Shown here: positions 1 through 64,000 of the stretch, piece after piece
Position numbering within the stretch: the stretch's first letter is position 1
Layout: each line of letters begins with the position of its first letter
Origin: Serratia marcescens subsp. marcescens ATCC 13880
GTDB lineage: Bacteria; Pseudomonadota; Gammaproteobacteria; Enterobacterales; Enterobacteriaceae
Assembly: GCF_017299535.1 (NCBI RefSeq)
Contig: NZ_CP071238.1
Span: 434,001-498,000, forward strand
Length of the DNA stretch: 64,000 nt
Reading direction: 5' to 3'
Notes under the pieces: model-generated
The model's input: the letters and a program-made list of their open reading frames with translations, nothing else
Databases searched by the model: none
What the model was told of the DNA's origin: nothing
Translations under genes and position numbers: made by a program

Positions 1-1
1 C

Positions 2-841
2 GAGCAGAAGCTGATGGTCGCCAAAGGCGGCTGGCACGGTCTGGGCAACACCCGTTTCAAATCTTCGGTCAACCGCGCGCCGCGTCAGAAGACGCTGGGT
101 ACCGCCGGCGAAGCGCGTGACCTGTTGCTGGAGCTGTTGCTGCTGGCCGATGTGGGCATGCTGGGGCTGCCGAACGCCGGCAAATCGACCTTCATCCGCG
201 CGGTGTCCGCCGCCAAGCCGAAGGTGGCCGATTATCCGTTCACCACGCTGGTGCCGAGCCTGGGCGTGGTGCGCATGGACCACGAGCAGAGCTTTGTGGT
301 CGCCGACATTCCGGGGCTGATCGAAGGCGCCTCCGAAGGCGCCGGCCTGGGTATTCGTTTCCTGAAACACCTGGAGCGTTGCCGCGTGCTGCTGCACCTG
401 GTGGACATCGCGCCGATCGACGAATCCGATCCGGTGGAAAACGCCAAAGTCATTATCAACGAGTTGAACCAATACAGCGAAAATCTGGCGCAGAAGCCGC
501 GCTGGCTGGTGTTCAACAAAATTGATGTGATTGGTGAGGAAGAAGCCGCCGAACGCGCCAAGGCGATTGTGGAAGGCATGGGCTGGGAAGGGAAGTACTA
601 CATGATCTCCGCCGCCAACCGCGAAGGCGTCAATGCGCTGTGCTGGGACGTGATGAACTTCATCAACACCCAGCCGAAAGCGATGGCGATCGAAGAAAGC
701 GCACCGGAAAAAGTCGAATTCATGTGGGATGACTACCACCGCGAGCAAATCGCGGAAGTGGAAGCCGAAGCGGAAGATGACTGGGATGACGACTGGGACG
801 AAGACGACGACGAAGGCGTCGAAATCATTTACCAGAAGTAA
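2..841 (+). CDS. obgE: GTPase ObgE/CgtA, 3' part (5' end outside window)
   Basis: The reading frame is open from base 2, so the gene begins upstream; about 279 C-terminal residues are present. Visible are the end of the glycine-rich Obg fold ([13 protein letters not shown]), the P-loop [10 protein letters not shown], the [12 protein letters not shown] switch region, the NKID specificity motif, and the very acidic tail ([13 protein letters not shown]) typical of enterobacterial ObgE. Obg proteins are ribosome-associated GTPases acting in 50S maturation and in (p)ppGpp and cell-cycle control. It is the last gene of its transcription unit here: a hairpin follows at once and the next gene converges on it. 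Identification is near certain; only the start is missing. Confidence 0.97.
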
Positions 842-850
842 TTCGGTGAT

Positions 851-881
851 AAAGGGCTCAGCAACGCTGGGCCCTTGTTAT
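851..881. terminator. Bidirectional hairpin between obgE and pmrB
   Basis: An 11-bp stem (852-862 with 866-876, one G-U pair) and an AAC loop are followed by GTTATTT. It sits between the convergent 3' ends of obgE and pmrB and overlaps the last bases of pmrB, so it probably stops transcription from both sides. Confidence 0.7.
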
Positions 882-1939
882 TTGAGCGCCTTTTCCGGCA
901 GCCAGCACTGGGCATTCAGGCCGCGCGCATCGCGGCGGTTTTCCAGCGTCAAACGCCCCTGGTGCAGTTGCGCGATGCGGATCACGATATTCAGGCCCAG
1001 TCCGCTGCCGCCGTAGCGTTGATCCATGCGGCGAAACGCCTGCGTCAGTTCCCCGACCATCTCTTCCTTGATTCCCGGGCCATCGTCGATGACCTGCAGC
1101 AGATAGCCGTTGTCTTGCGGCGTTAACCGCACCTGTATCGCGCCGCCTTCCGGGCCGTAACGGTGGGCGTTTTCGACCAGGTTGCGCAGCAACAGCCGCA
1201 GCAGCACCGGATCGCCGTTCACGGTGGCAGCAGCCGGCAATTGCCAACCCAGCGTCTGCCCGCGTTGGGCGGCCATTTCGTCGAGCTCTTCACGCAGCGG
1301 CTGGATCACATCGGCCACCCAATCGAAATGCTGATAATGGCCGCTGGCGAAGTCTTGCCCGGCGCGCGACAGCATCAGCAACTGCTCGACGGTGTGCATC
1401 AGCTGATCGATGCGGGCGATCAGCGCCTGGCTGCCCTTGACGCCCTGCTTTTCCATCAGTTCCAGGTGCAGGCGGATGCCGGCCAGCGGCGTGCGTAGCT
1501 CGTGGGCGGCGTCGGCAGTGAACAGGCGTTCCTGTTGAATGGTGTTATCCAGCCGTGAAAACAGCTGATTGAGCGCATTGGTGACCGCCACCATTTCCTG
1601 ACTGTCGCTGGTGATCGGCAGCGGCGTCAGGTTATCGGCAGAGCGTTTTTCCAGCCGTTGCTGCAATTGGTTGAGCGGGCGGATGATCCAACTGATGGCC
1701 CAAAACGACGCCAACAGCGTGACGATCATCATGATCAGCGAAGGCGCCAACAGCGACGCGATGGCCTCGGCAATCTCGGTATCGACGCGTTCGGTACGCA
1801 CTTTGGCGGACAGGGTTTCGTCCACCAGGAAGCTGATCTGCTCCTGGCTTTCGTGCCACAGCCAGAAGGCGCTGATGAGTTGCGTGACCAGCAGGATCAG
1901 CGCCAGCATCAGCAGCAGGCGGCGGCGCATGCTGATCAT
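878..1939 (-). CDS. pmrB: Sensor histidine kinase PmrB (BasS)
   Basis: This 353-residue protein matches the length and layout of PmrB. It has TM1 at about residues 8-28 (ending WLWHES, as in Salmonella), a short periplasmic loop, TM2 at about 64-86, then a HAMP linker, the H-box AHELRTP (His146) and ATPase boxes (NLVENAHRY, DDGPGI, GSGLGL). The loop keeps an ExxE motif (TEIAE, residues 55-58), the type of site that binds ferric iron in Salmonella PmrB. PmrB phosphorylates PmrA to drive lipid A modification and polymyxin resistance. Its ATG overlaps the pmrA stop (ATGA), so the two are translationally coupled, downstream of dacB. Confidence 0.92.
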   Translation of the reverse strand: MISMRRRLLLMLALILLVTQLISAFWLWHESQEQISFLVDETLSAKVRTERVDTEIAEAIASLLAPSLIMMIVTLLASFWAISWIIRPLNQLQQRLEKRSADNLTPLPITSDSQEMVAVTNALNQLFSRLDNTIQQERLFTADAAHELRTPLAGIRLHLELMEKQGVKGSQALIARIDQLMHTVEQLLMLSRAGQDFASGHYQHFDWVADVIQPLREELDEMAAQRGQTLGWQLPAAATVNGDPVLLRLLLRNLVENAHRYGPEGGAIQVRLTPQDNGYLLQVIDDGPGIKEEMVGELTQAFRRMDQRYGGSGLGLNIVIRIAQLHQGRLTLENRRDARGLNAQCWLPEKALK

Positions 1940-2598
1940 GACGAGGGTTCCAGGCGGTAGCCGATGCCGCGCACGGTGCGGATGCGATCCTTGCCCAGTT
2001 TGCGGCGCAGGTTGTGGATATGCACTTCCAGGGTGTTGGACCCTAAATCGTCTTGCCAGGTGTAGAGATCCTGCTGCAGGAGTTCGCGGTTGACCGTCTG
2101 CCCGGCACGCATGATCAGGCGCGCCAGAATGGCGAACTCTTTCGGCGTGACCTCCACCGGCTGCTGTTGCAGATAGACCTGCTGGCTGGAGAGATTCAAC
2201 TGCAGGTCATCCACCTGCATCAGATTGTCGCTGTGACCCTGGTAGCGCCGCAGGAGGGCGCGCACGCGCGCCTGCAGCTCAACCAGCGCGAAGGGTTTGA
2301 CCAGGTAGTCGTCGGCGCCGGCGTCCAGCCCATCGACGCGGTCTTCCAGGGCGTCGCGGGCGGTCAGGATCAGCACCGGCAGATCGATCTGTTGGCGGCG
2401 CCACTGCCGCAGCAGCGCGGCGCCGTCCATGTCCGGCAGACCGAGATCCAGGATCACCATGCTGTATTGGCTGGTGATGAGCAGGCTGCTGGCTTCCGCC
2501 GCTGTGGCGGCGCAGTCGCACACGTAGCCTTCGCCGGTCAGCGCCAGCGCCAACCCTTGTTGCAGCAGTTCATCATCTTCAACGACCAGCAGCTTCAT
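1936..2598 (-). CDS. pmrA: Response regulator PmrA (BasR)
   Basis: This 220-residue OmpR/PhoB-type regulator has a receiver domain (acidic pocket EDDE near residue 8, phosphorylated Asp in VILDLGLPD, switch Lys in LVKPFA) and a winged-helix DNA-binding domain (EVHIHNLRRKLG, VRGIGYRL). It sits between dacB (8-bp gap) and pmrB (4-bp overlap), so it is most likely co-transcribed from a dacB promoter. In enteric bacteria PmrA activates arn and other lipid A modification genes. Assignment rests on its partner PmrB, which carries the diagnostic sensor features; the regulator alone would be less certain among OmpR-family members. Confidence 0.9.
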   Translation of the reverse strand: MKLLVVEDDELLQQGLALALTGEGYVCDCAATAAEASSLLITSQYSMVILDLGLPDMDGAALLRQWRRQQIDLPVLILTARDALEDRVDGLDAGADDYLVKPFALVELQARVRALLRRYQGHSDNLMQVDDLQLNLSSQQVYLQQQPVEVTPKEFAILARLIMRAGQTVNRELLQQDLYTWQDDLGSNTLEVHIHNLRRKLGKDRIRTVRGIGYRLEPSS

Positions 2599-2606
2599 GG
2601 CGATCC

Positions 2607-4040
2607 TCAGTTGTTTTGGTAAATATCCCGATACAGGCGACTTTCGAAACGCACCAGCGGCGCGCGGCGCTGTTTCTGATCTTCCGGCGGCACGGCGTAG
2701 CCGGAGAGATACTGCACGAAGGCCATGCGCTGGCCGCTGGCGGTAGTGATGAAGCCCGCCAGGTTGTAGACGCCCTGCAGCGCGCCGGTCTTGGCCGACA
2801 CCTTGCCGTCTACGCCGGCCTCATGCAGGCCGCCGCGGTAGCGCAGGGTGCCGTCATAACCGGACAGCGGCAGCATCGAGATAAAGTTCAGCTCGTTGTC
2901 GTGCTGCGCGATGTACTGCAGCGCCTGCATCATGGTCGCCGGGGCCAGCAGGTTGTGGCGCGACAGGCCGGAACCGTCGGCGATGATGGTGTTGCCCAGA
3001 TCGATGCCGGCCTTCTGGCGCAGCACCTGGCGTACCGCATCGGAACCTGCTCGCCAGGTGCCCGGCACGCCGAAGCGCTCGTGGCCGATCGTGCGGAAGA
3101 CGGTATCGGCGATCATGTTGTCCGATTTCTTCAGCATGATTTTCAACAGATCGTGCAGCGGCGCCGACTGGGTTTGCGCGATCACCGTGCCGGTGATGCC
3201 GGGGCGCGTTTGGCGTTTCAAATGCCCGTCGATCTGGATATCGGCCTGCGTCAGCTCGTCTTTCAGTATGGCGCCCGCATAGCTGGCACCGTCCTGGATG
3301 GCGAAGGCCAACGGCAGCGGTTCGCTGCGCTGCGTCAGGCAGCCGGTCAGGGTAAAGCGGTTCAGCTCGCCCGGCACCACGTCCAGTTCGCAGTATTGCG
3401 CGTCTGCGGATCCGCGCGCCAGGGTGCGCACCTGGCTAAACATATTGACCGGATAATAGGAGGCGACGCGGATAAACGCCATGTCGCCCGGGTTCGGCGC
3501 GCTGTACAGCGAGACCGAGAAACAGTTGCGATCGACGATGGCGGCGGCCGGCGGCGCGCTGAAGCACTGCGTCAGATCGTTCCACGGCCAACCGGGCGCC
3601 TTGTCATGGCTGGCGAAGACCGAGGTATCGACCAGCACGTCGCCGCTGATTTGGCGCACGCCCTGCTTCTTCAGGACGGCCACCATATTGCGCAGGCTCT
3701 GACGTTTGAAGGTCGGATCGCCGCTGAAGCGGGCGATCAGGTTGCCGCGCAGCACGCCGTCGCGGATATCGCCCTGGCTCTCCAGCGTAGTGGTGAAACG
3801 GTAATCGGGCCCGAGTTGCAGCAATGCCGCCAGCGCCGTCAGCACTTTTTGGGTACTGGCCGGCAGCGCCATCTGCTGAGAGTGATAATCGATCGTCGGC
3901 GCACCGGCACCGATCTTCTGAACGACCAGGGCAAGGTTGGCCCCATCAGGCAGATATTGTGTGTACTCTTCAACCGGGGCCGCATTCGCATTCAGAACAA
4001 ATGCGCAAGCCAATGCACTGACAATTCGTGAAAAACGCAT
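2607..4040 (-). CDS. dacB: D-alanyl-D-alanine carboxypeptidase/endopeptidase DacB (PBP4)
   Basis: This 477-residue periplasmic class C penicillin-binding protein begins with a signal peptide, cleaved probably after the ANA before APVEEYTQ. The three penicillin-binding motifs are present: STQK (SxxK) near residue 62, KSDN (SxN) and AKTG (KTG). PBP4 trims or cleaves peptidoglycan cross-links. It is divergent from greA, as in E. coli, and is the first gene of a leftward unit with pmrAB. The link to pmrAB is positional only; no PmrA site was identified with confidence. Confidence 0.96.
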   Translation of the reverse strand: MRFSRIVSALACAFVLNANAAPVEEYTQYLPDGANLALVVQKIGAGAPTIDYHSQQMALPASTQKVLTALAALLQLGPDYRFTTTLESQGDIRDGVLRGNLIARFSGDPTFKRQSLRNMVAVLKKQGVRQISGDVLVDTSVFASHDKAPGWPWNDLTQCFSAPPAAAIVDRNCFSVSLYSAPNPGDMAFIRVASYYPVNMFSQVRTLARGSADAQYCELDVVPGELNRFTLTGCLTQRSEPLPLAFAIQDGASYAGAILKDELTQADIQIDGHLKRQTRPGITGTVIAQTQSAPLHDLLKIMLKKSDNMIADTVFRTIGHERFGVPGTWRAGSDAVRQVLRQKAGIDLGNTIIADGSGLSRHNLLAPATMMQALQYIAQHDNELNFISMLPLSGYDGTLRYRGGLHEAGVDGKVSAKTGALQGVYNLAGFITTASGQRMAFVQYLSGYAVPPEDQKQRRAPLVRFESRLYRDIYQNN

Positions 4041-4073
4041 AATCTCGGGATAACAGCTGGATAACGTGCCGTC

Positions 4074-4103
4074 ATACTACGGTGCAATCAGGGAAAAAGT
4101 AAA
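4074..4103 (-). promoter_or_regulatory. Candidate sigma-70 promoter for dacB-pmrAB
   Basis: On the minus strand TTTACT (4103-4098) and TAGTAT (4079-4074) are separated by 18 bp and lie about 35 bp upstream of the dacB ATG. The match to TTGACA/TATAAT is fair, and the position suits a divergent dacB/greA promoter region. No equally clear greA promoter was picked out in 4104-4296. Confidence 0.45.
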
Positions 4104-4296
4104 CGATGACCCTCAAGGAACTCTAGGCTAAAATGCGTATCAAAATGCAAAACCGATCTTGGCTTGGGCCCCGTTCCGAGTCAGGTTTCTTTTGTTTGTC
4201 GCCTGGAGGCGGGGGGCGGAATGCCAACCGTGTTTTCATACGAATACGTCAGGATGACGGTTATTTGAACAGGAAAGATTTAGAGGTATTTATACG

Positions 4297-4773
4297 ATGA
4301 ACCAAATTCCGATGACCTTGTTTGGCGCTGAAAAACTGCGCGAAGAGCTCGAATATCTGAAAAGCGTGCGCCGCCCGAAAATCATTGCGGATATCGCTGA
4401 AGCGCGTGAACACGGCGACTTGAAAGAAAATGCCGAGTACCATGCCGCCCGCGAACAGCAAGGTTTCTGCGAAGGCCGCATTCAGGAGATCGAAGCCAAG
4501 CTGTCCAATGCGCAGGTGATCGATATCACCAAGATGCCGAACACCGGTCGGGTGATCTTCGGCGCCACCGTATCGGTGATGAATCTGGACAGCGAAGAAG
4601 AAGTGACTTACCGCATCGTTGGCGACGATGAGGCCGATTTCAAGAAAAATCTGATTTCGGTAAACTCGCCGATGGCGCGCGGCCTGATCGGCAAAGAGCA
4701 AGACGATGTGGTGGTGATCAAAACCCCTGGCGGCGACGTGGAATACGAGATCCTGAAGGTCGAGTATCTCTGA
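4297..4773 (+). CDS. greA: Transcript cleavage factor GreA
   Basis: This 158-residue protein is the standard length. The N-terminal antiparallel coiled coil contains the [15 protein letters not shown] tip region, whose acidic residues (Asp41 and Glu44 in E. coli numbering) help RNA polymerase cleave backtracked RNA; the C-terminal FKBP-like domain ends in [16 protein letters not shown] about 10 bases upstream serves as ribosome binding site. A long leader and a clear terminator make it a monocistronic unit. Confidence 0.98.
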
Positions 4774-4818
4774 TCGGGACCGTTGGTCATTAATGCGCCA
4801 ACGTTTTGTAAAGATAGG

Positions 4819-4845
4819 AAAAAGGCCGCAAGCGGCCTTTTATCT
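4819..4845 (+). terminator. Intrinsic terminator after greA
   Basis: The hairpin AAAGGCCGC-AA-GCGGCCTTT (4821-4840) is followed by TATCTT and preceded by an A-rich run. It lies between the convergent greA and yhbY, so it may serve both. Confidence 0.85.
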
Positions 4846-4885
4846 TGGTCAGGCGCATGGCACCTTTTCGTTAACCTGATGGTTA

Positions 4886-5179
4886 TTAACGCGGTAGACT
4901 GATCTTGCGCTCTTTCGACGGGCGGTAAAGAATAAGCGTACTGCCGATAACTTGCACATTGCAGGCGCCCGTTTCACGCACGATAGCGTCGGCGATCAGG
5001 GTCTTGGTTTCGCGATCTTCAGCGGCGATTTTTACCTTGATCAGCTCATGATGCTCCAGAGCCTGTTCAATTTCAGCCAGCACCCCTTCGGTAAGACCGT
5101 TATTGCCCAGCATCACCACCGGTTTTAACGGATGCGCCAGGCCTTTCAGGTGCTGTTTTTGTTTATTATTCAGATTCAT
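4886..5179 (-). CDS. yhbY: Ribosome assembly RNA-binding protein YhbY
   Basis: This 97-residue CRS1-YhbY (CRM) domain protein starts MNLNNKQKQHLKGLAH and carries the family GNNGLT loop, a variant of the GxxG RNA-binding loop. In E. coli YhbY associates with pre-50S particles. It is divergently placed from rlmE, another 50S maturation factor, with about 140 bp between their starts; this order is conserved in enteric bacteria. Confidence 0.95.
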   Translation of the reverse strand: MNLNNKQKQHLKGLAHPLKPVVMLGNNGLTEGVLAEIEQALEHHELIKVKIAAEDRETKTLIADAIVRETGACNVQVIGSTLILYRPSKERKISLPR

Positions 5180-5322
5180 TGTCTTTTTTGCTTAAGTTGG
5201 GATTGAAAACGGTACATTCTACCGCCATCTCATGTATATCACCAAATCGGTCTTCACCGGTGTGAGTCTACGTGAGCAGCGACCCTGACATAAGACTCTT
5301 TTTATGATAGTTGGAAAACGAG

Positions 5323-5952
5323 ATGGCTAATAAAAAGCGTTCGGCTAGCTCCAGTCGCTGGTTACAAGAACACTTTAGCGATAAATATGTACAGCAGGCG
5401 CAGAAAAAGGGACTGCGTTCCCGTGCCTGGTTTAAACTTGATGAAATACAGCAGAGCGACAAACTGTTCAAACCGGGCATGACCGTGGTTGACCTGGGCG
5501 CCGCACCGGGCGGCTGGTCGCAGTATGTGGTCACCCAAATCGGCGGTACCGGGCGCATCATCGCCTGTGATATTTTGCCAATGGATCCTATCGTTGGCGT
5601 CGATTTCCTTCAGGGCGATTTTCGTGATGAACTGGTGCTGAAGGCGCTGTTGGAACGAGTAGGTGAGAGTAAGGTTCAGGTGGTCATGTCCGATATGGCC
5701 CCGAATATGAGTGGCACCCCGGCGGTCGACATTCCAAGGTCGATGTATCTGGTGGAGTTGGCGCTGGATATGTGTCGTGATGTCCTCGCACCAGGCGGAA
5801 GTTTCCTGGTGAAGGTGTTCCAGGGAGATGGCTTTGACGAGTACCTACGGGAAATTCGCTCCCTGTTTACGAAGGTTAAGATTCGTAAGCCAGACGCTTC
5901 CCGCGCCCGTTCGCGCGAAGTGTACATTGTAGCGACAGGGCGCAAACTGTAG
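5323..5952 (+). CDS. rlmE: 23S rRNA Um2552 2'-O-methyltransferase RlmE (FtsJ)
   Basis: The ATG at 5323 gives 209 residues, the exact E. coli length ([18 protein letters not shown]); a TTG four codons upstream is possible but unneeded. The Rossmann fold shows the SAM motif [12 protein letters not shown], the aspartate loop [10 protein letters not shown] and the conserved LVKVFQG strand; Lys38, Asp124, Lys164 and Glu199 form the catalytic set in the family. It methylates U2552 in the ribosomal A loop late in 50S assembly. It is followed by ftsH after 47 bp, in the usual heat-shock operon order. Confidence 0.97.
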
Positions 5953-5999
5953 TACCCTAACGCTGTTTGTTAACACAGTTGTAAGATGAGGTTAATCCC

Positions 6000-7940
6000 T
6001 TGAGTGACATGGCGAAAAACCTAATTCTCTGGTTAGTCATCGCGGTAGTGTTGATGTCTGTATTCCAGAGCTTTGGGCCCAGCGAGTCGAATGGCCGTAG
6101 GGTGGATTACTCTACCTTCATGTCCGAACTGACCCAGGACCAGGTTCGCGAAGCGCGAATCAACGGACGTGAAATTAACGTTACCAAGAAAGACAGTAAC
6201 AAATACACGACCTACATCCCTGTCAACGATCCCAAGTTGCTGGATACGTTGTTAACGAAGAATGTGAAAGTTGTCGGCGAGCCGCCTGAAGAGCCGAGCC
6301 TGCTGGCTTCTATCTTTATCTCTTGGTTCCCGATGCTGTTGCTGATCGGGGTCTGGATCTTCTTTATGCGGCAAATGCAGGGCGGCGGCGGCAAGGGCGC
6401 GATGTCCTTCGGCAAGAGCAAGGCCCGCATGCTGACGGAAGACCAGATCAAGACCACTTTCGCCGATGTCGCCGGTTGTGACGAAGCGAAAGAAGAGGTG
6501 AGCGAACTGGTGGAATACCTGCGCGAGCCGAGCCGTTTCCAGAAATTGGGCGGCAAGATCCCGAAAGGCGTGCTGATGGTCGGCCCGCCGGGGACCGGTA
6601 AAACGCTGTTGGCGAAAGCGATCGCCGGCGAAGCGAAGGTGCCGTTCTTTACCATTTCCGGTTCCGACTTCGTTGAAATGTTCGTCGGCGTGGGGGCATC
6701 CCGCGTGCGTGACATGTTTGAACAAGCGAAGAAAGCCGCGCCGTGCATCATCTTCATCGATGAAATCGACGCCGTCGGCCGCCAGCGTGGCGCCGGCCTG
6801 GGTGGCGGTCACGATGAGCGCGAGCAGACCCTGAACCAGATGCTGGTTGAGATGGACGGTTTCGAAGGCAACGAGGGCATCATCGTCATCGCGGCCACCA
6901 ACCGTCCGGACGTGCTTGACCCCGCGCTGCTGCGCCCGGGCCGTTTCGACCGTCAGGTCGTGGTCGGGCTGCCGGATGTGCGCGGCCGTGAGCAGATCCT
7001 GAAGGTGCACATGCGCCGCGTGCCGTTGGCTGCCGACATCGACGCCTCCGTCATTGCGCGCGGTACGCCGGGCTTCTCCGGTGCCGACCTGGCCAACCTG
7101 GTCAACGAAGCGGCGCTGTTCGCCGCCCGCGGCAACAAGCGCGTGGTGTCGATGGTGGAGTTCGAGAAAGCCAAAGACAAGATCATGATGGGTGCGGAAC
7201 GTCGCTCCATGGTGATGACCGAAGCGCAGAAAGAGTCGACCGCGTATCACGAAGCGGGCCACGCCATCATCGGCCGCCTGGTTCCTGAACACGATCCGGT
7301 ACACAAAGTGACGATCATTCCTCGTGGTCGTGCGCTTGGCGTGACCTTCTTCCTGCCGGAAGGGGATGCGATCAGCGCCAGCCGTCAGAAGCTGGAGAGC
7401 CAAATCTCCACCCTGTACGGCGGTCGTCTGGCGGAAGAGATCATCTACGGGCCGGAAAAAGTCTCTACCGGTGCGTCGAACGACATCAAAGTGGCGACCT
7501 CCATCGCCCGCAACATGGTGACCCAATGGGGCTTCTCCGAGAAGCTGGGGCCGCTGCTGTATGCGGAAGAAGAAGGTGAAGTGTTCCTGGGCCGCTCCGT
7601 GGCCAAGGCGAAGCACATGTCGGATGAAACCGCGCGTATCATCGACCAGGAAGTGAAGTCGCTGATCGAACGTAACTACACGCGTGCTCGCTCGCTGCTG
7701 ATGGAAAACATGGACATCCTGCACTCGATGAAGGATGCGCTGATGAAGTATGAAACCATCGATGCGCCGCAGATCGACGATCTGATGAACCGCAAAGACG
7801 TGCGTCCGCCGGCGGGCTGGGACGATGCGAACAAAGGCAACAGCTCCGACAACGGCGGCACCCCGAAAGCCCCGACGCCGGTAGATGAGCCGCGCACCCC
7901 AACGCCGGGCAACACCATGTCCGAACAGCTCGACAAGTAA
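6000..7940 (+). CDS. ftsH: Membrane AAA+ zinc metalloprotease FtsH
   Basis: The protein has two N-terminal membrane segments flanking a periplasmic domain, then an AAA module with Walker A GPPGTGKT, Walker B IIFIDEID, the second region of homology ending RPGRFDR, and the zinc site HEAGH. It degrades misassembled membrane proteins and soluble targets such as LpxC and sigma-32. The start chosen is TTG at 6000 (MSDMAKN), because GAGG lies 8 bases upstream; the commonly annotated MAKN start is the ATG at 6009, which lacks a well-spaced ribosome binding site. The C-terminal tail is Pro/Asn-rich. Confidence 0.97.
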
Positions 7941-7961
7941 GAACGGCTGTGTAATAACATC

Positions 7962-7989
7962 AAACCCCGGTACGCCGGGGTTTTTTTTT
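7962..7989 (+). terminator. Strong intrinsic terminator after ftsH
   Basis: The stem CCCCGG-TACG-CCGGGG (7965-7980) is followed by nine T residues. It separates rlmE-ftsH from folP-glmM, although folP begins only about 45 bp later. Confidence 0.92.
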
Positions 7990-8032
7990 GCCCGGCGGGC
8001 AGTGAACCAGGCAACAGTAAGGTGGACCAACC

Positions 8033-8869
8033 ATGCAGTTAACCGTGCGCGACATGACGCTCAATCTCTCCCATCCACAGGTGATGGGCATCCTCAACGT
8101 GACGCCGGATTCGTTTTCCGACGGCGGCCGCCACAACACCCTGAACCAGGCGCTGGTGCACGCGCATGCGCTGATTTCGGCCGGCGCTACGATGATTGAT
8201 ATCGGCGGCGAGTCGACAAGGCCGGGGGCGGCGGAGGTGAGTGAAGAGGAAGAATTGGAACGGGTCGTGCCGGTGGTGGAAGCGCTGGCGCAGCGTTTCG
8301 AAGTCTTCATCTCGGTCGATACCTCGAAAGCGGGCGTGATCCGCGAATCGGCGCACGCCGGCGCGCATCTGATCAACGACATTCGTTCGCTGCAGGAGCC
8401 GGGTGCCCTGGCGGCGGCGGCGGAAAGCGGCCTGCCGGTCTGCCTGATGCACATGCAGGGGCAGCCGCGCACCATGCAGCAGGCACCGCACTACGACGAT
8501 CTGATCGCCGACGTTCAGGCGTTTTTCGAACACCATATCCGGCGCTGTAACGAGGCAGGGATAACAAATCAGAAATTGCTGCTCGACCCAGGCTTCGGTT
8601 TCGGTAAAAATTTGTCGCACAACTATCAGCTTCTGGCCCGGTTGTCGGAGTTTCATCGTTTTGGTTTGCCGCTGTTGGTCGGCATGTCGCGCAAATCGAT
8701 GATTGGACAACTGCTGAACGTGCCGCCGGATCAACGGGTTATCGGCAGCGTGGCCTGCGCGGTGATCGCGGCGATGCAGGGTGCGCAGATTGTCAGAGTG
8801 CATGACGTTAAAGAAACCGTCGAGGCGATGCGTGTCGTCGAGGCAACACTTTCAGCTAAGGGACAGTAG
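8033..8869 (+). CDS. folP: Dihydropteroate synthase FolP
   Basis: This 278-residue TIM-barrel enzyme joins 7,8-dihydropterin pyrophosphate with p-aminobenzoate to form dihydropteroate in folate synthesis. The family signatures are present: [14 protein letters not shown] near residue 19, the pterin loop GGESTRPGA, the DPGFGFGK strand and [11 protein letters not shown]. The alignment with E. coli FolP is full length, with a shorter C terminus. glmM starts 4 bp after its stop, so the two are co-transcribed. Confidence 0.97.
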
Positions 8870-8873
8870 AGAC

Positions 8874-10211
8874 ATGAGCGAGCGCAAATATTTTGGCACC
8901 GACGGCATCCGTGGCAAGGTCGGGGACAGCCCCATCACGCCGGACTTCGTGCTGAAGCTGGGCTGGGCGGCCGGCAAGGTGCTGGCGCGTCACGGTTCCC
9001 GCAAGATCATCATCGGTAAGGATACGCGCATCTCCGGCTATATGCTGGAGTCCGCGCTGGAAGCCGGTCTGGCGGCCGCCGGATTGTCCGCCTCCTTCAC
9101 CGGGCCGATGCCCACGCCGGCGGTGGCTTATTTGACGCGTACCTTCCGTGCTGAAGCGGGCATTGTCATTTCCGCTTCGCATAACCCGTTCTATGACAAC
9201 GGCATCAAGTTTTTCTCGATCGACGGCGCCAAGCTGCCGGACAATGTCGAAGAAGCGATCGAGGCCGAGATGGAAAAGCCGCTGACCTGCGTGGAGTCCT
9301 CGGAGCTGGGTAAAGCCAGCCGCATCATCGACGCCGCCGGCCGCTATATCGAATTCTGCAAAGGCACCTTTCCGAGCGAGCTGAGCCTGAAAGGGCTGAA
9401 AATCGTGGTCGACTGCGCCAACGGCGCGACTTACCACATCGCGCCGAGCGTGCTGCGTGAGCTGGGCGCCACGGTGATCGCCATCGGCGTTGAGCCGGAC
9501 GGCATGAACATCAACGAGAAATGCGGCGCTACCGATGTGCGTCAGCTGCAGGAGCGCGTGCTGCAGGAAAAAGCGCACGTTGGCCTGGCGTTCGACGGCG
9601 ACGGCGACCGCGTGATGATGGTGGATCACCTGGGCAACAAGGTGGACGGCGATCAGATCCTGTACATCATCGCCCGCGAAGGCCTGCGTCAGGGTCAGCT
9701 GCGCGGTGGCGCGGTCGGCACCCTGATGAGCAATATGGGGCTGGAACTGGCGCTGAAACAGCTGGGCATTCCGTTCGCTCGCGCCAAAGTGGGCGACCGT
9801 TACGTGCTGGAGAAGCTGCAGGAGTTGGGCTGGCGCATCGGTGCGGAAAACTCCGGCCATGTGATCCTGCTGGACAAAACCACCACCGGCGATGGCATCG
9901 TGGCCGGGTTGCAGGTGCTGACCGCCATGGTACGCAACCACATGAGCCTGCATGATCTGTGCAGCGGCATGAAGCTGTTGCCGCAGATCCTGGTCAACGT
10001 GCGTTTCGCCGGCGATCACAATCCGCTGGAATCTGAAGCGGTGCGCAAGGTCACCGAACAGGTGGAAGCCGAGCTGGCCGGCCGCGGCCGGGTGCTGCTG
10101 CGTAAATCGGGCACCGAGCCGCTGATCCGCGTGATGGTGGAGGGCGAGAACGAGCAGCAGGTGACCGCGCTGGCGCATCGCATCGCCGACGCGGTGAAAT
10201 CCGCAGGTTAA
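8874..10211 (+). CDS. glmM: Phosphoglucosamine mutase GlmM
   Basis: The ATG at 8874 gives 445 residues, the family length ([17 protein letters not shown]); longer frames would run into folP. The phosphoserine loop [16 protein letters not shown], the metal-binding DGDGDR motif, the sugar-binding GAENSGH loop and the C-terminal phosphate-binding [12 protein letters not shown] are all seen. It converts glucosamine-6-phosphate to glucosamine-1-phosphate for peptidoglycan and lipopolysaccharide precursors. The gene is tightly linked to folP. Confidence 0.98.
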
Positions 10212-10431
10212 AACAGACAGTTAGCCACCGGGCTTGGCATCGCTGAGCCCGAATAGACGATTGTTGGCGTTTTTTTCCGCAAACGCGCCGGCGGCTGCAA
10301 ATTGCCCTTGCGCGGGTTGGCGGCTTTGGTTAGTATTCACACCCGCTTCAGTAGGCAGTTTATAAACACGCCTGCTTGATGAGTGTGAAGCATTTGGCAT
10401 GCGGTGAGGCCGCAAGGATACGGGTACTACT

Positions 10432-10767
10432 ATGTACGAAGCTCTTCTGGTAATTTTCCTGCTGATTTCAATCGGGCTGGTTGCTCTGATTATGTTGCAG
10501 CAAGGTAAAGGCGCTGATATGGGAGCCTCTTTCGGAGCAGGTGCATCAGGCACGTTGTTCGGTTCGAGTGGTTCCGGTAACTTTATGACCCGCATGACCG
10601 CTGTATTGGCGACGCTGTTCTTCGTCATCAGCCTGATTCTGGGCAACCTCAGCAGCAACCAAAGCAAGAAAGGCAGCGAGTGGGAAAATCTGGGTCAGCC
10701 GGTGAAAACTGAGCAGACAACCGCGCCGGCAGCACCTGTCAAGCCGAGCAGCGACATCCCGCAGTAA
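10432..10767 (+). CDS. secG: Sec translocon subunit SecG
   Basis: This 111-residue protein has two membrane helices (about residues 2-22 and 50-72) around the conserved cytoplasmic GASFGAGASGTLFGSSGSGNF stretch; the tail is Ala/Pro-rich. SecG joins SecYE and speeds preprotein translocation by SecA. The gene follows glmM after a 220-bp gap and is followed by tRNA-Leu, the same order as in E. coli. The gap 10212-10431 contains only a weak GGGCT/AGCCC hairpin near 10229-10249 and no other feature I could assign. Confidence 0.97.
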   Translation: MYEALLVIFLLISIGLVALIMLQQGKGADMGASFGAGASGTLFGSSGSGNFMTRMTAVLATLFFVISLILGNLSSNQSKKGSEWENLGQPVKTEQTTAPAAPVKPSSDIPQ

Positions 10768-10835
10768 GCCGTAAAAGTTTGTAAACGGTGGTTGTGAACT
10801 CGAAAGAACAACGGCCGTTAGCAGTAAGAATCAGT

Positions 10836-10922
10836 ACCGAGGTGGTGGAATTGGTAGACACGCTACCTTGAGGTGGTAGTGCCCTAACGGGCTTGTGGGT
10901 TCGAGTCCCATCCTCGGTACCA
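10836..10922 (+). tRNA. leuU: tRNA-Leu (anticodon GAG)
   Basis: This 87-base tRNA has acceptor arms ACCGAGG/CCTCGGT and an encoded CCA end. The anticodon stem CTACC/GGTAG encloses TTGAGGT, giving anticodon GAG at 10871-10873. A long variable arm (TGCCCTAACGGGCT) marks it as a class II tRNA, and the T loop is GGTTCGAGTCCC-like. Position between secG and the initiator tRNA matches leuU of E. coli; the first pair is A-T here instead of the E. coli G-T. Confidence 0.95.
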
Positions 10923-10982
10923 AATCCCAGAGATAACTTGCAATTTTGCGATTATCGGCGTAGTATTTGCCACGTTTTCGGA

Positions 10983-11059
<77 letters not shown>

Positions 11060-11190
11060 CTTTCCTTTAAGTGTTTATTTTCAAATACACTTTTCGATTG
11101 AAATCCGCTTTTCTCGATCATCATTTGAAAATGACACTTGCTCGAAAGTTGTACCGAGGCCGCCTAGCGGCAAACAGGGTCCAGTTGCAT

Positions 11191-11217
11191 AAAGCCCCGA
11201 TTTTTCGGGGTTTTTTG
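11191..11217 (+). terminator. Terminator-like hairpin 1 between metY and rimP
   Basis: The stem CCCCGA-TTTT-TCGGGG (11195-11210) is followed by six T residues. A second such element lies about 22 bp further on. In E. coli this leader is a control point where NusA limits its own operon. Confidence 0.85.
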
Positions 11218-11238
11218 TTATTTGGCAACAGAATCACT

Positions 11239-11259
11239 GGGCTATTTAGCCCTTTTTTT
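11239..11259 (+). terminator. Terminator-like hairpin 2 just before rimP
   Basis: GGGCTATTTAGCCC (11239-11252) is followed by seven T residues and ends only 17 bases before the rimP start. Its closeness to the ribosome binding site suggests attenuation or leader control in addition to simple termination. Confidence 0.7.
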
Positions 11260-11276
11260 ATGTCTTGGGGGTGGGC

Positions 11277-11729
11277 TTGTCCACATTAGAGCAACAGTTA
11301 ACAGAGATGCTTTCGGCACCGGTAGAAGCGTTGGGCTTTGAGCTTGTAGGCATCGAATTCATTCGTGCGCGCCAATCGACGCTCCGCATCTATATTGATA
11401 GTGATAACGGCATCAATGTTGATGATTGCGCTGATGTCAGCCACCAGGTCAGCGCTGTATTGGACGTCGAAGATCCAATCACGGTCGCTTACAACTTGGA
11501 AGTCTCCTCTCCTGGCCTTGATCGCCCGATGTTCACCGCAGAGCACTATACGCGTTTCCTCGGTGAAGAAGTCAGCCTGGTCCTGCGCATGGCGGTACAG
11601 AACCGTCGCAAGTGGCAGGGTATTATCAAGTCTGTCGAAGGCGAGATGATCACGGTTACTGTGGAAGGGAAAGATGAAGTGTTCGCGCTGAGCAACATCC
11701 AGAAAGCGAACCTGGTACCCCACTTTTAA
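11277..11729 (+). CDS. rimP: Ribosome maturation factor RimP
   Basis: TTG at 11277 gives 150 residues aligning end to end with E. coli RimP ([12 protein letters not shown] at the N terminus). An in-frame TTG at 11265 would overlap the GGGGG ribosome binding site and is less likely. Conserved blocks include [26 protein letters not shown] and [10 protein letters not shown]. RimP binds the 30S head during assembly. It is the first protein gene of the nusA operon, 21 bp before nusA. Confidence 0.95.
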
Positions 11730-11750
11730 AGTTTGGAAGAGGCAACTAGG

Positions 11751-13259
11751 ATGAACAAAGAGATTCTGGCTGTTGTTGAAGCAGTTTCCAATGAAAAATC
11801 CCTTCCGCGCGAGAAGATTTTCGAAGCGCTGGAAACTGCATTAGCCACCGCAACCAAGAAAAAATACGAGCAGGAAATCGACGTGCGCGTCAGCATTGAC
11901 CGCAGAACCGGCGATTTCGATACCTTCCGCCGTTGGGTCGCCGTAGACGAAGTGACGCAGCCAACGCGTGAAATCACGCTGGAAGCCGCTCAGTTTGAAG
12001 ATCCGAGCATCGAGCTCGGCGGCTACGTCGAAGATCAGATCGAATCCGTGACCTTCGACCGCATCACCACCCAAACCGCCAAGCAGGTTATCGTGCAGAA
12101 AGTGCGCGAGGCCGAGCGTGCGATGGTGGTCGACGCTTTCCGTGAACACGAAGGTGAGATCGTCACCGGCGTGGTGAAGAAAGTGAACCGTGACAGCATC
12201 GCGCTGGATCTGGGCAACAACGCCGAAGCGGTGATTGGCCGTGAAGACATGCTGCCGCGCGAAAACTTCCGTCCGGGCGACCGCATTCGTGGCGTACTGT
12301 ACGCCGTGCGTCCTGAAGCCCGCGGCGCGCAGCTGTTCGTCAGCCGTGCCAGCCCGGAAATGCTGAAAGAACTGTTCCGCATCGAAGTGCCGGAAATCGG
12401 CGAAGAAGTGATTGAAATTAAAGCGGCAGCCCGCGATCCTGGCTCCCGTGCGAAAATTGCAGTGAAAACCAACGACAAGCGTATCGACCCGGTCGGCGCC
12501 TGCGTAGGTATGCGCGGTGCGCGCGTTCAGGCCGTGTCGAGCGAGCTCGGCGGCGAACGCATCGACATCATTCTGTGGGATGATAACCCAGCGCAATTCG
12601 TCATCAACGCCATGGCGCCGGCCGACGTCGCGTCGATCGTGGTAGATGAAGATAACTGCACCATGGATATCGCCGTTGAAGCCAGCAACCTGGCACAGGC
12701 GATCGGCCGTAACGGCCAAAACGTGCGTTTGGCTTCCCAGTTGCTGAAACAACACCGCGGCGACGATCGTTGGGAACTGAACGTGATGACGGCGGACGAC
12801 CTGCAGGCCAAGCACCAGGCCGAGGCTCATGCCGCTATTGATACCTTCACCAAGTATCTTGATATCGACGAAGATTTCGCCACCGTACTGGTTGAAGAAG
12901 GCTTCTCCACGCTGGAAGAGCTGGCCTATGTGCCGATCAAAGAGCTGTTGGAAATCGACGGTCTGGATGAAGATACGGTTGAAGCATTGCGCGAACGCGC
13001 CAAAGCTGCATTGACCACGCTGGCCCTGGCACAAGAAGAAAGCCTGGGCGACAACAAACCGGCCGACGATTTGCTCAACCTGCCGGGTCTTGAGCGCAGC
13101 ATGGCCTTTAAACTGGCCGCGCGTGGGGTTTGTACGCTGGAAGATCTTGCCGAGCAGGGTGTTGACGATCTGGCTGATATTGAAGGGCTTAGCGACGAGC
13201 AAGCCGGCGAGCTGATCATGGCTGCGCGCAATATCTGTTGGTTTGGCGACAACGCGTAA
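11751..13259 (+). CDS. nusA: Transcription termination/antitermination factor NusA
   Basis: ATG 11751 gives 502 residues: an N-terminal RNA polymerase-binding domain, an S1 domain ([14 protein letters not shown]), KH1 and KH2 domains (GMRGARV, GRNGQNV), and two acidic C-terminal AR repeats. It differs from the 495-residue E. coli protein by a 7-residue net insertion directly after the KH2 helix: nine residues, LKQHRGDDR (bases 12744-12770), replace Ser-Gly between SQL and WELN. NusA controls pausing, termination and rRNA antitermination. The frame is intact, so the insertion is not a sequencing shift. Confidence 0.97.
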
Positions 13260-13282
13260 TAACTGTAGCAGGAAGGAACAGC

Positions 13283-15970
13283 ATGACGACAGATGTAACC
13301 GTAAAATCGCTGGCAGCAGAGATTCAGACTCCGGTTGATCGCCTGGTACAGCAGTTTGCTGATGCAGGGATCAACAAGTCCGAGTCGGACTCTGTTACCC
13401 AGCAAGAAAAAGAAACATTGCTGGCGCACCTGAACCGTGAACACGGCAGCGCGCCGGGTAAACTCACTTTGCAGCGCAAAACGCGCAGCACCTTGAATAT
13501 CCCGAGCACCGGCGGTAAAAGTAAATCGGTGCAAATTGAGGTCCGCAAGAAACGCACTTATGTAAATCGCGATACGCAGGAAGCCCAGTTGGCTGAAGCG
13601 GCAGAGCAGGCACAGCGTGAAGCGGAAGAGCAGGCACGGCGCGAAGCGGAAGAGCTCGCAAAACGCGAAGCGGAAGCGAAGCGCGCAGCCGAAGAGCAAG
13701 CCAAACGTGAGGCCGCGGAGATTGCTAAGCGTAATTCAGCGGAAAAAGAAAAAGTGACCAATCAACATACCGACGAAATGACCAAGCCAGCTCAGGCGGA
13801 AAAAGCACGCCGTGAAGCCGAAGCCGCTGAACTGAAACGCAAAGCGGAAGAGGAAGTGCGCCGCAAGGTTGAAGAGGAAGCCAAGCGCGTGGCGGAAGAA
13901 GCCCGTCGCATGGCCGAAGAGAACGGCGAGAAGTGGGCCCAGGCAGACGCGGCAAGCGCCGCGGTTGAAAGCGCCGACTATCACGTGACCACCTCTCAGC
14001 ACGCCCGTGCCGCAGAAGATGAAAACGACGCCAAAGTTGAAGGCGATCGTCGCAGCCGCACCCGCGGCGGCAAAGCGACCAAGCAGAAGAAAGGCAACAA
14101 GCTGTCCGAATCCAAAGCGGATCGCGAAGAAGCGCGCGCCGTTACCCGTGGCGGTAAAGGCAAACGCAAGCCTAGCGCTCTGCAGCAGGGCTTCAACAAG
14201 CCGGCGCAGGTGGTTAACCGCGACGTGGTGATCGGCGAAACCATCACCGTGGCCGAGTTGGCCAACAAGATGGCGGTAAAAGGTTCTCAGGTCATCAAAG
14301 TGATGATGAAGCTGGGCGCCATGGCCACCATCAACCAGGTTATCGACCAGGAAACCGCGCAGCTGGTTGCCGAAGAGATGGGCCACAAAGTTATCCTGCG
14401 TCGTGAAAACGAGCTGGAAGAAGCGCTGATGAGCGACCGTGATACGGGCGCTGCGGCCGAGCCGCGCGCGCCGGTCGTGACCATCATGGGCCACGTTGAC
14501 CACGGTAAAACCTCTCTGCTGGACTACATTCGCTCCACCAAAGTGGCGGCGGGCGAAGCCGGCGGCATTACCCAGCACATCGGTGCCTACCACGTAGAAA
14601 CCGAGAACGGCATGATCACCTTCCTGGATACCCCGGGCCACGCCGCGTTTACCTCGATGCGTGCTCGCGGTGCTCAGGCGACTGACATCGTGGTTCTGGT
14701 GGTGGCGGCTGATGACGGCGTGATGCCACAGACCATCGAAGCTATCCAGCACGCGAAAGCGGCGCAGGTGCCGTTGGTGGTTGCGGTGAACAAAATCGAC
14801 AAGCCGGAAGCCGATCCGGACCGCGTTAAGCAGGAACTGTCTCAGTACGGCGTGATGCCGGAAGAGTGGGGCGGCGAAGCGCAGTTCGTCCACGTGTCCG
14901 CGAAAGCCGGTACCGGTATCGACGAGCTGCTGCAGGCTATCCTGCTGCAGGCCGAAGTGCTGGAACTGAAAGCGGTACGCAGCGGCATGGCGAGCGGCGT
15001 GGTGATCGAGTCCTTCCTGGATAAAGGCCGTGGCCCGGTTGCCACCGTGCTGGTTCAGGAAGGTACGCTGAACAAGGGCGACATCGTCCTGTGTGGCTTC
15101 GAATACGGCCGTGTGCGTGCGATGCGCGACGAGCTGGGCCGTGAAGTGACCTCCGCCGGTCCGTCTATCCCTGTGGAAATCCTGGGTCTGTCCAGCGTGC
15201 CTGCAGCGGGTGACGAAGCGACCGTGGTGCGCGACGAGAAGAAAGCGCGTGAAGTGGCTCTGTACCGTCAGGGCAAGTTCCGCGAAGTCAAACTGGCGCG
15301 TCAGCAGAAGTCCAAGCTGGAAAACATGTTCGCCAACATGACCGACGGCGAAGTGTCCGAGCTGAACATCGTACTGAAATCCGACGTACAGGGTTCTTGC
15401 GAAGCGATCAGCGACTCGCTGCTGAAACTCTCCACCGACGAAGTGAAGGTGAAGATTGTCGGCTCCGGCGTAGGTGGGATCACCGAAACCGACGCGACGC
15501 TGGCTGCGGCTTCCAACGCCATCATCCTGGGCTTCAACGTGCGTGCCGACGCTTCTGCGCGCCGCGTAATCGAAGCGGAAAGCCTGGATCTGCGTTACTA
15601 CTCCGTGATCTATAACCTGATCGACGAAGTGAAGCAGGCGATGAGCGGCATGCTGGCGCCGGAATACAAGCAGCAGATCATCGGCCTGGCCGAAGTGCGC
15701 GACGTGTTCAAATCGCCTAAGTTCGGCGCTATCGCCGGCTGTATGGTTACCGAAGGGACCATCAAGCGTCACAACCCAATCCGCGTACTGCGCGACAACG
15801 TGGTTATCTATGAAGGCGAGCTGGAATCCCTGCGCCGCTTCAAAGATGACGTTAACGAAGTCCGTAACGGCATGGAATGTGGTATCGGCGTTAAGAACTA
15901 TAACGACGTGCGCGTCGGCGACATGATCGAAGTGTTCGAAATCATTGAGATCCAACGCACCATCGCTTAA
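13283..15970 (+). CDS. infB: Translation initiation factor IF-2
   Basis: ATG 13283 (after AGGAAGGAA) gives 895 residues. The N domain is followed by a long charged Glu/Ala/Arg-rich coiled region, a second N domain, and then the G domain ([18 protein letters not shown]) and C domains that bind fMet-tRNA. Codon 158 is GTG (13754) and codon 166 is ATG (13778), matching the two internal starts that make IF2-2 and IF2-3 in E. coli. It follows nusA by 23 bp in the same operon. Confidence 0.98.
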
Positions 15971-15999
15971 CGATTGCACATCTGCTTATATCTGTTTAC

Positions 16000-16019
16000 G
16001 GGGGGCCTTTGTGCCCCCC
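16000..16019 (+). other. Intercistronic GC hairpin between infB and rbfA
   Basis: GGGGGGC (16000-16006) pairs with GCCCCCC (16013-16019) around CTTTGT. It has no T run, so it is more likely an mRNA stability or processing element within the operon than a terminator. Confidence 0.6.
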
Positions 16020-16040
16020 GATTTGTCTGGAGAATCCAAA

Positions 16041-16451
16041 ATGGCAAAAGAATTCAGCCGCGGTCAACGCGTGGCGCAAGAGATGCAGAAAGAGATTGCG
16101 ATCATTCTGCAGCGTGAAGTGAAAGATCCGCGCGTCGGCATGGCGACCGTTTCCGGCGTGGAAGTCTCCCGTGACCTGGCGTATGCCAAGGTTTACGTCA
16201 CCTTCCTGAACGTGCTGACCGAGAACCACGATCCGGATCTGGTCACCAACGGCATCAAAGCGTTGCAGGACGCTTCCGGCTATATCCGCACCCTGCTGGG
16301 CAAAGCGATGCGCCTGCGCGTGGTGCCGGAGCTGACCTTCGCCTACGACAACTCCCTGGTGGAAGGCATGCGTATGTCCAACCTGGTGACCAACGTGGTG
16401 AAGAACGACGCCGAGCGCCGTTCCGCCTCAGGCGATGACAAGGAGGATTAA
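16041..16451 (+). CDS. rbfA: 30S ribosome-binding factor RbfA
   Basis: ATG 16041 (after CTGGAG) gives 136 residues beginning [16 protein letters not shown], close to the 133-residue E. coli protein. The KH-like fold shows the family strand [10 protein letters not shown] and the [15 protein letters not shown] block. RbfA helps 16S rRNA 5' end maturation and cold adaptation of 30S subunits. Its stop codon overlaps the start of truB (TAATG), implying coupled translation. Confidence 0.97.
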
Positions 16452-17395
16452 TGAGTCGCCCTCGTCGCCGCGGCCGTGATATCCACGGCGTGCTGTTGCT
16501 GGACAAGCCGCAAGGGTTGTCGTCCAACGATGCGCTGCAAAAAGTAAAACGCCTGTACAACGCCAACCGAGCGGGCCATACCGGCGCGCTCGATCCGTTG
16601 GCGACCGGCATGCTGCCTATCTGCCTGGGCGAAGCGACTAAGTTTTCGCAATACCTGCTCGATTCCGACAAGCGCTATCGGGTGATCGCCAAGCTGGGGC
16701 AGCGTACCGATACCTCCGACGCCGACGGTCAGATCGTGCAGGAACGCCCGGTGAACTTCACCCAGGCGCAGCTCGACGTGGCGCTGGACACCTTCCGCGG
16801 CGACATCCAGCAGGTGCCATCGATGTATTCGGCGCTGAAATACCAGGGCAAGAAACTCTACGAGTATGCGCGCCAGGGGATTGAAGTGCCGCGAGAAGCG
16901 CGCAGCATCACGGTGTACGAGCTGCAGTTTATCCGCTGGGAAGGGGATGAGCTGGAGCTGGAGATCCACTGCTCGAAAGGCACCTACATCCGCACCATCA
17001 CCGACGATCTCGGCGAGCTGCTGGGCTGCGGCGCGCACGTGATCTATCTGCGCCGCCTGCAGGTGGCGACTTATCCGATCGCGCGCATGGTGACGCTGGA
17101 ACAGCTGAATGCTTTGCTGGCGCAGGCGCAGGAACAAGCGATCGCGCCCGGCGAGCTGCTTGATCCGCTGCTGATGCCGATGGACAGCCCGGTTGAGAAC
17201 TATCCGGAAGTGAATTTGCTGCCGGTGGTCGCGGGTTACGTCAAGCAGGGGCAACCGGTGCAAGTGGCCGGCGCGCCGGCTTCCGGCCTGGTGCGCATCA
17301 CCGAGGGTGAAGAGCGAAAATTCATCGGCGTTGGCGACATCGCCGAGGATGGTCGCGTGGCGCCGCGCCGCCTGGTGGTCGAGCATTTCGACTGA
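16451..17395 (+). CDS. truB: tRNA pseudouridine(55) synthase TruB
   Basis: This 314-residue protein carries the TruB signature [15 protein letters not shown] with the catalytic Asp, the KRYRV strand, and a C-terminal PUA domain (VEHFD end). It makes pseudouridine 55 in the T loop of elongator tRNAs and also acts as a tRNA chaperone. The start codon overlaps the rbfA stop by one base, and the rpsO promoter lies 20 bp after its end. Confidence 0.97.
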
Positions 17396-17415
17396 CGGCG
17401 GGGCACTGCGTCGCC

Positions 17416-17444
17416 TTGCGATCGCACTGCGCTAAGAGTAGAAT
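17416..17444 (+). promoter_or_regulatory. rpsO promoter
   Basis: TTGCGA (17416-17421) and TAGAAT (17439-17444) are separated by exactly 17 bp. The element lies about 75 bp before the rpsO ATG and fits the known separate promoter of rpsO-pnp in enteric bacteria. The stretch to the start codon would carry the S15 translational operator, though I did not fold it. Confidence 0.75.
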
Positions 17445-17519
17445 GGCGCAGCTTATGCATTGGGTTGCTGAATTAGAGATCGGCGCCTGTTTTTATTATC
17501 TATAATCTGGAGTATTACA

Positions 17520-17789
17520 ATGTCTCTAAGTGTTGAAGCTAAAGCTCAAATCGTAGCTGATTTCGGTCGTGGTACTAACGACAGCGGTTCTACCGAAGTT
17601 CAGGTTGCCCTGCTGACTGCGCAGATCAACCATCTGCAAGGCCACTTCTCCGAGCACAAAAAAGATCACCACAGCCGTCGTGGTCTGCTGCGTATGGTTT
17701 CTCAGCGTCGTAAGCTGCTGGACTACCTGAAGCGTAAAGATGTAGCACGTTACACCAGCCTGATCGAGCGTCTGGGTCTGCGTCGCTAA
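17520..17789 (+). CDS. rpsO: 30S ribosomal protein S15
   Basis: This 89-residue protein starts [18 protein letters not shown] and carries the S15 helices [27 protein letters not shown]. It binds the three-way junction of 16S rRNA early in 30S assembly. GGAG lies 9 bases before the ATG. It is followed by a strong terminator, so pnp is reached by read-through or by its own promoter, as in E. coli. Confidence 0.99.
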
Positions 17790-17807
17790 TCTAGCAAGTT
17801 TCAGTGG

Positions 17808-17836
17808 AAAGGGGCCTATTTTGGCCCCTTTCTTCT
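17808..17836 (+). terminator. rpsO terminator
   Basis: A nine-pair stem, AAAGGGGCC (17808-17816) with GGCCCCTTT (17823-17831), is followed by CTTCT. It is symmetric enough to act in both directions. Confidence 0.88.
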
Positions 17837-17907
17837 AGGAAGCATAAGCAAATCAGGTTAATGTATTACTGATGTTTCCAAACAGGTTCTTCCGTTACAG
17901 AGGTTCG

Positions 17908-17963
17908 CGCGGCTAATGAGAGGCTTTATCTCCCGCCTGAGATAAGGATTGTCATTAGTCGCG
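17908..17963 (+). promoter_or_regulatory. Two-part long hairpin in the pnp leader (RNase III-type site)
   Basis: An outer 12-bp stem (17908-17919 with 17952-17963, one G-U pair) encloses an inner 7-bp stem TTATCTC/GAGATAA (17926-17932 with 17939-17945). This layout matches the pnp leader duplex that RNase III cuts in E. coli, after which PNPase represses its own mRNA. It lies about 80 bases before the pnp start. Confidence 0.8.
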
Positions 17964-18045
17964 AGGATGTAGTGAGAAGGCAAATCGAGTCACAGGCGTG
18001 TCGAGTCGTCAATGCGATTGCGCGCCGTTAATCAAGGATATAATT

Positions 18046-20163
18046 TTGCTGACACCGATCATTCGCAAATTCCAGTATGGCCAGCATACCGTCACCATCG
18101 AAACCGGTATGATGGCGCGTCAGGCCACCGCCGCCGTTATGGTGAGCATGGATGACACCGCCGTATTCGTTACCGTCGTTGGCCAGAAAAAAGCCAAGCC
18201 GGGCCAGAGCTTCTTCCCGCTGACCGTTAACTACCAAGAGCGTACCTACGCCGCCGGCCGCATCCCGGGCAGCTTCTTCCGTCGCGAAGGCCGTCCGAGC
18301 GAAGGCGAGACGCTGACTTCTCGTCTGATCGACCGTCCGATCCGTCCACTGTTCCCGGACAGCTTCCTGAACGAAGTTCAGGTGATTGCGACCGTGGTTT
18401 CCGTTAACCCGCAGGTGAACCCGGACATCGTTGCGATGATCGGTGCTTCCGCGGCCCTGAGCCTGTCCGGTATTCCGTTCAACGGCCCAATCGGCGCCGC
18501 GCGCGTAGGTTACATCAACGACCAGTACGTACTGAACCCAACGACTGACGAACTGAAAGAAAGCCGTCTGGATCTGGTGGTTGCCGGTACTGCAGGCGCG
18601 GTGCTGATGGTTGAATCCGAAGCGGACGTGCTGAGCGAAGACCAGATGCTGGGCGCCGTGGTGTTCGGCCATGACCAGCAGCAAGTGGTTATCGAAAACA
18701 TCAACGCGCTGGTTGCCGAAGCGGGCAAACCGAAGTGGGATTGGCAGGCGCCTGCGGTCAACGAAGCGCTGCACGCGCGCGTGGCTGAACTGGCCGAAGC
18801 TCGCCTGGGCGATGCTTACCACATCACCGAAAAACAAGAGCGTTACGCTCAGGTTGACGCGATCAAAGACAGCGTTGTTGAAACCCTGCTGGCGCAGGAC
18901 GAGACGCTGGACGCCGGCGAAATCCAGGACATCCTGGGCACCGTCGAGAAAAACGTGGTGCGCAGCCGCGTACTGCGTGGCGAGCCGCGTATCGACGGCC
19001 GTGAAAAAGACATGATCCGTGGCCTGGACGTGCGCACCGGCGTACTGCCGCGCACCCACGGTTCCGCGCTGTTCACCCGTGGCGAAACTCAGGCGCTGGT
19101 TACCGCGACCCTGGGCACCGCGCGCGACGCACAGAACCTGGACGAGCTGATGGGCGAGAAGACCGACAGCTTCCTGTTCCACTACAACTTCCCTCCGTAC
19201 TCCGTAGGTGAAACCGGCATGGTCGGTTCTCCTAAGCGTCGTGAAATCGGTCACGGTCGCCTGGCGAAACGCGGCGTATTGGCTATGATGCCTAAACCGG
19301 AAGATTTCCCGTACACGGTTCGCGTGGTGTCTGAAATCACCGAATCCAACGGTTCTTCTTCCATGGCTTCCGTGTGCGGCGCGTCTCTGGCGCTGATGGA
19401 CGCCGGTGTGCCAATCAAGGCTGCCGTTGCGGGCATCGCGATGGGCCTGGTGAAAGAAGCCGACAACTATGTGGTTCTGTCCGACATTCTGGGTGACGAA
19501 GATCACCTGGGCGACATGGACTTCAAAGTGGCCGGTAGCCGCGACGGTATCACCGCGCTGCAGATGGACATCAAAATCGAAGGCATCACCCGCGAAATCA
19601 TGCAGGTGGCTCTGAACCAGGCCAAGGGCGCGCGTCTGCACATCCTGGGCGTGATGGAACAGGCTATCAGCACTCCGCGCGGCGATATCTCCGAATTCGC
19701 ACCGCGCATTCATACTATCCGCATCAACCCGGATAAAATCAAAGACGTGATTGGTAAGGGCGGTTCCGTTATCCGCGCGCTGACCGAAGAGACTGGCACT
19801 ACCATCGAAATCGAAGATGATGGTACAGTTAAAATCGCTGCGACCGACGGTGAGAAAGCGAAATTCGCTATCCGTCGCATCGAAGAGATCACGGCAGAGA
19901 TCGAAGTGGGCCGTATCTATCAGGGTAAAGTGACCCGTATCGTTGATTTCGGCGCATTCGTCGCTATCGGCGGTGGTAAAGAAGGCCTGGTGCATATTTC
20001 TCAGATCGCCGACAAGCGCGTTGAGAAAGTGACCGACTATCTGCAGATGGGTCAGGAAGTGCCGGTTAAGGTACTGGAAGTTGACCGTCAGGGCCGCGTG
20101 CGTCTGAGCATCAAAGAAGCGATGGCGCCGGAAGCGGGTTCACCTGCGCCTGAAGCAGAATAA
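18046..20163 (+). CDS. pnp: Polyribonucleotide nucleotidyltransferase (PNPase)
   Basis: TTG 18046 with AAGGA 7 bases upstream gives 705 residues and the conserved N terminus [15 protein letters not shown]. It has two RNase PH cores ([32 protein letters not shown]), a KH domain ([10 protein letters not shown]) and an S1 domain ([13 protein letters not shown]). PNPase degrades RNA 3' to 5' with phosphate and assembles with RNase E in the degradosome. The C-terminal tail after the S1 domain is slightly shorter than in E. coli. It is probably autoregulated through the leader hairpin. Confidence 0.98.
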
Positions 20164-20179
20164 CTGTATAGATAGTTTT

Positions 20180-20209
20180 ACAGCTCCCCGCCACGGGGTT
20201 GGGAGCTGT
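20180..20209 (+). other. Hairpin between pnp and nlpI
   Basis: ACAGCTCCC (20180-20188) pairs with GGGAGCTGT (20201-20209); an inner CCCCG/CGGGG can form too. Only two T residues follow, so termination would be weak; it may protect the pnp 3' end or allow read-through to nlpI. Confidence 0.5.
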
Positions 20210-20291
20210 TCGTATCGCGCGGGTAGGATGCCCGCGTTTTAGCAAACGGAGGACAGGACGTTCATCCAATGTTTGTCTTCGGGAGTGGGAA

Positions 20292-21176
20292 ATGAAGCCT
20301 TTCTTGCGCTGGTGTTACGTTGCGACAGCACTCATGCTGGCAGGATGCAGCAACCATGATTGGCGTAAAGACGAAGTTTTGGCAATCCCGTTGCAGCCAA
20401 CGTTGCAGCAGGAAGTGATCCTGGCGCGCATGGAACAAATTCTTGCCAGCCGGGCACTGACGGATGACGAACGCGCACAGCTTTTATATGAGCGCGGTGT
20501 GCTGTATGATAGCCTCGGGTTACGTGCATTAGCGCGCAATGATTTCTCGCAGGCGCTGGCGATACGTCCCGACATGCCGGAAGTTTTCAACTACCTGGGC
20601 ATTTACTTAACGCAGGCAGGCAATTTTGATGCTGCCTATGAAGCGTTTGATTCTGTACTAGAGCTTGATCCAACTTACAATTACGCGCGTTTAAACCGGG
20701 GCATCGCACTGTATTATGGCGGCCGCTTCCCGTTGGCGCAGGATGATCTGCAGGCGTTTTATCAAGACGACCCAAACGATCCCTTCCGTTCGTTATGGCT
20801 GTATCTGGTGGAGCGAGAAATCGATCCCAAGAAGGCCGAGGTAGCGCTTCAGCAGCGCTATGACAAAGCGGACAGAGGGCAATGGGGATGGAATATTGTC
20901 GAATTCTACCTGGGCAAGATCAGCGAAAAAACGCTGATGGAACGCCTCAAGGCAGATGCAACGGATAACACTTCGCTCGCTGAGCATCTCAGTGAAACTG
21001 ACTTCTATTTGGGTAAACACTACCTGAGTCTGGGGGACAAGGACACCGCTTCGGCGCTGTTCAAACTGACGGTGTCTAACAACGTTCACAACTTCGTTGA
21101 GCACCGCTATGCATTGTTGGAATTGGCGCTTTTGGGCCAAGAGCAAGACGACCTATCGGAATCGGACCAGCAATAG
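20292..21176 (+). CDS. nlpI: Lipoprotein NlpI
   Basis: ATG 20292 gives 294 residues, the same as E. coli. A signal peptide ends in the lipobox LAGC (Cys19), followed by tetratricopeptide repeats ([40 protein letters not shown]). NlpI is an outer-membrane adaptor that works with the protease Prc to degrade the peptidoglycan hydrolase MepS and scaffolds other hydrolases. Its position between pnp and deaD is conserved. Confidence 0.97.
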
Positions 21177-21226
21177 CTGACGAACACCTATCAGCCTGAT
21201 GGACATTGGTTTTTAACCAAAGTTAT

Positions 21227-21252
21227 CGCCTTCACGGGCGAGGGCTTTTTTG
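21227..21252 (+). terminator. Terminator after nlpI
   Basis: GCCTT/AGGGC-type pairing (with an alternative TCGCC/GGCGA stem) is followed by TTTTTT at about 21246-21251, before the yrbN-deaD leader. Confidence 0.6.
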
Positions 21253-21292
21253 TTCGTTTTATAATCTAATTTGAGCCGGTTCACACTTTTCA

Positions 21293-21373
21293 ATGAAAAT
21301 GACTGAAAATTTTCTCGACGAGTTATGTAGACTGGCTGCCATTATTAATGAGGCACGTGTACATGACGACTGA
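21293..21373 (+). CDS. yrbN: Small protein YrbN (26 residues), overlapping deaD
   Basis: A 27-codon frame starting [20 protein letters not shown] and ending in TGA at 21371-21373 closely matches E. coli YrbN. It lies after the nlpI terminator, and its last 11 bases overlap the deaD start codon at 21363 in another frame. The function of YrbN is unknown; conservation across genera together with overlap with deaD suggests translational coupling or leader control of the cold-shock helicase. Too short for ordinary gene finding, but the near-identical sequence makes it convincing. Confidence 0.9.
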
Positions 21374-23276
21374 GTTTGAAACCTCTTTTGCTGATCTGGG
21401 GCTGTCTGCTCCAATCATTTCCGCCCTGAACGATCTGGGCTATGAAAAACCATCTCCGATCCAGGCTGAGTGTATTCCTCACCTGTTGAACGGCCGCGAC
21501 GTGCTGGGCATGGCGCAGACCGGTAGTGGTAAAACTGCAGCGTTCTCGCTGCCGCTGCTGCACAACCTGCAGGCAGACCTGAAAGCACCTCAGATCCTGG
21601 TGCTGGCGCCGACTCGCGAACTGGCGGTTCAGGTTGCCGAAGCGATGACCGATTTCTCCAAACACATGAACGGCGTCAACGTGGTAGCCCTGTACGGCGG
21701 CCAGCGTTACGACGTGCAGCTGCGCGCTCTGCGCCAGGGCCCGCAAATCGTTGTGGGTACCCCAGGCCGCCTGCTGGACCACCTGAAGCGCGGCACTCTG
21801 AACCTCTCCAACCTGAGCGGTCTGGTGCTGGATGAAGCCGACGAAATGCTGCGCATGGGCTTTATCGAAGACGTAGAAACCATCATGGCTGAGATCCCGG
21901 CTGAACATCAGACCGCGCTGTTCTCCGCCACCATGCCGGAAGCGATCCGTCGCATTACCCGCCGCTTCATGAAAGAGCCGCAGGAAGTGCGCATCCAATC
22001 CAGCGTGACCACCCGTCCGGACATTAGCCAGAGCTACTGGTCGGTCTACGGCATGCGTAAAAACGAAGCGCTGGTGCGTTTCCTGGAAGCCGAAGACTTT
22101 GACGCGGCGATCATCTTCGTCCGTACCAAGAACGCGACCCTGGAAGTGGCCGAAGCGCTGGAGCGCAGCGGTTACAGCAGCGCCGCGCTGAACGGCGACA
22201 TGAACCAGGCGCTGCGTGAGCAGACTCTGGAGCGTCTGAAAGACGGTCGTCTGGATATCCTGATCGCGACCGACGTTGCGGCCCGTGGCCTGGACGTTGA
22301 GCGCATCAGCCTGGTTGTCAACTACGACATCCCGATGGACTCCGAGTCTTACGTTCACCGTATCGGCCGTACCGGTCGTGCGGGCCGCGCCGGCCGCGCG
22401 CTGCTGTTCGTGGAAAACCGCGAACGCCGCCTGCTGCGCAATATCGAACGCACCATGAAGCTGACCATCCCTGAAGTGGAACTGCCGAACGCAGAACTGC
22501 TGGGCGAGCGTCGTCTGGCCAAGTTCGCCGCGAAAGTTCAGCAGCAGCTGGAAAGCAGCGATCTGGACCTGTACCGCGCACTGCTGACCAAACTGCAGCC
22601 GGAAGAAGAGCTGGATATGGAAACCCTGGCCGCAGCGCTGCTGAAAATGGCTCAGGGCGAACGTCCGCTGATCCTGCCGCCGGATCCGGTCTTCAAACCG
22701 CGTCAGCGCCGCGAGTTCAACGACCGTGACGATCGTCGCGGTGACCGTCGTGACAGCCGTGACGGCGATCGTCCGCGTCGCGAACGTCGTGACGTTGGCG
22801 AAATGCAGCTGTACCGCATCGAAGTGGGCCGTGACGATGGCGTAGAAGTGCGTCACATCGTTGGCGCTATCGCTAACGAAGGCGACATCAGCAGCCGTTA
22901 CATCGGTAACATCAAGCTGTTCGCTTCCCACTCCACCATCGAACTGCCAAAAGGCATGCCGGGCGAGATCCTGAATCACTTCACTCGCACTCGCATCCTG
23001 AACAAGCCGATGAACATGCAGCTGCTGGGCGATGCACAGCCGTTCGAACGTCGCGAGCGTCGTGACGGCGGCAACGGCGGCGAGCGTCGCGGCAACGGTC
23101 GTCCGTTCAACGGCGAACGTCGTGAAGGCGGCCCGCGTCGCTCCTTCGGCGAACGTCGTGAAGGCGGTAACGGCGGCGAGCGTCGCGGCGGCAACTACAA
23201 CCGCGACGGCAAGCCGGCTCCACGCCGTGATGACGGCGCACCGGCGGCACCACGTCGTCGTTTCGGCGACGCGTAA
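21363..23276 (+). CDS. deaD: ATP-dependent RNA helicase DeaD (CsdA)
   Basis: ATG 21363 gives 637 residues. The DEAD-box core is complete: Q motif (YEKPSPIQ), [21 protein letters not shown], and [11 protein letters not shown]. It is followed by a DbpA-like RNA-binding domain ([23 protein letters not shown]) and a tail of repeated Gly/Arg/Glu units (GERREGG). DeaD unwinds RNA in cold-shock 50S assembly and in mRNA decay. A start five codons earlier (21348) would run through yrbN and is not favoured. Confidence 0.97.
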
Positions 23277-23310
23277 TCGCTGATTCGCCGTTCGCGGTGA
23301 AGCGCTCTGA

Positions 23311-23337
23311 AAAACCAGCCTGCGGGCTGGTTTTTTT
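23311..23337 (+). terminator. Terminator after deaD
   Basis: A near-perfect stem, AAACCAGCC-TGC-GGGCTGGTTT (23312-23333), runs into a T-rich tail ending at 23337. Confidence 0.92.
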
Positions 23338-23422
23338 ATGCCTGAAAGTTGCCGTCAAACGCCCCTGAATGGCGTATCATTCATAAGGTTTTTTCTTACG
23401 GATGATATGCACGGGAGATGCC

Positions 23423-24637
23423 ATGAGTTGGCAGCAGTTTAAATCTCAATACCTGGTGCGCTTTTGGGCGCCGCTGCCGGCGGTGATCGCCGCCGGGATC
23501 CTTTCTACCTACTACTTCGGCATGACCGGCACCTTCTGGGCGGTGACCGGCGAATTCACTCGCTGGGGCGGCCATGTGCTGCAGTGGTTCGGCCTGCACC
23601 CTGAGCAGTGGGGCTATTTCAAGGTTATCGGCCTGCAGGGCACGCCGCTGGAGCGCATCGACGGGCGCATGATCATCGGCATGTTCGCCGGCTGCATCGC
23701 CGCCGCGCTGTGGGCCAACAACATCAAACTGCGTCAGCCGCAGCACCGCATTCGCATCGTGCAGGCGCTGCTGGGCGGCATCATCGCCGGCTTCGGCGCA
23801 CGCCTGGCGATGGGCTGCAACCTGGCGGCATTCTTCACCGGCATTCCGCAGTTCTCGTTGCACGCCTGGTTCTTCGCGCTGGCGACTGCCGCCGGCTCCT
23901 ACTTCGGCGCCAAATTCACGCTGCTGCCGATGTTCCGCATCCCGGTCAAATTGCAAAAGGTGAAGGCCGCCGCGCCGCTGACGCAGAAGCCTGAGCAGGC
24001 GCGCCGCCGCTTCCGGCTGGGCATGGCCGTCTTCGGCCTGGCGGTGGCCTGGTCGCTGTGGACGCTGTTCGATGCGCCGAAGCTTGGCATCGCCATGCTG
24101 TTCGGCATCGGCTTTGGCCTGCTGATCGAACGCGCGCAGATCTGCTTCACCTCGGCGTTCCGCGATCTGTGGATCACCGGCCGCACCCACATGGCGAAAG
24201 CCATCATCATCGGCATGGCGGTGAGCGCCATCGGCATCTTCAGCTATGTGCAGCTCGGCGTGGCGCCGAAGATCATGTGGGCCGGCCCGAATGCGGTGCT
24301 GGGCGGTTTGCTGTTCGGCTTCGGCATCGTGCTGGCCGGCGGCTGCGAGACCGGTTGGATGTACCGTGCGGTGGAAGGACAGGTGCACTACTGGTGGGTG
24401 GGGCTGGGCAACATCATCGGCGCTACGCTGCTGGCCTATTACTGGGACGATCTGGCGCCGGCGCTGGCGACCGACTACGACAAAATTAACCTGCTCGACA
24501 CCTTCGGCCCGATCGGCGGCCTGCTGGTGACTTACCTGCTGCTGGCGCTGGCCTTCGCCGCCATGCTGTGGTGGGAGAAACGCTTTTTCCGCGCCCGGCC
24601 TGAGGCGCAAGTGGTGAATTTGAGGAGCATGCCATGA
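23423..24637 (+). CDS. yedE: YeeE/YedE-family membrane transporter YedE
   Basis: ATG 23423 (after GGGAGA) gives 404 residues aligning over their length with E. coli YedE (MSWQQFK...). It is a multi-pass inner-membrane protein of the sulfur-transport YeeE/YedE family, with the two conserved cysteine motifs MGCNLAAFFTGIPQF and AGGCETGWMYR. The family includes thiosulfate uptake proteins, and YedE itself has been linked to selenium metabolism. Its last codons overlap yedF (ATGA), so the pair acts together. Confidence 0.93.
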   Translation: MSWQQFKSQYLVRFWAPLPAVIAAGILSTYYFGMTGTFWAVTGEFTRWGGHVLQWFGLHPEQWGYFKVIGLQGTPLERIDGRMIIGMFAGCIAAALWANNIKLRQPQHRIRIVQALLGGIIAGFGARLAMGCNLAAFFTGIPQFSLHAWFFALATAAGSYFGAKFTLLPMFRIPVKLQKVKAAAPLTQKPEQARRRFRLGMAVFGLAVAWSLWTLFDAPKLGIAMLFGIGFGLLIERAQICFTSAFRDLWITGRTHMAKAIIIGMAVSAIGIFSYVQLGVAPKIMWAGPNAVLGGLLFGFGIVLAGGCETGWMYRAVEGQVHYWWVGLGNIIGATLLAYYWDDLAPALATDYDKINLLDTFGPIGGLLVTYLLLALAFAAMLWWEKRFFRARPEAQVVNLRSMP

Positions 24638-24873
24638 AAGAGACGACGATAGTGCCGGACTACCGGCTGGACATGCTGGGCGAACCTTGCCCGTACCCGG
24701 CGGTGGCGACGCTGGAGGCGATGCCGCAGCTGAAGCCGGGGGAGATCCTGGAGGTGATCAGCGATTGCCCGCAGTCGATCAACAACATCCCGCTTGATGC
24801 GCGCAACCACGGCTACAAGGTGCTGGATATCCAGCAGGACGGGCCGACCATCCGCTATCTGATCCAGCGTTAA
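24634..24873 (+). CDS. yedF: TusA-like sulfurtransferase YedF
   Basis: This 79-residue SirA/TusA-fold protein carries the family motif GEPCPYPAVATLEAM with the reactive cysteine. TusA relatives carry persulfide sulfur to acceptors; here the partner is the adjacent YedE transporter, consistent with intake and relay of a sulfur or selenium species. It is almost identical to E. coli YedF through NNIPLDARNHGY. The start overlaps the yedE stop. Confidence 0.95.
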   Translation: MKETTIVPDYRLDMLGEPCPYPAVATLEAMPQLKPGEILEVISDCPQSINNIPLDARNHGYKVLDIQQDGPTIRYLIQR

Positions 24874-24878
24874 CGCTA

Positions 24879-24908
24879 AGGCGGCGGGGTTCCCACCGCC
24901 TTTTCGCT
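24879..24908. terminator. Terminator between convergent yedF and yhbW
   Basis: AAGGCGG (24879-24885) pairs with CCGCCTT (24896-24902), extended by GGG/CCC inside; TT and a T-rich stretch follow on the plus strand. Confidence 0.75.
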
Positions 24909-24910
24909 TT

Positions 24911-25924
24911 TTAGCCCTTCACGATGTCGCCTTTCACCCCGGCGACGATCTCGAACGAACGCAGCCGCGCCTGATGATCGAAGATCTGGCCGTTGACCAT
25001 GATCTCGTCGGCATCGGTTTCACGCAGCAGCGTTTGCAGCCCGTGACGCACCGTTTTTTCATCGCCGACGATCGACATCCGCAGCGCCTGTTCGACGCCG
25101 TACTGCTCGCCGGCGGTCCACAGCGCGTGGATGTTATCCACCGGCGGCGGCAGCGGGCCGGGCGAACCGCGGCGCAGATTGATGAATTGCTGCTGCATCG
25201 AGCTGAACAGGAAGCGCGCGTCGCTATCGCTTTCGGCGGCGATCACGTTGACGCACACCATGGCGTGCGGCTGCGCCAGCTGTTTGGAGGGTTTGAAGTT
25301 CTCGCGGTACAGCTGCAGCGCCTGGAACAGCATATCCGGAGCGAAGTGCGAAGCGAAGGCGAACGGCAGGCCGAGCTGCGCCGCCAGCTGGGCGCTGTAG
25401 AGGCTGGAGCCGAGCAGCCAGAGCGGCACATGCAGCCCCTGGCCCGGCACCGCCTGCACCGGCTGGCCGGGCTGCGCGTCGCAGAAGTAGTTTTGCAGTT
25501 CCTGCACGTCGCGCGGGAAGGTATCCACGTCGCCGGACAGGTGGCGACGCAGCGCCATCATGGTGCGTTGATCGGTGCCGGGCGCGCGGCCCAGCCCCAG
25601 ATCGATGCGGCCGGGGTAGAGCGACTCCAGCGTGCCGAACTGCTCGGCGATCACCAGCGGCGCATGGTTCGGCAGCATCACGCCGCCGGAGCCGAGGCGA
25701 ATGCTCTGGGTGCCGGCGGCCAGATAGCCCAGCAGCACCGAGGTGGCGGCGCTGCCGATGCCGGTCATATTGTGGTGCTCGGCCAGCCAGTAACGCTGGT
25801 AGCCCCAGCGTTCGGCGTGCTGCGCCAGATCCAGCGAACAGTGGAAAGCGTCGCGCGCCTTGGCCCCTTGCGGGATTGGCGATAAATCCAGTACCGAAAG
25901 CGGTACGGCAGTGTGTTCAGTCAT
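24911..25924 (-). CDS. yhbW: Luciferase-like monooxygenase YhbW
   Basis: This protein of about 337 residues is in the bacterial luciferase/flavin-dependent alkanal monooxygenase fold. Motifs include [19 protein letters not shown] and [10 protein letters not shown], shared with E. coli YhbW, which occupies the same neighbourhood. The natural substrate is unknown; it probably uses reduced flavin supplied by another protein. The ATG at 25924 ([16 protein letters not shown]) is chosen over one four codons upstream because the conserved part begins there. Confidence 0.9.
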
Positions 25925-26156
25925 GACATCGTCCATCAGAGAGTGGATCGCTTAAAGGGCGATTGCAGGAGTCTGCATACTAAAAGGCCGAAAAAAAGAT
26001 GCTTTTTAGTGTTAAAAGCATAATCCAATTTATAGTTATAAAAGAGGAGATATGTGCTTGTGATATCCTCATGAGTGCAATGGTGTTTTTTGGAGCAATT
26101 TGAGACATGGAAATGATGATCCCCGCCCGCCGCTTACCGTTCCGGGAGCTGACATA

Positions 26157-27128
26157 ATGAAAAAAAAGACGCTGTTTACCCTGTTGCTGATGTTGGCGGC
26201 GATCGCATTGGCGATCCTGTTCCGCGCGCACAATCAGGATCTGTTACTGCAGGGTGAAGTGGATGCCCCCGAAGTGATCGTCGCATCCAAGGCGAAAGGC
26301 CGAGTCGTTGAACGCCTGATCGAACGCGGCGACGACGTGAAAAGCGGCCAACTGATCATCCAACTCGACAGCCCCGAACTGATGGCGCAGCTGCGTTCCG
26401 CGCAGGCGACGCGCGACGAGGCCAAAGCGCAGCTCGAGCTGTCGCTGCACGGCACCCGTGAAGAGAGCATCCGCAACCTGCGCGCCAACCTGGCGCAGGC
26501 CGAGGCGCAGTACCGCAATGCGCAAAACGACTACAACCGTAACCTGAGCGTGGCCGGCAAGGGCTATATCTCGAAGTCCGAGCTGGACGCTTCGCGCCGG
26601 TCGCGCGACACCGCCTTCCAGCAGGTGCAGGCCGCCAAGGCCAACCTGGATGAAGGCATCAACGGCGACCGCGTCGAGCAGCGGCAGCAATATGCGGCGG
26701 CGCTGCGGGCGGCGGAAGAGAACCTGCTGCAGATCCAGGCGCAGAGCGACGATCTGCAGGTGAAAGCGCCGGTGGACGGTGAAGTGGGGCCGATCCCGGC
26801 CGAAGTGGGCGAATTGCTGAACGCCGGCAGCCCGCTGGTGACGTTGATCCGGGTGCCGGACGCCTACTTCGTGTTTAACCTGCGTGAAGACATCCTGGCC
26901 CACGTGCGCAAAGGCGACAAGGTCAAGCTGCGGGTGCCGGCGCTGAAGGACAAAATGATCGACACCGAGGTGCGCTACATCGCGCCGCTGGGGGATTACG
27001 CCACCAAACGCGCCACCCGCGCCACCGGCGACTTCGACCTGAAAACCTTCGAAGTGCGCCTGTATCCGTCACAGCCGGTGGACGGCCTGCGTCCGGGGAT
27101 GAGCACCTTATGGCAATGGAAAGAGTAA
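26157..27128 (+). CDS. HlyD-family periplasmic adaptor protein
   Basis: This 323-residue protein has an N-terminal membrane anchor (residues about 4-22), a biotinyl-lipoyl half-motif (ASKAKGRVVERLIERGDDVKSGQ), a long coiled-coil hairpin rich in Ala/Gln/Arg (about 75-190), and the second lipoyl half and beta-barrel. It is the membrane-fusion subunit of an export pump resembling YhiI/YbhG. The next two genes encode ABC-2 permeases, the first overlapping its end by 19 bp. No ATPase is encoded nearby. Substrate unknown; drug or lipid-like export is the usual role. Confidence 0.85.
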   Translation: MKKKTLFTLLLMLAAIALAILFRAHNQDLLLQGEVDAPEVIVASKAKGRVVERLIERGDDVKSGQLIIQLDSPELMAQLRSAQATRDEAKAQLELSLHGTREESIRNLRANLAQAEAQYRNAQNDYNRNLSVAGKGYISKSELDASRRSRDTAFQQVQAAKANLDEGINGDRVEQRQQYAAALRAAEENLLQIQAQSDDLQVKAPVDGEVGPIPAEVGELLNAGSPLVTLIRVPDAYFVFNLREDILAHVRKGDKVKLRVPALKDKMIDTEVRYIAPLGDYATKRATRATGDFDLKTFEVRLYPSQPVDGLRPGMSTLWQWKE

Positions 27129-28264
27129 GGGCCGGCTGGCGCTGCTTCAGTCACGCGTTCGACAAAGAGTGTCGCGTCGCCTTTCGCAGCCCGGTGGTGC
27201 ACTGGCTGAGCTGGATCTTTCCGCTGATCCTGTTTGCGCTGATCAGCAGCAACTTCTCCGAAGGCACGCTGCTCGATCTGCCGGTCTCGGTGGTGGACAG
27301 CGATCACAGCCCGCTGTCCAAATCGCTGACGCGCCGGCTGGACGCCGGTTCGCACGCCCACGTCGAGGCTTACAGCGGCGGGCTGCCGGAGTCACTGAGC
27401 CGCCTGCGCAGCGCGCAGGATTACGCGCTGCTGTATATCCCGCCGGATCTTGAGGCCAACGCGCTATCGGGCAAACAGCCGAGCGTGGTGATGTACTACA
27501 ATGCGTTGTTCTACGGCGCCGGGCTGTACTCCACTCAGGACTTCGGCGGCCTGATGAACGAAATCAACGCCAGCACCCGCAGCATCATCGCCACCGAGAT
27601 GGGTAAAACCCTGCCGCCGTTGGCGGACGTGACGCTCTCCTACGGCAGCCTGTTCAACGCCAGCGGCAGCTATATCTATTACCAGCAGTTCGCCGCCACC
27701 ATCCACCTGCTGCAGCTGTTCGCGGTGACCTGCATGATCTATGTGCTGGCGCGCAGCAAGTCGCTGCTGCAGGCCAAGCCGTTCAGCCTGGCGCTGCTCG
27801 GCAAGCTGGCGCCGTACACGCTGTGTTTCACCACCCTGCTGATGGTCGAGATCGCGGCGCTGGTAGGCATCTTTGACGCCCGCGTCAGCGGCAACCCGCT
27901 GTTTATGCTGATGATTGGCCTGTTCTACGTGATGGCGGCGCAGAGTATCGGCCTGCTGCTGTACACCTTTACCGGCAGCACCATCACCGCCTACAGCCTG
28001 ATCGGTATTTTGGTCAGTATCGCGATGACCTTCTCCGGAATGGCGGTGCCTGAGCTGTCGATGCCGCTGCCGGCGCGCATCATTTCCAACATCGAACCGC
28101 TGACCCACGCGCTGTACGCGATGTTCGACGTGTTCCTGCGGCAGGTGCACGCCAGCGCCATCTTCAGCGTGTGCGCGCTGCTGGCGGTCTATCCGCTGGT
28201 GGCCGCGCTGCTGGTGCGCAATCGCCTGCCGGCGCGGCTGGCAAAAGAGGGGAACGCCGGATGA
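27110..28264 (+). CDS. ABC-2 type transporter permease (first of two)
   Basis: This 384-residue protein has one N-terminal membrane helix, a large periplasmic domain (DLPVSVVDSDHSPLSKSLTRRLDA...) and five or six C-terminal helices, the YhhJ/DrrB-like half-permease layout. The gene begins inside the end of the adaptor gene and overlaps the next permease by 4 bp, so the three are one operon. It should dimerise with the second permease, but the required ATPase must come from another locus. Confidence 0.85.
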   Translation: MAMERVRAGWRCFSHAFDKECRVAFRSPVVHWLSWIFPLILFALISSNFSEGTLLDLPVSVVDSDHSPLSKSLTRRLDAGSHAHVEAYSGGLPESLSRLRSAQDYALLYIPPDLEANALSGKQPSVVMYYNALFYGAGLYSTQDFGGLMNEINASTRSIIATEMGKTLPPLADVTLSYGSLFNASGSYIYYQQFAATIHLLQLFAVTCMIYVLARSKSLLQAKPFSLALLGKLAPYTLCFTTLLMVEIAALVGIFDARVSGNPLFMLMIGLFYVMAAQSIGLLLYTFTGSTITAYSLIGILVSIAMTFSGMAVPELSMPLPARIISNIEPLTHALYAMFDVFLRQVHASAIFSVCALLAVYPLVAALLVRNRLPARLAKEGNAG

Positions 28265-29400
28265 AGCTCTATTGGCAAACCTTCGTTAAGGTGCTGCTCG
28301 GCATGCTGGAGCGGCCGGTGTGGCTGATGCTGATCCTGTCGCTGTGCATCATGAGCCTGGTGTACGCCAACCGCACGGTGTGGGATCTGCCGGTGGGGGT
28401 GGTCGATCAGGATCACAGCACCGCCAGCCGCCAGCTGATCCGCCAACTGGACGCCACCTCCAAGATCGCGATTGAAACCTACGACAGCCTGGAACAGGCG
28501 CAGCGCGATCTCAGCTGGCGCAAGCTGTTTGCGGTGATCATCATGCCGGTGGATCTGGAGAAGAAAATTCTCAGCGGGCAAAACATCGTGGTACCGGTCT
28601 ACGGCGACGCCACCAACCGCCTGGCCAACGGCCAGATCCAACAAGACGTGGTGGCGGCCTACCAGCAGCTGCTGACGGAGTACAACAACGGGCTGCTGCT
28701 GCGCAGCGGCTTCAGCGAACGGCAGGCGCAGATACTGCTGACGCCGATACTGGGGCAAACGCTGGACGTGTTCAACCCCGGCATCAGCTTCGCGGCGATC
28801 ATCTTCCCCGGCCTGCTGGTGATGCTGTTGCAGCACTCGCTGCTGATCGCCTGTATCCGCGTCAATATCGCCATGAAGAGCATGCCCGGCGGCAAGGCGC
28901 CCCTGGCGGCGCACCTCGGCGGGCTGACGGCGCTGCTGCCGATCTGGCTGTTCCTGTCGATCGTGCTGTTTGTGCTGTGGCCGTGGGTATTGGGCTATCG
29001 GCAGACGGCGAACATCGCCGAACTGCTGCTGCTGACCTTCCCGTTCCTGCTGGCGGTATTGGGGCTGGGCAAGCTGGTGACCGAGTGCCTGCGCAGCGTT
29101 GAGATGATCTACCTGACGCTGGCGTTCATCACGACGCCGGTATTCTACCTGTCCGGCACCATCTGGCCGCTGCAGTCGATGCCGGCCTGGGTGCGCGCCA
29201 TCTCGTACAGCATTCCCTCCACCTGGGGCACCAAGGCGATCGCCGGCGTCAACCAGATGGGGCTGTCGCTGAATGAAGTGTGGGGCGATGTGATGATGAT
29301 GCTGGTGCTCGGCGTGGTCTACACCCTGCTGGGCTTCGGCGTCGGTTTCTTGCGCAACAGCGTGGCGCTGCGCGGGATGTTCAGGAAGCGGCGGGCGTAG
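28261..29400 (+). CDS. ABC-2 type transporter permease (second of two)
   Basis: This 379-residue protein is a paralogue of the preceding permease: an N-terminal helix, then DLPVGVVDQDHSTASRQLIRQLDATS, a periplasmic domain, and a C-terminal helix bundle containing FYLSGTIWPLQSMP, typical of ABC-2 permeases. Start ATG 28261 overlaps the previous stop (ATGA). A strong terminator follows, closing the three-gene operon. Confidence 0.87.
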   Translation: MKLYWQTFVKVLLGMLERPVWLMLILSLCIMSLVYANRTVWDLPVGVVDQDHSTASRQLIRQLDATSKIAIETYDSLEQAQRDLSWRKLFAVIIMPVDLEKKILSGQNIVVPVYGDATNRLANGQIQQDVVAAYQQLLTEYNNGLLLRSGFSERQAQILLTPILGQTLDVFNPGISFAAIIFPGLLVMLLQHSLLIACIRVNIAMKSMPGGKAPLAAHLGGLTALLPIWLFLSIVLFVLWPWVLGYRQTANIAELLLLTFPFLLAVLGLGKLVTECLRSVEMIYLTLAFITTPVFYLSGTIWPLQSMPAWVRAISYSIPSTWGTKAIAGVNQMGLSLNEVWGDVMMMLVLGVVYTLLGFGVGFLRNSVALRGMFRKRRA

Positions 29401-29407
29401 GAGATAA

Positions 29408-29440
29408 ATAAAGGCGCCATTTTCGGCGCCTTTATTATTT
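29408..29440 (+). terminator. Terminator of the adaptor-permease operon
   Basis: AAAGGCGCC-ATTTTC-GGCGCCTTT (29411-29434) is followed by ATTATTT. It marks a clear end before the AT-rich pocket holding the microcin-like gene, so that gene is not simply the tail of the pump operon. Confidence 0.88.
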
Positions 29441-29604
29441 CGTATTATTGATATGGTTAAGGTGATTTATTTAGTGGGATGTTCACTCTTATTTTAATTT
29501 GATTTCTTATTTTGACTTTGGTAATTGTAATTGTCGACCTGCTTAGGGAATTAATGGTTGACGTTAATTTTATCTATAACGTGTTATTTAAAGGATGGAA
29601 TAAT

Positions 29605-29928
29605 ATGTTAACAATAAGAATGCTTACATTTGACGAGATGAAACTGATTGGCGGTTGTGGCGATGGAAATAACGGCGGCGATCGTGATAGGCCAAGCAGA
29701 GGTGCGCCAAACTCTTGTGCCAATCAGGTTGGAATGGGCATTATCATTGGCGCATTTACCGGTTTTTCCGGCGGCCCGCCTGGGATGGTCGGCATGGCCG
29801 TTGCCGGTGGCTTAATGGGGGCGGTCTCTTGCGCAGATAACAGCCCAGCCGGGAATAATAAGAATAACGGTGGTGCTTTGGGCGGGAATAAAAACGCCAA
29901 TAGCGTTAATGGGCAATGTCGCTGGTGA
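29605..29928 (+). CDS. Putative class II microcin precursor (double-glycine leader)
   Basis: The predicted precursor is 107 residues. Its N terminus, RMLTFDEMKLIGG, fits the colicin V-type leader (R-x-L-T-x-x-E-[LM]-x-x-[VI]-x-GG) cut after Gly17 by a peptidase-containing ABC exporter. The predicted mature part of 90 residues has a Gly/Asn-rich start, a hydrophobic Gly-rich helix (about 41-75: VGMGIIIGAFTGF, GMVGMAVAGGLMGAV) and a Gly/Asn-rich tail ending QCRW, with cysteines at 18, 38, 76 and 105. AAGGAT sits 8 bases before the ATG; Met6 is an alternative start. The composition is more AT-rich than the flanks. No known microcin was recognised by name; function is inferred from architecture and the adjacent small membrane protein. 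Confidence 0.75.
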   Translation: MLTIRMLTFDEMKLIGGCGDGNNGGDRDRPSRGAPNSCANQVGMGIIIGAFTGFSGGPPGMVGMAVAGGLMGAVSCADNSPAGNNKNNGGALGGNKNANSVNGQCRW

Positions 29929-29970
29929 TGAGTCAATCGCTTTTAGAGTGTCAAAAATAGAGGGTGGGTT

Positions 29971-30198
29971 ATGGTTAACAGGCGTCTTTTAAACCCGCTT
30001 TGTAATATGATGGCGCTAACGTTGAGTATGTTACTTATCTCGTTCTCCTCATTGAGTATTATTTCATACGGAGAACATTTGGTAGATGCGGCCATCGCGG
30101 TTTTCACGTATTTTGGTATCAGAAGCTGCTGCCTGATGTGTGTAAGTTTATTCCATTGGTTCCACGGTAGAAATGATCGCATTAATCTTGATAAATAA
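29971..30198 (+). CDS. Small two-helix membrane protein, candidate microcin immunity protein
   Basis: This 75-residue protein has two predicted membrane segments (about residues 12-33 and 39-63) and a polar tail HGRNDRINLDK. AGAGGGTGGG precedes the ATG. It begins 42 bp after the microcin-like gene in the same direction. Size and topology resemble the small membrane immunity proteins that protect producers of class II microcins. Sequence alone does not identify it, so the role is inferred from position and topology. Confidence 0.55.
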   Translation: MVNRRLLNPLCNMMALTLSMLLISFSSLSIISYGEHLVDAAIAVFTYFGIRSCCLMCVSLFHWFHGRNDRINLDK

Positions 30199-30230
30199 AC
30201 AGTGCCGGCAGCGTCCGCCGCCGGCACTGT
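30186..30230 (-). terminator. Terminator of ubiUV (leftward), also hairpin after the immunity candidate
   Basis: A perfect 11-bp stem, ACAGTGCCGGC (30199-30209) with GCCGGCACTGT (30220-30230), is followed on the minus strand by TTATTTATC, fitting a terminator for ubiV. Rightward transcripts from the microcin pair would meet the same hairpin but without a T run. Confidence 0.75.
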
Positions 30231-30235
30231 CCTCG

Positions 30236-31114
30236 CTAAGACACCAACTCCAGTCCCGCCACGCGGCGCCAGTAACCGTTGCAGTCGGCGTGGTCGGTCA
30301 AAGTCAGCGGCTGCTCGCCATACTCGTTGGCGCGGAAGGCGTCGATTTGCGCCAGCGTCTCGGCGCCCTGCGGCGATAGCCGCACGATGTCCACCAGCCC
30401 TTGCATGCTCGGCAGCTCGTTGCCAAGGTTGTAGCAGTAGCCGCTCATGGTCTGGATGCCGTTGAGCACGAACACCTGCTGTTGCTCCTGCGAACGCATC
30501 ATGCGGCCCTGCGGATATTTGATGCAGCAGGTTTCGCACTCGTCCTTGCCGCGGTTTTCCGAGCGGGCGGTGAAGCAGCGCGCCGAATAGGCCAGCGGCA
30601 GGTGGCCGTAACTCAGCACCTCCACTTCGAAGTCGTGGCGGAAGCCCAGTTCGTCGCACTGCGTCAGCAGGTTGGCCAGCCAGTCGCGCGACAGCTCGAC
30701 CGGCATGCACCAGCGCATCATGCCCTGGCGGCGCAGCAGGCGCAGGGTATAGGCGTTGTAGCAGTTCAGCGCATGGCCGGCGACGAACGGCAGACCGCGC
30801 TCCGCCGCCATGTTGACCGCGCCCAGGTCGTTGGCTTCAAACAGAAACTCGCCGTTCTCCACATAGCGTTTCAGCTCATTCAGTTCGGACGGCGCCTGCA
30901 GCAGCGCCAACGTGGAGATCACGACCTGCTTGCCGCTGCGGGCGATTTCACGCGCCAGCGCCAGCCAGTCGCCGACCTTCATCTCGCGCCGCTTGGTGCA
31001 GACGCTCTCGCCGAGGTAAATGATGTCGGCGCTGCTCTCCGCCGCCTGTTGATAGAACGCCGCGATGTCGTTTTTCGGCCAGTAGTAGAGCACCGGCCCC
31101 AGTGCGTATTTCAT
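30236..31114 (-). CDS. ubiV: O2-independent ubiquinone hydroxylation protein UbiV (YhbV)
   Basis: ATG at 31114 gives 292 residues (MKYALGPVLYYWPKNDIAAFY), equal to E. coli UbiV. It is a U32 peptidase-like protein that binds a 4Fe-4S cluster; the cysteines in LGESVCTKR, DECETCCIKYPQG are present. UbiV pairs with UbiU to hydroxylate ubiquinone precursors without oxygen. It lies 11 bp after ubiU, in the same operon. A longer in-frame extension upstream overlaps ubiU and is not real. Confidence 0.96.
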   Translation of the reverse strand: MKYALGPVLYYWPKNDIAAFYQQAAESSADIIYLGESVCTKRREMKVGDWLALAREIARSGKQVVISTLALLQAPSELNELKRYVENGEFLFEANDLGAVNMAAERGLPFVAGHALNCYNAYTLRLLRRQGMMRWCMPVELSRDWLANLLTQCDELGFRHDFEVEVLSYGHLPLAYSARCFTARSENRGKDECETCCIKYPQGRMMRSQEQQQVFVLNGIQTMSGYCYNLGNELPSMQGLVDIVRLSPQGAETLAQIDAFRANEYGEQPLTLTDHADCNGYWRRVAGLELVS

Positions 31115-31125
31115 GTTTCCTCCGG

Positions 31126-32121
31126 CTACTGCCATTTGCGGTGATAGGCGCCCAACGTGGTTTGGGTGCCCTCGGACATCGCGCCCAGCGTCTCCATCCA
31201 GGCGGCGTCGGCGCGATAGGCAGCCGGATCGGCCTGGCAACGGTCGATCGCCTGGCGCCAGACGCGCGCCACCTGGCTGACGTAAGCCGGGCTGCGCTGG
31301 CGGCCTTCGATCTTCACCGAGGCGATGTTGGCGGCCAGCAGCGCCGGCAACAGCTCCAGCGTATTGAGGCTGGTGGGCTCTTCCAGCGCGTGGTAGCGCA
31401 CGTCGTCCACCAGATAGCGGCCCTTGCACAGCGTCGGGTAACCGGCGTTTTCATGGTCCTGGTAGCGGTCGATCAGCACGTCGTTCAGGCGCGACTCCAT
31501 GCCCTGCGGGGTTTGCTGCCAGCGCACGAAACGTGCCGGCGAACAGGCGCCGACGGTGTTCGGCGACTCGCCGGTCAGGTAGGAGGAGAGGTAGCAGCGC
31601 CCCTCGGCCATGATGCACAGGCTGCCGAAAGCGAACACTTCCAGCGGCACCGGGCTGGTGCGCGCCAGCTGTTTCACCTGGTGCATCGACAGCACGCGCG
31701 GCAGCACCACCCGGCCGACCTCGAAGTTGCGTTGGTAGAAACGGATCGCTTCCTCGTTGGTGGCGGAAGCCTGCACCGAAACGTGTCGCTCCAGCTGCGG
31801 GTAGCGTTGGGCGGCATATTCCAGCATCGCCAGATCCGCCAGAATCAGGGCGTCGGCGCCCAGTTGGGCCGCCATATCCACCGCGCGCTGCCAGCGGGCG
31901 TAGCCGTCGGGATGGGCGAAGGTGTTGATGGCGATATGCAGTTTGCGGCCGTGGCGATGCACGTAATCGACCGCTTCCTGCAGCTTTTTCTCGGTGAAGT
32001 TGAGGCCGGCGAAGTGGCGCGCGTTGGTATCGTCTTTCAGACCGATGTAAACGGCGTCGGCGCCGTTATCCACCGCGGCCTTCAGGGCCGGCAGGTTGCC
32101 GGCGGGACAAAGCAGCTCCAT
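31126..32121 (-). CDS. ubiU: O2-independent ubiquinone hydroxylation protein UbiU (YhbU)
   Basis: ATG at 32121 (MELLCPAGNLPALKAAVDNG) gives 331 residues, equal to E. coli UbiU. It is in the U32 family, with cysteines for an Fe-S cluster in FGSLCIMAEGRCYLSS, NTVGACSPARF and YPTLCKGRY. It is the partner of UbiV in anaerobic ubiquinone synthesis and is divergent from ubiT across about 250 bp. FNR control is known in E. coli; I see only poor half-sites in the gap (TTGATAAAC near 32274). Confidence 0.96.
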   Translation of the reverse strand: MELLCPAGNLPALKAAVDNGADAVYIGLKDDTNARHFAGLNFTEKKLQEAVDYVHRHGRKLHIAINTFAHPDGYARWQRAVDMAAQLGADALILADLAMLEYAAQRYPQLERHVSVQASATNEEAIRFYQRNFEVGRVVLPRVLSMHQVKQLARTSPVPLEVFAFGSLCIMAEGRCYLSSYLTGESPNTVGACSPARFVRWQQTPQGMESRLNDVLIDRYQDHENAGYPTLCKGRYLVDDVRYHALEEPTSLNTLELLPALLAANIASVKIEGRQRSPAYVSQVARVWRQAIDRCQADPAAYRADAAWMETLGAMSEGTQTTLGAYHRKWQ

Positions 32122-32373
32122 AGATTTATCCTGGCTTAGCCGTACGCCCGGCCGGGCGCACGCTGTCTTTAAAGGTTGCCGGCGGCGGTGTTCCGCCGGC
32201 AAACGCGAATCGGGGAGGCCATTTTAGGCAAAGGGGCGCACACAGGTTTTGATTTGGGGCAGCTTATGGCGTATTGATAAACATGGCGGCGAAATGCACT
32301 ATTTGTTGATATAGACCGCTGAAGCCGCGCGCCAGTGTGGCAAAATAGCGGTAGTCCGTATTGAAAGGAGTGG

Positions 32374-32901
32374 ATGACCGTGTTGGAACAACTACGAGCA
32401 CGCCTTGTGCGCCAGGGGCCGTCGCTGCTGCGCATCCCGCTGAAATTCACACCGTTCGCCCTGCAGCGCCAGTTGCTGCAACAGGTGCTGAGCTGGCAGT
32501 TCCGCCAGGCATTGGCGGATGGCGAGCTGGAATTTCTCGAATCGCGCTGGTTGAAGATCGAAGTTCGCGATCTGGCGCTACACTGGTTTATGACGGTAGA
32601 AAACGACAAACTGGTGGTCAGCCAGCACGCCGAAGCGGACGTCAGTTTCAGCGGCGACGCCAACGATCTGATCCTGATCGCGGCGCGCAAGCAAGATCCG
32701 GATACGCTGTTCTTTCAGCGTCGGCTGCAGATTGAAGGGGATACCGAATTGGGCCTGTATGTGAAAAATTTGATGGACGCCATCGAGCTGGAAAGCATGC
32801 CTGCGCCGCTGCGCATGGGGCTGCTGCAGTTGGCTGATTTTGTCGAAGCAGGGCTGCAGGAGGGCACGGCGTCGGTTTCCCGTGTGGCGGTATCATGCTG
32901 A
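32374..32901 (+). CDS. ubiT: Anaerobic ubiquinone accessory protein UbiT (YhbT)
   Basis: This 175-residue SCP2-type lipid-carrier domain protein aligns with E. coli UbiT (FALQRQLLQQVLSWQFRQALADGELEFLE; KQDPDTLFFQRRLQIEGDTELGLYVKNLMDAIE). It is thought to hold isoprenoid quinone intermediates for UbiUV and the Ubi complex. It is divergent from ubiU and overlaps yhbS by 7 bp. Confidence 0.95.
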   Translation: MTVLEQLRARLVRQGPSLLRIPLKFTPFALQRQLLQQVLSWQFRQALADGELEFLESRWLKIEVRDLALHWFMTVENDKLVVSQHAEADVSFSGDANDLILIAARKQDPDTLFFQRRLQIEGDTELGLYVKNLMDAIELESMPAPLRMGLLQLADFVEAGLQEGTASVSRVAVSC

Positions 32902-33398
32902 TCCGCGTAGAGATCCCGGTAGACGCGGCGGGCATTGACGCCTTGCTGCGCCGCGCCTTTGGCCGCGACGACGAAGCCGATCTGGTGCAGCAGCTGCGTG
33001 AAGACGGCCTGCTGACGCTGGGCGTGGTCGCCACTGACGACGAAGGCGGGGTAGTGGGTTACGCCGCGTTCAGCCCGGTAGACGTGGCCGGCGAAGACCG
33101 CCAATGGGTGGCGCTGGCGCCGCTGGCGGTAGACGAAAGCCTGCGTCGCCAGGGGCTGGCTGAAAAGCTGGTGTACGAAGGCCTGGATTCGCTGAACGAA
33201 TTCAGCTACGTCGCGGTGGTGGTGCTGGGCGATCCGGCCTACTACGGCCGCTTCGGCTTTAAACCGGCCGCCGCCTATGGCCTGCACTGCCGCTGGCCGG
33301 AGACGGAAAGCGCATTCCAGGTGTATCCGCTGGCGGAAGACGCCCTGAATGGCGTCAGCGGCGAAGTGGCTTTTTCGGCGCCGTTTAATCGCTTCTAG
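32895..33398 (+). CDS. yhbS: GNAT-family N-acetyltransferase YhbS
   Basis: This 167-residue GNAT-fold protein has an acetyl-CoA loop in the [21 protein letters not shown] region and the [14 protein letters not shown] block typical of YhbS. Substrate unproven. The start overlaps the ubiT end, so it is probably co-transcribed. Its 3' end overlaps the convergent yhbQ by 14 bp. Confidence 0.93.
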
Positions 33399-33684
33399 CG
33401 CCCGGCAACAAATACTCCAACGACAGCGGCGGGTGATTCACCAGCCGCTCTTTTTGTATTTTGCTCAGCTGTTTGACGCGGTATTCCAGCTTCAGCGCCG
33501 TTGAGCGATCCCCCACCGGGCAGTGAAACGCCAGCGTCAATTCCCCTTTGCCGCGCAGCGCCTTGGCGCCTTTGCCGGCCTGATGCTGCGCCAGGCGGCG
33601 CGCCACGTCGGTGGTGATGCCGGTATACAGCATGCCGCTCGGTAAACGCAGCATATAGAGATACCAGTGGGGCAAGTCCATCAT
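33385..33684 (-). CDS. yhbQ: GIY-YIG nuclease-superfamily protein YhbQ
   Basis: This 99-residue protein is a single GIY-YIG domain: [18 protein letters not shown] holds the paired tyrosine motifs, with R near [24 protein letters not shown] and a conserved Glu in [12 protein letters not shown]. Members of the UPF0213/YhbQ group are proposed DNA-processing proteins. Two adjacent ATG codons (33684, 33681) are possible, with AGGA upstream of both. It is convergent with yhbS and overlaps it at the 3' end. Confidence 0.9.
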
Positions 33685-33817
33685 TGGGGTCCTGTGCAAG
33701 GGTAGAGATGACATCAGGCCGCCATAGCTAAGCGCGGCATCTCTATTTTGTCACGATTTAACGATGGATTTCACCACTGGCGGAACGGTTTGTTTATTCC
33801 GTCTTGACGATAAGGGA

Positions 33818-34336
33818 CTATTTTACACCCACGGTAAATTTGTTTTCTTCCCCTTTATGATGCTGAATTGTCCACTCGCCACTGACGCGGAATGAAGCCG
33901 CGGAAGCATAGGTGTCTTCCATAAACTGGAAATAAACGATTTTTCCGTCTTTGACCTGCGCTTTTATTGCGAAAGGAGAGGTGAACTGATGGCCTAACGC
34001 TACTGAGGTATAGGTGAATTGACCAAATACGGCCACGGTGCCTCCGTCGGCAAGAATGTCACCGATCGTGAAGTCGTTTATCTCCCAGTAAGTGCCGACA
34101 TTTGAAAAGGTGTCGATGTAAACCTGTCGCCCTTGAGAAGTGCCCGCCCAGGGCTCGATCTGTTTGAGCTCTTTGTTTTCAAAGTTCAGGGAAGTATAAA
34201 CCGCGTTTTCATCGATAAGACGCATGGCGGCATTGGTGACGTCTTCCTTTGCTGTGTTCATCAAGAATGCATAAACCACATCTTTTGGCAGTTGAGTCTC
34301 TTCTGCTTTCACAATGAGTTTTTCATTGTTTTTCAT
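33818..34336 (-). CDS. SnoaL-like / NTF2-fold protein of unknown function
   Basis: This 172-residue protein has the cone-like NTF2/SnoaL pattern: an early helix (AFLMNTAKEDVTNAAMRLIDENAVYTS), a middle helix and paired strands (GGTVAVFGQFTYTS, PFAIKAQVKDGKIVYFQFMEDTY). The family includes small-molecule isomerases and hydrolases and many proteins without a known role. The stretch is less GC-rich than the neighbouring core genes and stands alone between yhbQ and potE, suggesting accessory origin. No signal peptide. Specific function unknown. Confidence 0.7.
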   Translation of the reverse strand: MKNNEKLIVKAEETQLPKDVVYAFLMNTAKEDVTNAAMRLIDENAVYTSLNFENKELKQIEPWAGTSQGRQVYIDTFSNVGTYWEINDFTIGDILADGGTVAVFGQFTYTSVALGHQFTSPFAIKAQVKDGKIVYFQFMEDTYASAASFRVSGEWTIQHHKGEENKFTVGVK

Positions 34337-34838
34337 ATAAACCTCGTCACGTGACTTCCGGGGTGAATAATTGGCCGTTTATTCCGATGATGAGCCGGTG
34401 ATTGGTTGTAAATCAACGATGATCATAGCACCGCCGGAAAGCAGAGCAGATGATAGAAAGTGCTTAGGCGTTCGGGAAATAAAGTCCCTCTAAAACGGCA
34501 TTAATCATCCTAACGCCATATTTAATAAGGTTTTTTATTCATGCTGAAGGCATTGGCGCACATCGGGTGACGAAGCGAGAACGCTGTTTTAAATGGATTT
34601 ATATAAGCGGTATCAATGATGTTTTGATGCTTTTTATTTATGAATGGCGGTAGTGAACAGGGATTATGCGTGGTGGCTTGGATTTACTGATAATAAAGCC
34701 CGAGAGCAAGAAAGAGAGTGAATCATTCCAGTCACTAGAGCGGCGTAGGCGACAGAGAGCGTCGGCTGGCCAGGGTTGTGATGAGGTGATATTGCGCCCC
34801 ATCACAATCCTATCCCCGGCCGCCGGAGCCTTACCGCT
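34337..34838. other. Gene-free interval of about 500 bp
   Basis: This interval is AT-richer than its surroundings. I see no protein with family features; an open frame starting near 34666 runs into antisense potE and looks like chance. An inverted repeat (34773-34783 with 34800-34810) lies just past the potE 3' end and may end potE transcription, although no T run follows on the minus strand. Confidence 0.4.
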
Positions 34839-36155
34839 TTACCCCTTTTTTCCCGCCAGCTCGAAGCGCGGCGAAACGATGCCGTACAGCGTCCAGCCGA
34901 GGAAGGTGGCGATGGCGCCCCACATCATCGCTTCTTCACCGGAGCTGTAGAGCGCATAGAAGCTGTACAGCGCGCCGATGCCGGCGATGATATTGGCGAT
35001 GCGCGCCTTGTTGTCCGGCACCTTCGCCACTTTCTGAATAATCACCAGCGCCGCCATCGACAGGATGTAAGGGATGATGTTGGTCACCACCGCCAGGTTC
35101 ACCAGCACGTTGAACTGCTTGTTCAGCGACGGGCTGATGGTCATCAGCGACAAACCGCTCTGGATGACGACGATGGTCAGCATGCCTTTAACCGGCGCGT
35201 CGGCCTTGCTCAGCTTGGAGAAGATTTTCGGGAAGAAGCCGCTGTCGGCGGAGGATTTGAACACCTGAGCGATGGTGAACTGCCAGCCGAGCAGCGAGCC
35301 GACGCAGGACATGACCATCAACGCCATGATGATCTTGCCGACCGTCGGGTTGAACATGTGGGAGAACGCCAGCCCGAACGGGGCGGTGGAGTTGGCCAGA
35401 TCCATGTTCGGCACGATGCCGGCGATCACGTTGGTCGAAATGATATAGATCACCGCCGCGCTGAGGGTGCCGCCCAGTACGGCGATCGGCACGTTGCGCT
35501 CCGGGTTTTCCACCACGTCAGTGTTGGCGCAGGCGGATTCCAGCCCCAGGAACGCCCACAGGGTCATTGAGATCGAGGCGCCGATGGCTTCGAAGGTCGG
35601 CACCTGATGCGGGTTCCAGGCGGCGACATAGGCGCTGCCGCTGAACCAGTACCAGCCGATGACCGAGATGCCCACCACCGGAATGATCACGCCCCAGACG
35701 GTGATGCCGCTGATTTTGCCGGTGATGCGCGCGCCGCCGAAGTTGGCGACGGTCGCCAGCCACAGCACGCCGATGGTGGCGATGCAGATCCCGAGCGGGC
35801 TGAGCGTGGTGTCGAACAGCTCGGTGCCGTAGCCGACGGCGGAAATGGCGATGGCGATGTTGGCGATCAACAGCGAAACGCCGTAGGTGTAGTTCGCCAT
35901 GAAGTTGCCTGATTTACCGAAGGCGTATTCGGCGTAGCCGCCCATGCCGCCGGATTTACGGCTGAACATGCCGCATTTGGCGAAGGCGTAGGCCAGCGCC
36001 ATCGAGCCGACGGCGGTCACCAGCCAGGAAACGATCGAAATCGTGCCTACTTCGGCCAGCTTGGTCGGCAGCATAATTATGCCGGAACCCATCATATTCA
36101 CGGCGGTCAGGATCGTTAATTGCACGACCCCCATTTTATTATTGGACTTACTCAT
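34839..36155 (-). CDS. potE: Putrescine-ornithine antiporter PotE
   Basis: This 438-residue, 12-helix APC-family transporter is nearly identical in motifs to E. coli PotE (MGVVQLTILTAVNMMGSGIIMLPTKLA near the N terminus; LWAFLGLESACANTDVVENPERN). It exchanges extracellular ornithine for putrescine, completing the speF acid-resistance cycle. It starts 62 bp after speF, the conserved operon order. The ATG at 36155 is preferred; one two codons earlier (36161) is possible. Confidence 0.96.
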   Translation of the reverse strand: MSKSNNKMGVVQLTILTAVNMMGSGIIMLPTKLAEVGTISIVSWLVTAVGSMALAYAFAKCGMFSRKSGGMGGYAEYAFGKSGNFMANYTYGVSLLIANIAIAISAVGYGTELFDTTLSPLGICIATIGVLWLATVANFGGARITGKISGITVWGVIIPVVGISVIGWYWFSGSAYVAAWNPHQVPTFEAIGASISMTLWAFLGLESACANTDVVENPERNVPIAVLGGTLSAAVIYIISTNVIAGIVPNMDLANSTAPFGLAFSHMFNPTVGKIIMALMVMSCVGSLLGWQFTIAQVFKSSADSGFFPKIFSKLSKADAPVKGMLTIVVIQSGLSLMTISPSLNKQFNVLVNLAVVTNIIPYILSMAALVIIQKVAKVPDNKARIANIIAGIGALYSFYALYSSGEEAMMWGAIATFLGWTLYGIVSPRFELAGKKG

Positions 36156-36217
36156 GATCATTTTCTCTTTTAGGATGCGATCCGGGCGGCGAGAATAATC
36201 GCCGCCCCGTAAGGTGA

Positions 36218-38380
36218 TTAATTTTTCATGACGTAGCCGTAAGCGCGGTTCCAGCCGTCCTCATCCTGTTGGATATAAACGCCCTGCAATTCCGGCGCGA
36301 ACCCCGGCAATAAATTGATGCCTTCTTCCAGTGCCAGGAAATAACGCTGCGCGGCGCCGCCCCAAATTTCACCGGGAACCACGCACAGCACGCCAGGCGG
36401 GTAAGGCAGGGCGCCTTCGGCGGCGATGCGGCCCTCGGCCTTGGCCAGCGACACCAATTCCACATTGCCGCGCACGAACTCGGTATTGGCGTCCTGCGGA
36501 TTCATTACCACGCGCGGGAAATAACTTTTGCGGAACATCTCTTTTTGCAGTTCTTTAACGTCATAGCTGACGTAAAGATCGTGCATTTCCTGGCACAACT
36601 GGCGGATGGTGTAGTTTTTGTAGCGCTGCTGGTGGTTTTTATAGACCGCAGGCAGCACCTCGCTGAGCAGGGAGTTTTGCTCGATGTGCTTCTCGAAGCG
36701 GGCGATCAGGGCCACCAGGTGCTGCATCTTGGCGATGTCTTCCGCCGGCGTCAGCAGGAACAGGATCGAGTTGAGATCGCATTTTTCCGGCACGATGCCG
36801 TTTTCGCGCAGGTAGTTGGCCAGAATGGTCGCCGGGATGCCGAACTCGCTGTAGCTGCCGGTGGCGGTATCGATGCCCGGCGTGGTGAGCAGCAGCTTGC
36901 ATGGATCGACGAAGTACTGCGACTCGGCATAGCCCTCAAAGGCGTGCCACTTCTCGCCGGGCACGAAGTTGAAGAAGCGCAGATCGTTGGCCATCGCTGC
37001 GGTGTCATAGGCCTGCCACGGCTTGCCGTCGATCTGATCCGGCACGAACGGTTTGATCATCGTGCAGGTATCCAGCAGCATTTTGCGCGCTTCGATGCCC
37101 ACGCGCACGCACTCTTGCCACAGGCGCTGGCCGCTCTTGCCCTCGTGCATCTTGGCGTTGACGTCCAGCGCGGCGAACAGCGGATAGAACGGGCTGGTGG
37201 AGGCGTGCAGCATAAAGGCGTTGTTGAAGCGCTTGTGGTTGCAGTAGCGGCTCTGCCCCTTGATATGCTTGTCTTTTTTGTGGATCTGCGAGGTTTGCGA
37301 GAAGCCGGCCTGCTGCTTGTGCACCGACTGGGTGACGATGATGCCGGGATCGTTCTCGTTCAGCTCCAGCAGCAGCGGCGAGCAGTCTTTCATCATCGGA
37401 ATGAACTGCTCATAGCCCACCCAGGCGGAGTCGAACAGGATGTAATCGCACAGGTGGCCAATCTTGTCGACCACCTGGCGGGCGTTGTAGATGGTGCCGT
37501 CGTAGGTGCCGAGCTGGATGATCGCCAGGCGGAACGGGCGGGCTTCGTTGGCGCGTTCCGGCGCCACTTCGCGGATCTGTTGGCGCAGGTAGCGTTCGTC
37601 GAAGCAGTGCGCGTCGATGCCGCCGATAAAGCCGAACGGGTTGCGCGCGGTTTCCAGATAAACCGGCGTGGCGCCGGCCTGGATCAACGCGCCGTGGTGG
37701 TTGGATTTATGGTTGTTGCGGTCGAACAGCACCAGATCGCCGCGCGTCAGCAGGGCATTGGTCGCCACCTTGTTCGAGGCCGAGGTGCCGTTGAGCACGA
37801 AGTAGGTCTTGTCGGCGTTGAACACCTTGGCGGCGTGCTGCTGTGCAGCGCAAGGCGCGCCTTCGTGGATCAACAGATCGCCCAGTTTGACGTCGGCGTT
37901 GCACATGTCGGAGCGGAAAAGCGTTTCGCCGTAGAAGTCGAAGAACTGGCGGCCCGCCGGATGTTTGCGGAAGAACTCGCCGCCCTGGTGGCCGGGGCAG
38001 GCGAAAGTGGCGTTGCCCATTTCTACGTATTGCGTCAGCGTGTTGAAGAACGGCGGCAGCAGTTCGCTCTCATATTTGGCGGCGGCGGCCTCCAGCTGTT
38101 TGCCGTAGAACTGGGTATTCTTGCCGCACAGTTCAAACACACCGTGCAGCGCCGGCAAGACGGCGTTATCCAGCTCTTCTTCGCAGCAGACGGCGACGAA
38201 CAGCGGAATGTTCAGGCCGTGTTCTTCGATGCGCGCCACCATGCCTTGCGCGACGTCCTCCACCGACAGCACGATGGCGGCGACGTCATTGAAATCGCTG
38301 TGATGCACATCGACGATGTCGCGTTCAGTTTCAAAGCAGCCGAGGGTTTGGGTGTTGGCGGCAATTTTTAATTTTTTCAT
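36218..38380 (-). CDS. speF: Inducible ornithine decarboxylase SpeF
   Basis: This 720-residue PLP enzyme of the bacterial Orn/Lys/Arg decarboxylase family has an N-terminal wing domain, the PLP lysine motif SVHKQQAGFSQTSQIHKKD, and core blocks such as CPGHQGGEFFRKHPAG and FDSAWVGYEQF. It makes putrescine from ornithine and consumes a proton, mainly in mild acid and anaerobiosis. ATG 38380 (MKKLKIAANT) is chosen since GAGA lies at useful spacing; an ATG three codons upstream has poor spacing. Expression probably depends on the speFL leader 273 bp upstream and its Rho-dependent control. Confidence 0.97.
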   Translation of the reverse strand: MKKLKIAANTQTLGCFETERDIVDVHHSDFNDVAAIVLSVEDVAQGMVARIEEHGLNIPLFVAVCCEEELDNAVLPALHGVFELCGKNTQFYGKQLEAAAAKYESELLPPFFNTLTQYVEMGNATFACPGHQGGEFFRKHPAGRQFFDFYGETLFRSDMCNADVKLGDLLIHEGAPCAAQQHAAKVFNADKTYFVLNGTSASNKVATNALLTRGDLVLFDRNNHKSNHHGALIQAGATPVYLETARNPFGFIGGIDAHCFDERYLRQQIREVAPERANEARPFRLAIIQLGTYDGTIYNARQVVDKIGHLCDYILFDSAWVGYEQFIPMMKDCSPLLLELNENDPGIIVTQSVHKQQAGFSQTSQIHKKDKHIKGQSRYCNHKRFNNAFMLHASTSPFYPLFAALDVNAKMHEGKSGQRLWQECVRVGIEARKMLLDTCTMIKPFVPDQIDGKPWQAYDTAAMANDLRFFNFVPGEKWHAFEGYAESQYFVDPCKLLLTTPGIDTATGSYSEFGIPATILANYLRENGIVPEKCDLNSILFLLTPAEDIAKMQHLVALIARFEKHIEQNSLLSEVLPAVYKNHQQRYKNYTIRQLCQEMHDLYVSYDVKELQKEMFRKSYFPRVVMNPQDANTEFVRGNVELVSLAKAEGRIAAEGALPYPPGVLCVVPGEIWGGAAQRYFLALEEGINLLPGFAPELQGVYIQQDEDGWNRAYGYVMKN

Positions 38381-38653
38381 TTTTCTCATTCTTCAGGCAA
38401 AGGCAGTCCGCCGGCAAATAATTCCATTTGCCGCTAACGCCTTCACGAAAATAAAGGTGTGCGAGAACCCAGTGATGCCAAAAGGCATTAACCGTGTTCA
38501 CTGTTTTATTTAGCTTGGGTGCGCTTGGCCGAAATTAAAAATGAATTGCGTGTCCTTCCCGGTTAGCGAGAACGAGATATTATCACCGGGGTGCGGAGAA
38601 TAAATAAAACGCAATGACACTCTTATCAACGGCGTAAGAGCGAGGGGAGAGGG

Positions 38654-38758
38654 TTATCTGTAGTTGAAGAATGCGAAACTAAAGCAGCTGCGATGAGCCA
38701 TCATCATAATATGGGTTGTGCGCCTGATGTGCGCCATTTTTCGGTTATTGTTTTCCAT
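38654..38758 (-). CDS. speFL: Ornithine-sensing leader peptide SpeFL (34 residues)
   Basis: A 35-codon minus-strand frame encodes a peptide starting MENNNRKMAHIRRTTHIM and ending AFFNYR. It matches the 34-residue E. coli/Salmonella SpeFL in length, start (MENN), the HIRRTTH sensor motif and the FFN-x-R end. In E. coli, ornithine bound in the ribosome tunnel stalls translation at the end of speFL, which blocks Rho and lets RNA polymerase reach speF. It lies upstream of speF with a long leader between, as expected. The middle part (MMMAHRSCFSF) differs, a natural sample of allowed changes. Confidence 0.93.
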   Translation of the reverse strand: MENNNRKMAHIRRTTHIMMMAHRSCFSFAFFNYR

Positions 38759-38818
38759 TTTCTAATCCACCTTGCTGAGTGAAAAGATGGCGCTATTTTA
38801 ACGCAAGGTGGGCTAAAA

Positions 38819-38838
38819 ATCGTGATTAAAGTCACATA
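38819..38838 (-). promoter_or_regulatory. CRP-like site upstream of speFL
   Basis: On the minus strand TGTGA-CTTTAA-TCACG (38836-38821) is a near-consensus CRP half-site pair with the correct 6-bp spacer, about 63-78 bp before the speFL start codon. The position suits an activator of the speF-potE promoter, which was not mapped here. Confidence 0.5.
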
Positions 38839-38870
38839 AATGCCGGTTTTGATAAATAACTATTCATAAG

Positions 38871-38890
38871 TTATGCAGTGAATTGCATAA
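38871..38890. promoter_or_regulatory. Perfect 7-bp dyad, operator candidate
   Basis: TTATGCA-GTGAAT-TGCATAA is a symmetrical dyad in the AT-rich speFL/yhbP intergenic region, about 110 bp upstream of speFL and 35 bp from the CRP-like site. No regulator is recognised. The remaining stretch to yhbP at 39192 is AT-rich with no further clear element. Confidence 0.4.
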
Positions 38891-39191
38891 ACCGTGTTCA
38901 GGGAGTCAACTGGGTATGTAAATAAATTGCTAATCGGTGCCGGACGTGTGCGCTAAATTTGCGTGTCGTCAGGATGAGAACAATAAAATCGCTCGATTAA
39001 CCGGTTGCATAACGATCAAATAAATCCGTCTTGTATTTTTTATGTTATAAATCCGCTTCGGGATTAAGTTAATAAAAATGCATTTATTGTGTTTTTATAT
39101 TCAATTTTGTTTTTTGATGATTATCGTTATTTGTGACTCGCTTCAACAACGCAGGGTAAGATGAAGTGAGTGAACAGGGAGGCGAGTAACC

Positions 39192-39632
39192 TTGAATACC
39201 CCAGAACAACGGCAGCAGATTGCGGATTTCATCGGCAAGCAACACGTCTTGACGCTGTGCGCCGGCGACGGCCTCGACATGTGGTGCGCCAACTGTTTTT
39301 ACGTGTTCGACGCCGCGACGATGGCGCTGTGGCTGATGACCGAACCGCACACCCGCCACGGTGGGCTGATGCTGAACAACGGCCGGGTGGTCGGCACCAT
39401 CGCGCCGAAGCCGAAAAGCATCGCGCTGATCCGCGGCGTGCAATACCGCGCCGAGGCGGTGCTGCTGAGCGGCGAAGAGGCCGAGGCGGCGCGCGCGCGT
39501 TACTGCAAGCGCTTCCCGATCGCCAGGGCGATGAAGGCCTCGGTATGGCGGCTGGATCTGCACGAGGTGAAGATGACCGACAACACCCTTGGTTTCGGCA
39601 AGAAGCTGCACTGGGCGCGGTCTATACTTTAA
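39192..39632 (+). CDS. yhbP: YhbP family protein (UPF0306)
   Basis: This 146-residue flavin-split-barrel-like protein aligns with E. coli Yhb[49 protein letters not shown] and [13 protein letters not shown]. Function unknown; a pyridoxamine-oxidase-like flavin fold is likely. It starts with TTG after GGGAGGCGAG. It is followed by yraR after 30 bp, so the two are probably one unit. Confidence 0.9.
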
Positions 39633-39662
39633 GTCGACGTATTGATTACAACGGGAGATCGC

Positions 39663-40295
39663 ATGGCGCGAGCACTGTTAGTCGGCGCAACCGGGCTGGT
39701 GGGGCGCGAATTGTTGCAGCTGTTGCAAAGCGATCCGCAGATTACGGCCATTGTGGCGCCGACGCGCACGCCGCTGCCGCCGCACGGCAAGCTGACCAAT
39801 CCGGTCGGCGATGCGCTGTTCGAACTGCTGAGCGGCCTGCAGCAGCCGGTCGATCTGGTGTTCTGCTGCCTGGGCACCACCCGCCGGGCGGCGGGCAGCG
39901 CCGATGCCTTCCGCTACGTCGATTACCAACTGGTGGTGGAGAGCGCGCTGACCGGCCGCCGGTTGGGGGCGCAGCACTGTCTGGTGGTGAGCGCGTTGGG
40001 CGCCAACGCGGATTCCACTTTCCTGTATAACCGCACCAAAGGCGAGATGGAGCAGGCGCTGCGCGAACAGCGCTGGCCGCGCCTGACGCTGGTGCGGCCT
40101 TCCATGCTGGTGGGGGATCGCCCGGCGCCGCGCCTGACGGAGCGCCTCACGCTGCCGCTGTTCAGGCTGTTGCCCGGCAAATGGCGGGCGGTCGCCGCCA
40201 AAGATGTGGCGCAAACGCTGCTGCAGCAGGCGTTCACGCCGGGCGAAGGGGTCAGGGTGCTGGAATCGGATCGGCTGCATTGTTACCGAGACTGA
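39663..40295 (+). CDS. yraR: NAD(P)-binding protein YraR
   Basis: ATG 39663 (after GGGAG) gives 210 residues. The N-terminal Rossmann motif VGATGLVGRELL and the blocks FCCLGTTRRAAGS, LTGRRLGAQHCLVVSALGAN and YNRTKGEMEQAL match E. coli YraR, an atypical short-chain dehydrogenase of unknown substrate. Its last 44 bp overlap the convergent phnP gene. Confidence 0.9.
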   Translation: MARALLVGATGLVGRELLQLLQSDPQITAIVAPTRTPLPPHGKLTNPVGDALFELLSGLQQPVDLVFCCLGTTRRAAGSADAFRYVDYQLVVESALTGRRLGAQHCLVVSALGANADSTFLYNRTKGEMEQALREQRWPRLTLVRPSMLVGDRPAPRLTERLTLPLFRLLPGKWRAVAAKDVAQTLLQQAFTPGEGVRVLESDRLHCYRD

Positions 40296-41034
40296 CGCTG
40301 AGGTGATCGAACGCCAGCTCCAGGCCGGCGGGCAGTTCATTGTCCAGCAGCCACCGATCGAGATGATGGCTGATGTGCGTCAGCAGCGTGCGTTTGGGCT
40401 GCAGTAACCGCTGCGTCTCCTGCGCGCGGGTCAGGTCGTTGTGGTTGCGCGGCGCCTGCGGCTGAGGCGGCAGGCTGCAGTCGAGCACCAGCAGATCCAG
40501 CGCCACCTTCTGCAGATAGTCGGCGGTGGCCGGCGGCAGGCCGACGGTGTCGGTCAGGTAGGCCAGTGAAGCGCCCGCCGCCTGGATCAGGTAGCCGTGG
40601 GTCAGTTTGGAGTGTTGCAGCGGCAGCGGGGTGATGCGCATGCCGCCCAGCTCGACGGTGGCGAAGGGGGCCAACGGCGGCTGAAACGCCAGAATGCCGG
40701 GGTGTTTGAACAGGTCGTCGCAGCCCTGTTCATCCGGCGGACCATACACCGGAATGGAATTTCCGCACCCCCAACGCAAAGGAAATAACCCCTGAACGTG
40801 ATCCATGTGGTAATGTGTCAGTAAAAAACGTTGAATTTGCCCCGCCGAAAATCGCCGCTCCAAAGCCGGCAATCCCGCATCCAATAAGGTCGTTTCCCCC
40901 TGATAGTTAAGCATGGCGCTGCACGCTCGCCGCCGAAATGCCGGCTCGCGCCGCGCCCGTTGGCAGATCGGGCAGTCGCAGCCGAACACCGGCACCTGCT
41001 GCGCGCCGCCGGTGCCGAGAAAGGTCAGTTGCAT
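40252..41034 (-). CDS. phnP: 5-phospho-alpha-D-ribosyl 1,2-cyclic phosphate phosphodiesterase PhnP
   Basis: This 260-residue metallo-beta-lactamase-fold enzyme starts MQLTFLGTGGAQQVPVFGCDC. Metal ligands are seen in LTHYHMDHVQG, LPLQHSKLTHGY, YLTDTVGLP and LLTHISHH; the Cys pair CDCPIC suits the PhnP zinc site. It opens the cyclic phosphate left by C-P lyase so that PhnN can act. It is the last gene of the phn operon; its 3' end overlaps yraR. Confidence 0.95.
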   Translation of the reverse strand: MQLTFLGTGGAQQVPVFGCDCPICQRARREPAFRRRACSAMLNYQGETTLLDAGLPALERRFSAGQIQRFLLTHYHMDHVQGLFPLRWGCGNSIPVYGPPDEQGCDDLFKHPGILAFQPPLAPFATVELGGMRITPLPLQHSKLTHGYLIQAAGASLAYLTDTVGLPPATADYLQKVALDLLVLDCSLPPQPQAPRNHNDLTRAQETQRLLQPKRTLLTHISHHLDRWLLDNELPAGLELAFDHLSVSLGNNAADPIPAP

Positions 41035-41047
41035 CGTTCCCCCTCCG

Positions 41048-41650
41048 TTAAAGGTACTTCTGCGCAAAGCGGTTGGTGTCGCGAAAATCCGCCAGCCGCG
41101 CCTGCAGCGTGGCGTGATCCCAGTGCCACCACTGGCTGCGTTCGATACGCTCGATCAGCGCATCGTCAAAGCGCATGCCGATCTTTTTGGCCGCCACGCC
41201 GGCAACGATGCTGTAAGGCTCCACGTCCTTGGTAACCACCGCCGCGCTGCCGATCACCGCGCCGTTGCCGACGCTGACGCCCGGCATCAGGATGGCGTTA
41301 TGGCCGATCCACACGTCGTGGCCGACGGTGACGTGGTGCTCGCGCCGCCAGTCGAAGAACGCCGCGTCGTCTTCCCCCAGGCCGTATTCGGAAGCGCGGT
41401 AGGTGAAGTGATGCTGCGCGATACGCTGGTAGGTCGGGTGGTTGCCGGGATTGATGCGCGCATAGGAGGCGATGGAGACGAACTTGCCGATAGTGGCGTA
41501 AAAGATCTGGTTGTGCCCGGCGGTGTAGGAGTAGTCCCCCATCTCCACCTCTTCCAGGATCGCATCGTCGGCCAGGTGCACATATTGGCCAAGCCGGGTG
41601 TGGTTAAGGGTCACGTTGTCGCCGATTTTCGGCTGGGCAAAGTCGTTCAT
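41048..41650 (-). CDS. Left-handed beta-helix (hexapeptide) transferase of the phn operon
   Basis: This 200-residue protein is made of hexapeptide turns (IGDNVTLNHTRLGQYVHLADDAILEEVEMGDYS; VTVGHDVWIGHNAILMPGVSVGNGAVIGSAAVVTKDV), ending in helices, as in the xenobiotic/chloramphenicol acetyltransferase type. A subfamily of such proteins is tied to C-P lyase operons. It stands where E. coli has phnO, a GNAT acetyltransferase, and may do a similar aminoalkylphosphonate acetylation by an unrelated fold. It overlaps phnN by 4 bp. Confidence 0.85.
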   Translation of the reverse strand: MNDFAQPKIGDNVTLNHTRLGQYVHLADDAILEEVEMGDYSYTAGHNQIFYATIGKFVSIASYARINPGNHPTYQRIAQHHFTYRASEYGLGEDDAAFFDWRREHHVTVGHDVWIGHNAILMPGVSVGNGAVIGSAAVVTKDVEPYSIVAGVAAKKIGMRFDDALIERIERSQWWHWDHATLQARLADFRDTNRFAQKYL

Positions 41651-42216
41651 GGCGTCGCATCCTGAGCTTGTCGGGTGGCGGTAGGCAGCAGCGCCAGCAG
41701 CGCCGCCAGGGTATCGTCGAGTGGGCCGTCGTTGTGCAGCACCCGGCAGCCGGCGGGCAGACTCTGCTGATATTCCGCCGCCCGCGCCAGCCGCTGCTCG
41801 ATCTGTTCGGCGCTTTCCCGCCCCCGATCCTGCAGGCGCCGGCGCAGGATCGCGGCGTTGACCTGCAGGCATACCGGCAGCAGCTGCGCACCGTAGCGCT
41901 GCTGCGCCTGCGGCAGGTGGGCGCGCGAACCGTTGACCGCCACATCGATCCCCTGCAGCAGCCAAAGATCCACCTCGATCCCGAACGCGTAGCGCTGCTG
42001 GTGGGCCTGCCAGTCGAGCGCGAACAGCCCCTTGGCGCGGCGGCGCAGAAATTCGGGTTCGCTCAGCGCGATGTGATTCTCGCAGCCGGCGTCCGCCGGC
42101 CGGGTGATGTAACGGTGCGCCACCAGCGGCGCGCGGTCGGCGTCGGCCCGCAGCGCGGCCAGCAGGCTGTCCTTGCCTGCGCCGGAAGGCCCCATCAGAT
42201 AGATGAGCCGCGCCAT
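41647..42216 (-). CDS. phnN: Ribose 1,5-bisphosphokinase PhnN
   Basis: This 189-residue guanylate-kinase-like P-loop enzyme has GPSGAGKDSLL (Walker A), YITRPADAGCENHIALSE and a VNGSRAHLP block. It phosphorylates ribose 1,5-bisphosphate to PRPP, the exit of phosphonate carbon into nucleotide metabolism. The ATG overlaps the phnM stop (TGATG), so it is translationally coupled. Earlier starts inside phnM are not needed. Confidence 0.95.
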   Translation of the reverse strand: MARLIYLMGPSGAGKDSLLAALRADADRAPLVAHRYITRPADAGCENHIALSEPEFLRRRAKGLFALDWQAHQQRYAFGIEVDLWLLQGIDVAVNGSRAHLPQAQQRYGAQLLPVCLQVNAAILRRRLQDRGRESAEQIEQRLARAAEYQQSLPAGCRVLHNDGPLDDTLAALLALLPTATRQAQDATP

Positions 42217-43352
42217 CAGAACACCTGCCTGCCCTGACGCCACACGTTCTGCACGTAAACGTGCTCGCCGTGCGGCCGCGCCAGCACCAGATCCGCCCGC
42301 AATCCTTCGGCGATGGCGCCGCGATCCTGCAGATCCAGCGCCCGCGCCGGGTTGCGGGTGATCATGCGCACCGCCTGGGGCAGATCGTAGGCGTTGCGCT
42401 CGTCCGCCGCGAGGCGAAACGCTGCGTCCAGCAGGCTGGCCGGGTAATAATCGGAAGAGAGAATATCCAGCACCCCCAGCGCCGCCAGGTGGTGCGCCGC
42501 CACGTTGCCGGAATGGGAGCCGCCGCGCACGATGTTCGGCGCGCCCATCAGCACCTGCAGGCCCTGCTGGTGCGAAGCGCGGGCGGCCGCCTCGGTGGTG
42601 GGGAACTCGGCGATGGCGCTGCCCAGCGCGCAGGATTCGGCCACGTGCGCGGCGGTGGCGTCGTCATGGCTGGCCAGCGAGATGCGGCGCGCGCGGCAGT
42701 GGGCGGCGATCGCCTCGCGGTTCGGCGCGGCCCAGCGGGCGGACAGGGCGACCTGCTGCGCCTCGTACTCGCTCATCTGCTGATCGTTGAGGTGGTATTT
42801 GCCCTGATAATATTCGCGGTACTTTTCGCGCGAGGCGAACTGGCGCTGGCCCGGCGAGTGGTCCATCAGCGACACCAGCGACACGCCCGGCTTGTCCATC
42901 AGCTGTTCGAACAGCGGCAGCGTGCTCTCGTGCGGCAGCTCGCAGCGCAGGTGCAGCCGGTGCTCGGCGCGGTTCACCCCGGCGCGCTGGCTGTGGATCA
43001 CCGCGTCGATCATCTTCTGCAGGTTTTCCAGCCGGTGGCCGCCGTCGCGCACGTCGCCGATCGCCACCGCGTCCAGCACCGTGGTGATGCCGTTGGCCAC
43101 CATCAGCGCGTCGTGGCTGCTCATCGCTGAATGGGCCGGCCAGTCGACGTTCGGGCGCGGGGTAAAGAACTTATCCAGGTTGTCGGTATGCAGCTCGATC
43201 AGCCCCGGCAGCAGCCAGCCGCCGTCGCCGTCCAGCGCCTGCGGCAGCCGGCTCGGGCCGTCGGCGAAGCTGCGGATCACGCCGTCCTGCATCTCCAGCG
43301 AGCCTTGCACCACCTGGTCATCCAGCACCAGCTTAACGTTATTGACGATCAT
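42216..43352 (-). CDS. phnM: RPnTP pyrophosphatase PhnM
   Basis: This 378-residue amidohydrolase-fold metalloenzyme has the metal motif LIELHTDNLDKF, SLMDHSPGQRQF, SHDDATAAHV and GGSHSGNVAAHHLA. It removes pyrophosphate from ribose-phosphonate triphosphate to give the C-P lyase substrate. Stop/start overlaps on both sides (phnL, phnN) show tight coupling within the operon. Confidence 0.96.
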   Translation of the reverse strand: MIVNNVKLVLDDQVVQGSLEMQDGVIRSFADGPSRLPQALDGDGGWLLPGLIELHTDNLDKFFTPRPNVDWPAHSAMSSHDALMVANGITTVLDAVAIGDVRDGGHRLENLQKMIDAVIHSQRAGVNRAEHRLHLRCELPHESTLPLFEQLMDKPGVSLVSLMDHSPGQRQFASREKYREYYQGKYHLNDQQMSEYEAQQVALSARWAAPNREAIAAHCRARRISLASHDDATAAHVAESCALGSAIAEFPTTEAAARASHQQGLQVLMGAPNIVRGGSHSGNVAAHHLAALGVLDILSSDYYPASLLDAAFRLAADERNAYDLPQAVRMITRNPARALDLQDRGAIAEGLRADLVLARPHGEHVYVQNVWRQGRQVF

Positions 43353-44056
43353 CAGAGGGCCTCCAGCGCCTGCGGCGCCTGCATGTCATAAAGCCGGTCG
43401 GCGACCTGTCGGCGGACGCCTTCATCATGGAAAATGCCGACGATCGCCGCGCCGCGCGCCTTGGCGCGTTCGATAAGCTGCACCACCGCCGCGCTGTTGC
43501 GGCTGTCGAGCGAAGCGGTCGGTTCGTCCAGCAACAGGATCGGGTAATCGACGATAAAGCCGCGCGCGATGTTCACCCGCTGCTGCTCGCCGCCGGAGAA
43601 GGTGGACGGCGCCAGCGGCCACAGGCGCTGCGGCACGTTGAGCGCAGCGAGCAGCGCTTCGGCGCGTTCGCGGCACTCGGCGCGCTCGACGCCCTGTTCC
43701 AGCAGCGGCTGCATCACCACCTCCAGCGCGCTGATGCGCGGGATCACCCGCAGGAACTGGCTGACCCAGCCCAGCGTATGGCGGCGCACCGCCAGAATTT
43801 GGCGCGCGTCGGCGCTGACCATGTCCAGCCAGTCGCCCTGGTGGTTGATCCAGATATGGCCGCTGTCCGGCAGGTAGTTGGCGTACAGCGAGCGCAGCAG
43901 GGTGGATTTGCCGCTGCCGGAGTGGCCGTGCAGCACCACGCATTCGCCGCCGTGGACCGTCAGGTTGGCGTCGTGCAGCACCGGCAGCCGGGTGCCGTAC
44001 TGCTGATGCAGCACAAAGGTTTTACTGAGATGTTCAACTCGGATTTGCATAGTCAT
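43352..44056 (-). CDS. phnL: C-P lyase ABC-type ATPase subunit PhnL
   Basis: This 234-residue ABC ATPase has Walker [10 protein letters not shown], signature [14 protein letters not shown] and Walker [13 protein letters not shown]. PhnL is needed for phosphonate growth and binds the C-P lyase complex together with PhnK; it is not part of a transporter. The start [10 protein letters not shown] is used; MQIRVEHL at 44050 is equally possible. It follows phnK by 16 bp and overlaps phnM by one base. Confidence 0.94.
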
Positions 44057-44072
44057 CTGTTATCGCCTTGGG

Positions 44073-44861
44073 TTACGACAGCACCGAAGAAACCAGCAGC
44101 TGGGTGTAAGGATGGTGCGGATCGTCGAGCACCCGATCGGTCAGGCCGCTCTCCACCACTTCGCCCTGTTTCATCACCAGCAGGCGGTGGGCCAGCAGCC
44201 GCGCCACGCCGAGATCGTGAGTGACGATCACCGCCGCCAGCTGCATCTCCACCACCAGATTGCGCAGCAGATCGAGCAGGCGCGCCTGCACCGACACGTC
44301 CAGCCCGCCGGTCGGCTCATCCATAAACACCAGCCTGGGGTGGGTGACCAGATTGCGGGCGATCTGCAGCCGTTGCTGCATGCCGCCGGAGAAGGTGGTC
44401 GGCAGATCGTCGAGGCGCGACAGCGGGATTTCGACGTCTTCCAGCCACTGACCGGCCTGGCGGCGAATGTCGCCATAGTGGCGCTGGCCGATGGCCATCA
44501 GCCGCTCGCCGATGTTGCCGCCGGCGGAGACCTGCGGCCGCAGCCCGTCGAGCGGGTGCTGGTGCACCACGCCCCAGTCGGTGCGCAGCAGGCGGCGGCG
44601 ATCGCTCTCCGCCATGGCGTACAGATCGTGTTCCTGGTCCGCCTGCGGGCGGTAAAGGATCTGCCCGCGTTGCGGCGCCAGCCGCGCCGAGATCGACTTC
44701 AGCAGCGTGGTTTTGCCGGAGCCGGATTCGCCGACGATGCCCAGCACTTCACCGGGGTAGATGTCGAACGACACGTCGCTGAAGCCCTTGCCGGGGGCGT
44801 ACAGGTGGGTGAGCCGGTTCACCGACAGCAGCGGGGTGGTGCTCAAAGGGGTGGAAGTCAT
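44073..44861 (-). CDS. phnK: C-P lyase ABC-type ATPase subunit PhnK
   Basis: ATG at 44861 gives 262 residues. Walker A GESGSGKTT, signature FSGGMQQRLQIARN and Walker B LVFMDEPTGGLD are present, and the long insert YRPQADQEHDLYAMAESDRRRLLRTDWGVVHQHPLDGLR is as in PhnK. It docks on the PhnGHIJ core near PhnJ. TGATG overlap with phnJ. Confidence 0.95.
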   Translation of the reverse strand: MTSTPLSTTPLLSVNRLTHLYAPGKGFSDVSFDIYPGEVLGIVGESGSGKTTLLKSISARLAPQRGQILYRPQADQEHDLYAMAESDRRRLLRTDWGVVHQHPLDGLRPQVSAGGNIGERLMAIGQRHYGDIRRQAGQWLEDVEIPLSRLDDLPTTFSGGMQQRLQIARNLVTHPRLVFMDEPTGGLDVSVQARLLDLLRNLVVEMQLAAVIVTHDLGVARLLAHRLLVMKQGEVVESGLTDRVLDDPHHPYTQLLVSSVLS

Positions 44862-45721
44862 CAGTGCTGCGCCTCTTGCGAAGATTGCGCCAGCTGCTGC
44901 CGGCAGTAGTCGGTGTCCGAACAGACGAACATGCGGTTGCCCCGATCGTCGAGCACCACCTCGTCCAGGTAGCTGTGGCGCGAGCCGCACAGCGCGCAGG
45001 GTTCGTCCCACTGCTGCACGCTGAACGGATGGTCGTCGAAGTCCAGGCTCTCCACCTTGGTGAACGGCGGCAGGGCGTAGATGCGTTTCTCGCGCCCGGC
45101 GCCGAACAGCTGCAGCGCCGGCATCATGTGCATTTTCGGGTTGTCGAATTTCGGGATCGGCGACGGATCCATCACGTAGCGATCGTTGACCTTCACCGGG
45201 TAGGCATAGGTGGTGGCGATATGGCCGTAGCGCGCGATGTCTTCATACAGCTTCACCTGCATCACGCCGTACTCCTCCAGCGCGTGCATCTTGCGGGTCT
45301 CGGTTTCGCGCGGTTCGATAAAGCGCAGCGGCTCCGGGATCGGCACCTGATAGATCAGGATCTGGTCTTCGCGCAGCGCGGTTTCCGGAATGCGGTGACG
45401 GGTCTGGATCAGCGAGGCCTCCGGCGTGCGTTCGGTGGTGGCCACCCCGGCGACGCGCTGGAAGAAGCGGCGGATCGACACCGCGTTGGTGGTGTCGTCG
45501 GCCCCCTGGTCGATCACCTTCAGCACGTCGGTGCGGCCGATGACGCTGGCGGTGAGCTGAATGCCGCCGGTGCCCCAGCCGTAGGGCATCGGCATCTCGC
45601 GGCCGCCGAACGGCACCTGATAGCCGGGGATCGCCACCGCCTTCAGGATCGCGCGGCGGATCATGCGCTTGGTCTGCTCGTCCAGATAACCGAGGTTATA
45701 GCCGGTCAATACTTCACTCAT
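44861..45721 (-). CDS. phnJ: Carbon-phosphorus lyase PhnJ
   Basis: This 286-residue radical-SAM enzyme breaks the C-P bond of ribosyl-cyclic phosphonates. The four-cysteine region CALCGS...FVCSDTDYC near residues 246-277 supplies the Fe-S cluster ligands and reactive Cys; the N-terminal SEVLTGYNLGYLDEQTKRMIRRAILKAVAIPGYQVPFGGREMP type sequence is the PhnJ hallmark. It overlaps phnI by 8 bp. All key residues seem intact. Confidence 0.97.
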   Translation of the reverse strand: MSEVLTGYNLGYLDEQTKRMIRRAILKAVAIPGYQVPFGGREMPMPYGWGTGGIQLTASVIGRTDVLKVIDQGADDTTNAVSIRRFFQRVAGVATTERTPEASLIQTRHRIPETALREDQILIYQVPIPEPLRFIEPRETETRKMHALEEYGVMQVKLYEDIARYGHIATTYAYPVKVNDRYVMDPSPIPKFDNPKMHMMPALQLFGAGREKRIYALPPFTKVESLDFDDHPFSVQQWDEPCALCGSRHSYLDEVVLDDRGNRMFVCSDTDYCRQQLAQSSQEAQH

Positions 45722-46799
45722 CGCGGGCCTCCTGACGCTCGCTGTATTCCTGCCGCAGCCGCTTGAGCAGTTCCAGTTCGGCCTGGAAGTCGACGTAGTG
45801 CGGCAGCTTGAGGTGGGAGACGAAGCCGGCGGCCTCGACGTTATCGGCGTGGGCCAGCACGAACTCTTCGTCCTGCGCAGGGCCGGCGACGCCTTCGCCG
45901 TAGTCCGGGCTCTGCAATGCGCGATCCACCAACGCCATCGCCATCGCCTTGCGTTCGGCGCGGCCGAACACTAGCCCGTAACCGCGGGTGAAGTGCGGCG
46001 GATGGTCCTTTGGATCGACGAAGCCGTTGACCATTTCGCACTCGGTCAGCAGGATTTCGCCGATATCGATGGCGAAACCGAGCTCTTCAGGCACGATCTC
46101 CACCGAAACGTGACCGGTGCGGATCTCGCCGGCGAACGGGTGGTTGCGGCCGTAGCCGCGCTGGGTGGCGTAGCCGAGCGCCAGCAGAAAACCTTCGTCG
46201 CCGCGCACCAGCTGCTGCAGGCGCCCCGAGCGCGAGCAGGGGTAAACCGGCGGGTTGCGGGTGATGTCGTCCGGCGCGCTGCCGTCGTCCTGTTCCTCCC
46301 GCGCCAGCTGTTGGCGGCACAGCAGATCGAACACGTGGCCGCAGTTGTCCGGCAGCGGTTCGTCGGCCTGCGGCGCGCGCGGCGCCTCGCCTTCCGCCAG
46401 CAGCGCGAAATCCAGCAGCCGGTGGGTGTAGTCATAGGTCGGCCCCAGCACCTGCCCGCCGGGCAAGTCCTTGTAAACCGCCGAGATGCGCCGCTCCAGC
46501 CGCATGTTTTCGCTGGCCAGCGGCTCGCTGACCACCAGGCGCGGCAGGGTGGTGCGATAGGCGCGCAGCAGGAAGATCGCCTCCACCAGATCGCCGCTGG
46601 CCTGTTTGATGGCCAGCGCCGCCAGCTCGCGATCGTAGATGCCGCCTTCGGTCATCACCCGATCCACCGCCAGCCCCAGCTGCTGTTCGATTTGTTCCGC
46701 GCCGATCGCCGGCAGCGCCTCGTCGCCGCGCCGCAGCTGTTCCTGCAGCTGATGGGCGGCCTCAATGGCTTTTTCGCCCCCTTTTACCGCTACGTACAT
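45714..46799 (-). CDS. phnI: C-P lyase core subunit PhnI (nucleoside phosphonylase)
   Basis: This 361-residue protein starts MYVAVKGGEKAIEAAH. Family blocks: DRVMTEGGIYDRELAALA, LPRL...LERRISAVYKDLPGGQVLGPTYDYTHRLLDF and the ring GEIRTGHVSVEIVPEELGFAIDIGEILLTECEMV. PhnI swaps the adenine of ATP for phosphonate with PhnG, H and L. TGATG overlap with phnH. Confidence 0.96.
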   Translation of the reverse strand: MYVAVKGGEKAIEAAHQLQEQLRRGDEALPAIGAEQIEQQLGLAVDRVMTEGGIYDRELAALAIKQASGDLVEAIFLLRAYRTTLPRLVVSEPLASENMRLERRISAVYKDLPGGQVLGPTYDYTHRLLDFALLAEGEAPRAPQADEPLPDNCGHVFDLLCRQQLAREEQDDGSAPDDITRNPPVYPCSRSGRLQQLVRGDEGFLLALGYATQRGYGRNHPFAGEIRTGHVSVEIVPEELGFAIDIGEILLTECEMVNGFVDPKDHPPHFTRGYGLVFGRAERKAMAMALVDRALQSPDYGEGVAGPAQDEEFVLAHADNVEAAGFVSHLKLPHYVDFQAELELLKRLRQEYSERQEARDE

Positions 46800-47380
46800 C
46801 AGCACACCTCCACGCGGGTGGTCCGCGGGATCGCCAGCAGGCGATCGCCGCAGGTCAGCAAGATATCCAGCCCGAGCGGGAAGCGCTGCGGGCGGTTGAC
46901 GAGATAATCCAGCAGCGCCGGCGGCAGGCGCGGCGCAATCAGGCGATGATTCTCGATGCCGGGGCCGGTCAGGCGCAGCGCGGCGCCGTTCTCCAGCTCA
47001 GCAAGCTGCACCACCACCGTGGCGCCGCATTCCGGCGAGATTTCCGTGCCGTGCGGTAAGGCCTGCAGATCGGCGGCCTGCAGCTGCTCATCGAACAGGG
47101 CAAAACAGACCTCCTGCGCCGTGGCGGCCAGCGGCGCGCCGCTGTGAAAACGAATGTTGGTTAGCACTTGCTCACTTTTGAGCGCAGCGCACAGCTGCAG
47201 CGGCGTTTCCTGATCGGCCAGCGTCAGCAGCGCGGCGGTGCTGGCGGCGTTCAGCGGCGCCCAGGCCGGGCCGGACGGCAGCGTCACCCGATGGCCCGGT
47301 TCGCTCAAGGCTTTAAGAATCAAACGAAAAGCGTGCTGCGATTGGTCTATCGGTTGTTCAAAACCGGTCAATAAACTCAT
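46799..47380 (-). CDS. phnH: C-P lyase core subunit PhnH
   Basis: This 193-residue protein has PLP-transferase-like ancestry: GFEQPIDQSQHAFRLILKALSEPGHRV, then LTLADQETPLQL and LPPALLDYLVNRPQRFPLGLDILL. It is an essential structural part of the PhnGHIJ complex. It starts 3 bp after phnG and overlaps phnI. Confidence 0.95.
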   Translation of the reverse strand: MSLLTGFEQPIDQSQHAFRLILKALSEPGHRVTLPSGPAWAPLNAASTAALLTLADQETPLQLCAALKSEQVLTNIRFHSGAPLAATAQEVCFALFDEQLQAADLQALPHGTEISPECGATVVVQLAELENGAALRLTGPGIENHRLIAPRLPPALLDYLVNRPQRFPLGLDILLTCGDRLLAIPRTTRVEVC

Positions 47381-47383
47381 GGC

Positions 47384-47827
47384 TTAATCCCCTCGCACCA
47401 GCGTAAAGAAGTCCACCCGGCTGGCGGCGATCGCCCGGGCGCGCAGCTGGCGCTGCTCGTGCTGCAGCGCGGCCAGCGGCGCGATCAGCTGTTGTTGCAG
47501 GCGTTCGCCGTGTTCCGGCTGTTGCAGCAGCGCATCGGCCAGCGCGCACAGCTCGGCGTGCGCCTTGTCGCGCCCGGCGATATAGCTGTAGCCGTAGCCG
47601 CCGTTGTCCAGCTGCACCACCGCGCGGGTGACCGTCATGTCCCCCAATACGAAGCGGCGGCCGGTGGCGCCCATGCGCCCCTGCAGCTGGGCCAGGCCGA
47701 TCTCCGGCGCGCGGATGCTGCGGTAACCCGGGCTGAGGTTCAGCGCCTGCCAGTGGCTGCGCAGCTGCTCGGGCCGGCTGTGCGCCAGCACCGACATCCA
47801 GCGTTGTCTCGACTCTAAGGCTTGCAT
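47384..47827 (-). CDS. phnG: C-P lyase core subunit PhnG
   Basis: This 147-residue protein begins RQRWMSVLAHSRPEQL and contains RAPEIGLAQLQGRMGATGRRFVLGDMTVTRAVVQL, typical of PhnG. It forms the core with PhnH, I and J and takes part in the phosphonylation step. It lies directly after phnF with no gap. Confidence 0.94.
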   Translation of the reverse strand: MQALESRQRWMSVLAHSRPEQLRSHWQALNLSPGYRSIRAPEIGLAQLQGRMGATGRRFVLGDMTVTRAVVQLDNGGYGYSYIAGRDKAHAELCALADALLQQPEHGERLQQQLIAPLAALQHEQRQLRARAIAASRVDFFTLVRGD

Positions 47828-48556
47828 TCAGTGCTCCATCGTCAGTTCAATCATGTCGGCGCGGGCCAGGCTGACGGAGTATTCCGCCACGTCTTCGCCG
47901 CCGCTGCGGACGTTAAGGGTGCGCACGCACAGCAGCGGCGCGTGGGTGGCGATCTCCAGCAGCCGGCTCTCTTTGGCCTGCGCGCGGCGCGCGCTGATGC
48001 GCGTCTGGCGGCGGGTCAGCGGCTGCTGCAGGTGCTGTTCGATAAACTGGTGCAGCGAACCGCTGTGGAACTGCTGCAGCGCCGGCCACCAGTCCAGATC
48101 GGGCAGATAATGGTCGATCACGCTCATCGGCACGCCGTTGACGCGGCGCAGGGTGCGCAGGTGGATCACCATTTCGCCTTCTTCACGCGAGAGTGCGCTG
48201 GCGACATGCCCATTGCACGGGCGCAAGACAGCGAGTAAGCGCTCACTGGTGGGATGGCTGCCCTGTTCGAACAGGTTCTGGCTGAAGCGGGTATTGGCGT
48301 GCAGCGGGTAGTCGTAAGGCCGCATCAACACCAGAATGCCGACGCCGTGGCGGCGCTGCAGCCAGCCGCGTTCTACCAGCTGATCCACCGCGCGGCGCAG
48401 GGTGTGGCGATTGACCTGATAACGCTCGGCCAGCTGCTGTTCCGAAGGCAGGTAGTCGCCGCAGCGGTACTGCGTGCGCAGCTCCTGTTCCAGCTGCGCG
48501 GCGATCTGCTGATAGCGGGTGGGGTAAGTGGTCGGATGTCTAGATAACTCCATCAT
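47828..48556 (-). CDS. phnF: GntR/HutC-type regulator PhnF
   Basis: This 242-residue protein has an N-terminal winged helix (LEQELRTQYRCGDYLPSEQQLAERYQVNRHTLRRAVDQLVERGWLQRRHGVGI) and a C-terminal UTRA ligand domain ending YSVSLARADMIELTMEH. It is the presumed repressor of the phn genes. It is first in the operon, downstream of a Pho-box-like site; two ATG codons in tandem make the start ambiguous by one residue. Confidence 0.93.
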   Translation of the reverse strand: MMELSRHPTTYPTRYQQIAAQLEQELRTQYRCGDYLPSEQQLAERYQVNRHTLRRAVDQLVERGWLQRRHGVGILVLMRPYDYPLHANTRFSQNLFEQGSHPTSERLLAVLRPCNGHVASALSREEGEMVIHLRTLRRVNGVPMSVIDHYLPDLDWWPALQQFHSGSLHQFIEQHLQQPLTRRQTRISARRAQAKESRLLEIATHAPLLCVRTLNVRSGGEDVAEYSVSLARADMIELTMEH

Positions 48557-48697
48557 AATAAAAACCTCGTCATGCCGATGGCGGTGCGATGAAGGCGGAA
48601 GCGGTGCGTTTCATCGTGCGTCTACCCTGTGGTTTTCACGTTGGCATCATGGTGACGGGCGCAGATGACAATCGCGTTACGCGTCGGTGGCGAACAG

Positions 48698-48715
48698 ATG
48701 AACTATTTAGGACAG
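48698..48715 (-). promoter_or_regulatory. Pho-box-like site upstream of phnF
   Basis: The minus strand reads CTGTCCT-AAAT-AGTTCAT, two 7-base units 11 bp apart, as in the PhoB consensus CTGTCAT-N4-CTGTCAT. The first unit matches 6 of 7; the second is weaker. It lies about 142 bp before phnF and about 70 bp before the divergent permease, so it could serve either. E. coli phn operons are PhoB-controlled. Confidence 0.6.
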
Positions 48716-48783
48716 CCCGGGCGTGCACGGGCGGCGGCGGCGCGCTATGCTGGCGCCTTTGTTGACTGACTCTGGCCGCTACC

Positions 48784-49839
48784 ATGCCGCAATCTCTGAA
48801 TGCCCCTGAACCCGCCCCACGCGCCTGGCCGCTGTGGAAACCGATCCTGTTTCTGCTGGTGGTGGCCGTCGGCCTCTACTACGTCAAATGGCAGCCTTAC
48901 TACGGCAAGGCCTTCGTGGCGGCGGACAGCCACTCGATCGGCAAATCGATCTTGGCCGACGGCGCTGCGAGCCCCTGGCTGGCGGCCTGGCAGTACGCGC
49001 TGGTCTACTTCACCGCGGTGTGGAAGGCGGCGCTGCTCGGGGTGCTGTTAGGCTCGCTGGTGCAGGTGCTGATCCCGCGCGACTGGCTGGCGCGCACGCT
49101 CGGCCACCGGCGTTTTTCCGGCACCGTGCTGGGGGCGCTGATCGCGCTGCCGGGCATGATGTGCACCTGCTGCGCCGCACCGGTTGCCGCCGGCATGCGC
49201 CGCCAGTCGGTGTCCAGCGGCGCTGCGCTGGCCTTTTGGCTCGCTAACCCGGTACTGAACCCGGCGACGCTGGTGTTTATGGGATTTGTGCTCGGCTGGC
49301 CGTTTGCCGCTATCCGCCTGGTGGCGGGCGTGGTGATGGTGCTGGGCATCGCCTGGCTGGTACAGCGCGTGACCGCCAACGATCCGCAGCCCGCCGCGCC
49401 GCAGCCTTTGGTGCTGACGGCGCAGAGCGAGGAACGGCCGTTCCTTGCCCGCTGGGGCAAAGCGCTGTGGGCGCTGTTTTGGTCGACCATCCCGATCTAT
49501 GTGCTGGCGGTGCTGGCGCTGGGCGCGGCGCGGGTCTGGCTGTTCCCACACGCTGACGGCACCGTCGACAATAGCCTGCTGTGGATCATCGCGCTGGCGA
49601 TCGTCGGCTGCCTGTTCGTTATCCCCACCGCGGCGGAGATCCCGATCGTGCAGACCATGATGCTGGCGGGCATGGGCGCCGGCCCGGCGCTGGCGCTGCT
49701 GATGACCCTGCCGGCGGTCAGCCTGCCTTCGCTGCTGATGCTCAACAAGGCCTTCTCCGCCCGGGCGCTGTGCCTGACGGCGGCGCTGGTGGCGCTGTGC
49801 GGCGCGGTGACCGGCGTGGTGGGGATGGGGTTGGTGTAA
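48784..49839 (+). CDS. ArsP/YraQ-type permease
   Basis: This 351-residue membrane protein has about eight to ten helices in two repeats. The first repeat carries LPGMMCTCCAAPVAAGMRRQ with a CTCC cluster, then ANPVLNPATLVFMGFVLGW; the second has FVIPTAAEIPIVQTMMLAG and a matching LLMLNKAF end. Such DUF318/ArsP relatives include organoarsenic exporters; many have unknown substrates. It is divergent from the phn operon. Substrate not assignable. Confidence 0.75.
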   Translation: MPQSLNAPEPAPRAWPLWKPILFLLVVAVGLYYVKWQPYYGKAFVAADSHSIGKSILADGAASPWLAAWQYALVYFTAVWKAALLGVLLGSLVQVLIPRDWLARTLGHRRFSGTVLGALIALPGMMCTCCAAPVAAGMRRQSVSSGAALAFWLANPVLNPATLVFMGFVLGWPFAAIRLVAGVVMVLGIAWLVQRVTANDPQPAAPQPLVLTAQSEERPFLARWGKALWALFWSTIPIYVLAVLALGAARVWLFPHADGTVDNSLLWIIALAIVGCLFVIPTAAEIPIVQTMMLAGMGAGPALALLMTLPAVSLPSLLMLNKAFSARALCLTAALVALCGAVTGVVGMGLV

Positions 49840-49880
49840 CGGATTCGTGACTTGACGCTATCTCAATGGAGGAGATGGAA

Positions 49881-50072
49881 ATGGAACAGCGGAATAAACC
49901 TGAAATGGACGTAGAGGCGATGTTCGTGGAGCAAGCGCTGCGTGAAAGGGTGGATGCCGCCCTTGAACGCTTAAGAAACGGCACCGCGGTTTATATAAGC
50001 CATTCGGAGGCAGAAAAACGAATGGCTTTATTCAGAGCGAAAATCCGGGGGCGTTATCGGCGAGAGTTTTGA
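49881..50072 (+). CDS. Small antitoxin-like protein, orphan
   Basis: The third ATG in the frame (49881) is chosen because GGAGG lies 8 bases before it; it gives 63 residues. The protein is mostly charged helix with RVDAALERLRNGTAVYISHSEAEKRM, a pattern common in small type II antitoxins and stability determinants (a pseudo-DNA-binding strand followed by Arg/Lys-rich tail). No toxin gene of the usual size follows. Treat as hypothetical. Confidence 0.5.
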   Translation: MEQRNKPEMDVEAMFVEQALRERVDAALERLRNGTAVYISHSEAEKRMALFRAKIRGRYRREF

Positions 50073-50183
50073 GGGGGATTCGTTCAGGGTTGGGCTGGCA
50101 GCGTCTACAGATAGAACTGCCAGGCGGCTTTTAGCAGGGAGAATACGTGAATTTTTCATTGGCGCACAAGTCACACTAGAGGT

Positions 50184-50202
50184 ATCTTCTTAATAAGAAG
50201 AT
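50184..50202. promoter_or_regulatory. Perfect 9-bp palindrome before the nuclease-like gene
   Basis: ATCTTCTTA-A-TAAGAAGAT is a complete palindrome with central A, about 56 bp before the ATG at 50258, in an AT-rich promoter-like segment. It could be an operator for a repressor of the following gene or a cruciform; it lacks a T run after it. Confidence 0.5.
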
Positions 50203-50257
50203 GTGATAATTGACGGTTTATTTAGTGATATTCAGTTAGGTTTAAAAAGGAGTTTTT

Positions 50258-51265
50258 GTGGCATTATATAACATTTCCAACAAAATATTGACACCTTTAG
50301 AGAGAACCTCATTTTCTATTGAGGGATTGCAAGAACGTTATGATTTGCAAGCGGCAATTAAAAATAACATCACCATATTGGCACCCGATTGTCTTGTCAT
50401 AGCCGAAGAATTTTCTGATTGGGAAGATAGTCGGAGAAGGATTGACATATTAGCTATTGATAAACAGGCAAACCTTGTAGTAATAGAATTAAAACGTGAT
50501 GAGTTTGGTGCTCATATGGAACTCCAAGCATTAAGATATGCGGCGATGATATCTACTATGAGTTTTTCTAAAGCATGTGAGTATTATCAGGACTACCTTT
50601 CTAAAAATAATATTGATATTGATGCTAAAGAAAAAATACTAGACTTTGTTGAGCTTCAAGATACGGAGCTTGTCGACTTTGGTAAAGATATAAGAGTTAT
50701 ATTAGCATCGGCTGGATTTAGTAAGGAACTTACTACTACGGCGATTTGGTTAAGAGATAAAGGTGTTGATATTAGCTGCGTGAAAATTACACCTTATAAT
50801 TTTAAAGGTGAGGTTCTAATTAATGCTGAACAGATAATACCGGTCCCCGAGCTGAACGAATACCAAGTTAGATTTAGAGAGAAGCGTATAGAGCAGATTG
50901 CCAACTCTAAAAAATCAGAAAAGGATTACTCAAGTTATAGATACAAAGGACTTGTCCTAAATAAAAGGAATCTTGCTTTGGAGATCTTTACTGATTGGAT
51001 AGAGAAGAATAATCCTGCTAACTTCGAGGAACTGAGGGAAAAATTATTTGGAGTCATAAAAAATCGTACGATAGCTTTAGCTGAATGTATTAGTGATGAG
51101 AGAAAGAATAGATACCATATGAATGACGATGATCTTATTGAGCTCGAGTCAGGTGAAATAATAGTCATATCCAATCAATGGGGTATAGGTAACATTGAAC
51201 GAGTTTTGGATTTTTTCCGCAAAGATGGCTTTGTTGTCGAAAAAGTTGAGGTTGAACAGAAATAA
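50258..51265 (+). CDS. PD-(D/E)XK nuclease-like protein, AT-rich, probably acquired
   Basis: This 335-residue protein has the restriction-fold core RRIDILAI...NLVVIELKRDE, giving the D-(x)n-E-x-K triad (Asp62, Glu76, Lys78 approximately), after a helical start (EGLQERYDLQAAIKNNITILAP). The middle region AGFSKELTTTAIWLRDKGVDISCVKI is shared by a broad, poorly studied family with similarity to NucS/DUF91-type nucleases. A separate C-terminal domain (about 225-335) is present. The gene is strikingly AT-rich against its GC-rich neighbours. A role in defence or DNA repair is possible but unproven. Confidence 0.7.
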   Translation: MALYNISNKILTPLERTSFSIEGLQERYDLQAAIKNNITILAPDCLVIAEEFSDWEDSRRRIDILAIDKQANLVVIELKRDEFGAHMELQALRYAAMISTMSFSKACEYYQDYLSKNNIDIDAKEKILDFVELQDTELVDFGKDIRVILASAGFSKELTTTAIWLRDKGVDISCVKITPYNFKGEVLINAEQIIPVPELNEYQVRFREKRIEQIANSKKSEKDYSSYRYKGLVLNKRNLALEIFTDWIEKNNPANFEELREKLFGVIKNRTIALAECISDERKNRYHMNDDDLIELESGEIIVISNQWGIGNIERVLDFFRKDGFVVEKVEVEQK

Positions 51266-51312
51266 TAACTCTTTTATTTTTGTATAAAGCTCTGGGAGCT
51301 GTTCTACCTACA

Positions 51313-51338
51313 TTATTAACGTACCACAGTGTTAATAA
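51313..51338. repeat. 8-bp inverted repeat between the nuclease-like gene and nrdG
   Basis: TTATTAAC (51313-51320) and GTTAATAA (51331-51338) are exact inverted arms separated by 10 bp. They lie about 50 bp after the nuclease-like gene, near the point where composition returns to GC-rich. It could be a weak terminator or an edge of transferred DNA. Confidence 0.35.
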
Positions 51339-51438
51339 CGTCTGCTTTTGGCACAGATCCGCCTGTCAGATTGGCTCTGTGCCCAAGCTGCGCGAAGTCA
51401 AGCTAGAGCTAACACATGTTGAAATATGCACTATCAGC

Positions 51439-51903
51439 TCATCGCAACCTATGCACCACTTGGTTGCTGCTGCCGCGCCAGATCAGCGCCGGGTCTTTCA
51501 AATCCTGCACGAACTTGCCGTCGATCAGCACGTTGATCCTGTCCACTACCTGCATTTGCTGTGCGTCCAGTTCCGCCAGCCGGTAGCCGGTCCACAGCCA
51601 GATATCCTTGCCGGGGCATTCGGCGCGCACCCGTTTCACCAACTGCAAGATGCTCGGCACGTTGGCCGGATGCAACGGATCGCCGCCGGAGAGCGACAAC
51701 CCCTGGCGCGGCACGCGCGCATCGTTCAGATCGGCGATGATGCGGTCTTCCAACTCCGGGGTAAACGGCTGGCCGGAGTTGAGCCGCCAGGTGCTTTTGT
51801 TGTAGCAGCCGGGGCACTGGTGCACGCAGCCGGCGGCAAACAGCGTGCAGCGGGTGCCGGGGCCGTTGACGACGTCAATCGGGTAGTACTGGTGATAATT
51901 CAT
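51439..51903 (-). CDS. nrdG: Anaerobic ribonucleotide reductase activating protein NrdG
   Basis: ATG at 51903 gives 154 residues, equal to E. coli. The radical-SAM cysteine motif is GCVHQCPGCYN (CxxxCxxC), followed by LSGGDPLHPAN. NrdG uses S-adenosylmethionine to place the glycyl radical on NrdD. It lies about 170 bp after nrdD, same direction; that interval has no other gene I can see. Confidence 0.97.
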   Translation of the reverse strand: MNYHQYYPIDVVNGPGTRCTLFAAGCVHQCPGCYNKSTWRLNSGQPFTPELEDRIIADLNDARVPRQGLSLSGGDPLHPANVPSILQLVKRVRAECPGKDIWLWTGYRLAELDAQQMQVVDRINVLIDGKFVQDLKDPALIWRGSSNQVVHRLR

Positions 51904-52071
51904 GTGAGGCCTGCCCATCAGGCTATTTTACTGGCCATTTTGCCTCCGGGTAGTGCTCCCAATCCTCACGTACTGCGTGTACGGTGCGGTTGGTGCGCGC
52001 TGGCCGAAGGCAAACCGGCTGCGACAATCACGCCTGATGAACAGGCTTCTGCCTAGGTTGCACGGCGCTTT

Positions 52072-54210
52072 TCAGCCGAGCTGCCCGTTGCCGAGGTGTT
52101 TCACCCGGCGTTTCACCTCTGCCTGCTTGCCCGCGTTGAACGGCCGGGCATCGGGGCTGCCGAGATAGCCGCACACCCGGCGGGTGACCGAGACCTTGGC
52201 CGAGTCGTGGTTGCCGCATTTCGGGCAGGTGAAGCCTTTGCTGGTGCAGGAGAATTCACCGGTGAAGCCGCATTCGTAGCACTCGTCGATCGGCGTGTTG
52301 GTGCCGTAGTAAGGCACCCGGGTGTAGCTGTAGTCCCAGACGTCTTCCAGCGCCTTCAGGTTGTGCTGCAGGTTCGGGTACTCGCCATAGCAGATGAAGC
52401 CGCCGCTGGCCAACGGCGGGTAGGGCGCTTCGAAGTCCAGCTTGTCGTACGGATTGACCTTCTTCTCCACGTCAAGGTGGAAGCTGTTGGTGTAATAGCC
52501 CTTATCGGTGACGCCCGGCACCACGCCGAAATCGGCGGTGTCCAGCCGGCAGAAGCGATCGCACAGGTTTTCGCTCGGCGTGCTGTAGAGGCTGAAGCCG
52601 TAGCCGGTCTCGTCTTTCCAGGCGTCGACGGCGGCGCGCAGCCGCGCGACGATCGCCACCGCTTTGGCGCGCAGCGCCTCGTCGTCATACACGTGGTTTT
52701 CGCCGCCGAACAGCGCGTTGATGGTCTCGTGCAGGCCGATATAGCCCAGCGAAATTGAAGCGCGGCCGTTCTTGAAGATATCGGCGATATTGTCGTCGGC
52801 CTTGAGCCGCACGCCGCAGGCGCCTTCCATGTACAAGATTGGCGCCACCCGCGCCTTGATGCCTTCCAGCCGGGCGATGCGCGTCATCAGGGCCTTTTTC
52901 GCCAGCTGTAGGCGCTGATCCAGCAGCGCCCAGAAGCGCGACTCGTCGCCCATCGCCTCCAGCGCGATGCGCGGCAGGTTGAGGCTGATGACGCCGATGT
53001 TGTTGCGGCCGTCGTGCACCAGCTCGCCGTCCTGCTCGTAGGTGCCGAGGAAGCTGCGGCAGCCCATCGGCGTTTTGAACGAGCCGGTGACCTTCACCAC
53101 CTGATCGTAGTTGAGGATGTCCGGGTACATGCGCTTGCTGGCGCACTCCAGCGCCAGTTGCTTGATGTCGTAGTTCGGATCGCCGTACTGGTGGTTGAGG
53201 CCGTCGCGGATGGCGAACACCAGTTTGGGGAATACGGCGGTCTTGCGGTTTTTGCCCAGCCCGGCGATGCGGTTTTTCAGGATCGAGCGCTGGATCAGGC
53301 GCGATTCCCAGCTGGTGCCGAGGCCGAAGCCGAAGGTGACGAACGGCGTCTGGCCGTTGGCGGTGTGCAGGGTGTTGACCTCGTATTCCAGCGACTGGAA
53401 GGCGTCGTAACACTCTTTCTCGGTGCGCGCCATGGCATAGCCTTTGGCGTCCGGGATCTGCCATTCTTCCGCCACCTGCAGGTGTTTGCGGAAGCTCTCG
53501 TCGACGAATGGCGCCAGGATTTCATCGATGCGGTTGATGGTGGTGCCGCCATAGATATGGCTGGCGACCTGAGCGATGATCTGCGCGGTCACGGCGGTGG
53601 CGGTGGAGATCGACTTCGGCGGCTCAATCTCGGCGTTGCCCATCTTGAAGCCGTTGGTCAGCATGCCTTTCAGATCGATCAGCATGCAGTTGAACATCGG
53701 GAAGAACGGCGAGTAGTCGAGATCGTGGTAGTGAATTTCGCCGCGTTCATGGGCCAGCACCACGTCGCGCGGCAGGATGTGCTGTTTGGCGTAGTGTTTG
53801 GCGACGATGCCCGCCAGCAGGTCGCGCTGGGTGGGGATCACCTTGCTGTCTTTATTGGCGTTCTCGTTCAGCAGCGCGCGGTTGCTCTGCTCGACCAGGC
53901 CGCGAATTTCCTGGTTCAGGCGGCCGCGCAGCTCGCGCGCCACGTCGCGATCGTGGCGGTATTCGATATAGGCGCGCGCCAGCTGTTTGTATTCGCCGGC
54001 CATCAGCTGGTTTTCCACCGCCTGCTGGATCTCGTGGATATCGACGCGCGGCTGCTGCTCCATGCGCTGAGCGACCACGCGGGCGACGGTGGCGCAGTAG
54101 TCGGCGTCGACCACGCCCACCGCCAGCGCGGCGCGCTCGATGGCCTGCGCAATGCGCGCTTCGTCAAAAGGTACCTGGCAACCGTCCCGCTTAATCACTA
54201 CTGGTTTCAC
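52072..54210 (-). CDS. nrdD: Anaerobic ribonucleoside-triphosphate reductase NrdD
   Basis: This 712-residue protein is the E. coli length. It has an N-terminal ATP-cone (VIKRDGCQVPFDEARIAQAIERAAL), a catalytic barrel, the zinc site CYECGFTGEFSC...CPKCGN and the C-terminal glycyl-radical loop RVCGYLGSPDARPFN. It makes deoxynucleotides under anaerobiosis after activation by NrdG. The start is GTG (54210) preceded by AAGGAG. The upstream region carries DnaA and NrdR boxes. Confidence 0.97.
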   Translation of the reverse strand: MKPVVIKRDGCQVPFDEARIAQAIERAALAVGVVDADYCATVARVVAQRMEQQPRVDIHEIQQAVENQLMAGEYKQLARAYIEYRHDRDVARELRGRLNQEIRGLVEQSNRALLNENANKDSKVIPTQRDLLAGIVAKHYAKQHILPRDVVLAHERGEIHYHDLDYSPFFPMFNCMLIDLKGMLTNGFKMGNAEIEPPKSISTATAVTAQIIAQVASHIYGGTTINRIDEILAPFVDESFRKHLQVAEEWQIPDAKGYAMARTEKECYDAFQSLEYEVNTLHTANGQTPFVTFGFGLGTSWESRLIQRSILKNRIAGLGKNRKTAVFPKLVFAIRDGLNHQYGDPNYDIKQLALECASKRMYPDILNYDQVVKVTGSFKTPMGCRSFLGTYEQDGELVHDGRNNIGVISLNLPRIALEAMGDESRFWALLDQRLQLAKKALMTRIARLEGIKARVAPILYMEGACGVRLKADDNIADIFKNGRASISLGYIGLHETINALFGGENHVYDDEALRAKAVAIVARLRAAVDAWKDETGYGFSLYSTPSENLCDRFCRLDTADFGVVPGVTDKGYYTNSFHLDVEKKVNPYDKLDFEAPYPPLASGGFICYGEYPNLQHNLKALEDVWDYSYTRVPYYGTNTPIDECYECGFTGEFSCTSKGFTCPKCGNHDSAKVSVTRRVCGYLGSPDARPFNAGKQAEVKRRVKHLGNGQLG

Positions 54211-54279
54211 GTTGTACTCCTTGTTCCCCGAGGGAGCGTTGATACCCGCCTGACGCGGCGAGCAACCGTCAAATTTCGC

Positions 54280-54356
54280 TTATCCACAGGGCAAAGCCGC
54301 AGCGCGCAAGGGCTGTGGCGGCGTGTGGATGATTTTGTGGATGATTTTGTGGATAA
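54280..54356. promoter_or_regulatory. DnaA-box array upstream of nrdD
   Basis: A perfect box TTATCCACA lies at 54280-54288. In the opposite orientation three 9-mers follow at exact 12-bp steps: TGTGGATGA (54324), TGTGGATGA (54336) and the perfect TGTGGATAA (54348). They fill the leader between the NrdR boxes and the nrdD start. DnaA is known to control aerobic nrdAB in E. coli; here the same kind of input may act on the anaerobic gene. Confidence 0.75.
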
Positions 54357-54403
54357 CTACTATATATAGGTGTTCGCAATTCTTAATGCACTATATATAG
54401 ATA
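54357..54403. promoter_or_regulatory. Pair of NrdR boxes upstream of nrdD
   Basis: Two near-palindromic sites, ACTATATATAG cores at 54359-54369 and 54390-54400, are 31 bp apart, three helical turns, the usual arrangement for NrdR (consensus ACACTATATATAGTGT). NrdR represses ribonucleotide reductase genes when dATP is plentiful. Confidence 0.78.
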
Positions 54404-54466
54404 TTGGCGCGATTCTTTTGATGTAGAACAAGGAAAACGGAAGAGCGTGTGCAAGCTGAACAGACG

Positions 54467-55381
54467 TCAATCGCCCACCGGCCGATCGCGAAAATGTTCC
54501 AGCAGAAAATCGACCCAGACGCGCACCCGCGGCGGCAGATCCGCCGAGGCGTAATAGAGCCACAGCTGCACCGGGCGCGGCCAGCATTCCGCCAGCACCG
54601 GCCGCAGCGTGCCCTGTTCGAAGTGTTTCTCGACGTACCAGTGCGCCAGGTTGACGATGCCCAGCCCGGCCAGCGCTGCATCCAGCAACATCTCCGGGCG
54701 GCTGACCACCAGGCGGCCGTTCAGATCCAGCGCCAGCGTTTCGCCTTTATGGCGCAACTGCCATTTGACGTGGCGGCCGTTGCCCGGGTTACGGTGCAGC
54801 AGGCAGTCGTGCCGCAGCAGATCGTGCGGCGTTTGCGGTTCACCGCGCCGCGCCAGATAGTCGGGCGACGCCGCCAGCACCATATGCATCGGGTAGAGTG
54901 GGCGGGCCACGAGCCGGCTGTCGGGATCGACCCGGCTGCCGATGCCGACGTCGAAACCTTCGCCCACCAGATTCACCACCCGGGCGTCCAGCGACAGATC
55001 GAGATCGATCTGCGGGTAGCGCGCCAGAAATTGCGGGATCAACGGCATCAGCATTTGGCGGCCGAAGCCGGGGATCATCGTGACGCGCACCACCCCGGCC
55101 GGCGCCTGGCGTTCACCGCCGGCGCTTTCCAGCGTCGCCGCCAACGCCTGCCACAGCGGCGCCACCTGCGCCAGCAGCGCTTTGCCCTCGTCAGTCAGCA
55201 GTACGTTGTGGGTGTTGCGCTGAAACAGCCGCAGCGCCAGCTTCTCTTCCAGCGCGCGGATGTTTTTGCTGACCGCCGCCGGCGTCACGCCCAGCTGGCG
55301 AGCGGCGGCGGAGAAATTTTGCGCCTGTGCGGCGGCGAGGAAGGCCGGCAGCAGGCGGTGCACGTCAAAGGGCAGCGACAT
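54467..55381 (-). CDS. LysR-family transcriptional regulator
   Basis: This 304-residue protein has an N-terminal helix-turn-helix (FLAAAQAQNFSAAARQLGVTPAAVSKNIRALEEKLALRLFQRNTHNVLLT) and a periplasmic-binding-protein-like effector domain of the aminoethylphosphonate/CrgA-like group. It is divergent from the following oxidoreductase gene with about 105 bp between starts, so it likely controls it. Effector unknown. Confidence 0.88.
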   Translation of the reverse strand: MSLPFDVHRLLPAFLAAAQAQNFSAAARQLGVTPAAVSKNIRALEEKLALRLFQRNTHNVLLTDEGKALLAQVAPLWQALAATLESAGGERQAPAGVVRVTMIPGFGRQMLMPLIPQFLARYPQIDLDLSLDARVVNLVGEGFDVGIGSRVDPDSRLVARPLYPMHMVLAASPDYLARRGEPQTPHDLLRHDCLLHRNPGNGRHVKWQLRHKGETLALDLNGRLVVSRPEMLLDAALAGLGIVNLAHWYVEKHFEQGTLRPVLAECWPRPVQLWLYYASADLPPRVRVWVDFLLEHFRDRPVGD

Positions 55382-55486
55382 AGTGGTTGATACTTTCGGT
55401 TGAAATTGAAGTGACCTTTAACAGCCTACACCCGCAGCGGCGGAAATGGAAAAATGCCCTCATCTTCTTATGACCGAGGAATCGTT

Positions 55487-56011
55487 ATGTCACGCATTTT
55501 AGTGTTAACCGCCCACCGCACCCCCGACGAGTCACGCATCAACAAAGCGCTGATCGCGGCGCTGCGTCCGTTGCCCAACGTGACCGTTCACGAACTGATC
55601 CGCGCGTACCCGGATTACCGCATCGACGTGGCGCGCGAGCAGGAACTGCTGCAGAGCCATGATGCGGTAGTGATGTTGTTCCCGTTTTATTGGTACAGCT
55701 CGCCGGCGATCCTCAGCGAATGGCAGGATGCGGTATTAACCTACGGTTTCGCCTACGGCAGCGAAGGCACCCAGCTGCATGGCAAGCCGCTGCAGTTGGT
55801 GGTGAGCACCGGCGGCAACGCGCAGGCCTATACGGCGGAAGGGTATAACCGTTATCCGGTGCAGGATCTGCTGCTGCCGTTCCACGCAATGGCCAACCTG
55901 ACCGGCATGGATTATCTGCCGCCGCATCTGGTGCAGGGCGTGAGCGACATGAGCGATGAGCAGTTGGCGCAAGAGGCTGCCGGGGTGGCGGCGCTGCTGG
56001 GGAAATGGTAG
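55487..56011 (+). CDS. KefF/YwrO-like NAD(P)H-dependent oxidoreductase
   Basis: ATG 55487 (after CCGAGGA) gives 174 residues of flavodoxin-like fold: RILVLTAHRTPDESRINKAL, LLQSHDAVVMLFPFYWYSSPAILSEWQDAVLTYGFAYG and the LVVSTGGNAQAY loop. Related proteins (KefF, MdaB, YwrO) reduce quinones or nitro compounds using FMN/FAD. Regulation by the divergent LysR protein is likely. It converges on treC. Confidence 0.87.
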   Translation: MSRILVLTAHRTPDESRINKALIAALRPLPNVTVHELIRAYPDYRIDVAREQELLQSHDAVVMLFPFYWYSSPAILSEWQDAVLTYGFAYGSEGTQLHGKPLQLVVSTGGNAQAYTAEGYNRYPVQDLLLPFHAMANLTGMDYLPPHLVQGVSDMSDEQLAQEAAGVAALLGKW

Positions 56012-56033
56012 GGCGCAGCGCTCGCCGCGCCCT
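56010..56033. terminator. Hairpin between the oxidoreductase gene and treC
   Basis: AGGGCGC (56010-56016) pairs with GCGCCCT (56027-56033). It lies between convergent stops and begins within the oxidoreductase stop codon, but has no T run, so termination efficiency is uncertain. Confidence 0.4.
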
Positions 56034-56039
56034 GCGGGG

Positions 56040-57704
56040 TTAGTCTTCGAGTAGCCACCACACCGCTTCGAACGGCCGCAGCGTCAGCGCCTGTGGCTGA
56101 TCCGCTGAGTCGCTGTAGTTGCTCATCAGCGGGCGCCACTGCGCGGAGGCTTCCACGCCTTCCGCCGCCCAGGCCTGCGGCTCGCGGCTCAGGTTGGCCG
56201 CGACCAGCAGGCGCTGGCCGTTCCAGCTGCGCTGATAGCACCACAGCGCCGGGTGTTCCGGTGCCAGATCCTGATAGTCGCCGTGGGTCAGCAGCGGATA
56301 CTGCTTGCGCAGGGTGATCAGCTGGCGGTAGGCGTAAAACACCGAGTCGAGATCGGCCAGCGCCGCCTCGGCGTTGATCTGCGGGTAGTTCTCGGCGCAG
56401 CCGATCCACGGCGTGCCGGTGGTGAAACCGGCGTGCGGCGCGGCGCTCCACTGCATCGGCGTGCGGCCGTTGTCGCGCGATTTGTCGGCCAGGATTGCCA
56501 GCAGTTCGGCATCGCTGCGGCCCTGAGCGCGCAGTTCAGCGTACATGTTCAGGCTTTCCACATCGCGATACTGTTCAATGGCGCGGAAGCCGGGGTTGGT
56601 CATGCCGAGTTCTTCACCCTGGTAGATATAAGGCGTGCCCTGCATGCCGTGCAGCACCATCGCCAGCATTTTGGCGGCCGGCGCCCGCAGTGCGCCTTCA
56701 TCGCCGAAGCGCGACACGATGCGCGGCTGATCGTGGTTACACCAGAACAGCGCGTTCCAGGCGCGGTTATGCATCCCTTGCTGCCAGTGGCGGAAGATCT
56801 GCTTCAGTTCCACGTAATCCGGCACCGCCCGCGTCCATTTTTCGCCGCCGGCGTAGTCCACCTTCAGGTGGTGGAAGTTGAAGGTCATCGACAGCTCTTC
56901 GCCGCTCTGCGCCGCGTACTGCTGGCAATGCTCGAGCGTGGTGGAAGACATCTCGCCCACCGTCATCAGGCCGCGCGGCTGAAACACCTCGCGGCTCATC
57001 TCCTGCAGGAACTCGTGGATGCGCGGGCCGTCGGTATAGAAGCGGCGGCCGTCGCCCTGGCTGTCGGACGGGAAGTCCTGCTGTTTGGACACCAGGTTGA
57101 TCACGTCGAGGCGCAGACCGTCGACGCCTTTGTCCGCCCAGAACTGACACACTTTCTTCAGCTCTTCGCGCACCGGCGGGTATTCCCAGTTGAGATCAGC
57201 CTGCTCGGCGGCGAACAGGTGCAGGTAGTACTGGCCGCTGTCGGCGTGCCACTGCCAGGCGTTGCCGCCGAACTTGGAGCGCCAGTTGTTCGGCGGCGTA
57301 TCGCCTTCGCCGTCGCGCCAGACGTAGAACTGACGATACGGGCTGTGGCGATCCTGCGCGGCCTTGAACCACGGATGCTCGGTCGAGGTGTGGTTGAACA
57401 CCATGTCCATCACAATGCGGATGCCGCGCTGGTGGGCGGCGGCGACCAGTTGCTCGAAGTCCGCCATCGTGCCGTAAGCCGGATCGATGGCACAGTAGTC
57501 CGCCACGTCATAGCCGTTGTCCACCTGCGGCGATACGTAGACCGGCGTCAGCCAGATGGCGTCGACGCCCAGCTCCTGCAGATAGTCCAGCCGCCGGGTC
57601 ACGCCGGCCAAATCGCCGTAGCCGTTGCCGGTGCTGTCCTGAAAACTCTTCGGATAAATTTGGTAGATGACGCCGTTCTGCCACCAGGGGGTTGGGTTGC
57701 TCAT
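56040..57704 (-). CDS. treC: Trehalose-6-phosphate hydrolase TreC
   Basis: ATG at 57704 gives 554 residues of the GH13 family: GVIYQIYPKSFQDSTGNGYGDLAGVTRRLDYLQELGVDAIWLTPVY, the catalytic Asp in GLRLDVINL, the acid/base Glu in LMTVGEMSS and FWCNHDQPR. It cuts trehalose-6-phosphate, made during PTS uptake by TreB, into glucose and glucose-6-phosphate. An in-frame extension upstream enters the intergenic repeat and is not likely to be translated. Confidence 0.96.
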   Translation of the reverse strand: MSNPTPWWQNGVIYQIYPKSFQDSTGNGYGDLAGVTRRLDYLQELGVDAIWLTPVYVSPQVDNGYDVADYCAIDPAYGTMADFEQLVAAAHQRGIRIVMDMVFNHTSTEHPWFKAAQDRHSPYRQFYVWRDGEGDTPPNNWRSKFGGNAWQWHADSGQYYLHLFAAEQADLNWEYPPVREELKKVCQFWADKGVDGLRLDVINLVSKQQDFPSDSQGDGRRFYTDGPRIHEFLQEMSREVFQPRGLMTVGEMSSTTLEHCQQYAAQSGEELSMTFNFHHLKVDYAGGEKWTRAVPDYVELKQIFRHWQQGMHNRAWNALFWCNHDQPRIVSRFGDEGALRAPAAKMLAMVLHGMQGTPYIYQGEELGMTNPGFRAIEQYRDVESLNMYAELRAQGRSDAELLAILADKSRDNGRTPMQWSAAPHAGFTTGTPWIGCAENYPQINAEAALADLDSVFYAYRQLITLRKQYPLLTHGDYQDLAPEHPALWCYQRSWNGQRLLVAANLSREPQAWAAEGVEASAQWRPLMSNYSDSADQPQALTLRPFEAVWWLLED

Positions 57705-57738
57705 AGCTGTATACCTTTGAATCGTGACAACGGGCCCG

Positions 57739-57934
57739 TACCCTTCATCTTTCAAATTGCAGCGTTGTTGGCTGCTGGCGCTGCACCCCAGTCACTTACT
57801 TGAGTAAGCTCCTGGGGATTACGAGCCTCGTCCGGAGGCTCGCCCTTTGGGCCAGCGTAGGCGCTGTTCAAATCGGTTCCCGACCGATTTGTTGCACCCT
57901 TGCCGCCTAGCTGCAGCTCGAAAGCTATAGGGTA
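57739..57934. repeat. Palindromic intergenic repeat, long copy (treB-treC gap)
   Basis: Termini are imperfect inverted repeats (TACCCT-N2-TCTTTCAA at 57739 and CTCGAAAGC-N3-AGGGTA ending 57934). Inside, CCCCAG/CTGGGG and ACTTAC/GTAAGT arms form a second palindrome. The same core recurs at 63721-63842. This copy holds about 75 extra bases, including AAATCGGT/ACCGATTT arms. It sits inside the treBC transcript and may fold into a strong mRNA structure that lowers treC relative to treB. Confidence 0.8.
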
Positions 57935-57973
57935 TTTCCAGCCTCTACATTCATGTTGCGTATTTTGCGTCAA

Positions 57974-59389
57974 TTAAACCGGCAGCTCGCCGCGGGCGGC
58001 CTTGCGTTTGTAGACCATGATGGTCAGCACTAGCGGGATGACGATCGCCACCAGAATCGCCAGCGAGTAAATCAGCCAGAACTGCGGTTTGATAGACAGG
58101 ATGCCCGGCAGGCCGCCGACGCCGATGCCGTTGGCCATCACGCCGTCCAGGCCGCAGATAAGGCCCGCGATCGCGGAGCCGATCATCGCGCACAGCATCG
58201 GGAAGCGGTATTTGAGGTTGATGCCGTACATCGCCGGTTCGGTCACGCCGAGGTAGGCGGAGATCGCCGCCGGCACCGAGATTTCACGCTCGTTGGCCTT
58301 GCGGCTGATGATGATGATGCCGAGCACCGCCGAGGCCTGCGCGATGTTGGACAGCGCAATCAGCGGCCATACCGGGGTGCCGCCCATGCTCTGGATCATC
58401 TGCATGTCGATGGCCAGCGTGGTCTGGTGCACGCCGGTGATCACCAGCGGCGCATACAGGAAGCCGAACAGCGCGGCGCCCACCGGCGCGAAGCTGCCGG
58501 TCATCACCGCTTTTACCGCCCAGGCGACGCCGTCGCCGATCATGCGGCCGAACGGCCCGATCAGCGCGTGCGCCAGGAACACCGCCAGCAGCAGCGAAAC
58601 CACCGGCACCACCACCAGATAGAGATAGTCGGGGACGATCTTTTTCAGCCGGGTTTCGATCCAGCCCAGCGCCATGCCCGCCAGGATCGACGGGATCACC
58701 TGCGCCTGATAGCCCACTTTCTGGATCACGAACCAGCCGAAGTTCCACACTTCCGGCGTTTGCTGGCCGAGCAGGTAGGAGTTCATCAGCTGCGGCGACA
58801 CCAGGGTGACGCCCAGCACGATGCCGAGCACCGGCGTGCCGCCCATCTTTTTCACCGTCGACCAGCAGATGGCCACCGGCAGGAACATGAAGATCGCTTC
58901 ACCGAGCAGCCACAGGAAGTCGTAAACGGTTTTCCACGCCGGGTGCATCTGCGCCAGCGTTTGGCCGCCGGACATCGGGATGTCGCCGATCACGTTGCGG
59001 AAGCCGAGGATCAGACCGCCGCTGATCAGCGCCGGCAGCAGCGGGAAGAAGATTTCGGCGAAGTGGGAGATGGTGCGCTCAGACCAGGTCATGTTCTGGC
59101 GCGCGGCCACCTTGGCCTGTTCCTTGTCGGCCTCGTTGACGCCGGTGCTGGCGATCAGGGCCTGATAGTAGTCGCCGACGTCGGTGCCGATCACCACCTG
59201 GAACTGCCCGGCGTTGGTGAAGCACCCTTTGACCATCGGCAGCGCTTCGATCTCTTTCGGTTTCGCCTTATTGGGATCGTTGAGGACGAAACGCAGCCGG
59301 GTAATGCAATGGCTGACGGTGGCGATGTTCTCGCGGCCGCCGACCAAAACAATCAGGCGATCAATATCCTGCTGTTTTACTTTGCTCAT
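57974..59389 (-). CDS. treB: PTS trehalose transporter EIIBC, TreB
   Basis: This 471-residue protein has an EIIB domain with phosphorylated Cys28 (VSHCITRLRF) and an EIIC domain with about ten helices (FFPLLPALISGGLILGFRNVIGD; the GVTEPAMYGINLKYRFPML loop). It takes up and phosphorylates trehalose; EIIA is supplied in trans by EIIA-Glc. It is the first gene of the treBC operon under TreR. Confidence 0.97.
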   Translation of the reverse strand: MSKVKQQDIDRLIVLVGGRENIATVSHCITRLRFVLNDPNKAKPKEIEALPMVKGCFTNAGQFQVVIGTDVGDYYQALIASTGVNEADKEQAKVAARQNMTWSERTISHFAEIFFPLLPALISGGLILGFRNVIGDIPMSGGQTLAQMHPAWKTVYDFLWLLGEAIFMFLPVAICWSTVKKMGGTPVLGIVLGVTLVSPQLMNSYLLGQQTPEVWNFGWFVIQKVGYQAQVIPSILAGMALGWIETRLKKIVPDYLYLVVVPVVSLLLAVFLAHALIGPFGRMIGDGVAWAVKAVMTGSFAPVGAALFGFLYAPLVITGVHQTTLAIDMQMIQSMGGTPVWPLIALSNIAQASAVLGIIIISRKANEREISVPAAISAYLGVTEPAMYGINLKYRFPMLCAMIGSAIAGLICGLDGVMANGIGVGGLPGILSIKPQFWLIYSLAILVAIVIPLVLTIMVYKRKAARGELPV

Positions 59390-59459
59390 TATGGGATACC
59401 TGCAGAGGTGTTGACTGAGTAATGATCAAAGCTTAGCCACTCGGCTTTTTGAATGAAAT

Positions 59460-59471
59460 GGGAACGTTCCC
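59460..59471. promoter_or_regulatory. TreR operator upstream of treB
   Basis: GGGAACGTTCCC is a perfect 12-bp palindrome in the treR-treB gap, about 70 bp before treB. It has the form of a LacI-family operator and fits the TreR site of E. coli. Confidence 0.85.
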
Positions 59472-59526
59472 GGTTTGGGGCGAGGATCACAAAATGACAA
59501 AAAATGGTCAACTTCTAAGCAGGTCG

Positions 59527-60474
59527 TCAGGAAAGTTTGCTGGGCACCACCAAGCGGCGGATCCCCTGTTCGCCGCTGAGCTGCGCCAGCAGCTGCTGCG
59601 CCGCCAGCAGGCCGGCGCTGCCGTAGCCGAACTCCACCGACAGGGTGTCGGGGAACAGGAAGCTGAGCAGCGGGGTGTTGCCGATGGCGCACACTTGAAT
59701 GGCGCGCGCCGGCTGCTGCTGCAGGTACTTGATCGCCCCCAGGGCGATGCTGTCGGAGGCGCAGATCAGCGCGCTGGTATGCGCATCGATCACTTCGGCG
59801 GCGTGCTGGAAACCGCTCTGGTAGCTCAGCTCGCCCAGCGTGGCGCGCGGCGTGAGCGTGAGGCGTTCACAGGCGTCGAGATAGGCCTGATAGCGGCGCT
59901 GGCCGGTGGTGGCGTCGCTGAGCTGCACCCCCAGATAGCCAATATGCCGATGCCCTTGTTGATACAGGCGATCCATCAACAGGTTCACCGCGCCGGCGTC
60001 GTCATAGCAGACGGACGAGAAGCCGTCGTATTCGCGCACCATCACCACCATTTTTTCCTGCCACGGCTTGAGCATCGCCGCGGTCAGGCCGGTGAAGCCG
60101 AACAGGATCACGCCGTCGACGTTGCGCTGATGCAGTACGTGCAGATGCTCCTGCACCAGACGAGTTTCGAACTGGCTCTCCATCACGATCGGATCGAAGC
60201 CCTGCTGGTACAGCAACGGCAGCATGGTGCGCACCGCCTGGTTTTCCGACGGCGAATCGAGACGGGAAACGATGATGCCCACCACTTTGTCGCTCTGGCC
60301 GCGCATGGCGCGCGCCGACTTGGAGGGGGTAAACCCTTGCTGACGGATCACCGCTTCCACCCGTTCACGGGTTTGCGGGCTCACGCTGCCTTCATTGTTC
60401 AACACGCGTGAGACGGTGGATTTGCCTACGCCGCTCAGGCGTGCGATGTCCTTGATGGTCAGCCGGTTTTGCAT
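59527..60474 (-). CDS. treR: Trehalose operon repressor TreR
   Basis: This 315-residue LacI-family repressor has an HTH (TIKDIARLSGVGKSTVSRVLNNEGSVS) and a sugar-binding core. In E. coli it is induced by trehalose-6-phosphate. It is transcribed in the same direction as treB, 137 bp ahead, with the operator between, and divergent from mgtA. Confidence 0.96.
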   Translation of the reverse strand: MQNRLTIKDIARLSGVGKSTVSRVLNNEGSVSPQTRERVEAVIRQQGFTPSKSARAMRGQSDKVVGIIVSRLDSPSENQAVRTMLPLLYQQGFDPIVMESQFETRLVQEHLHVLHQRNVDGVILFGFTGLTAAMLKPWQEKMVVMVREYDGFSSVCYDDAGAVNLLMDRLYQQGHRHIGYLGVQLSDATTGQRRYQAYLDACERLTLTPRATLGELSYQSGFQHAAEVIDAHTSALICASDSIALGAIKYLQQQPARAIQVCAIGNTPLLSFLFPDTLSVEFGYGSAGLLAAQQLLAQLSGEQGIRRLVVPSKLS

Positions 60475-60512
60475 GGTTTACTTTTCGTTGAAGTGGACAG
60501 GCGTAACATAAT
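60475..60512 (+). promoter_or_regulatory. Candidate PhoP box and -10 element for mgtA
   Basis: GGTTTA (60475-60480), 5 bp, then CGTTGA (60486-60491) resembles the PhoP direct repeat (T/G)GTTTA-N5-(T/G)GTTTA; the second half matches 4 of 6. CATAAT at 60507-60512 is a possible -10. The site lies directly in front of treR, so it belongs to the divergent mgtA promoter. Confidence 0.45.
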
Positions 60513-60645
60513 GGCCTGTAAAACAATGCCCGTCAGCATAGCTCATTTTCCTACGGGGATCTTGATGCAAAACGGGATTGTTGCACTGCGCTGAACGGCC
60601 GCTCCTGCCGCTCTGTTTTTCCCTTTACCGGAGGTTATTCCCCAT

Positions 60646-60693
60646 ATGGACCCCGACCCGACTGCTTTAGACACTCACTCGGTTCTCCGGTAA
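60646..60693 (+). CDS. mgtL: MgtL-like leader peptide of mgtA (15 residues)
   Basis: ATG at 60646, preceded by GGAGG 11 bases upstream, encodes MDPDPTALDTHSVLR. It shares the MxPDPT start with the 17-residue enteric MgtL ([17 protein letters not shown]) but keeps only two of four prolines. In Salmonella, slow translation of the proline codons or ribosome destabilisation at low Mg2+ steers the leader RNA toward mgtA expression. About 205 bases of leader follow before mgtA. Confidence 0.75.
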   Translation: MDPDPTALDTHSVLR

Positions 60694-60898
60694 AACCTCT
60701 CCGCCTGGCGCTGCTGTTTTACCGGTGAAGTACATCACGGTAACCGGTAGCGCGCGCTTCGTCGTTCGCTCCTGCTGCTGAAAAAAATAATAAGGATCTG
60801 CGTTGGCAGAGGCTTTTTGGCGCACCCGCCATCCGCTCGGCCGATGACGATCCCCGTTTACCCGCTGCCGTGAGGCACCGGGCGACGAGGTGCGAACC

Positions 60899-63607
60899 AT
60901 GAAATTGAAAAAACTCCCCCGTCAGCTGCTGGGCCTGTTCGCCCGCGGCCTCCCGCGCCGTTTGGTGCGCCGCGACAGCCTGCTGGACAGCGTCGGCGGC
61001 GCTGCGCGCGATATGCCGGCCGGCCTGGCTCAGCAGCGGCTGGCATGCGCCGCCGCAGAGACGATGCAGCTGTTTGAGCGTTTCCACAGCCACCCGGAAG
61101 GCATTACCGCCCATGAGGCGGAGCAGGTGCGCCAGCGCTGCGGCGAGAACGTCATCGACGATCAGCAGAAAGAGGCCTGGTGGCAGCACCTGTGGCACTG
61201 CTACCGCAACCCGTTCAACCTGCTGCTGACCGCGCTCGGCATGATCTCTTACGCTACCGAGGATCTCACCGGCGCCTTGGTGATCGCGCTGATGGTGCTG
61301 ATCTCCACGCTGCTGAACTTCATCCAGGAGGCGCGCTCCAACCGGGCGGCCGATGCGCTGAAGGCGATGGTGAGCAACACCGCCACGGTGATCCGCAGCG
61401 ACGCGCACACCGGCAAGAGCGAACACGTGGAGCTGCCGATCGCGCAGCTGGTGCCGGGCGACATCATCAAGCTGGCGGCCGGCGACATGATCCCGGCGGA
61501 TCTGCGCGTGCTGTCGGCCAAGGATCTGTTCATCAGCCAGGCGGCGCTGACCGGCGAATCGCTGCCGGTGGAGAAATCCGCCACGCCGCAATTGCCGGCG
61601 GCCGATCCGCTCGACTGCCGGAACCTGTGCTTCATGGGCACCAACGTGGTCAGCGGCACCGCGCTGGCGATGGTGATCGGCACCGGCGGCGGCACCTACT
61701 TCGGCCAGTTGGCGCAGCGCGTCACCAGCCAGGATGAACAGCCGAACGCCTTCCAGAGCGGCATCAGCAAGGTCAGTTGGCTGCTGATCCGCTTTATGCT
61801 GGTGATGACGCCGATCGTGCTGCTGATCAACGGCTACACCAAGGGCGACTGGTGGGAGGCGGCGCTGTTCGCGCTGTCGGTGGCGGTCGGGCTGACGCCG
61901 GAGATGCTGCCGATGATCGTCACCTCGACGCTGGCCAAAGGGGCGGTGAAACTGTCGCGCCAGAAGGTGATCGTCAAACGGCTGGACGCCATCCAGAACT
62001 TCGGCGCGATGGACATTCTGTGCACCGACAAGACCGGCACCCTGACCCAGGACAAGATCGTGCTGGAGCGCCATACCGATGCGTTCGGCGCCGGCAGCGA
62101 GCGGGTGCTGCGCTACGCCTGGCTGAACAGCTTCTACCAGACCGGGCTGAAAAACCTGCTCGACGTGGCGGTGCTGAGCTGCGCGGAGCAGAACCGGCAG
62201 CCGGAGGCGCTGCAAAACTACCGCAAGGTGGATGAGATCCCGTTCGACTTCGTGCGCCGCCGCATGTCGGTGGTGGTGGCCAAAGACAACGAGTATCACG
62301 AGCTGGTGTGCAAGGGCGCGCTGGAAGAGATGCTGGCGATTTGCAGCCACGTGCGCCACGAAGACGAGGTGATCCCGCTGAGCGAGGCGCTGCTGGCGCG
62401 CATTCGCCGCATCACCGACGATCTCAACCAGCAGGGGCTGCGGGTGGTAGCAGTGGCCAACAAGATCCTGCCGGCGCAAACCCATGAATACGGCGTGGCG
62501 GACGAGTCGGATCTGATCCTCGAAGGCTACGTCGCCTTCCTCGATCCGCCGAAGGAAAGCACCGCACCGGCGCTGGCGGCGCTGAAACAGAACGGCGTCA
62601 CGGTGAAGATCCTCACCGGCGACAACGAGCTGGTGGCCGCCAAAGTGTGCCGGGACGTCGGGCTCGAGGCCGATCATCTGCTGCGCGGCAGCGAGATCGA
62701 GCAGATGGACGACGAGCAGCTGGCGCAGGCGGCGGCGCGCACCACGGTGTTCGCCAAGCTGACGCCGCTGCACAAGGAGCGCATCGTCAAACTGCTGCGC
62801 CGCCAGGGGCACGTGGTGGGCTTTATGGGCGACGGCATCAATGACGCGCCGGCGCTGCGCGCGGCCGATATCGGCATCTCCGTCGATTCGGCGGTGGACA
62901 TCGCCAAGGAAGCGGCGGACATCATCCTGCTGGAAAAAAGCCTGATGGTGCTGGAGCAAGGGGTGATCGAAGGGCGCCGCACCTTCGCCAACATGCTGAA
63001 ATACATCAAGATGACCGCCAGCTCCAACTTCGGCAACGTGTTCAGCGTGCTGATCGCCAGCGCTTTCCTGCCGTTTCTGCCGATGCTGCCGCTGCACCTG
63101 TTGATTCAGAACCTGATGTACGACATCTCGCAGATCGCCATCCCGTTCGATAACGTCGACGACGATCAGATCACCCAGCCGCAGCGCTGGAACTCCGCCG
63201 ATCTGGGGCGGTTTATGGTGTTCTTTGGGCCGATCAGTTCGATCTTCGACGTGCTGACCTTCAGCCTGATGTGGTGGGTATTCAAGGCCAATACGCCGGA
63301 CATGCAGACGCTGTTCCAGTCCGGCTGGTTCGTGGAAGGGCTGCTGTCGCAGACGCTGATCGTGCACATGATCCGCACGCGCAAAATTCCGTTTATCCAG
63401 AGCCGCCCGTCCTGGCCGCTGTGCATCATGACGCTGGCGGTGATCGCCACCGGCATCGGCCTGGTGTTCTCACCGCTGGCCGGCTTCCTGCAGCTGCAGG
63501 CGCTGCCGCTCGGCTACTTCCCGTGGCTGGTGCTGATCCTCGCTGGTTACATGGTGCTGACCCAGTGCGTGAAAGGCTGGTTCGTGCGCCGCTACGGCTG
63601 GCAATAA
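60899..63607 (+). CDS. mgtA: Magnesium-importing P-type ATPase MgtA
   Basis: ATG 60899 (after GACGAGG) gives 902 residues. P-type features: phosphorylation motif DKTGTLT, actuator TGES, LTGDNELVAAKVCRDVGL and GDGINDAPALR; about ten membrane helices in the usual 2+2+6 order. It imports Mg2+ down its gradient with ATP use when Mg2+ is scarce. The treR-mgtA neighbourhood is conserved. The leader upstream is about 380 bases and likely PhoP/MgtL controlled. Confidence 0.97.
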   Translation: MKLKKLPRQLLGLFARGLPRRLVRRDSLLDSVGGAARDMPAGLAQQRLACAAAETMQLFERFHSHPEGITAHEAEQVRQRCGENVIDDQQKEAWWQHLWHCYRNPFNLLLTALGMISYATEDLTGALVIALMVLISTLLNFIQEARSNRAADALKAMVSNTATVIRSDAHTGKSEHVELPIAQLVPGDIIKLAAGDMIPADLRVLSAKDLFISQAALTGESLPVEKSATPQLPAADPLDCRNLCFMGTNVVSGTALAMVIGTGGGTYFGQLAQRVTSQDEQPNAFQSGISKVSWLLIRFMLVMTPIVLLINGYTKGDWWEAALFALSVAVGLTPEMLPMIVTSTLAKGAVKLSRQKVIVKRLDAIQNFGAMDILCTDKTGTLTQDKIVLERHTDAFGAGSERVLRYAWLNSFYQTGLKNLLDVAVLSCAEQNRQPEALQNYRKVDEIPFDFVRRRMSVVVAKDNEYHELVCKGALEEMLAICSHVRHEDEVIPLSEALLARIRRITDDLNQQGLRVVAVANKILPAQTHEYGVADESDLILEGYVAFLDPPKESTAPALAALKQNGVTVKILTGDNELVAAKVCRDVGLEADHLLRGSEIEQMDDEQLAQAAARTTVFAKLTPLHKERIVKLLRRQGHVVGFMGDGINDAPALRAADIGISVDSAVDIAKEAADIILLEKSLMVLEQGVIEGRRTFANMLKYIKMTASSNFGNVFSVLIASAFLPFLPMLPLHLLIQNLMYDISQIAIPFDNVDDDQITQPQRWNSADLGRFMVFFGPISSIFDVLTFSLMWWVFKANTPDMQTLFQSGWFVEGLLSQTLIVHMIRTRKIPFIQSRPSWPLCIMTLAVIATGIGLVFSPLAGFLQLQALPLGYFPWLVLILAGYMVLTQCVKGWFVRRYGWQ

Positions 63608-63614
63608 CCCGTTC

Positions 63615-63637
63615 GCCCCCTCCGGCCGGGAGGGGGC
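63615..63637 (+). terminator. GC hairpin after mgtA
   Basis: GCCCCCTCC (63615-63623) pairs with GGAGGGGGC (63629-63637). There is no T run, so it is a weak or Rho-assisted terminator at best. Confidence 0.45.
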
Positions 63638-63720
63638 AACTGTGATCCCGTCCGCTTTTTCACCGCAACGGTTGGACATCTGTTCTGTGCTGAGTCTTTA
63701 TCTACAGCGTTGGCTGTTTT

Positions 63721-63842
63721 CCCCTGCGCCTTTCAAGCCACCGCGTTGTTGGCTGTACGCCCGCCCCCCAGTGACTTAGCAGACCTAAGCGCCTGGGGAT
63801 GCGGGCGCTTGCCGCCTAGCGGTGGTTTGAAATTCATTGGGG
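63721..63842. repeat. Palindromic intergenic repeat, short copy
   Basis: Imperfect inverted termini CCCC-N6-TTTCAAGCCACCGC and GCGGTGGTTTGAAA-N6-GGGG enclose a second palindrome with GCCCGC/GCGGGC, CCCCAG/CTGGGG and ACTTAG/CTAAGC arms. It shares GCGTTGTTGGCTG, the CCCCAGT-ACTTA core and GCCGCCTAGC with the copy at 57739-57934 but lacks the extra segment. Confidence 0.8.
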
Positions 63843-63874
63843 ATATTTTGTTTTTTTCCTCTGAGGAATTTCCG

Positions 63875-64000
63875 ATGCACAGACCTTTCCGTTATACGCT
63901 ACTGGCTTCATCGTTATGGTTTTCTTGCGGCGCGCTGGCGCAGCCGGCTGGCGATCTGCCGCTGATGCCCTGGCCGCAGCAGGTGGAAGTGACGCAACCG
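63875..64000 (+). CDS. Secreted protein, N terminus only; probable family 20 beta-N-acetylhexosaminidase
   Basis: An ATG preceded by CTGAGGAA opens a 42-codon frame that runs off the window. A signal peptide with a hydrophobic core (TLLASSLWFSCGALA) is followed by PLMPWPQQVEV, which resembles the start of the N-terminal domain of GH20 chitobiase-like enzymes. Such enzymes release N-acetylglucosamine from chitin oligomers, common in Serratia. Only the beginning is visible, so the family call is tentative. Confidence 0.55.
   Translation, partial: MHRPFRYTLLASSLWFSCGALAQPAGDLPLMPWPQQVEVTQP

Follow-up and report, generated by a model that had tools for sequence, protein, structure and literature searches.

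A candidate class II microcin and immunity cassette in an AT-richer islet of Serratia marcescens ATCC 13880

The precursor gene, its partner and their islet

The window, by which we mean the whole 64,000-nucleotide stretch of DNA that was analysed, carries two small plus-strand genes in an AT-richer islet. The upstream neighbour of the islet is an ABC-2 permease gene (Pfam), and the downstream neighbour is a gene which we take to be ubiV. The features of the locus are listed below in window positions.

29401..30235, no strand: AT-richer islet, about 0.8 kb long and flanked by the permease gene and ubiV (GC content, gap comparison)
29407..29436, plus: terminator-like stem-loop of 12 pairs, 3' of the upstream permease operon
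29590..29595, plus: ribosome binding site AAAGGA, 9 bases before the ATG; AAAGG is invariant in a 5-sequence alignment
29605..29928, plus: class II microcin precursor gene, 107 amino acids and a stop codon (open reading frame, homologues, dN/dS)
29605..29658, plus: exporter leader, residues 1-18, predicted cut after C18 (leader matrix; exporter consensus in the available text of PMC6959990 and PMC10885120)
29655, plus: alternative cut after G17 (literal Gly-Gly)
29716..29832, plus: core C38-C76, Gly-rich and hydrophobic, with a cysteine at each end (structure model, cysteine counts)
29872..29925, plus: tail, residues 90-107 (GALGGNKNANSVNGQCRW), conserved C-terminal module, putatively receptor-binding (relatives' sequences)
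29971..30198, plus: 75-amino-acid protein with two hydrophobic segments, probable cognate immunity protein (tblastn, hydropathy; no Pfam match)

The initial annotation had described the open reading frame, its 107-residue product, the leader and four cysteines (residues 18, 38, 76 and 105), and all of these were found as stated, as was a ribosome binding site ahead of the gene. An in-frame TTG lies upstream at 29512; because similarity between clades falls upstream of the ATG (by inspection), 29605 is likely to be the start codon rather than this TTG. A strong terminator had also been claimed after the preceding operon. Its 12-pair stem is present, but the terminator scan returned 2 sites compared with 1.2 (sd 1.1) in shuffled sequences, a count no higher than chance, so that the call rests on the length of the stem. 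The promoter scan gave one minus-strand site compared with 1.8 (sd 1.5) in shuffles, and no RNA family reached its gathering score within 29300-30400. The dN/dS ratios of the precursor gene were 0.05, 0.13, 0.11 and 0.14 in the four usable pairs out of five (the fifth had no usable dS, and dS was near 2, that is saturated, in one of the four), and by this measure the gene is under purifying selection.

The AT-richer pocket was borne out, with a GC content of 0.446-0.486 compared with 0.61-0.67 in most of the flanking windows. We compared the site among relatives and found ubiV in 27 of the 28 searched. The precursor together with the membrane ORF occupied the ubiV site in 4 of these 27 (G016, G018, G002 and G019). 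The gap, measured from the last sense codon of the permease gene to that of ubiV, was 47 bp in four others (G004, G006, G012 and G014) and 841 bp in the window, while G001 carried a membrane-protein-like ORF alone (37% identity, L087 1213-1425) and the remaining 18 had other neighbours or spacing. Since occupancy of the site varies in this way, we regard the pair as a small islet that is present in some strains and absent from others. No copy of the precursor or of the islet was found in the plasmid collection. A second AT-richer pocket of the window (GC about 0.42-0.47) holds a SnoaL-like gene at 33818-34336 on the minus strand.

The ORF at 29971-30198 was absent from the initial annotation. 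With its 75-residue product as tblastn query, we located relatives directly 3' of the precursor in L039-L044, L049 and L050, L039 and L040 representing the same loci as L043 and L044; in L061 a relative adjoins a precursor that is broken. All five loci with the pair at the ubiV site (the window and L041-L044) have such a related ORF behind the precursor. Behind precursors of another core type (L052, L053, L056; L054, L055) the small membrane ORF is a different one, and behind those of a third core type (L060, L063, L064, L065) it is different again, both groupings being made by reading. Because the type of membrane ORF goes with the type of core, as immunity proteins do, 29971-30198 is a probable immunity gene. 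Its dN/dS ratios, 0.17-0.33 in five pairs, indicate purifying selection on this gene also; among the pairs of both genes, some dS values are saturated near 2. The ORF beside the broken microcin (L061 6448-6678, genome G029) is intact, and it is possible that in G029, as in G001 (L087), immunity was retained after the weapon was lost.

Family, core and C-terminal tail

The database search returned 34 relatives of the window protein at E<=0.01, and a profile search returned 86 proteins at E<=1e-3 among the 7994 candidates scored; where names were given, they were mainly Serratia, and also Rahnella and Pantoea. Of the 60 genomes searched, counting the own genome, 19 had matches at E<=0.1 and 13 at E<=1e-4, these 13 all belonging to the own genus. 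Matches above E 1e-4 were left out of the family, and G024 was scored as lacking it despite a tail-like end in L062, in a reading frame that is cut off by the end of the contig. Two loci, in Serratia inhibens and S. plymuthica, were found by scanning named genome contigs, and the plasmid collection gave no match to the window protein. Neither this protein nor the 75-residue one reached a Pfam or NCBIfam cut-off. Pfam Bacteriocin_IIc matched 10 of 23 aligned members at E<=1 (best 3e-5), the window's own protein not being among them. The solved structures held no credible match (best E 0.33).

By reading, 10 of the 34 database relatives shift to another frame before the tail (six of the 34 that were not read in this way align over their full length), which suggests that the gene has been lost in some strains or misassembled. 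The leader is kept in 34 of 34; the initial annotation had named homologues without it as evidence against a microcin. Its class II microcin reading was upheld, as the leader is kept in homologues and C39-peptidase exporters co-occur with the family, some of them close by, and 29605-29928 is best read, with good support, as a class II microcin precursor. The tail GALGGNKNANSVNGQCRW carries no C-terminal Gly/Ser siderophore motif, as expected of class IIa, in which cysteines are permitted. A siderophore-type class IIb microcin was ruled out by inspection, the Gly/Ser-rich end being absent.

Two helices, at residues 38-52 and 59-75, were predicted in the core by a low-confidence model (mean pLDDT 47.7). 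To the pairing of the cysteines we applied a count over 66 distinct precursors picked for a terminal NGQC, with Cys18 assigned to the leader. Between leader and tail, 44 precursors had two cysteines, 16 none, 5 one and 1 three; the single tail cysteine in 66 of 66 arises by construction, because the selection required terminal NGQC. Since the cysteines are thus mostly paired (zero or two in 60 of 66), the family pattern favours a Cys38-Cys76 disulfide and disfavours the 18/38 and 76/105 bridges suggested at first. Two disulfides had moreover been called unusual. In the accessible part of a review, a table gives "4 (2)" for microcin L and "4 (1)" for microcin PDI, which we take as cysteines (disulfides), so that four cysteines are not unusual in class IIa.

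The tail NSVNGQC[RH]W is common to very different cores. In 13 hand-picked relatives, the last 18 residues were 0.67-0.94 identical to those of the window, and the body between leader and tail was 0.17-0.64 identical. Identity at third codon positions over the last 12 codons was only 0.17-0.67 in 15 of 17 loci (the two closest excluded), suggesting that the tail is kept by protein-level selection rather than by recent exchange. The tail DNA pattern occurred in 1 of 247 genomes of the order, namely the own genome; as this draw held no other members of the genus, the result speaks only for rarity of the exact pattern outside the genus. NSVNGQC appeared in no main text of the literature searched. 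According to the available text, microcins V and L are alike solely in their C-terminal 32 residues and share Cir as receptor (PMC10233263, and PMC12511343 for microcin V). By analogy, we propose that the tail is the receptor-binding part, and because it is carried by very different cores it may be read as a common entry module.

Leader, cut site and exporters

The exporter consensus in the available text of PMC6959990 is L(-12)xxxE(-8)L(-7)xxxxG(-2)G(-1), and L7, E11, M12, G17 and C18 of the precursor fit it. In this register L7 is -12, E11 is -8, M12 is -7, I15 is -4 and G17-C18 is -2/-1; both the register and the hydrophobic positions agree with an exporter leader of the type claimed initially. 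The matrix used to score leaders was built on 46 unique leaders, all from outside the window's clade. The results showed that the precursor start ranks 1st of the 21,054 start-codon-by-cut combinations in the window, with 19.9 bits compared with 12.8 for the next. The best-register pair at -2/-1 is Gly-Cys, and the literal Gly-Gly lies one residue earlier. LIGGC is common to 28 of the 34 database relatives and to 13 of the 66 tail-bearing precursors.

The initial annotation had placed the cut after Gly17. Judged by the leader register, cleavage after Cys18 is far better supported (+19.9 compared with -28.1, the latter placing the Glu at -7), and five clade mates scored with the same matrix showed the same pattern. 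A cut after Gly17, which would give an N-terminal cysteine, four cysteines and possibly two disulfides, concerns the cut site only, and we hold it to be plausible without preferring it. The literal Gly-Gly does end at residue 17, and a side chain at -1 is disfavoured because the cleft of PCAT1 at the cut is very narrow (PMC6959990, available text). Apart from the register, LIGGC is absent from 53 of the 66 tail-bearing relatives, and the 0 or 2 cysteines between leader and tail in 60 of 66, counted with Cys18 in the leader, also speak against it. The site may therefore be either Gly-Cys or a shifted Gly-Gly, and by its sequence cleavage after Cys18, at a Gly-Cys site, is most likely. A second cut resembling that of McpM was considered as well: a GAP stands immediately ahead of the core in 25 of 34 class-1 cores; hhalign aligned the GAP of the window with NAP of the microcin PDI precursor McpM, and not with the McpM cut site Gly35/Ala36.

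The own genome encodes four C39-peptidase ABC exporters, one of them on the 43-kb contig C2, and each adjoins an adaptor gene. None of the four lies near the window gene, which is hence an orphan precursor, and the window contains no C39 domain. In other genomes the two kinds of gene were found together. Among the loci compared by tblastn, L058 (Serratia) has a family member at a distance of 0.9 kb from both an exporter and an adaptor, and the tail-like end in L062 adjoins an exporter and adaptor. Tail-bearing precursors stand beside an HlyD-type adaptor and a "peptidase domain-containing ABC transporter" on plasmids of Rahnella aquatilis (L094) and Pantoea piersonii (L095). With four exporters in the own genome and precursors near exporters in L058, L094 and L095, the co-occurrence with peptidase-type ABC exporters that the first reading called for was observed. 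Among the 28 relatives, a C39 exporter was found in 12 of 12 with the family (E<=1e-4) and in 12 of 16 without it; the co-occurrence is consistent with the microcin reading but not discriminating.

At 26100-29400 the window carries one HlyD-type adaptor gene with two ABC-2 permease genes behind it (Pfam), and by reading no ATPase gene was noticed in the ORF list beside this operon. We considered the operon as a dedicated exporter and rejected it, because the permease is kept in relatives without a microcin at the site and the window lacks a C39 domain. Short precursor-like ORFs with leaders were picked out by reading near three exporters of the own genome (L035, L037 and L038, one of them on contig C2), and a 1381-residue ORF adjoins those of L035; none was picked out near L036 in the filtered ORF list.

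Relation to known microcins and proposed role

The gene of L093 (plasmid NZ_KM052220) has the length of McpM and McpM residues at the positions given in the available text of PMC5311971, and we infer that it is McpM. The window protein aligned with it in a whole-length BLASTP at E 5e-8 (a single comparison, much of it leader), and hhalign gave a probability of 96.3 over the first 75 columns, so by its sequence the window leader is related to that of McpM. The core profiles matched with a probability of 32.4, which 0 of 200 column shuffles reached. The PDI-core HMM gave the window peptide -0.4 bits, a score that 72 of 500 shuffles attained and that most of five further microcin-like peptides from the own genome equalled or exceeded. 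Certain other members of the family score higher, with P0059 at the top (10.3 bits, E 9.4e-4). The tail profiles gave a probability of 36.0 and a score of 15.62, just above the highest shuffle score of 15.53 (none of 200 shuffles reached it), and the tail sequences clearly differ. Because of the HMM result, we call the window peptide PDI-like in plan and not a proven member, homology of the cores being weakly supported.

In the part of PMC5311971 available, McpM of E. coli shares with the window peptide a leader close to IRELTLDE, a Gly/Asn-rich head, a core between two cysteines (57/90 in McpM, 38/76 here) and a cysteine near the C-terminus. Its first two cysteines, 57 and 90, are required and its last two are not. 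Unlike the window peptide, McpM has a Gly-Gly cut and a second, Gly-Ala cut, and its tail is SSCSGNNVGGTCNR rather than NSVNGQCRW. Microcins V and L share the leader type and plan (PMC12511343 and PMC10233263, available text), and they are a precedent for two microcins alike only at the C-terminus that use one receptor, Cir. The hybrid microcins of Erwinia and Pantoea, in the accessible text of PMC13174018, likewise combine one killing part with varied uptake parts and have a cysteine near the C-terminus; they carry a microcin H47-like N-terminal part, with a PDI-like tail in three, whereas many cores and another tail are found here. Among the closest known systems are also the S. marcescens class II microcins SM001-SM080 (PMC13101503, published 2026), which share the host species group, the leader type, often multiple C39 exporters per genome and nearby small immunity proteins. 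According to the available text, 96% of 1,621 S. marcescens genomes encode class II microcins, with 93 unique sequences (in its supplement), and 17 of 40 tested were active; the text describes no NSVNGQC tail, Gly-Cys cut or cysteine pattern.

We consider it very probable that 29605-29928 and 29971-30198 form a microcin and immunity cassette. From the leader, the family, the conserved membrane-protein partner, the presence of exporters, the islet and the selection on the gene, all read from DNA, we infer a course of export, cleavage, disulfide formation, entry, killing and protection. The precursor would enter one of the four C39-peptidase ABC exporters, whose genes lie elsewhere in the genome, and its leader would be removed, most likely after Cys18, to give an 89-residue peptide that would exit through exporter, adaptor and TolC. 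A Cys38-Cys76 bond would close the hydrophobic two-helix core. The conserved tail would bind an outer-membrane receptor for entry into a related cell, where the core would damage or block something in the inner membrane, while the small downstream membrane protein would protect the producer. The product is thus most likely a secreted small protein for killing competing relatives.

The same leader and exporter route could carry a signalling or other non-killing peptide, since double-glycine leaders are also found on signalling peptides such as ComC (PMC10885120, available text). We think this improbable, as a small membrane ORF that matches the core type follows the precursor, the length, the Gly-rich core and the variability of cores fit bacteriocins, and Bacteriocin_IIc matches are found in 10 of 23 relatives. 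Alternatively, the gene could be in decay or have ceased to be exported, being retained chiefly for the sake of the immunity partner. This would agree with the orphan position, with the 10 of 34 relatives out of frame, with the broken microcin beside an intact immunity-like ORF in L061 and with the immunity-like ORF that stands by itself at the ubiV site in L087. The copy in the window is intact, however, and its dN/dS of 0.05-0.14 in four usable pairs of five argues against decay, which seems to us about as remote as a signalling role. As a weapon and immunity cassette, the pair illustrates how such genes can be located away from their exporter, as small chromosomal islets gained and lost between strains.

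The weapon is of a known kind; what is out of the ordinary is the Gly-Cys register and the tail common to very different cores. Tentatively, and at somewhat less than even odds, we suggest that NSVNGQC[RHK]W is a transferable entry module, directed at one outer-membrane receptor and borne by unrelated cores in Serratia, Rahnella and Pantoea, and that the window's clade is cut at Gly-Cys, outside the Gly-Gly/Gly-Ala rule accepted for class II microcins. Should the tail serve as an entry module, knowing the receptor of a single member would allow the entry of dozens of different microcins to be predicted, and loss of that receptor would exclude all tail-bearing ones. A Gly-Cys cut, if true, would broaden the rule for finding such genes.

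Two observations concern other tails. L060, L063, L064 and L065 have the same head and a different end, of the GNKCGSSSGGKCSW type, which is reminiscent of the microcin PDI tail. P0131, found with the McpM-like query, has a PDI-like leader and head, the NAPTHIY core start and the end NNFAGQCRW, and is a possible bridge between the two tails.
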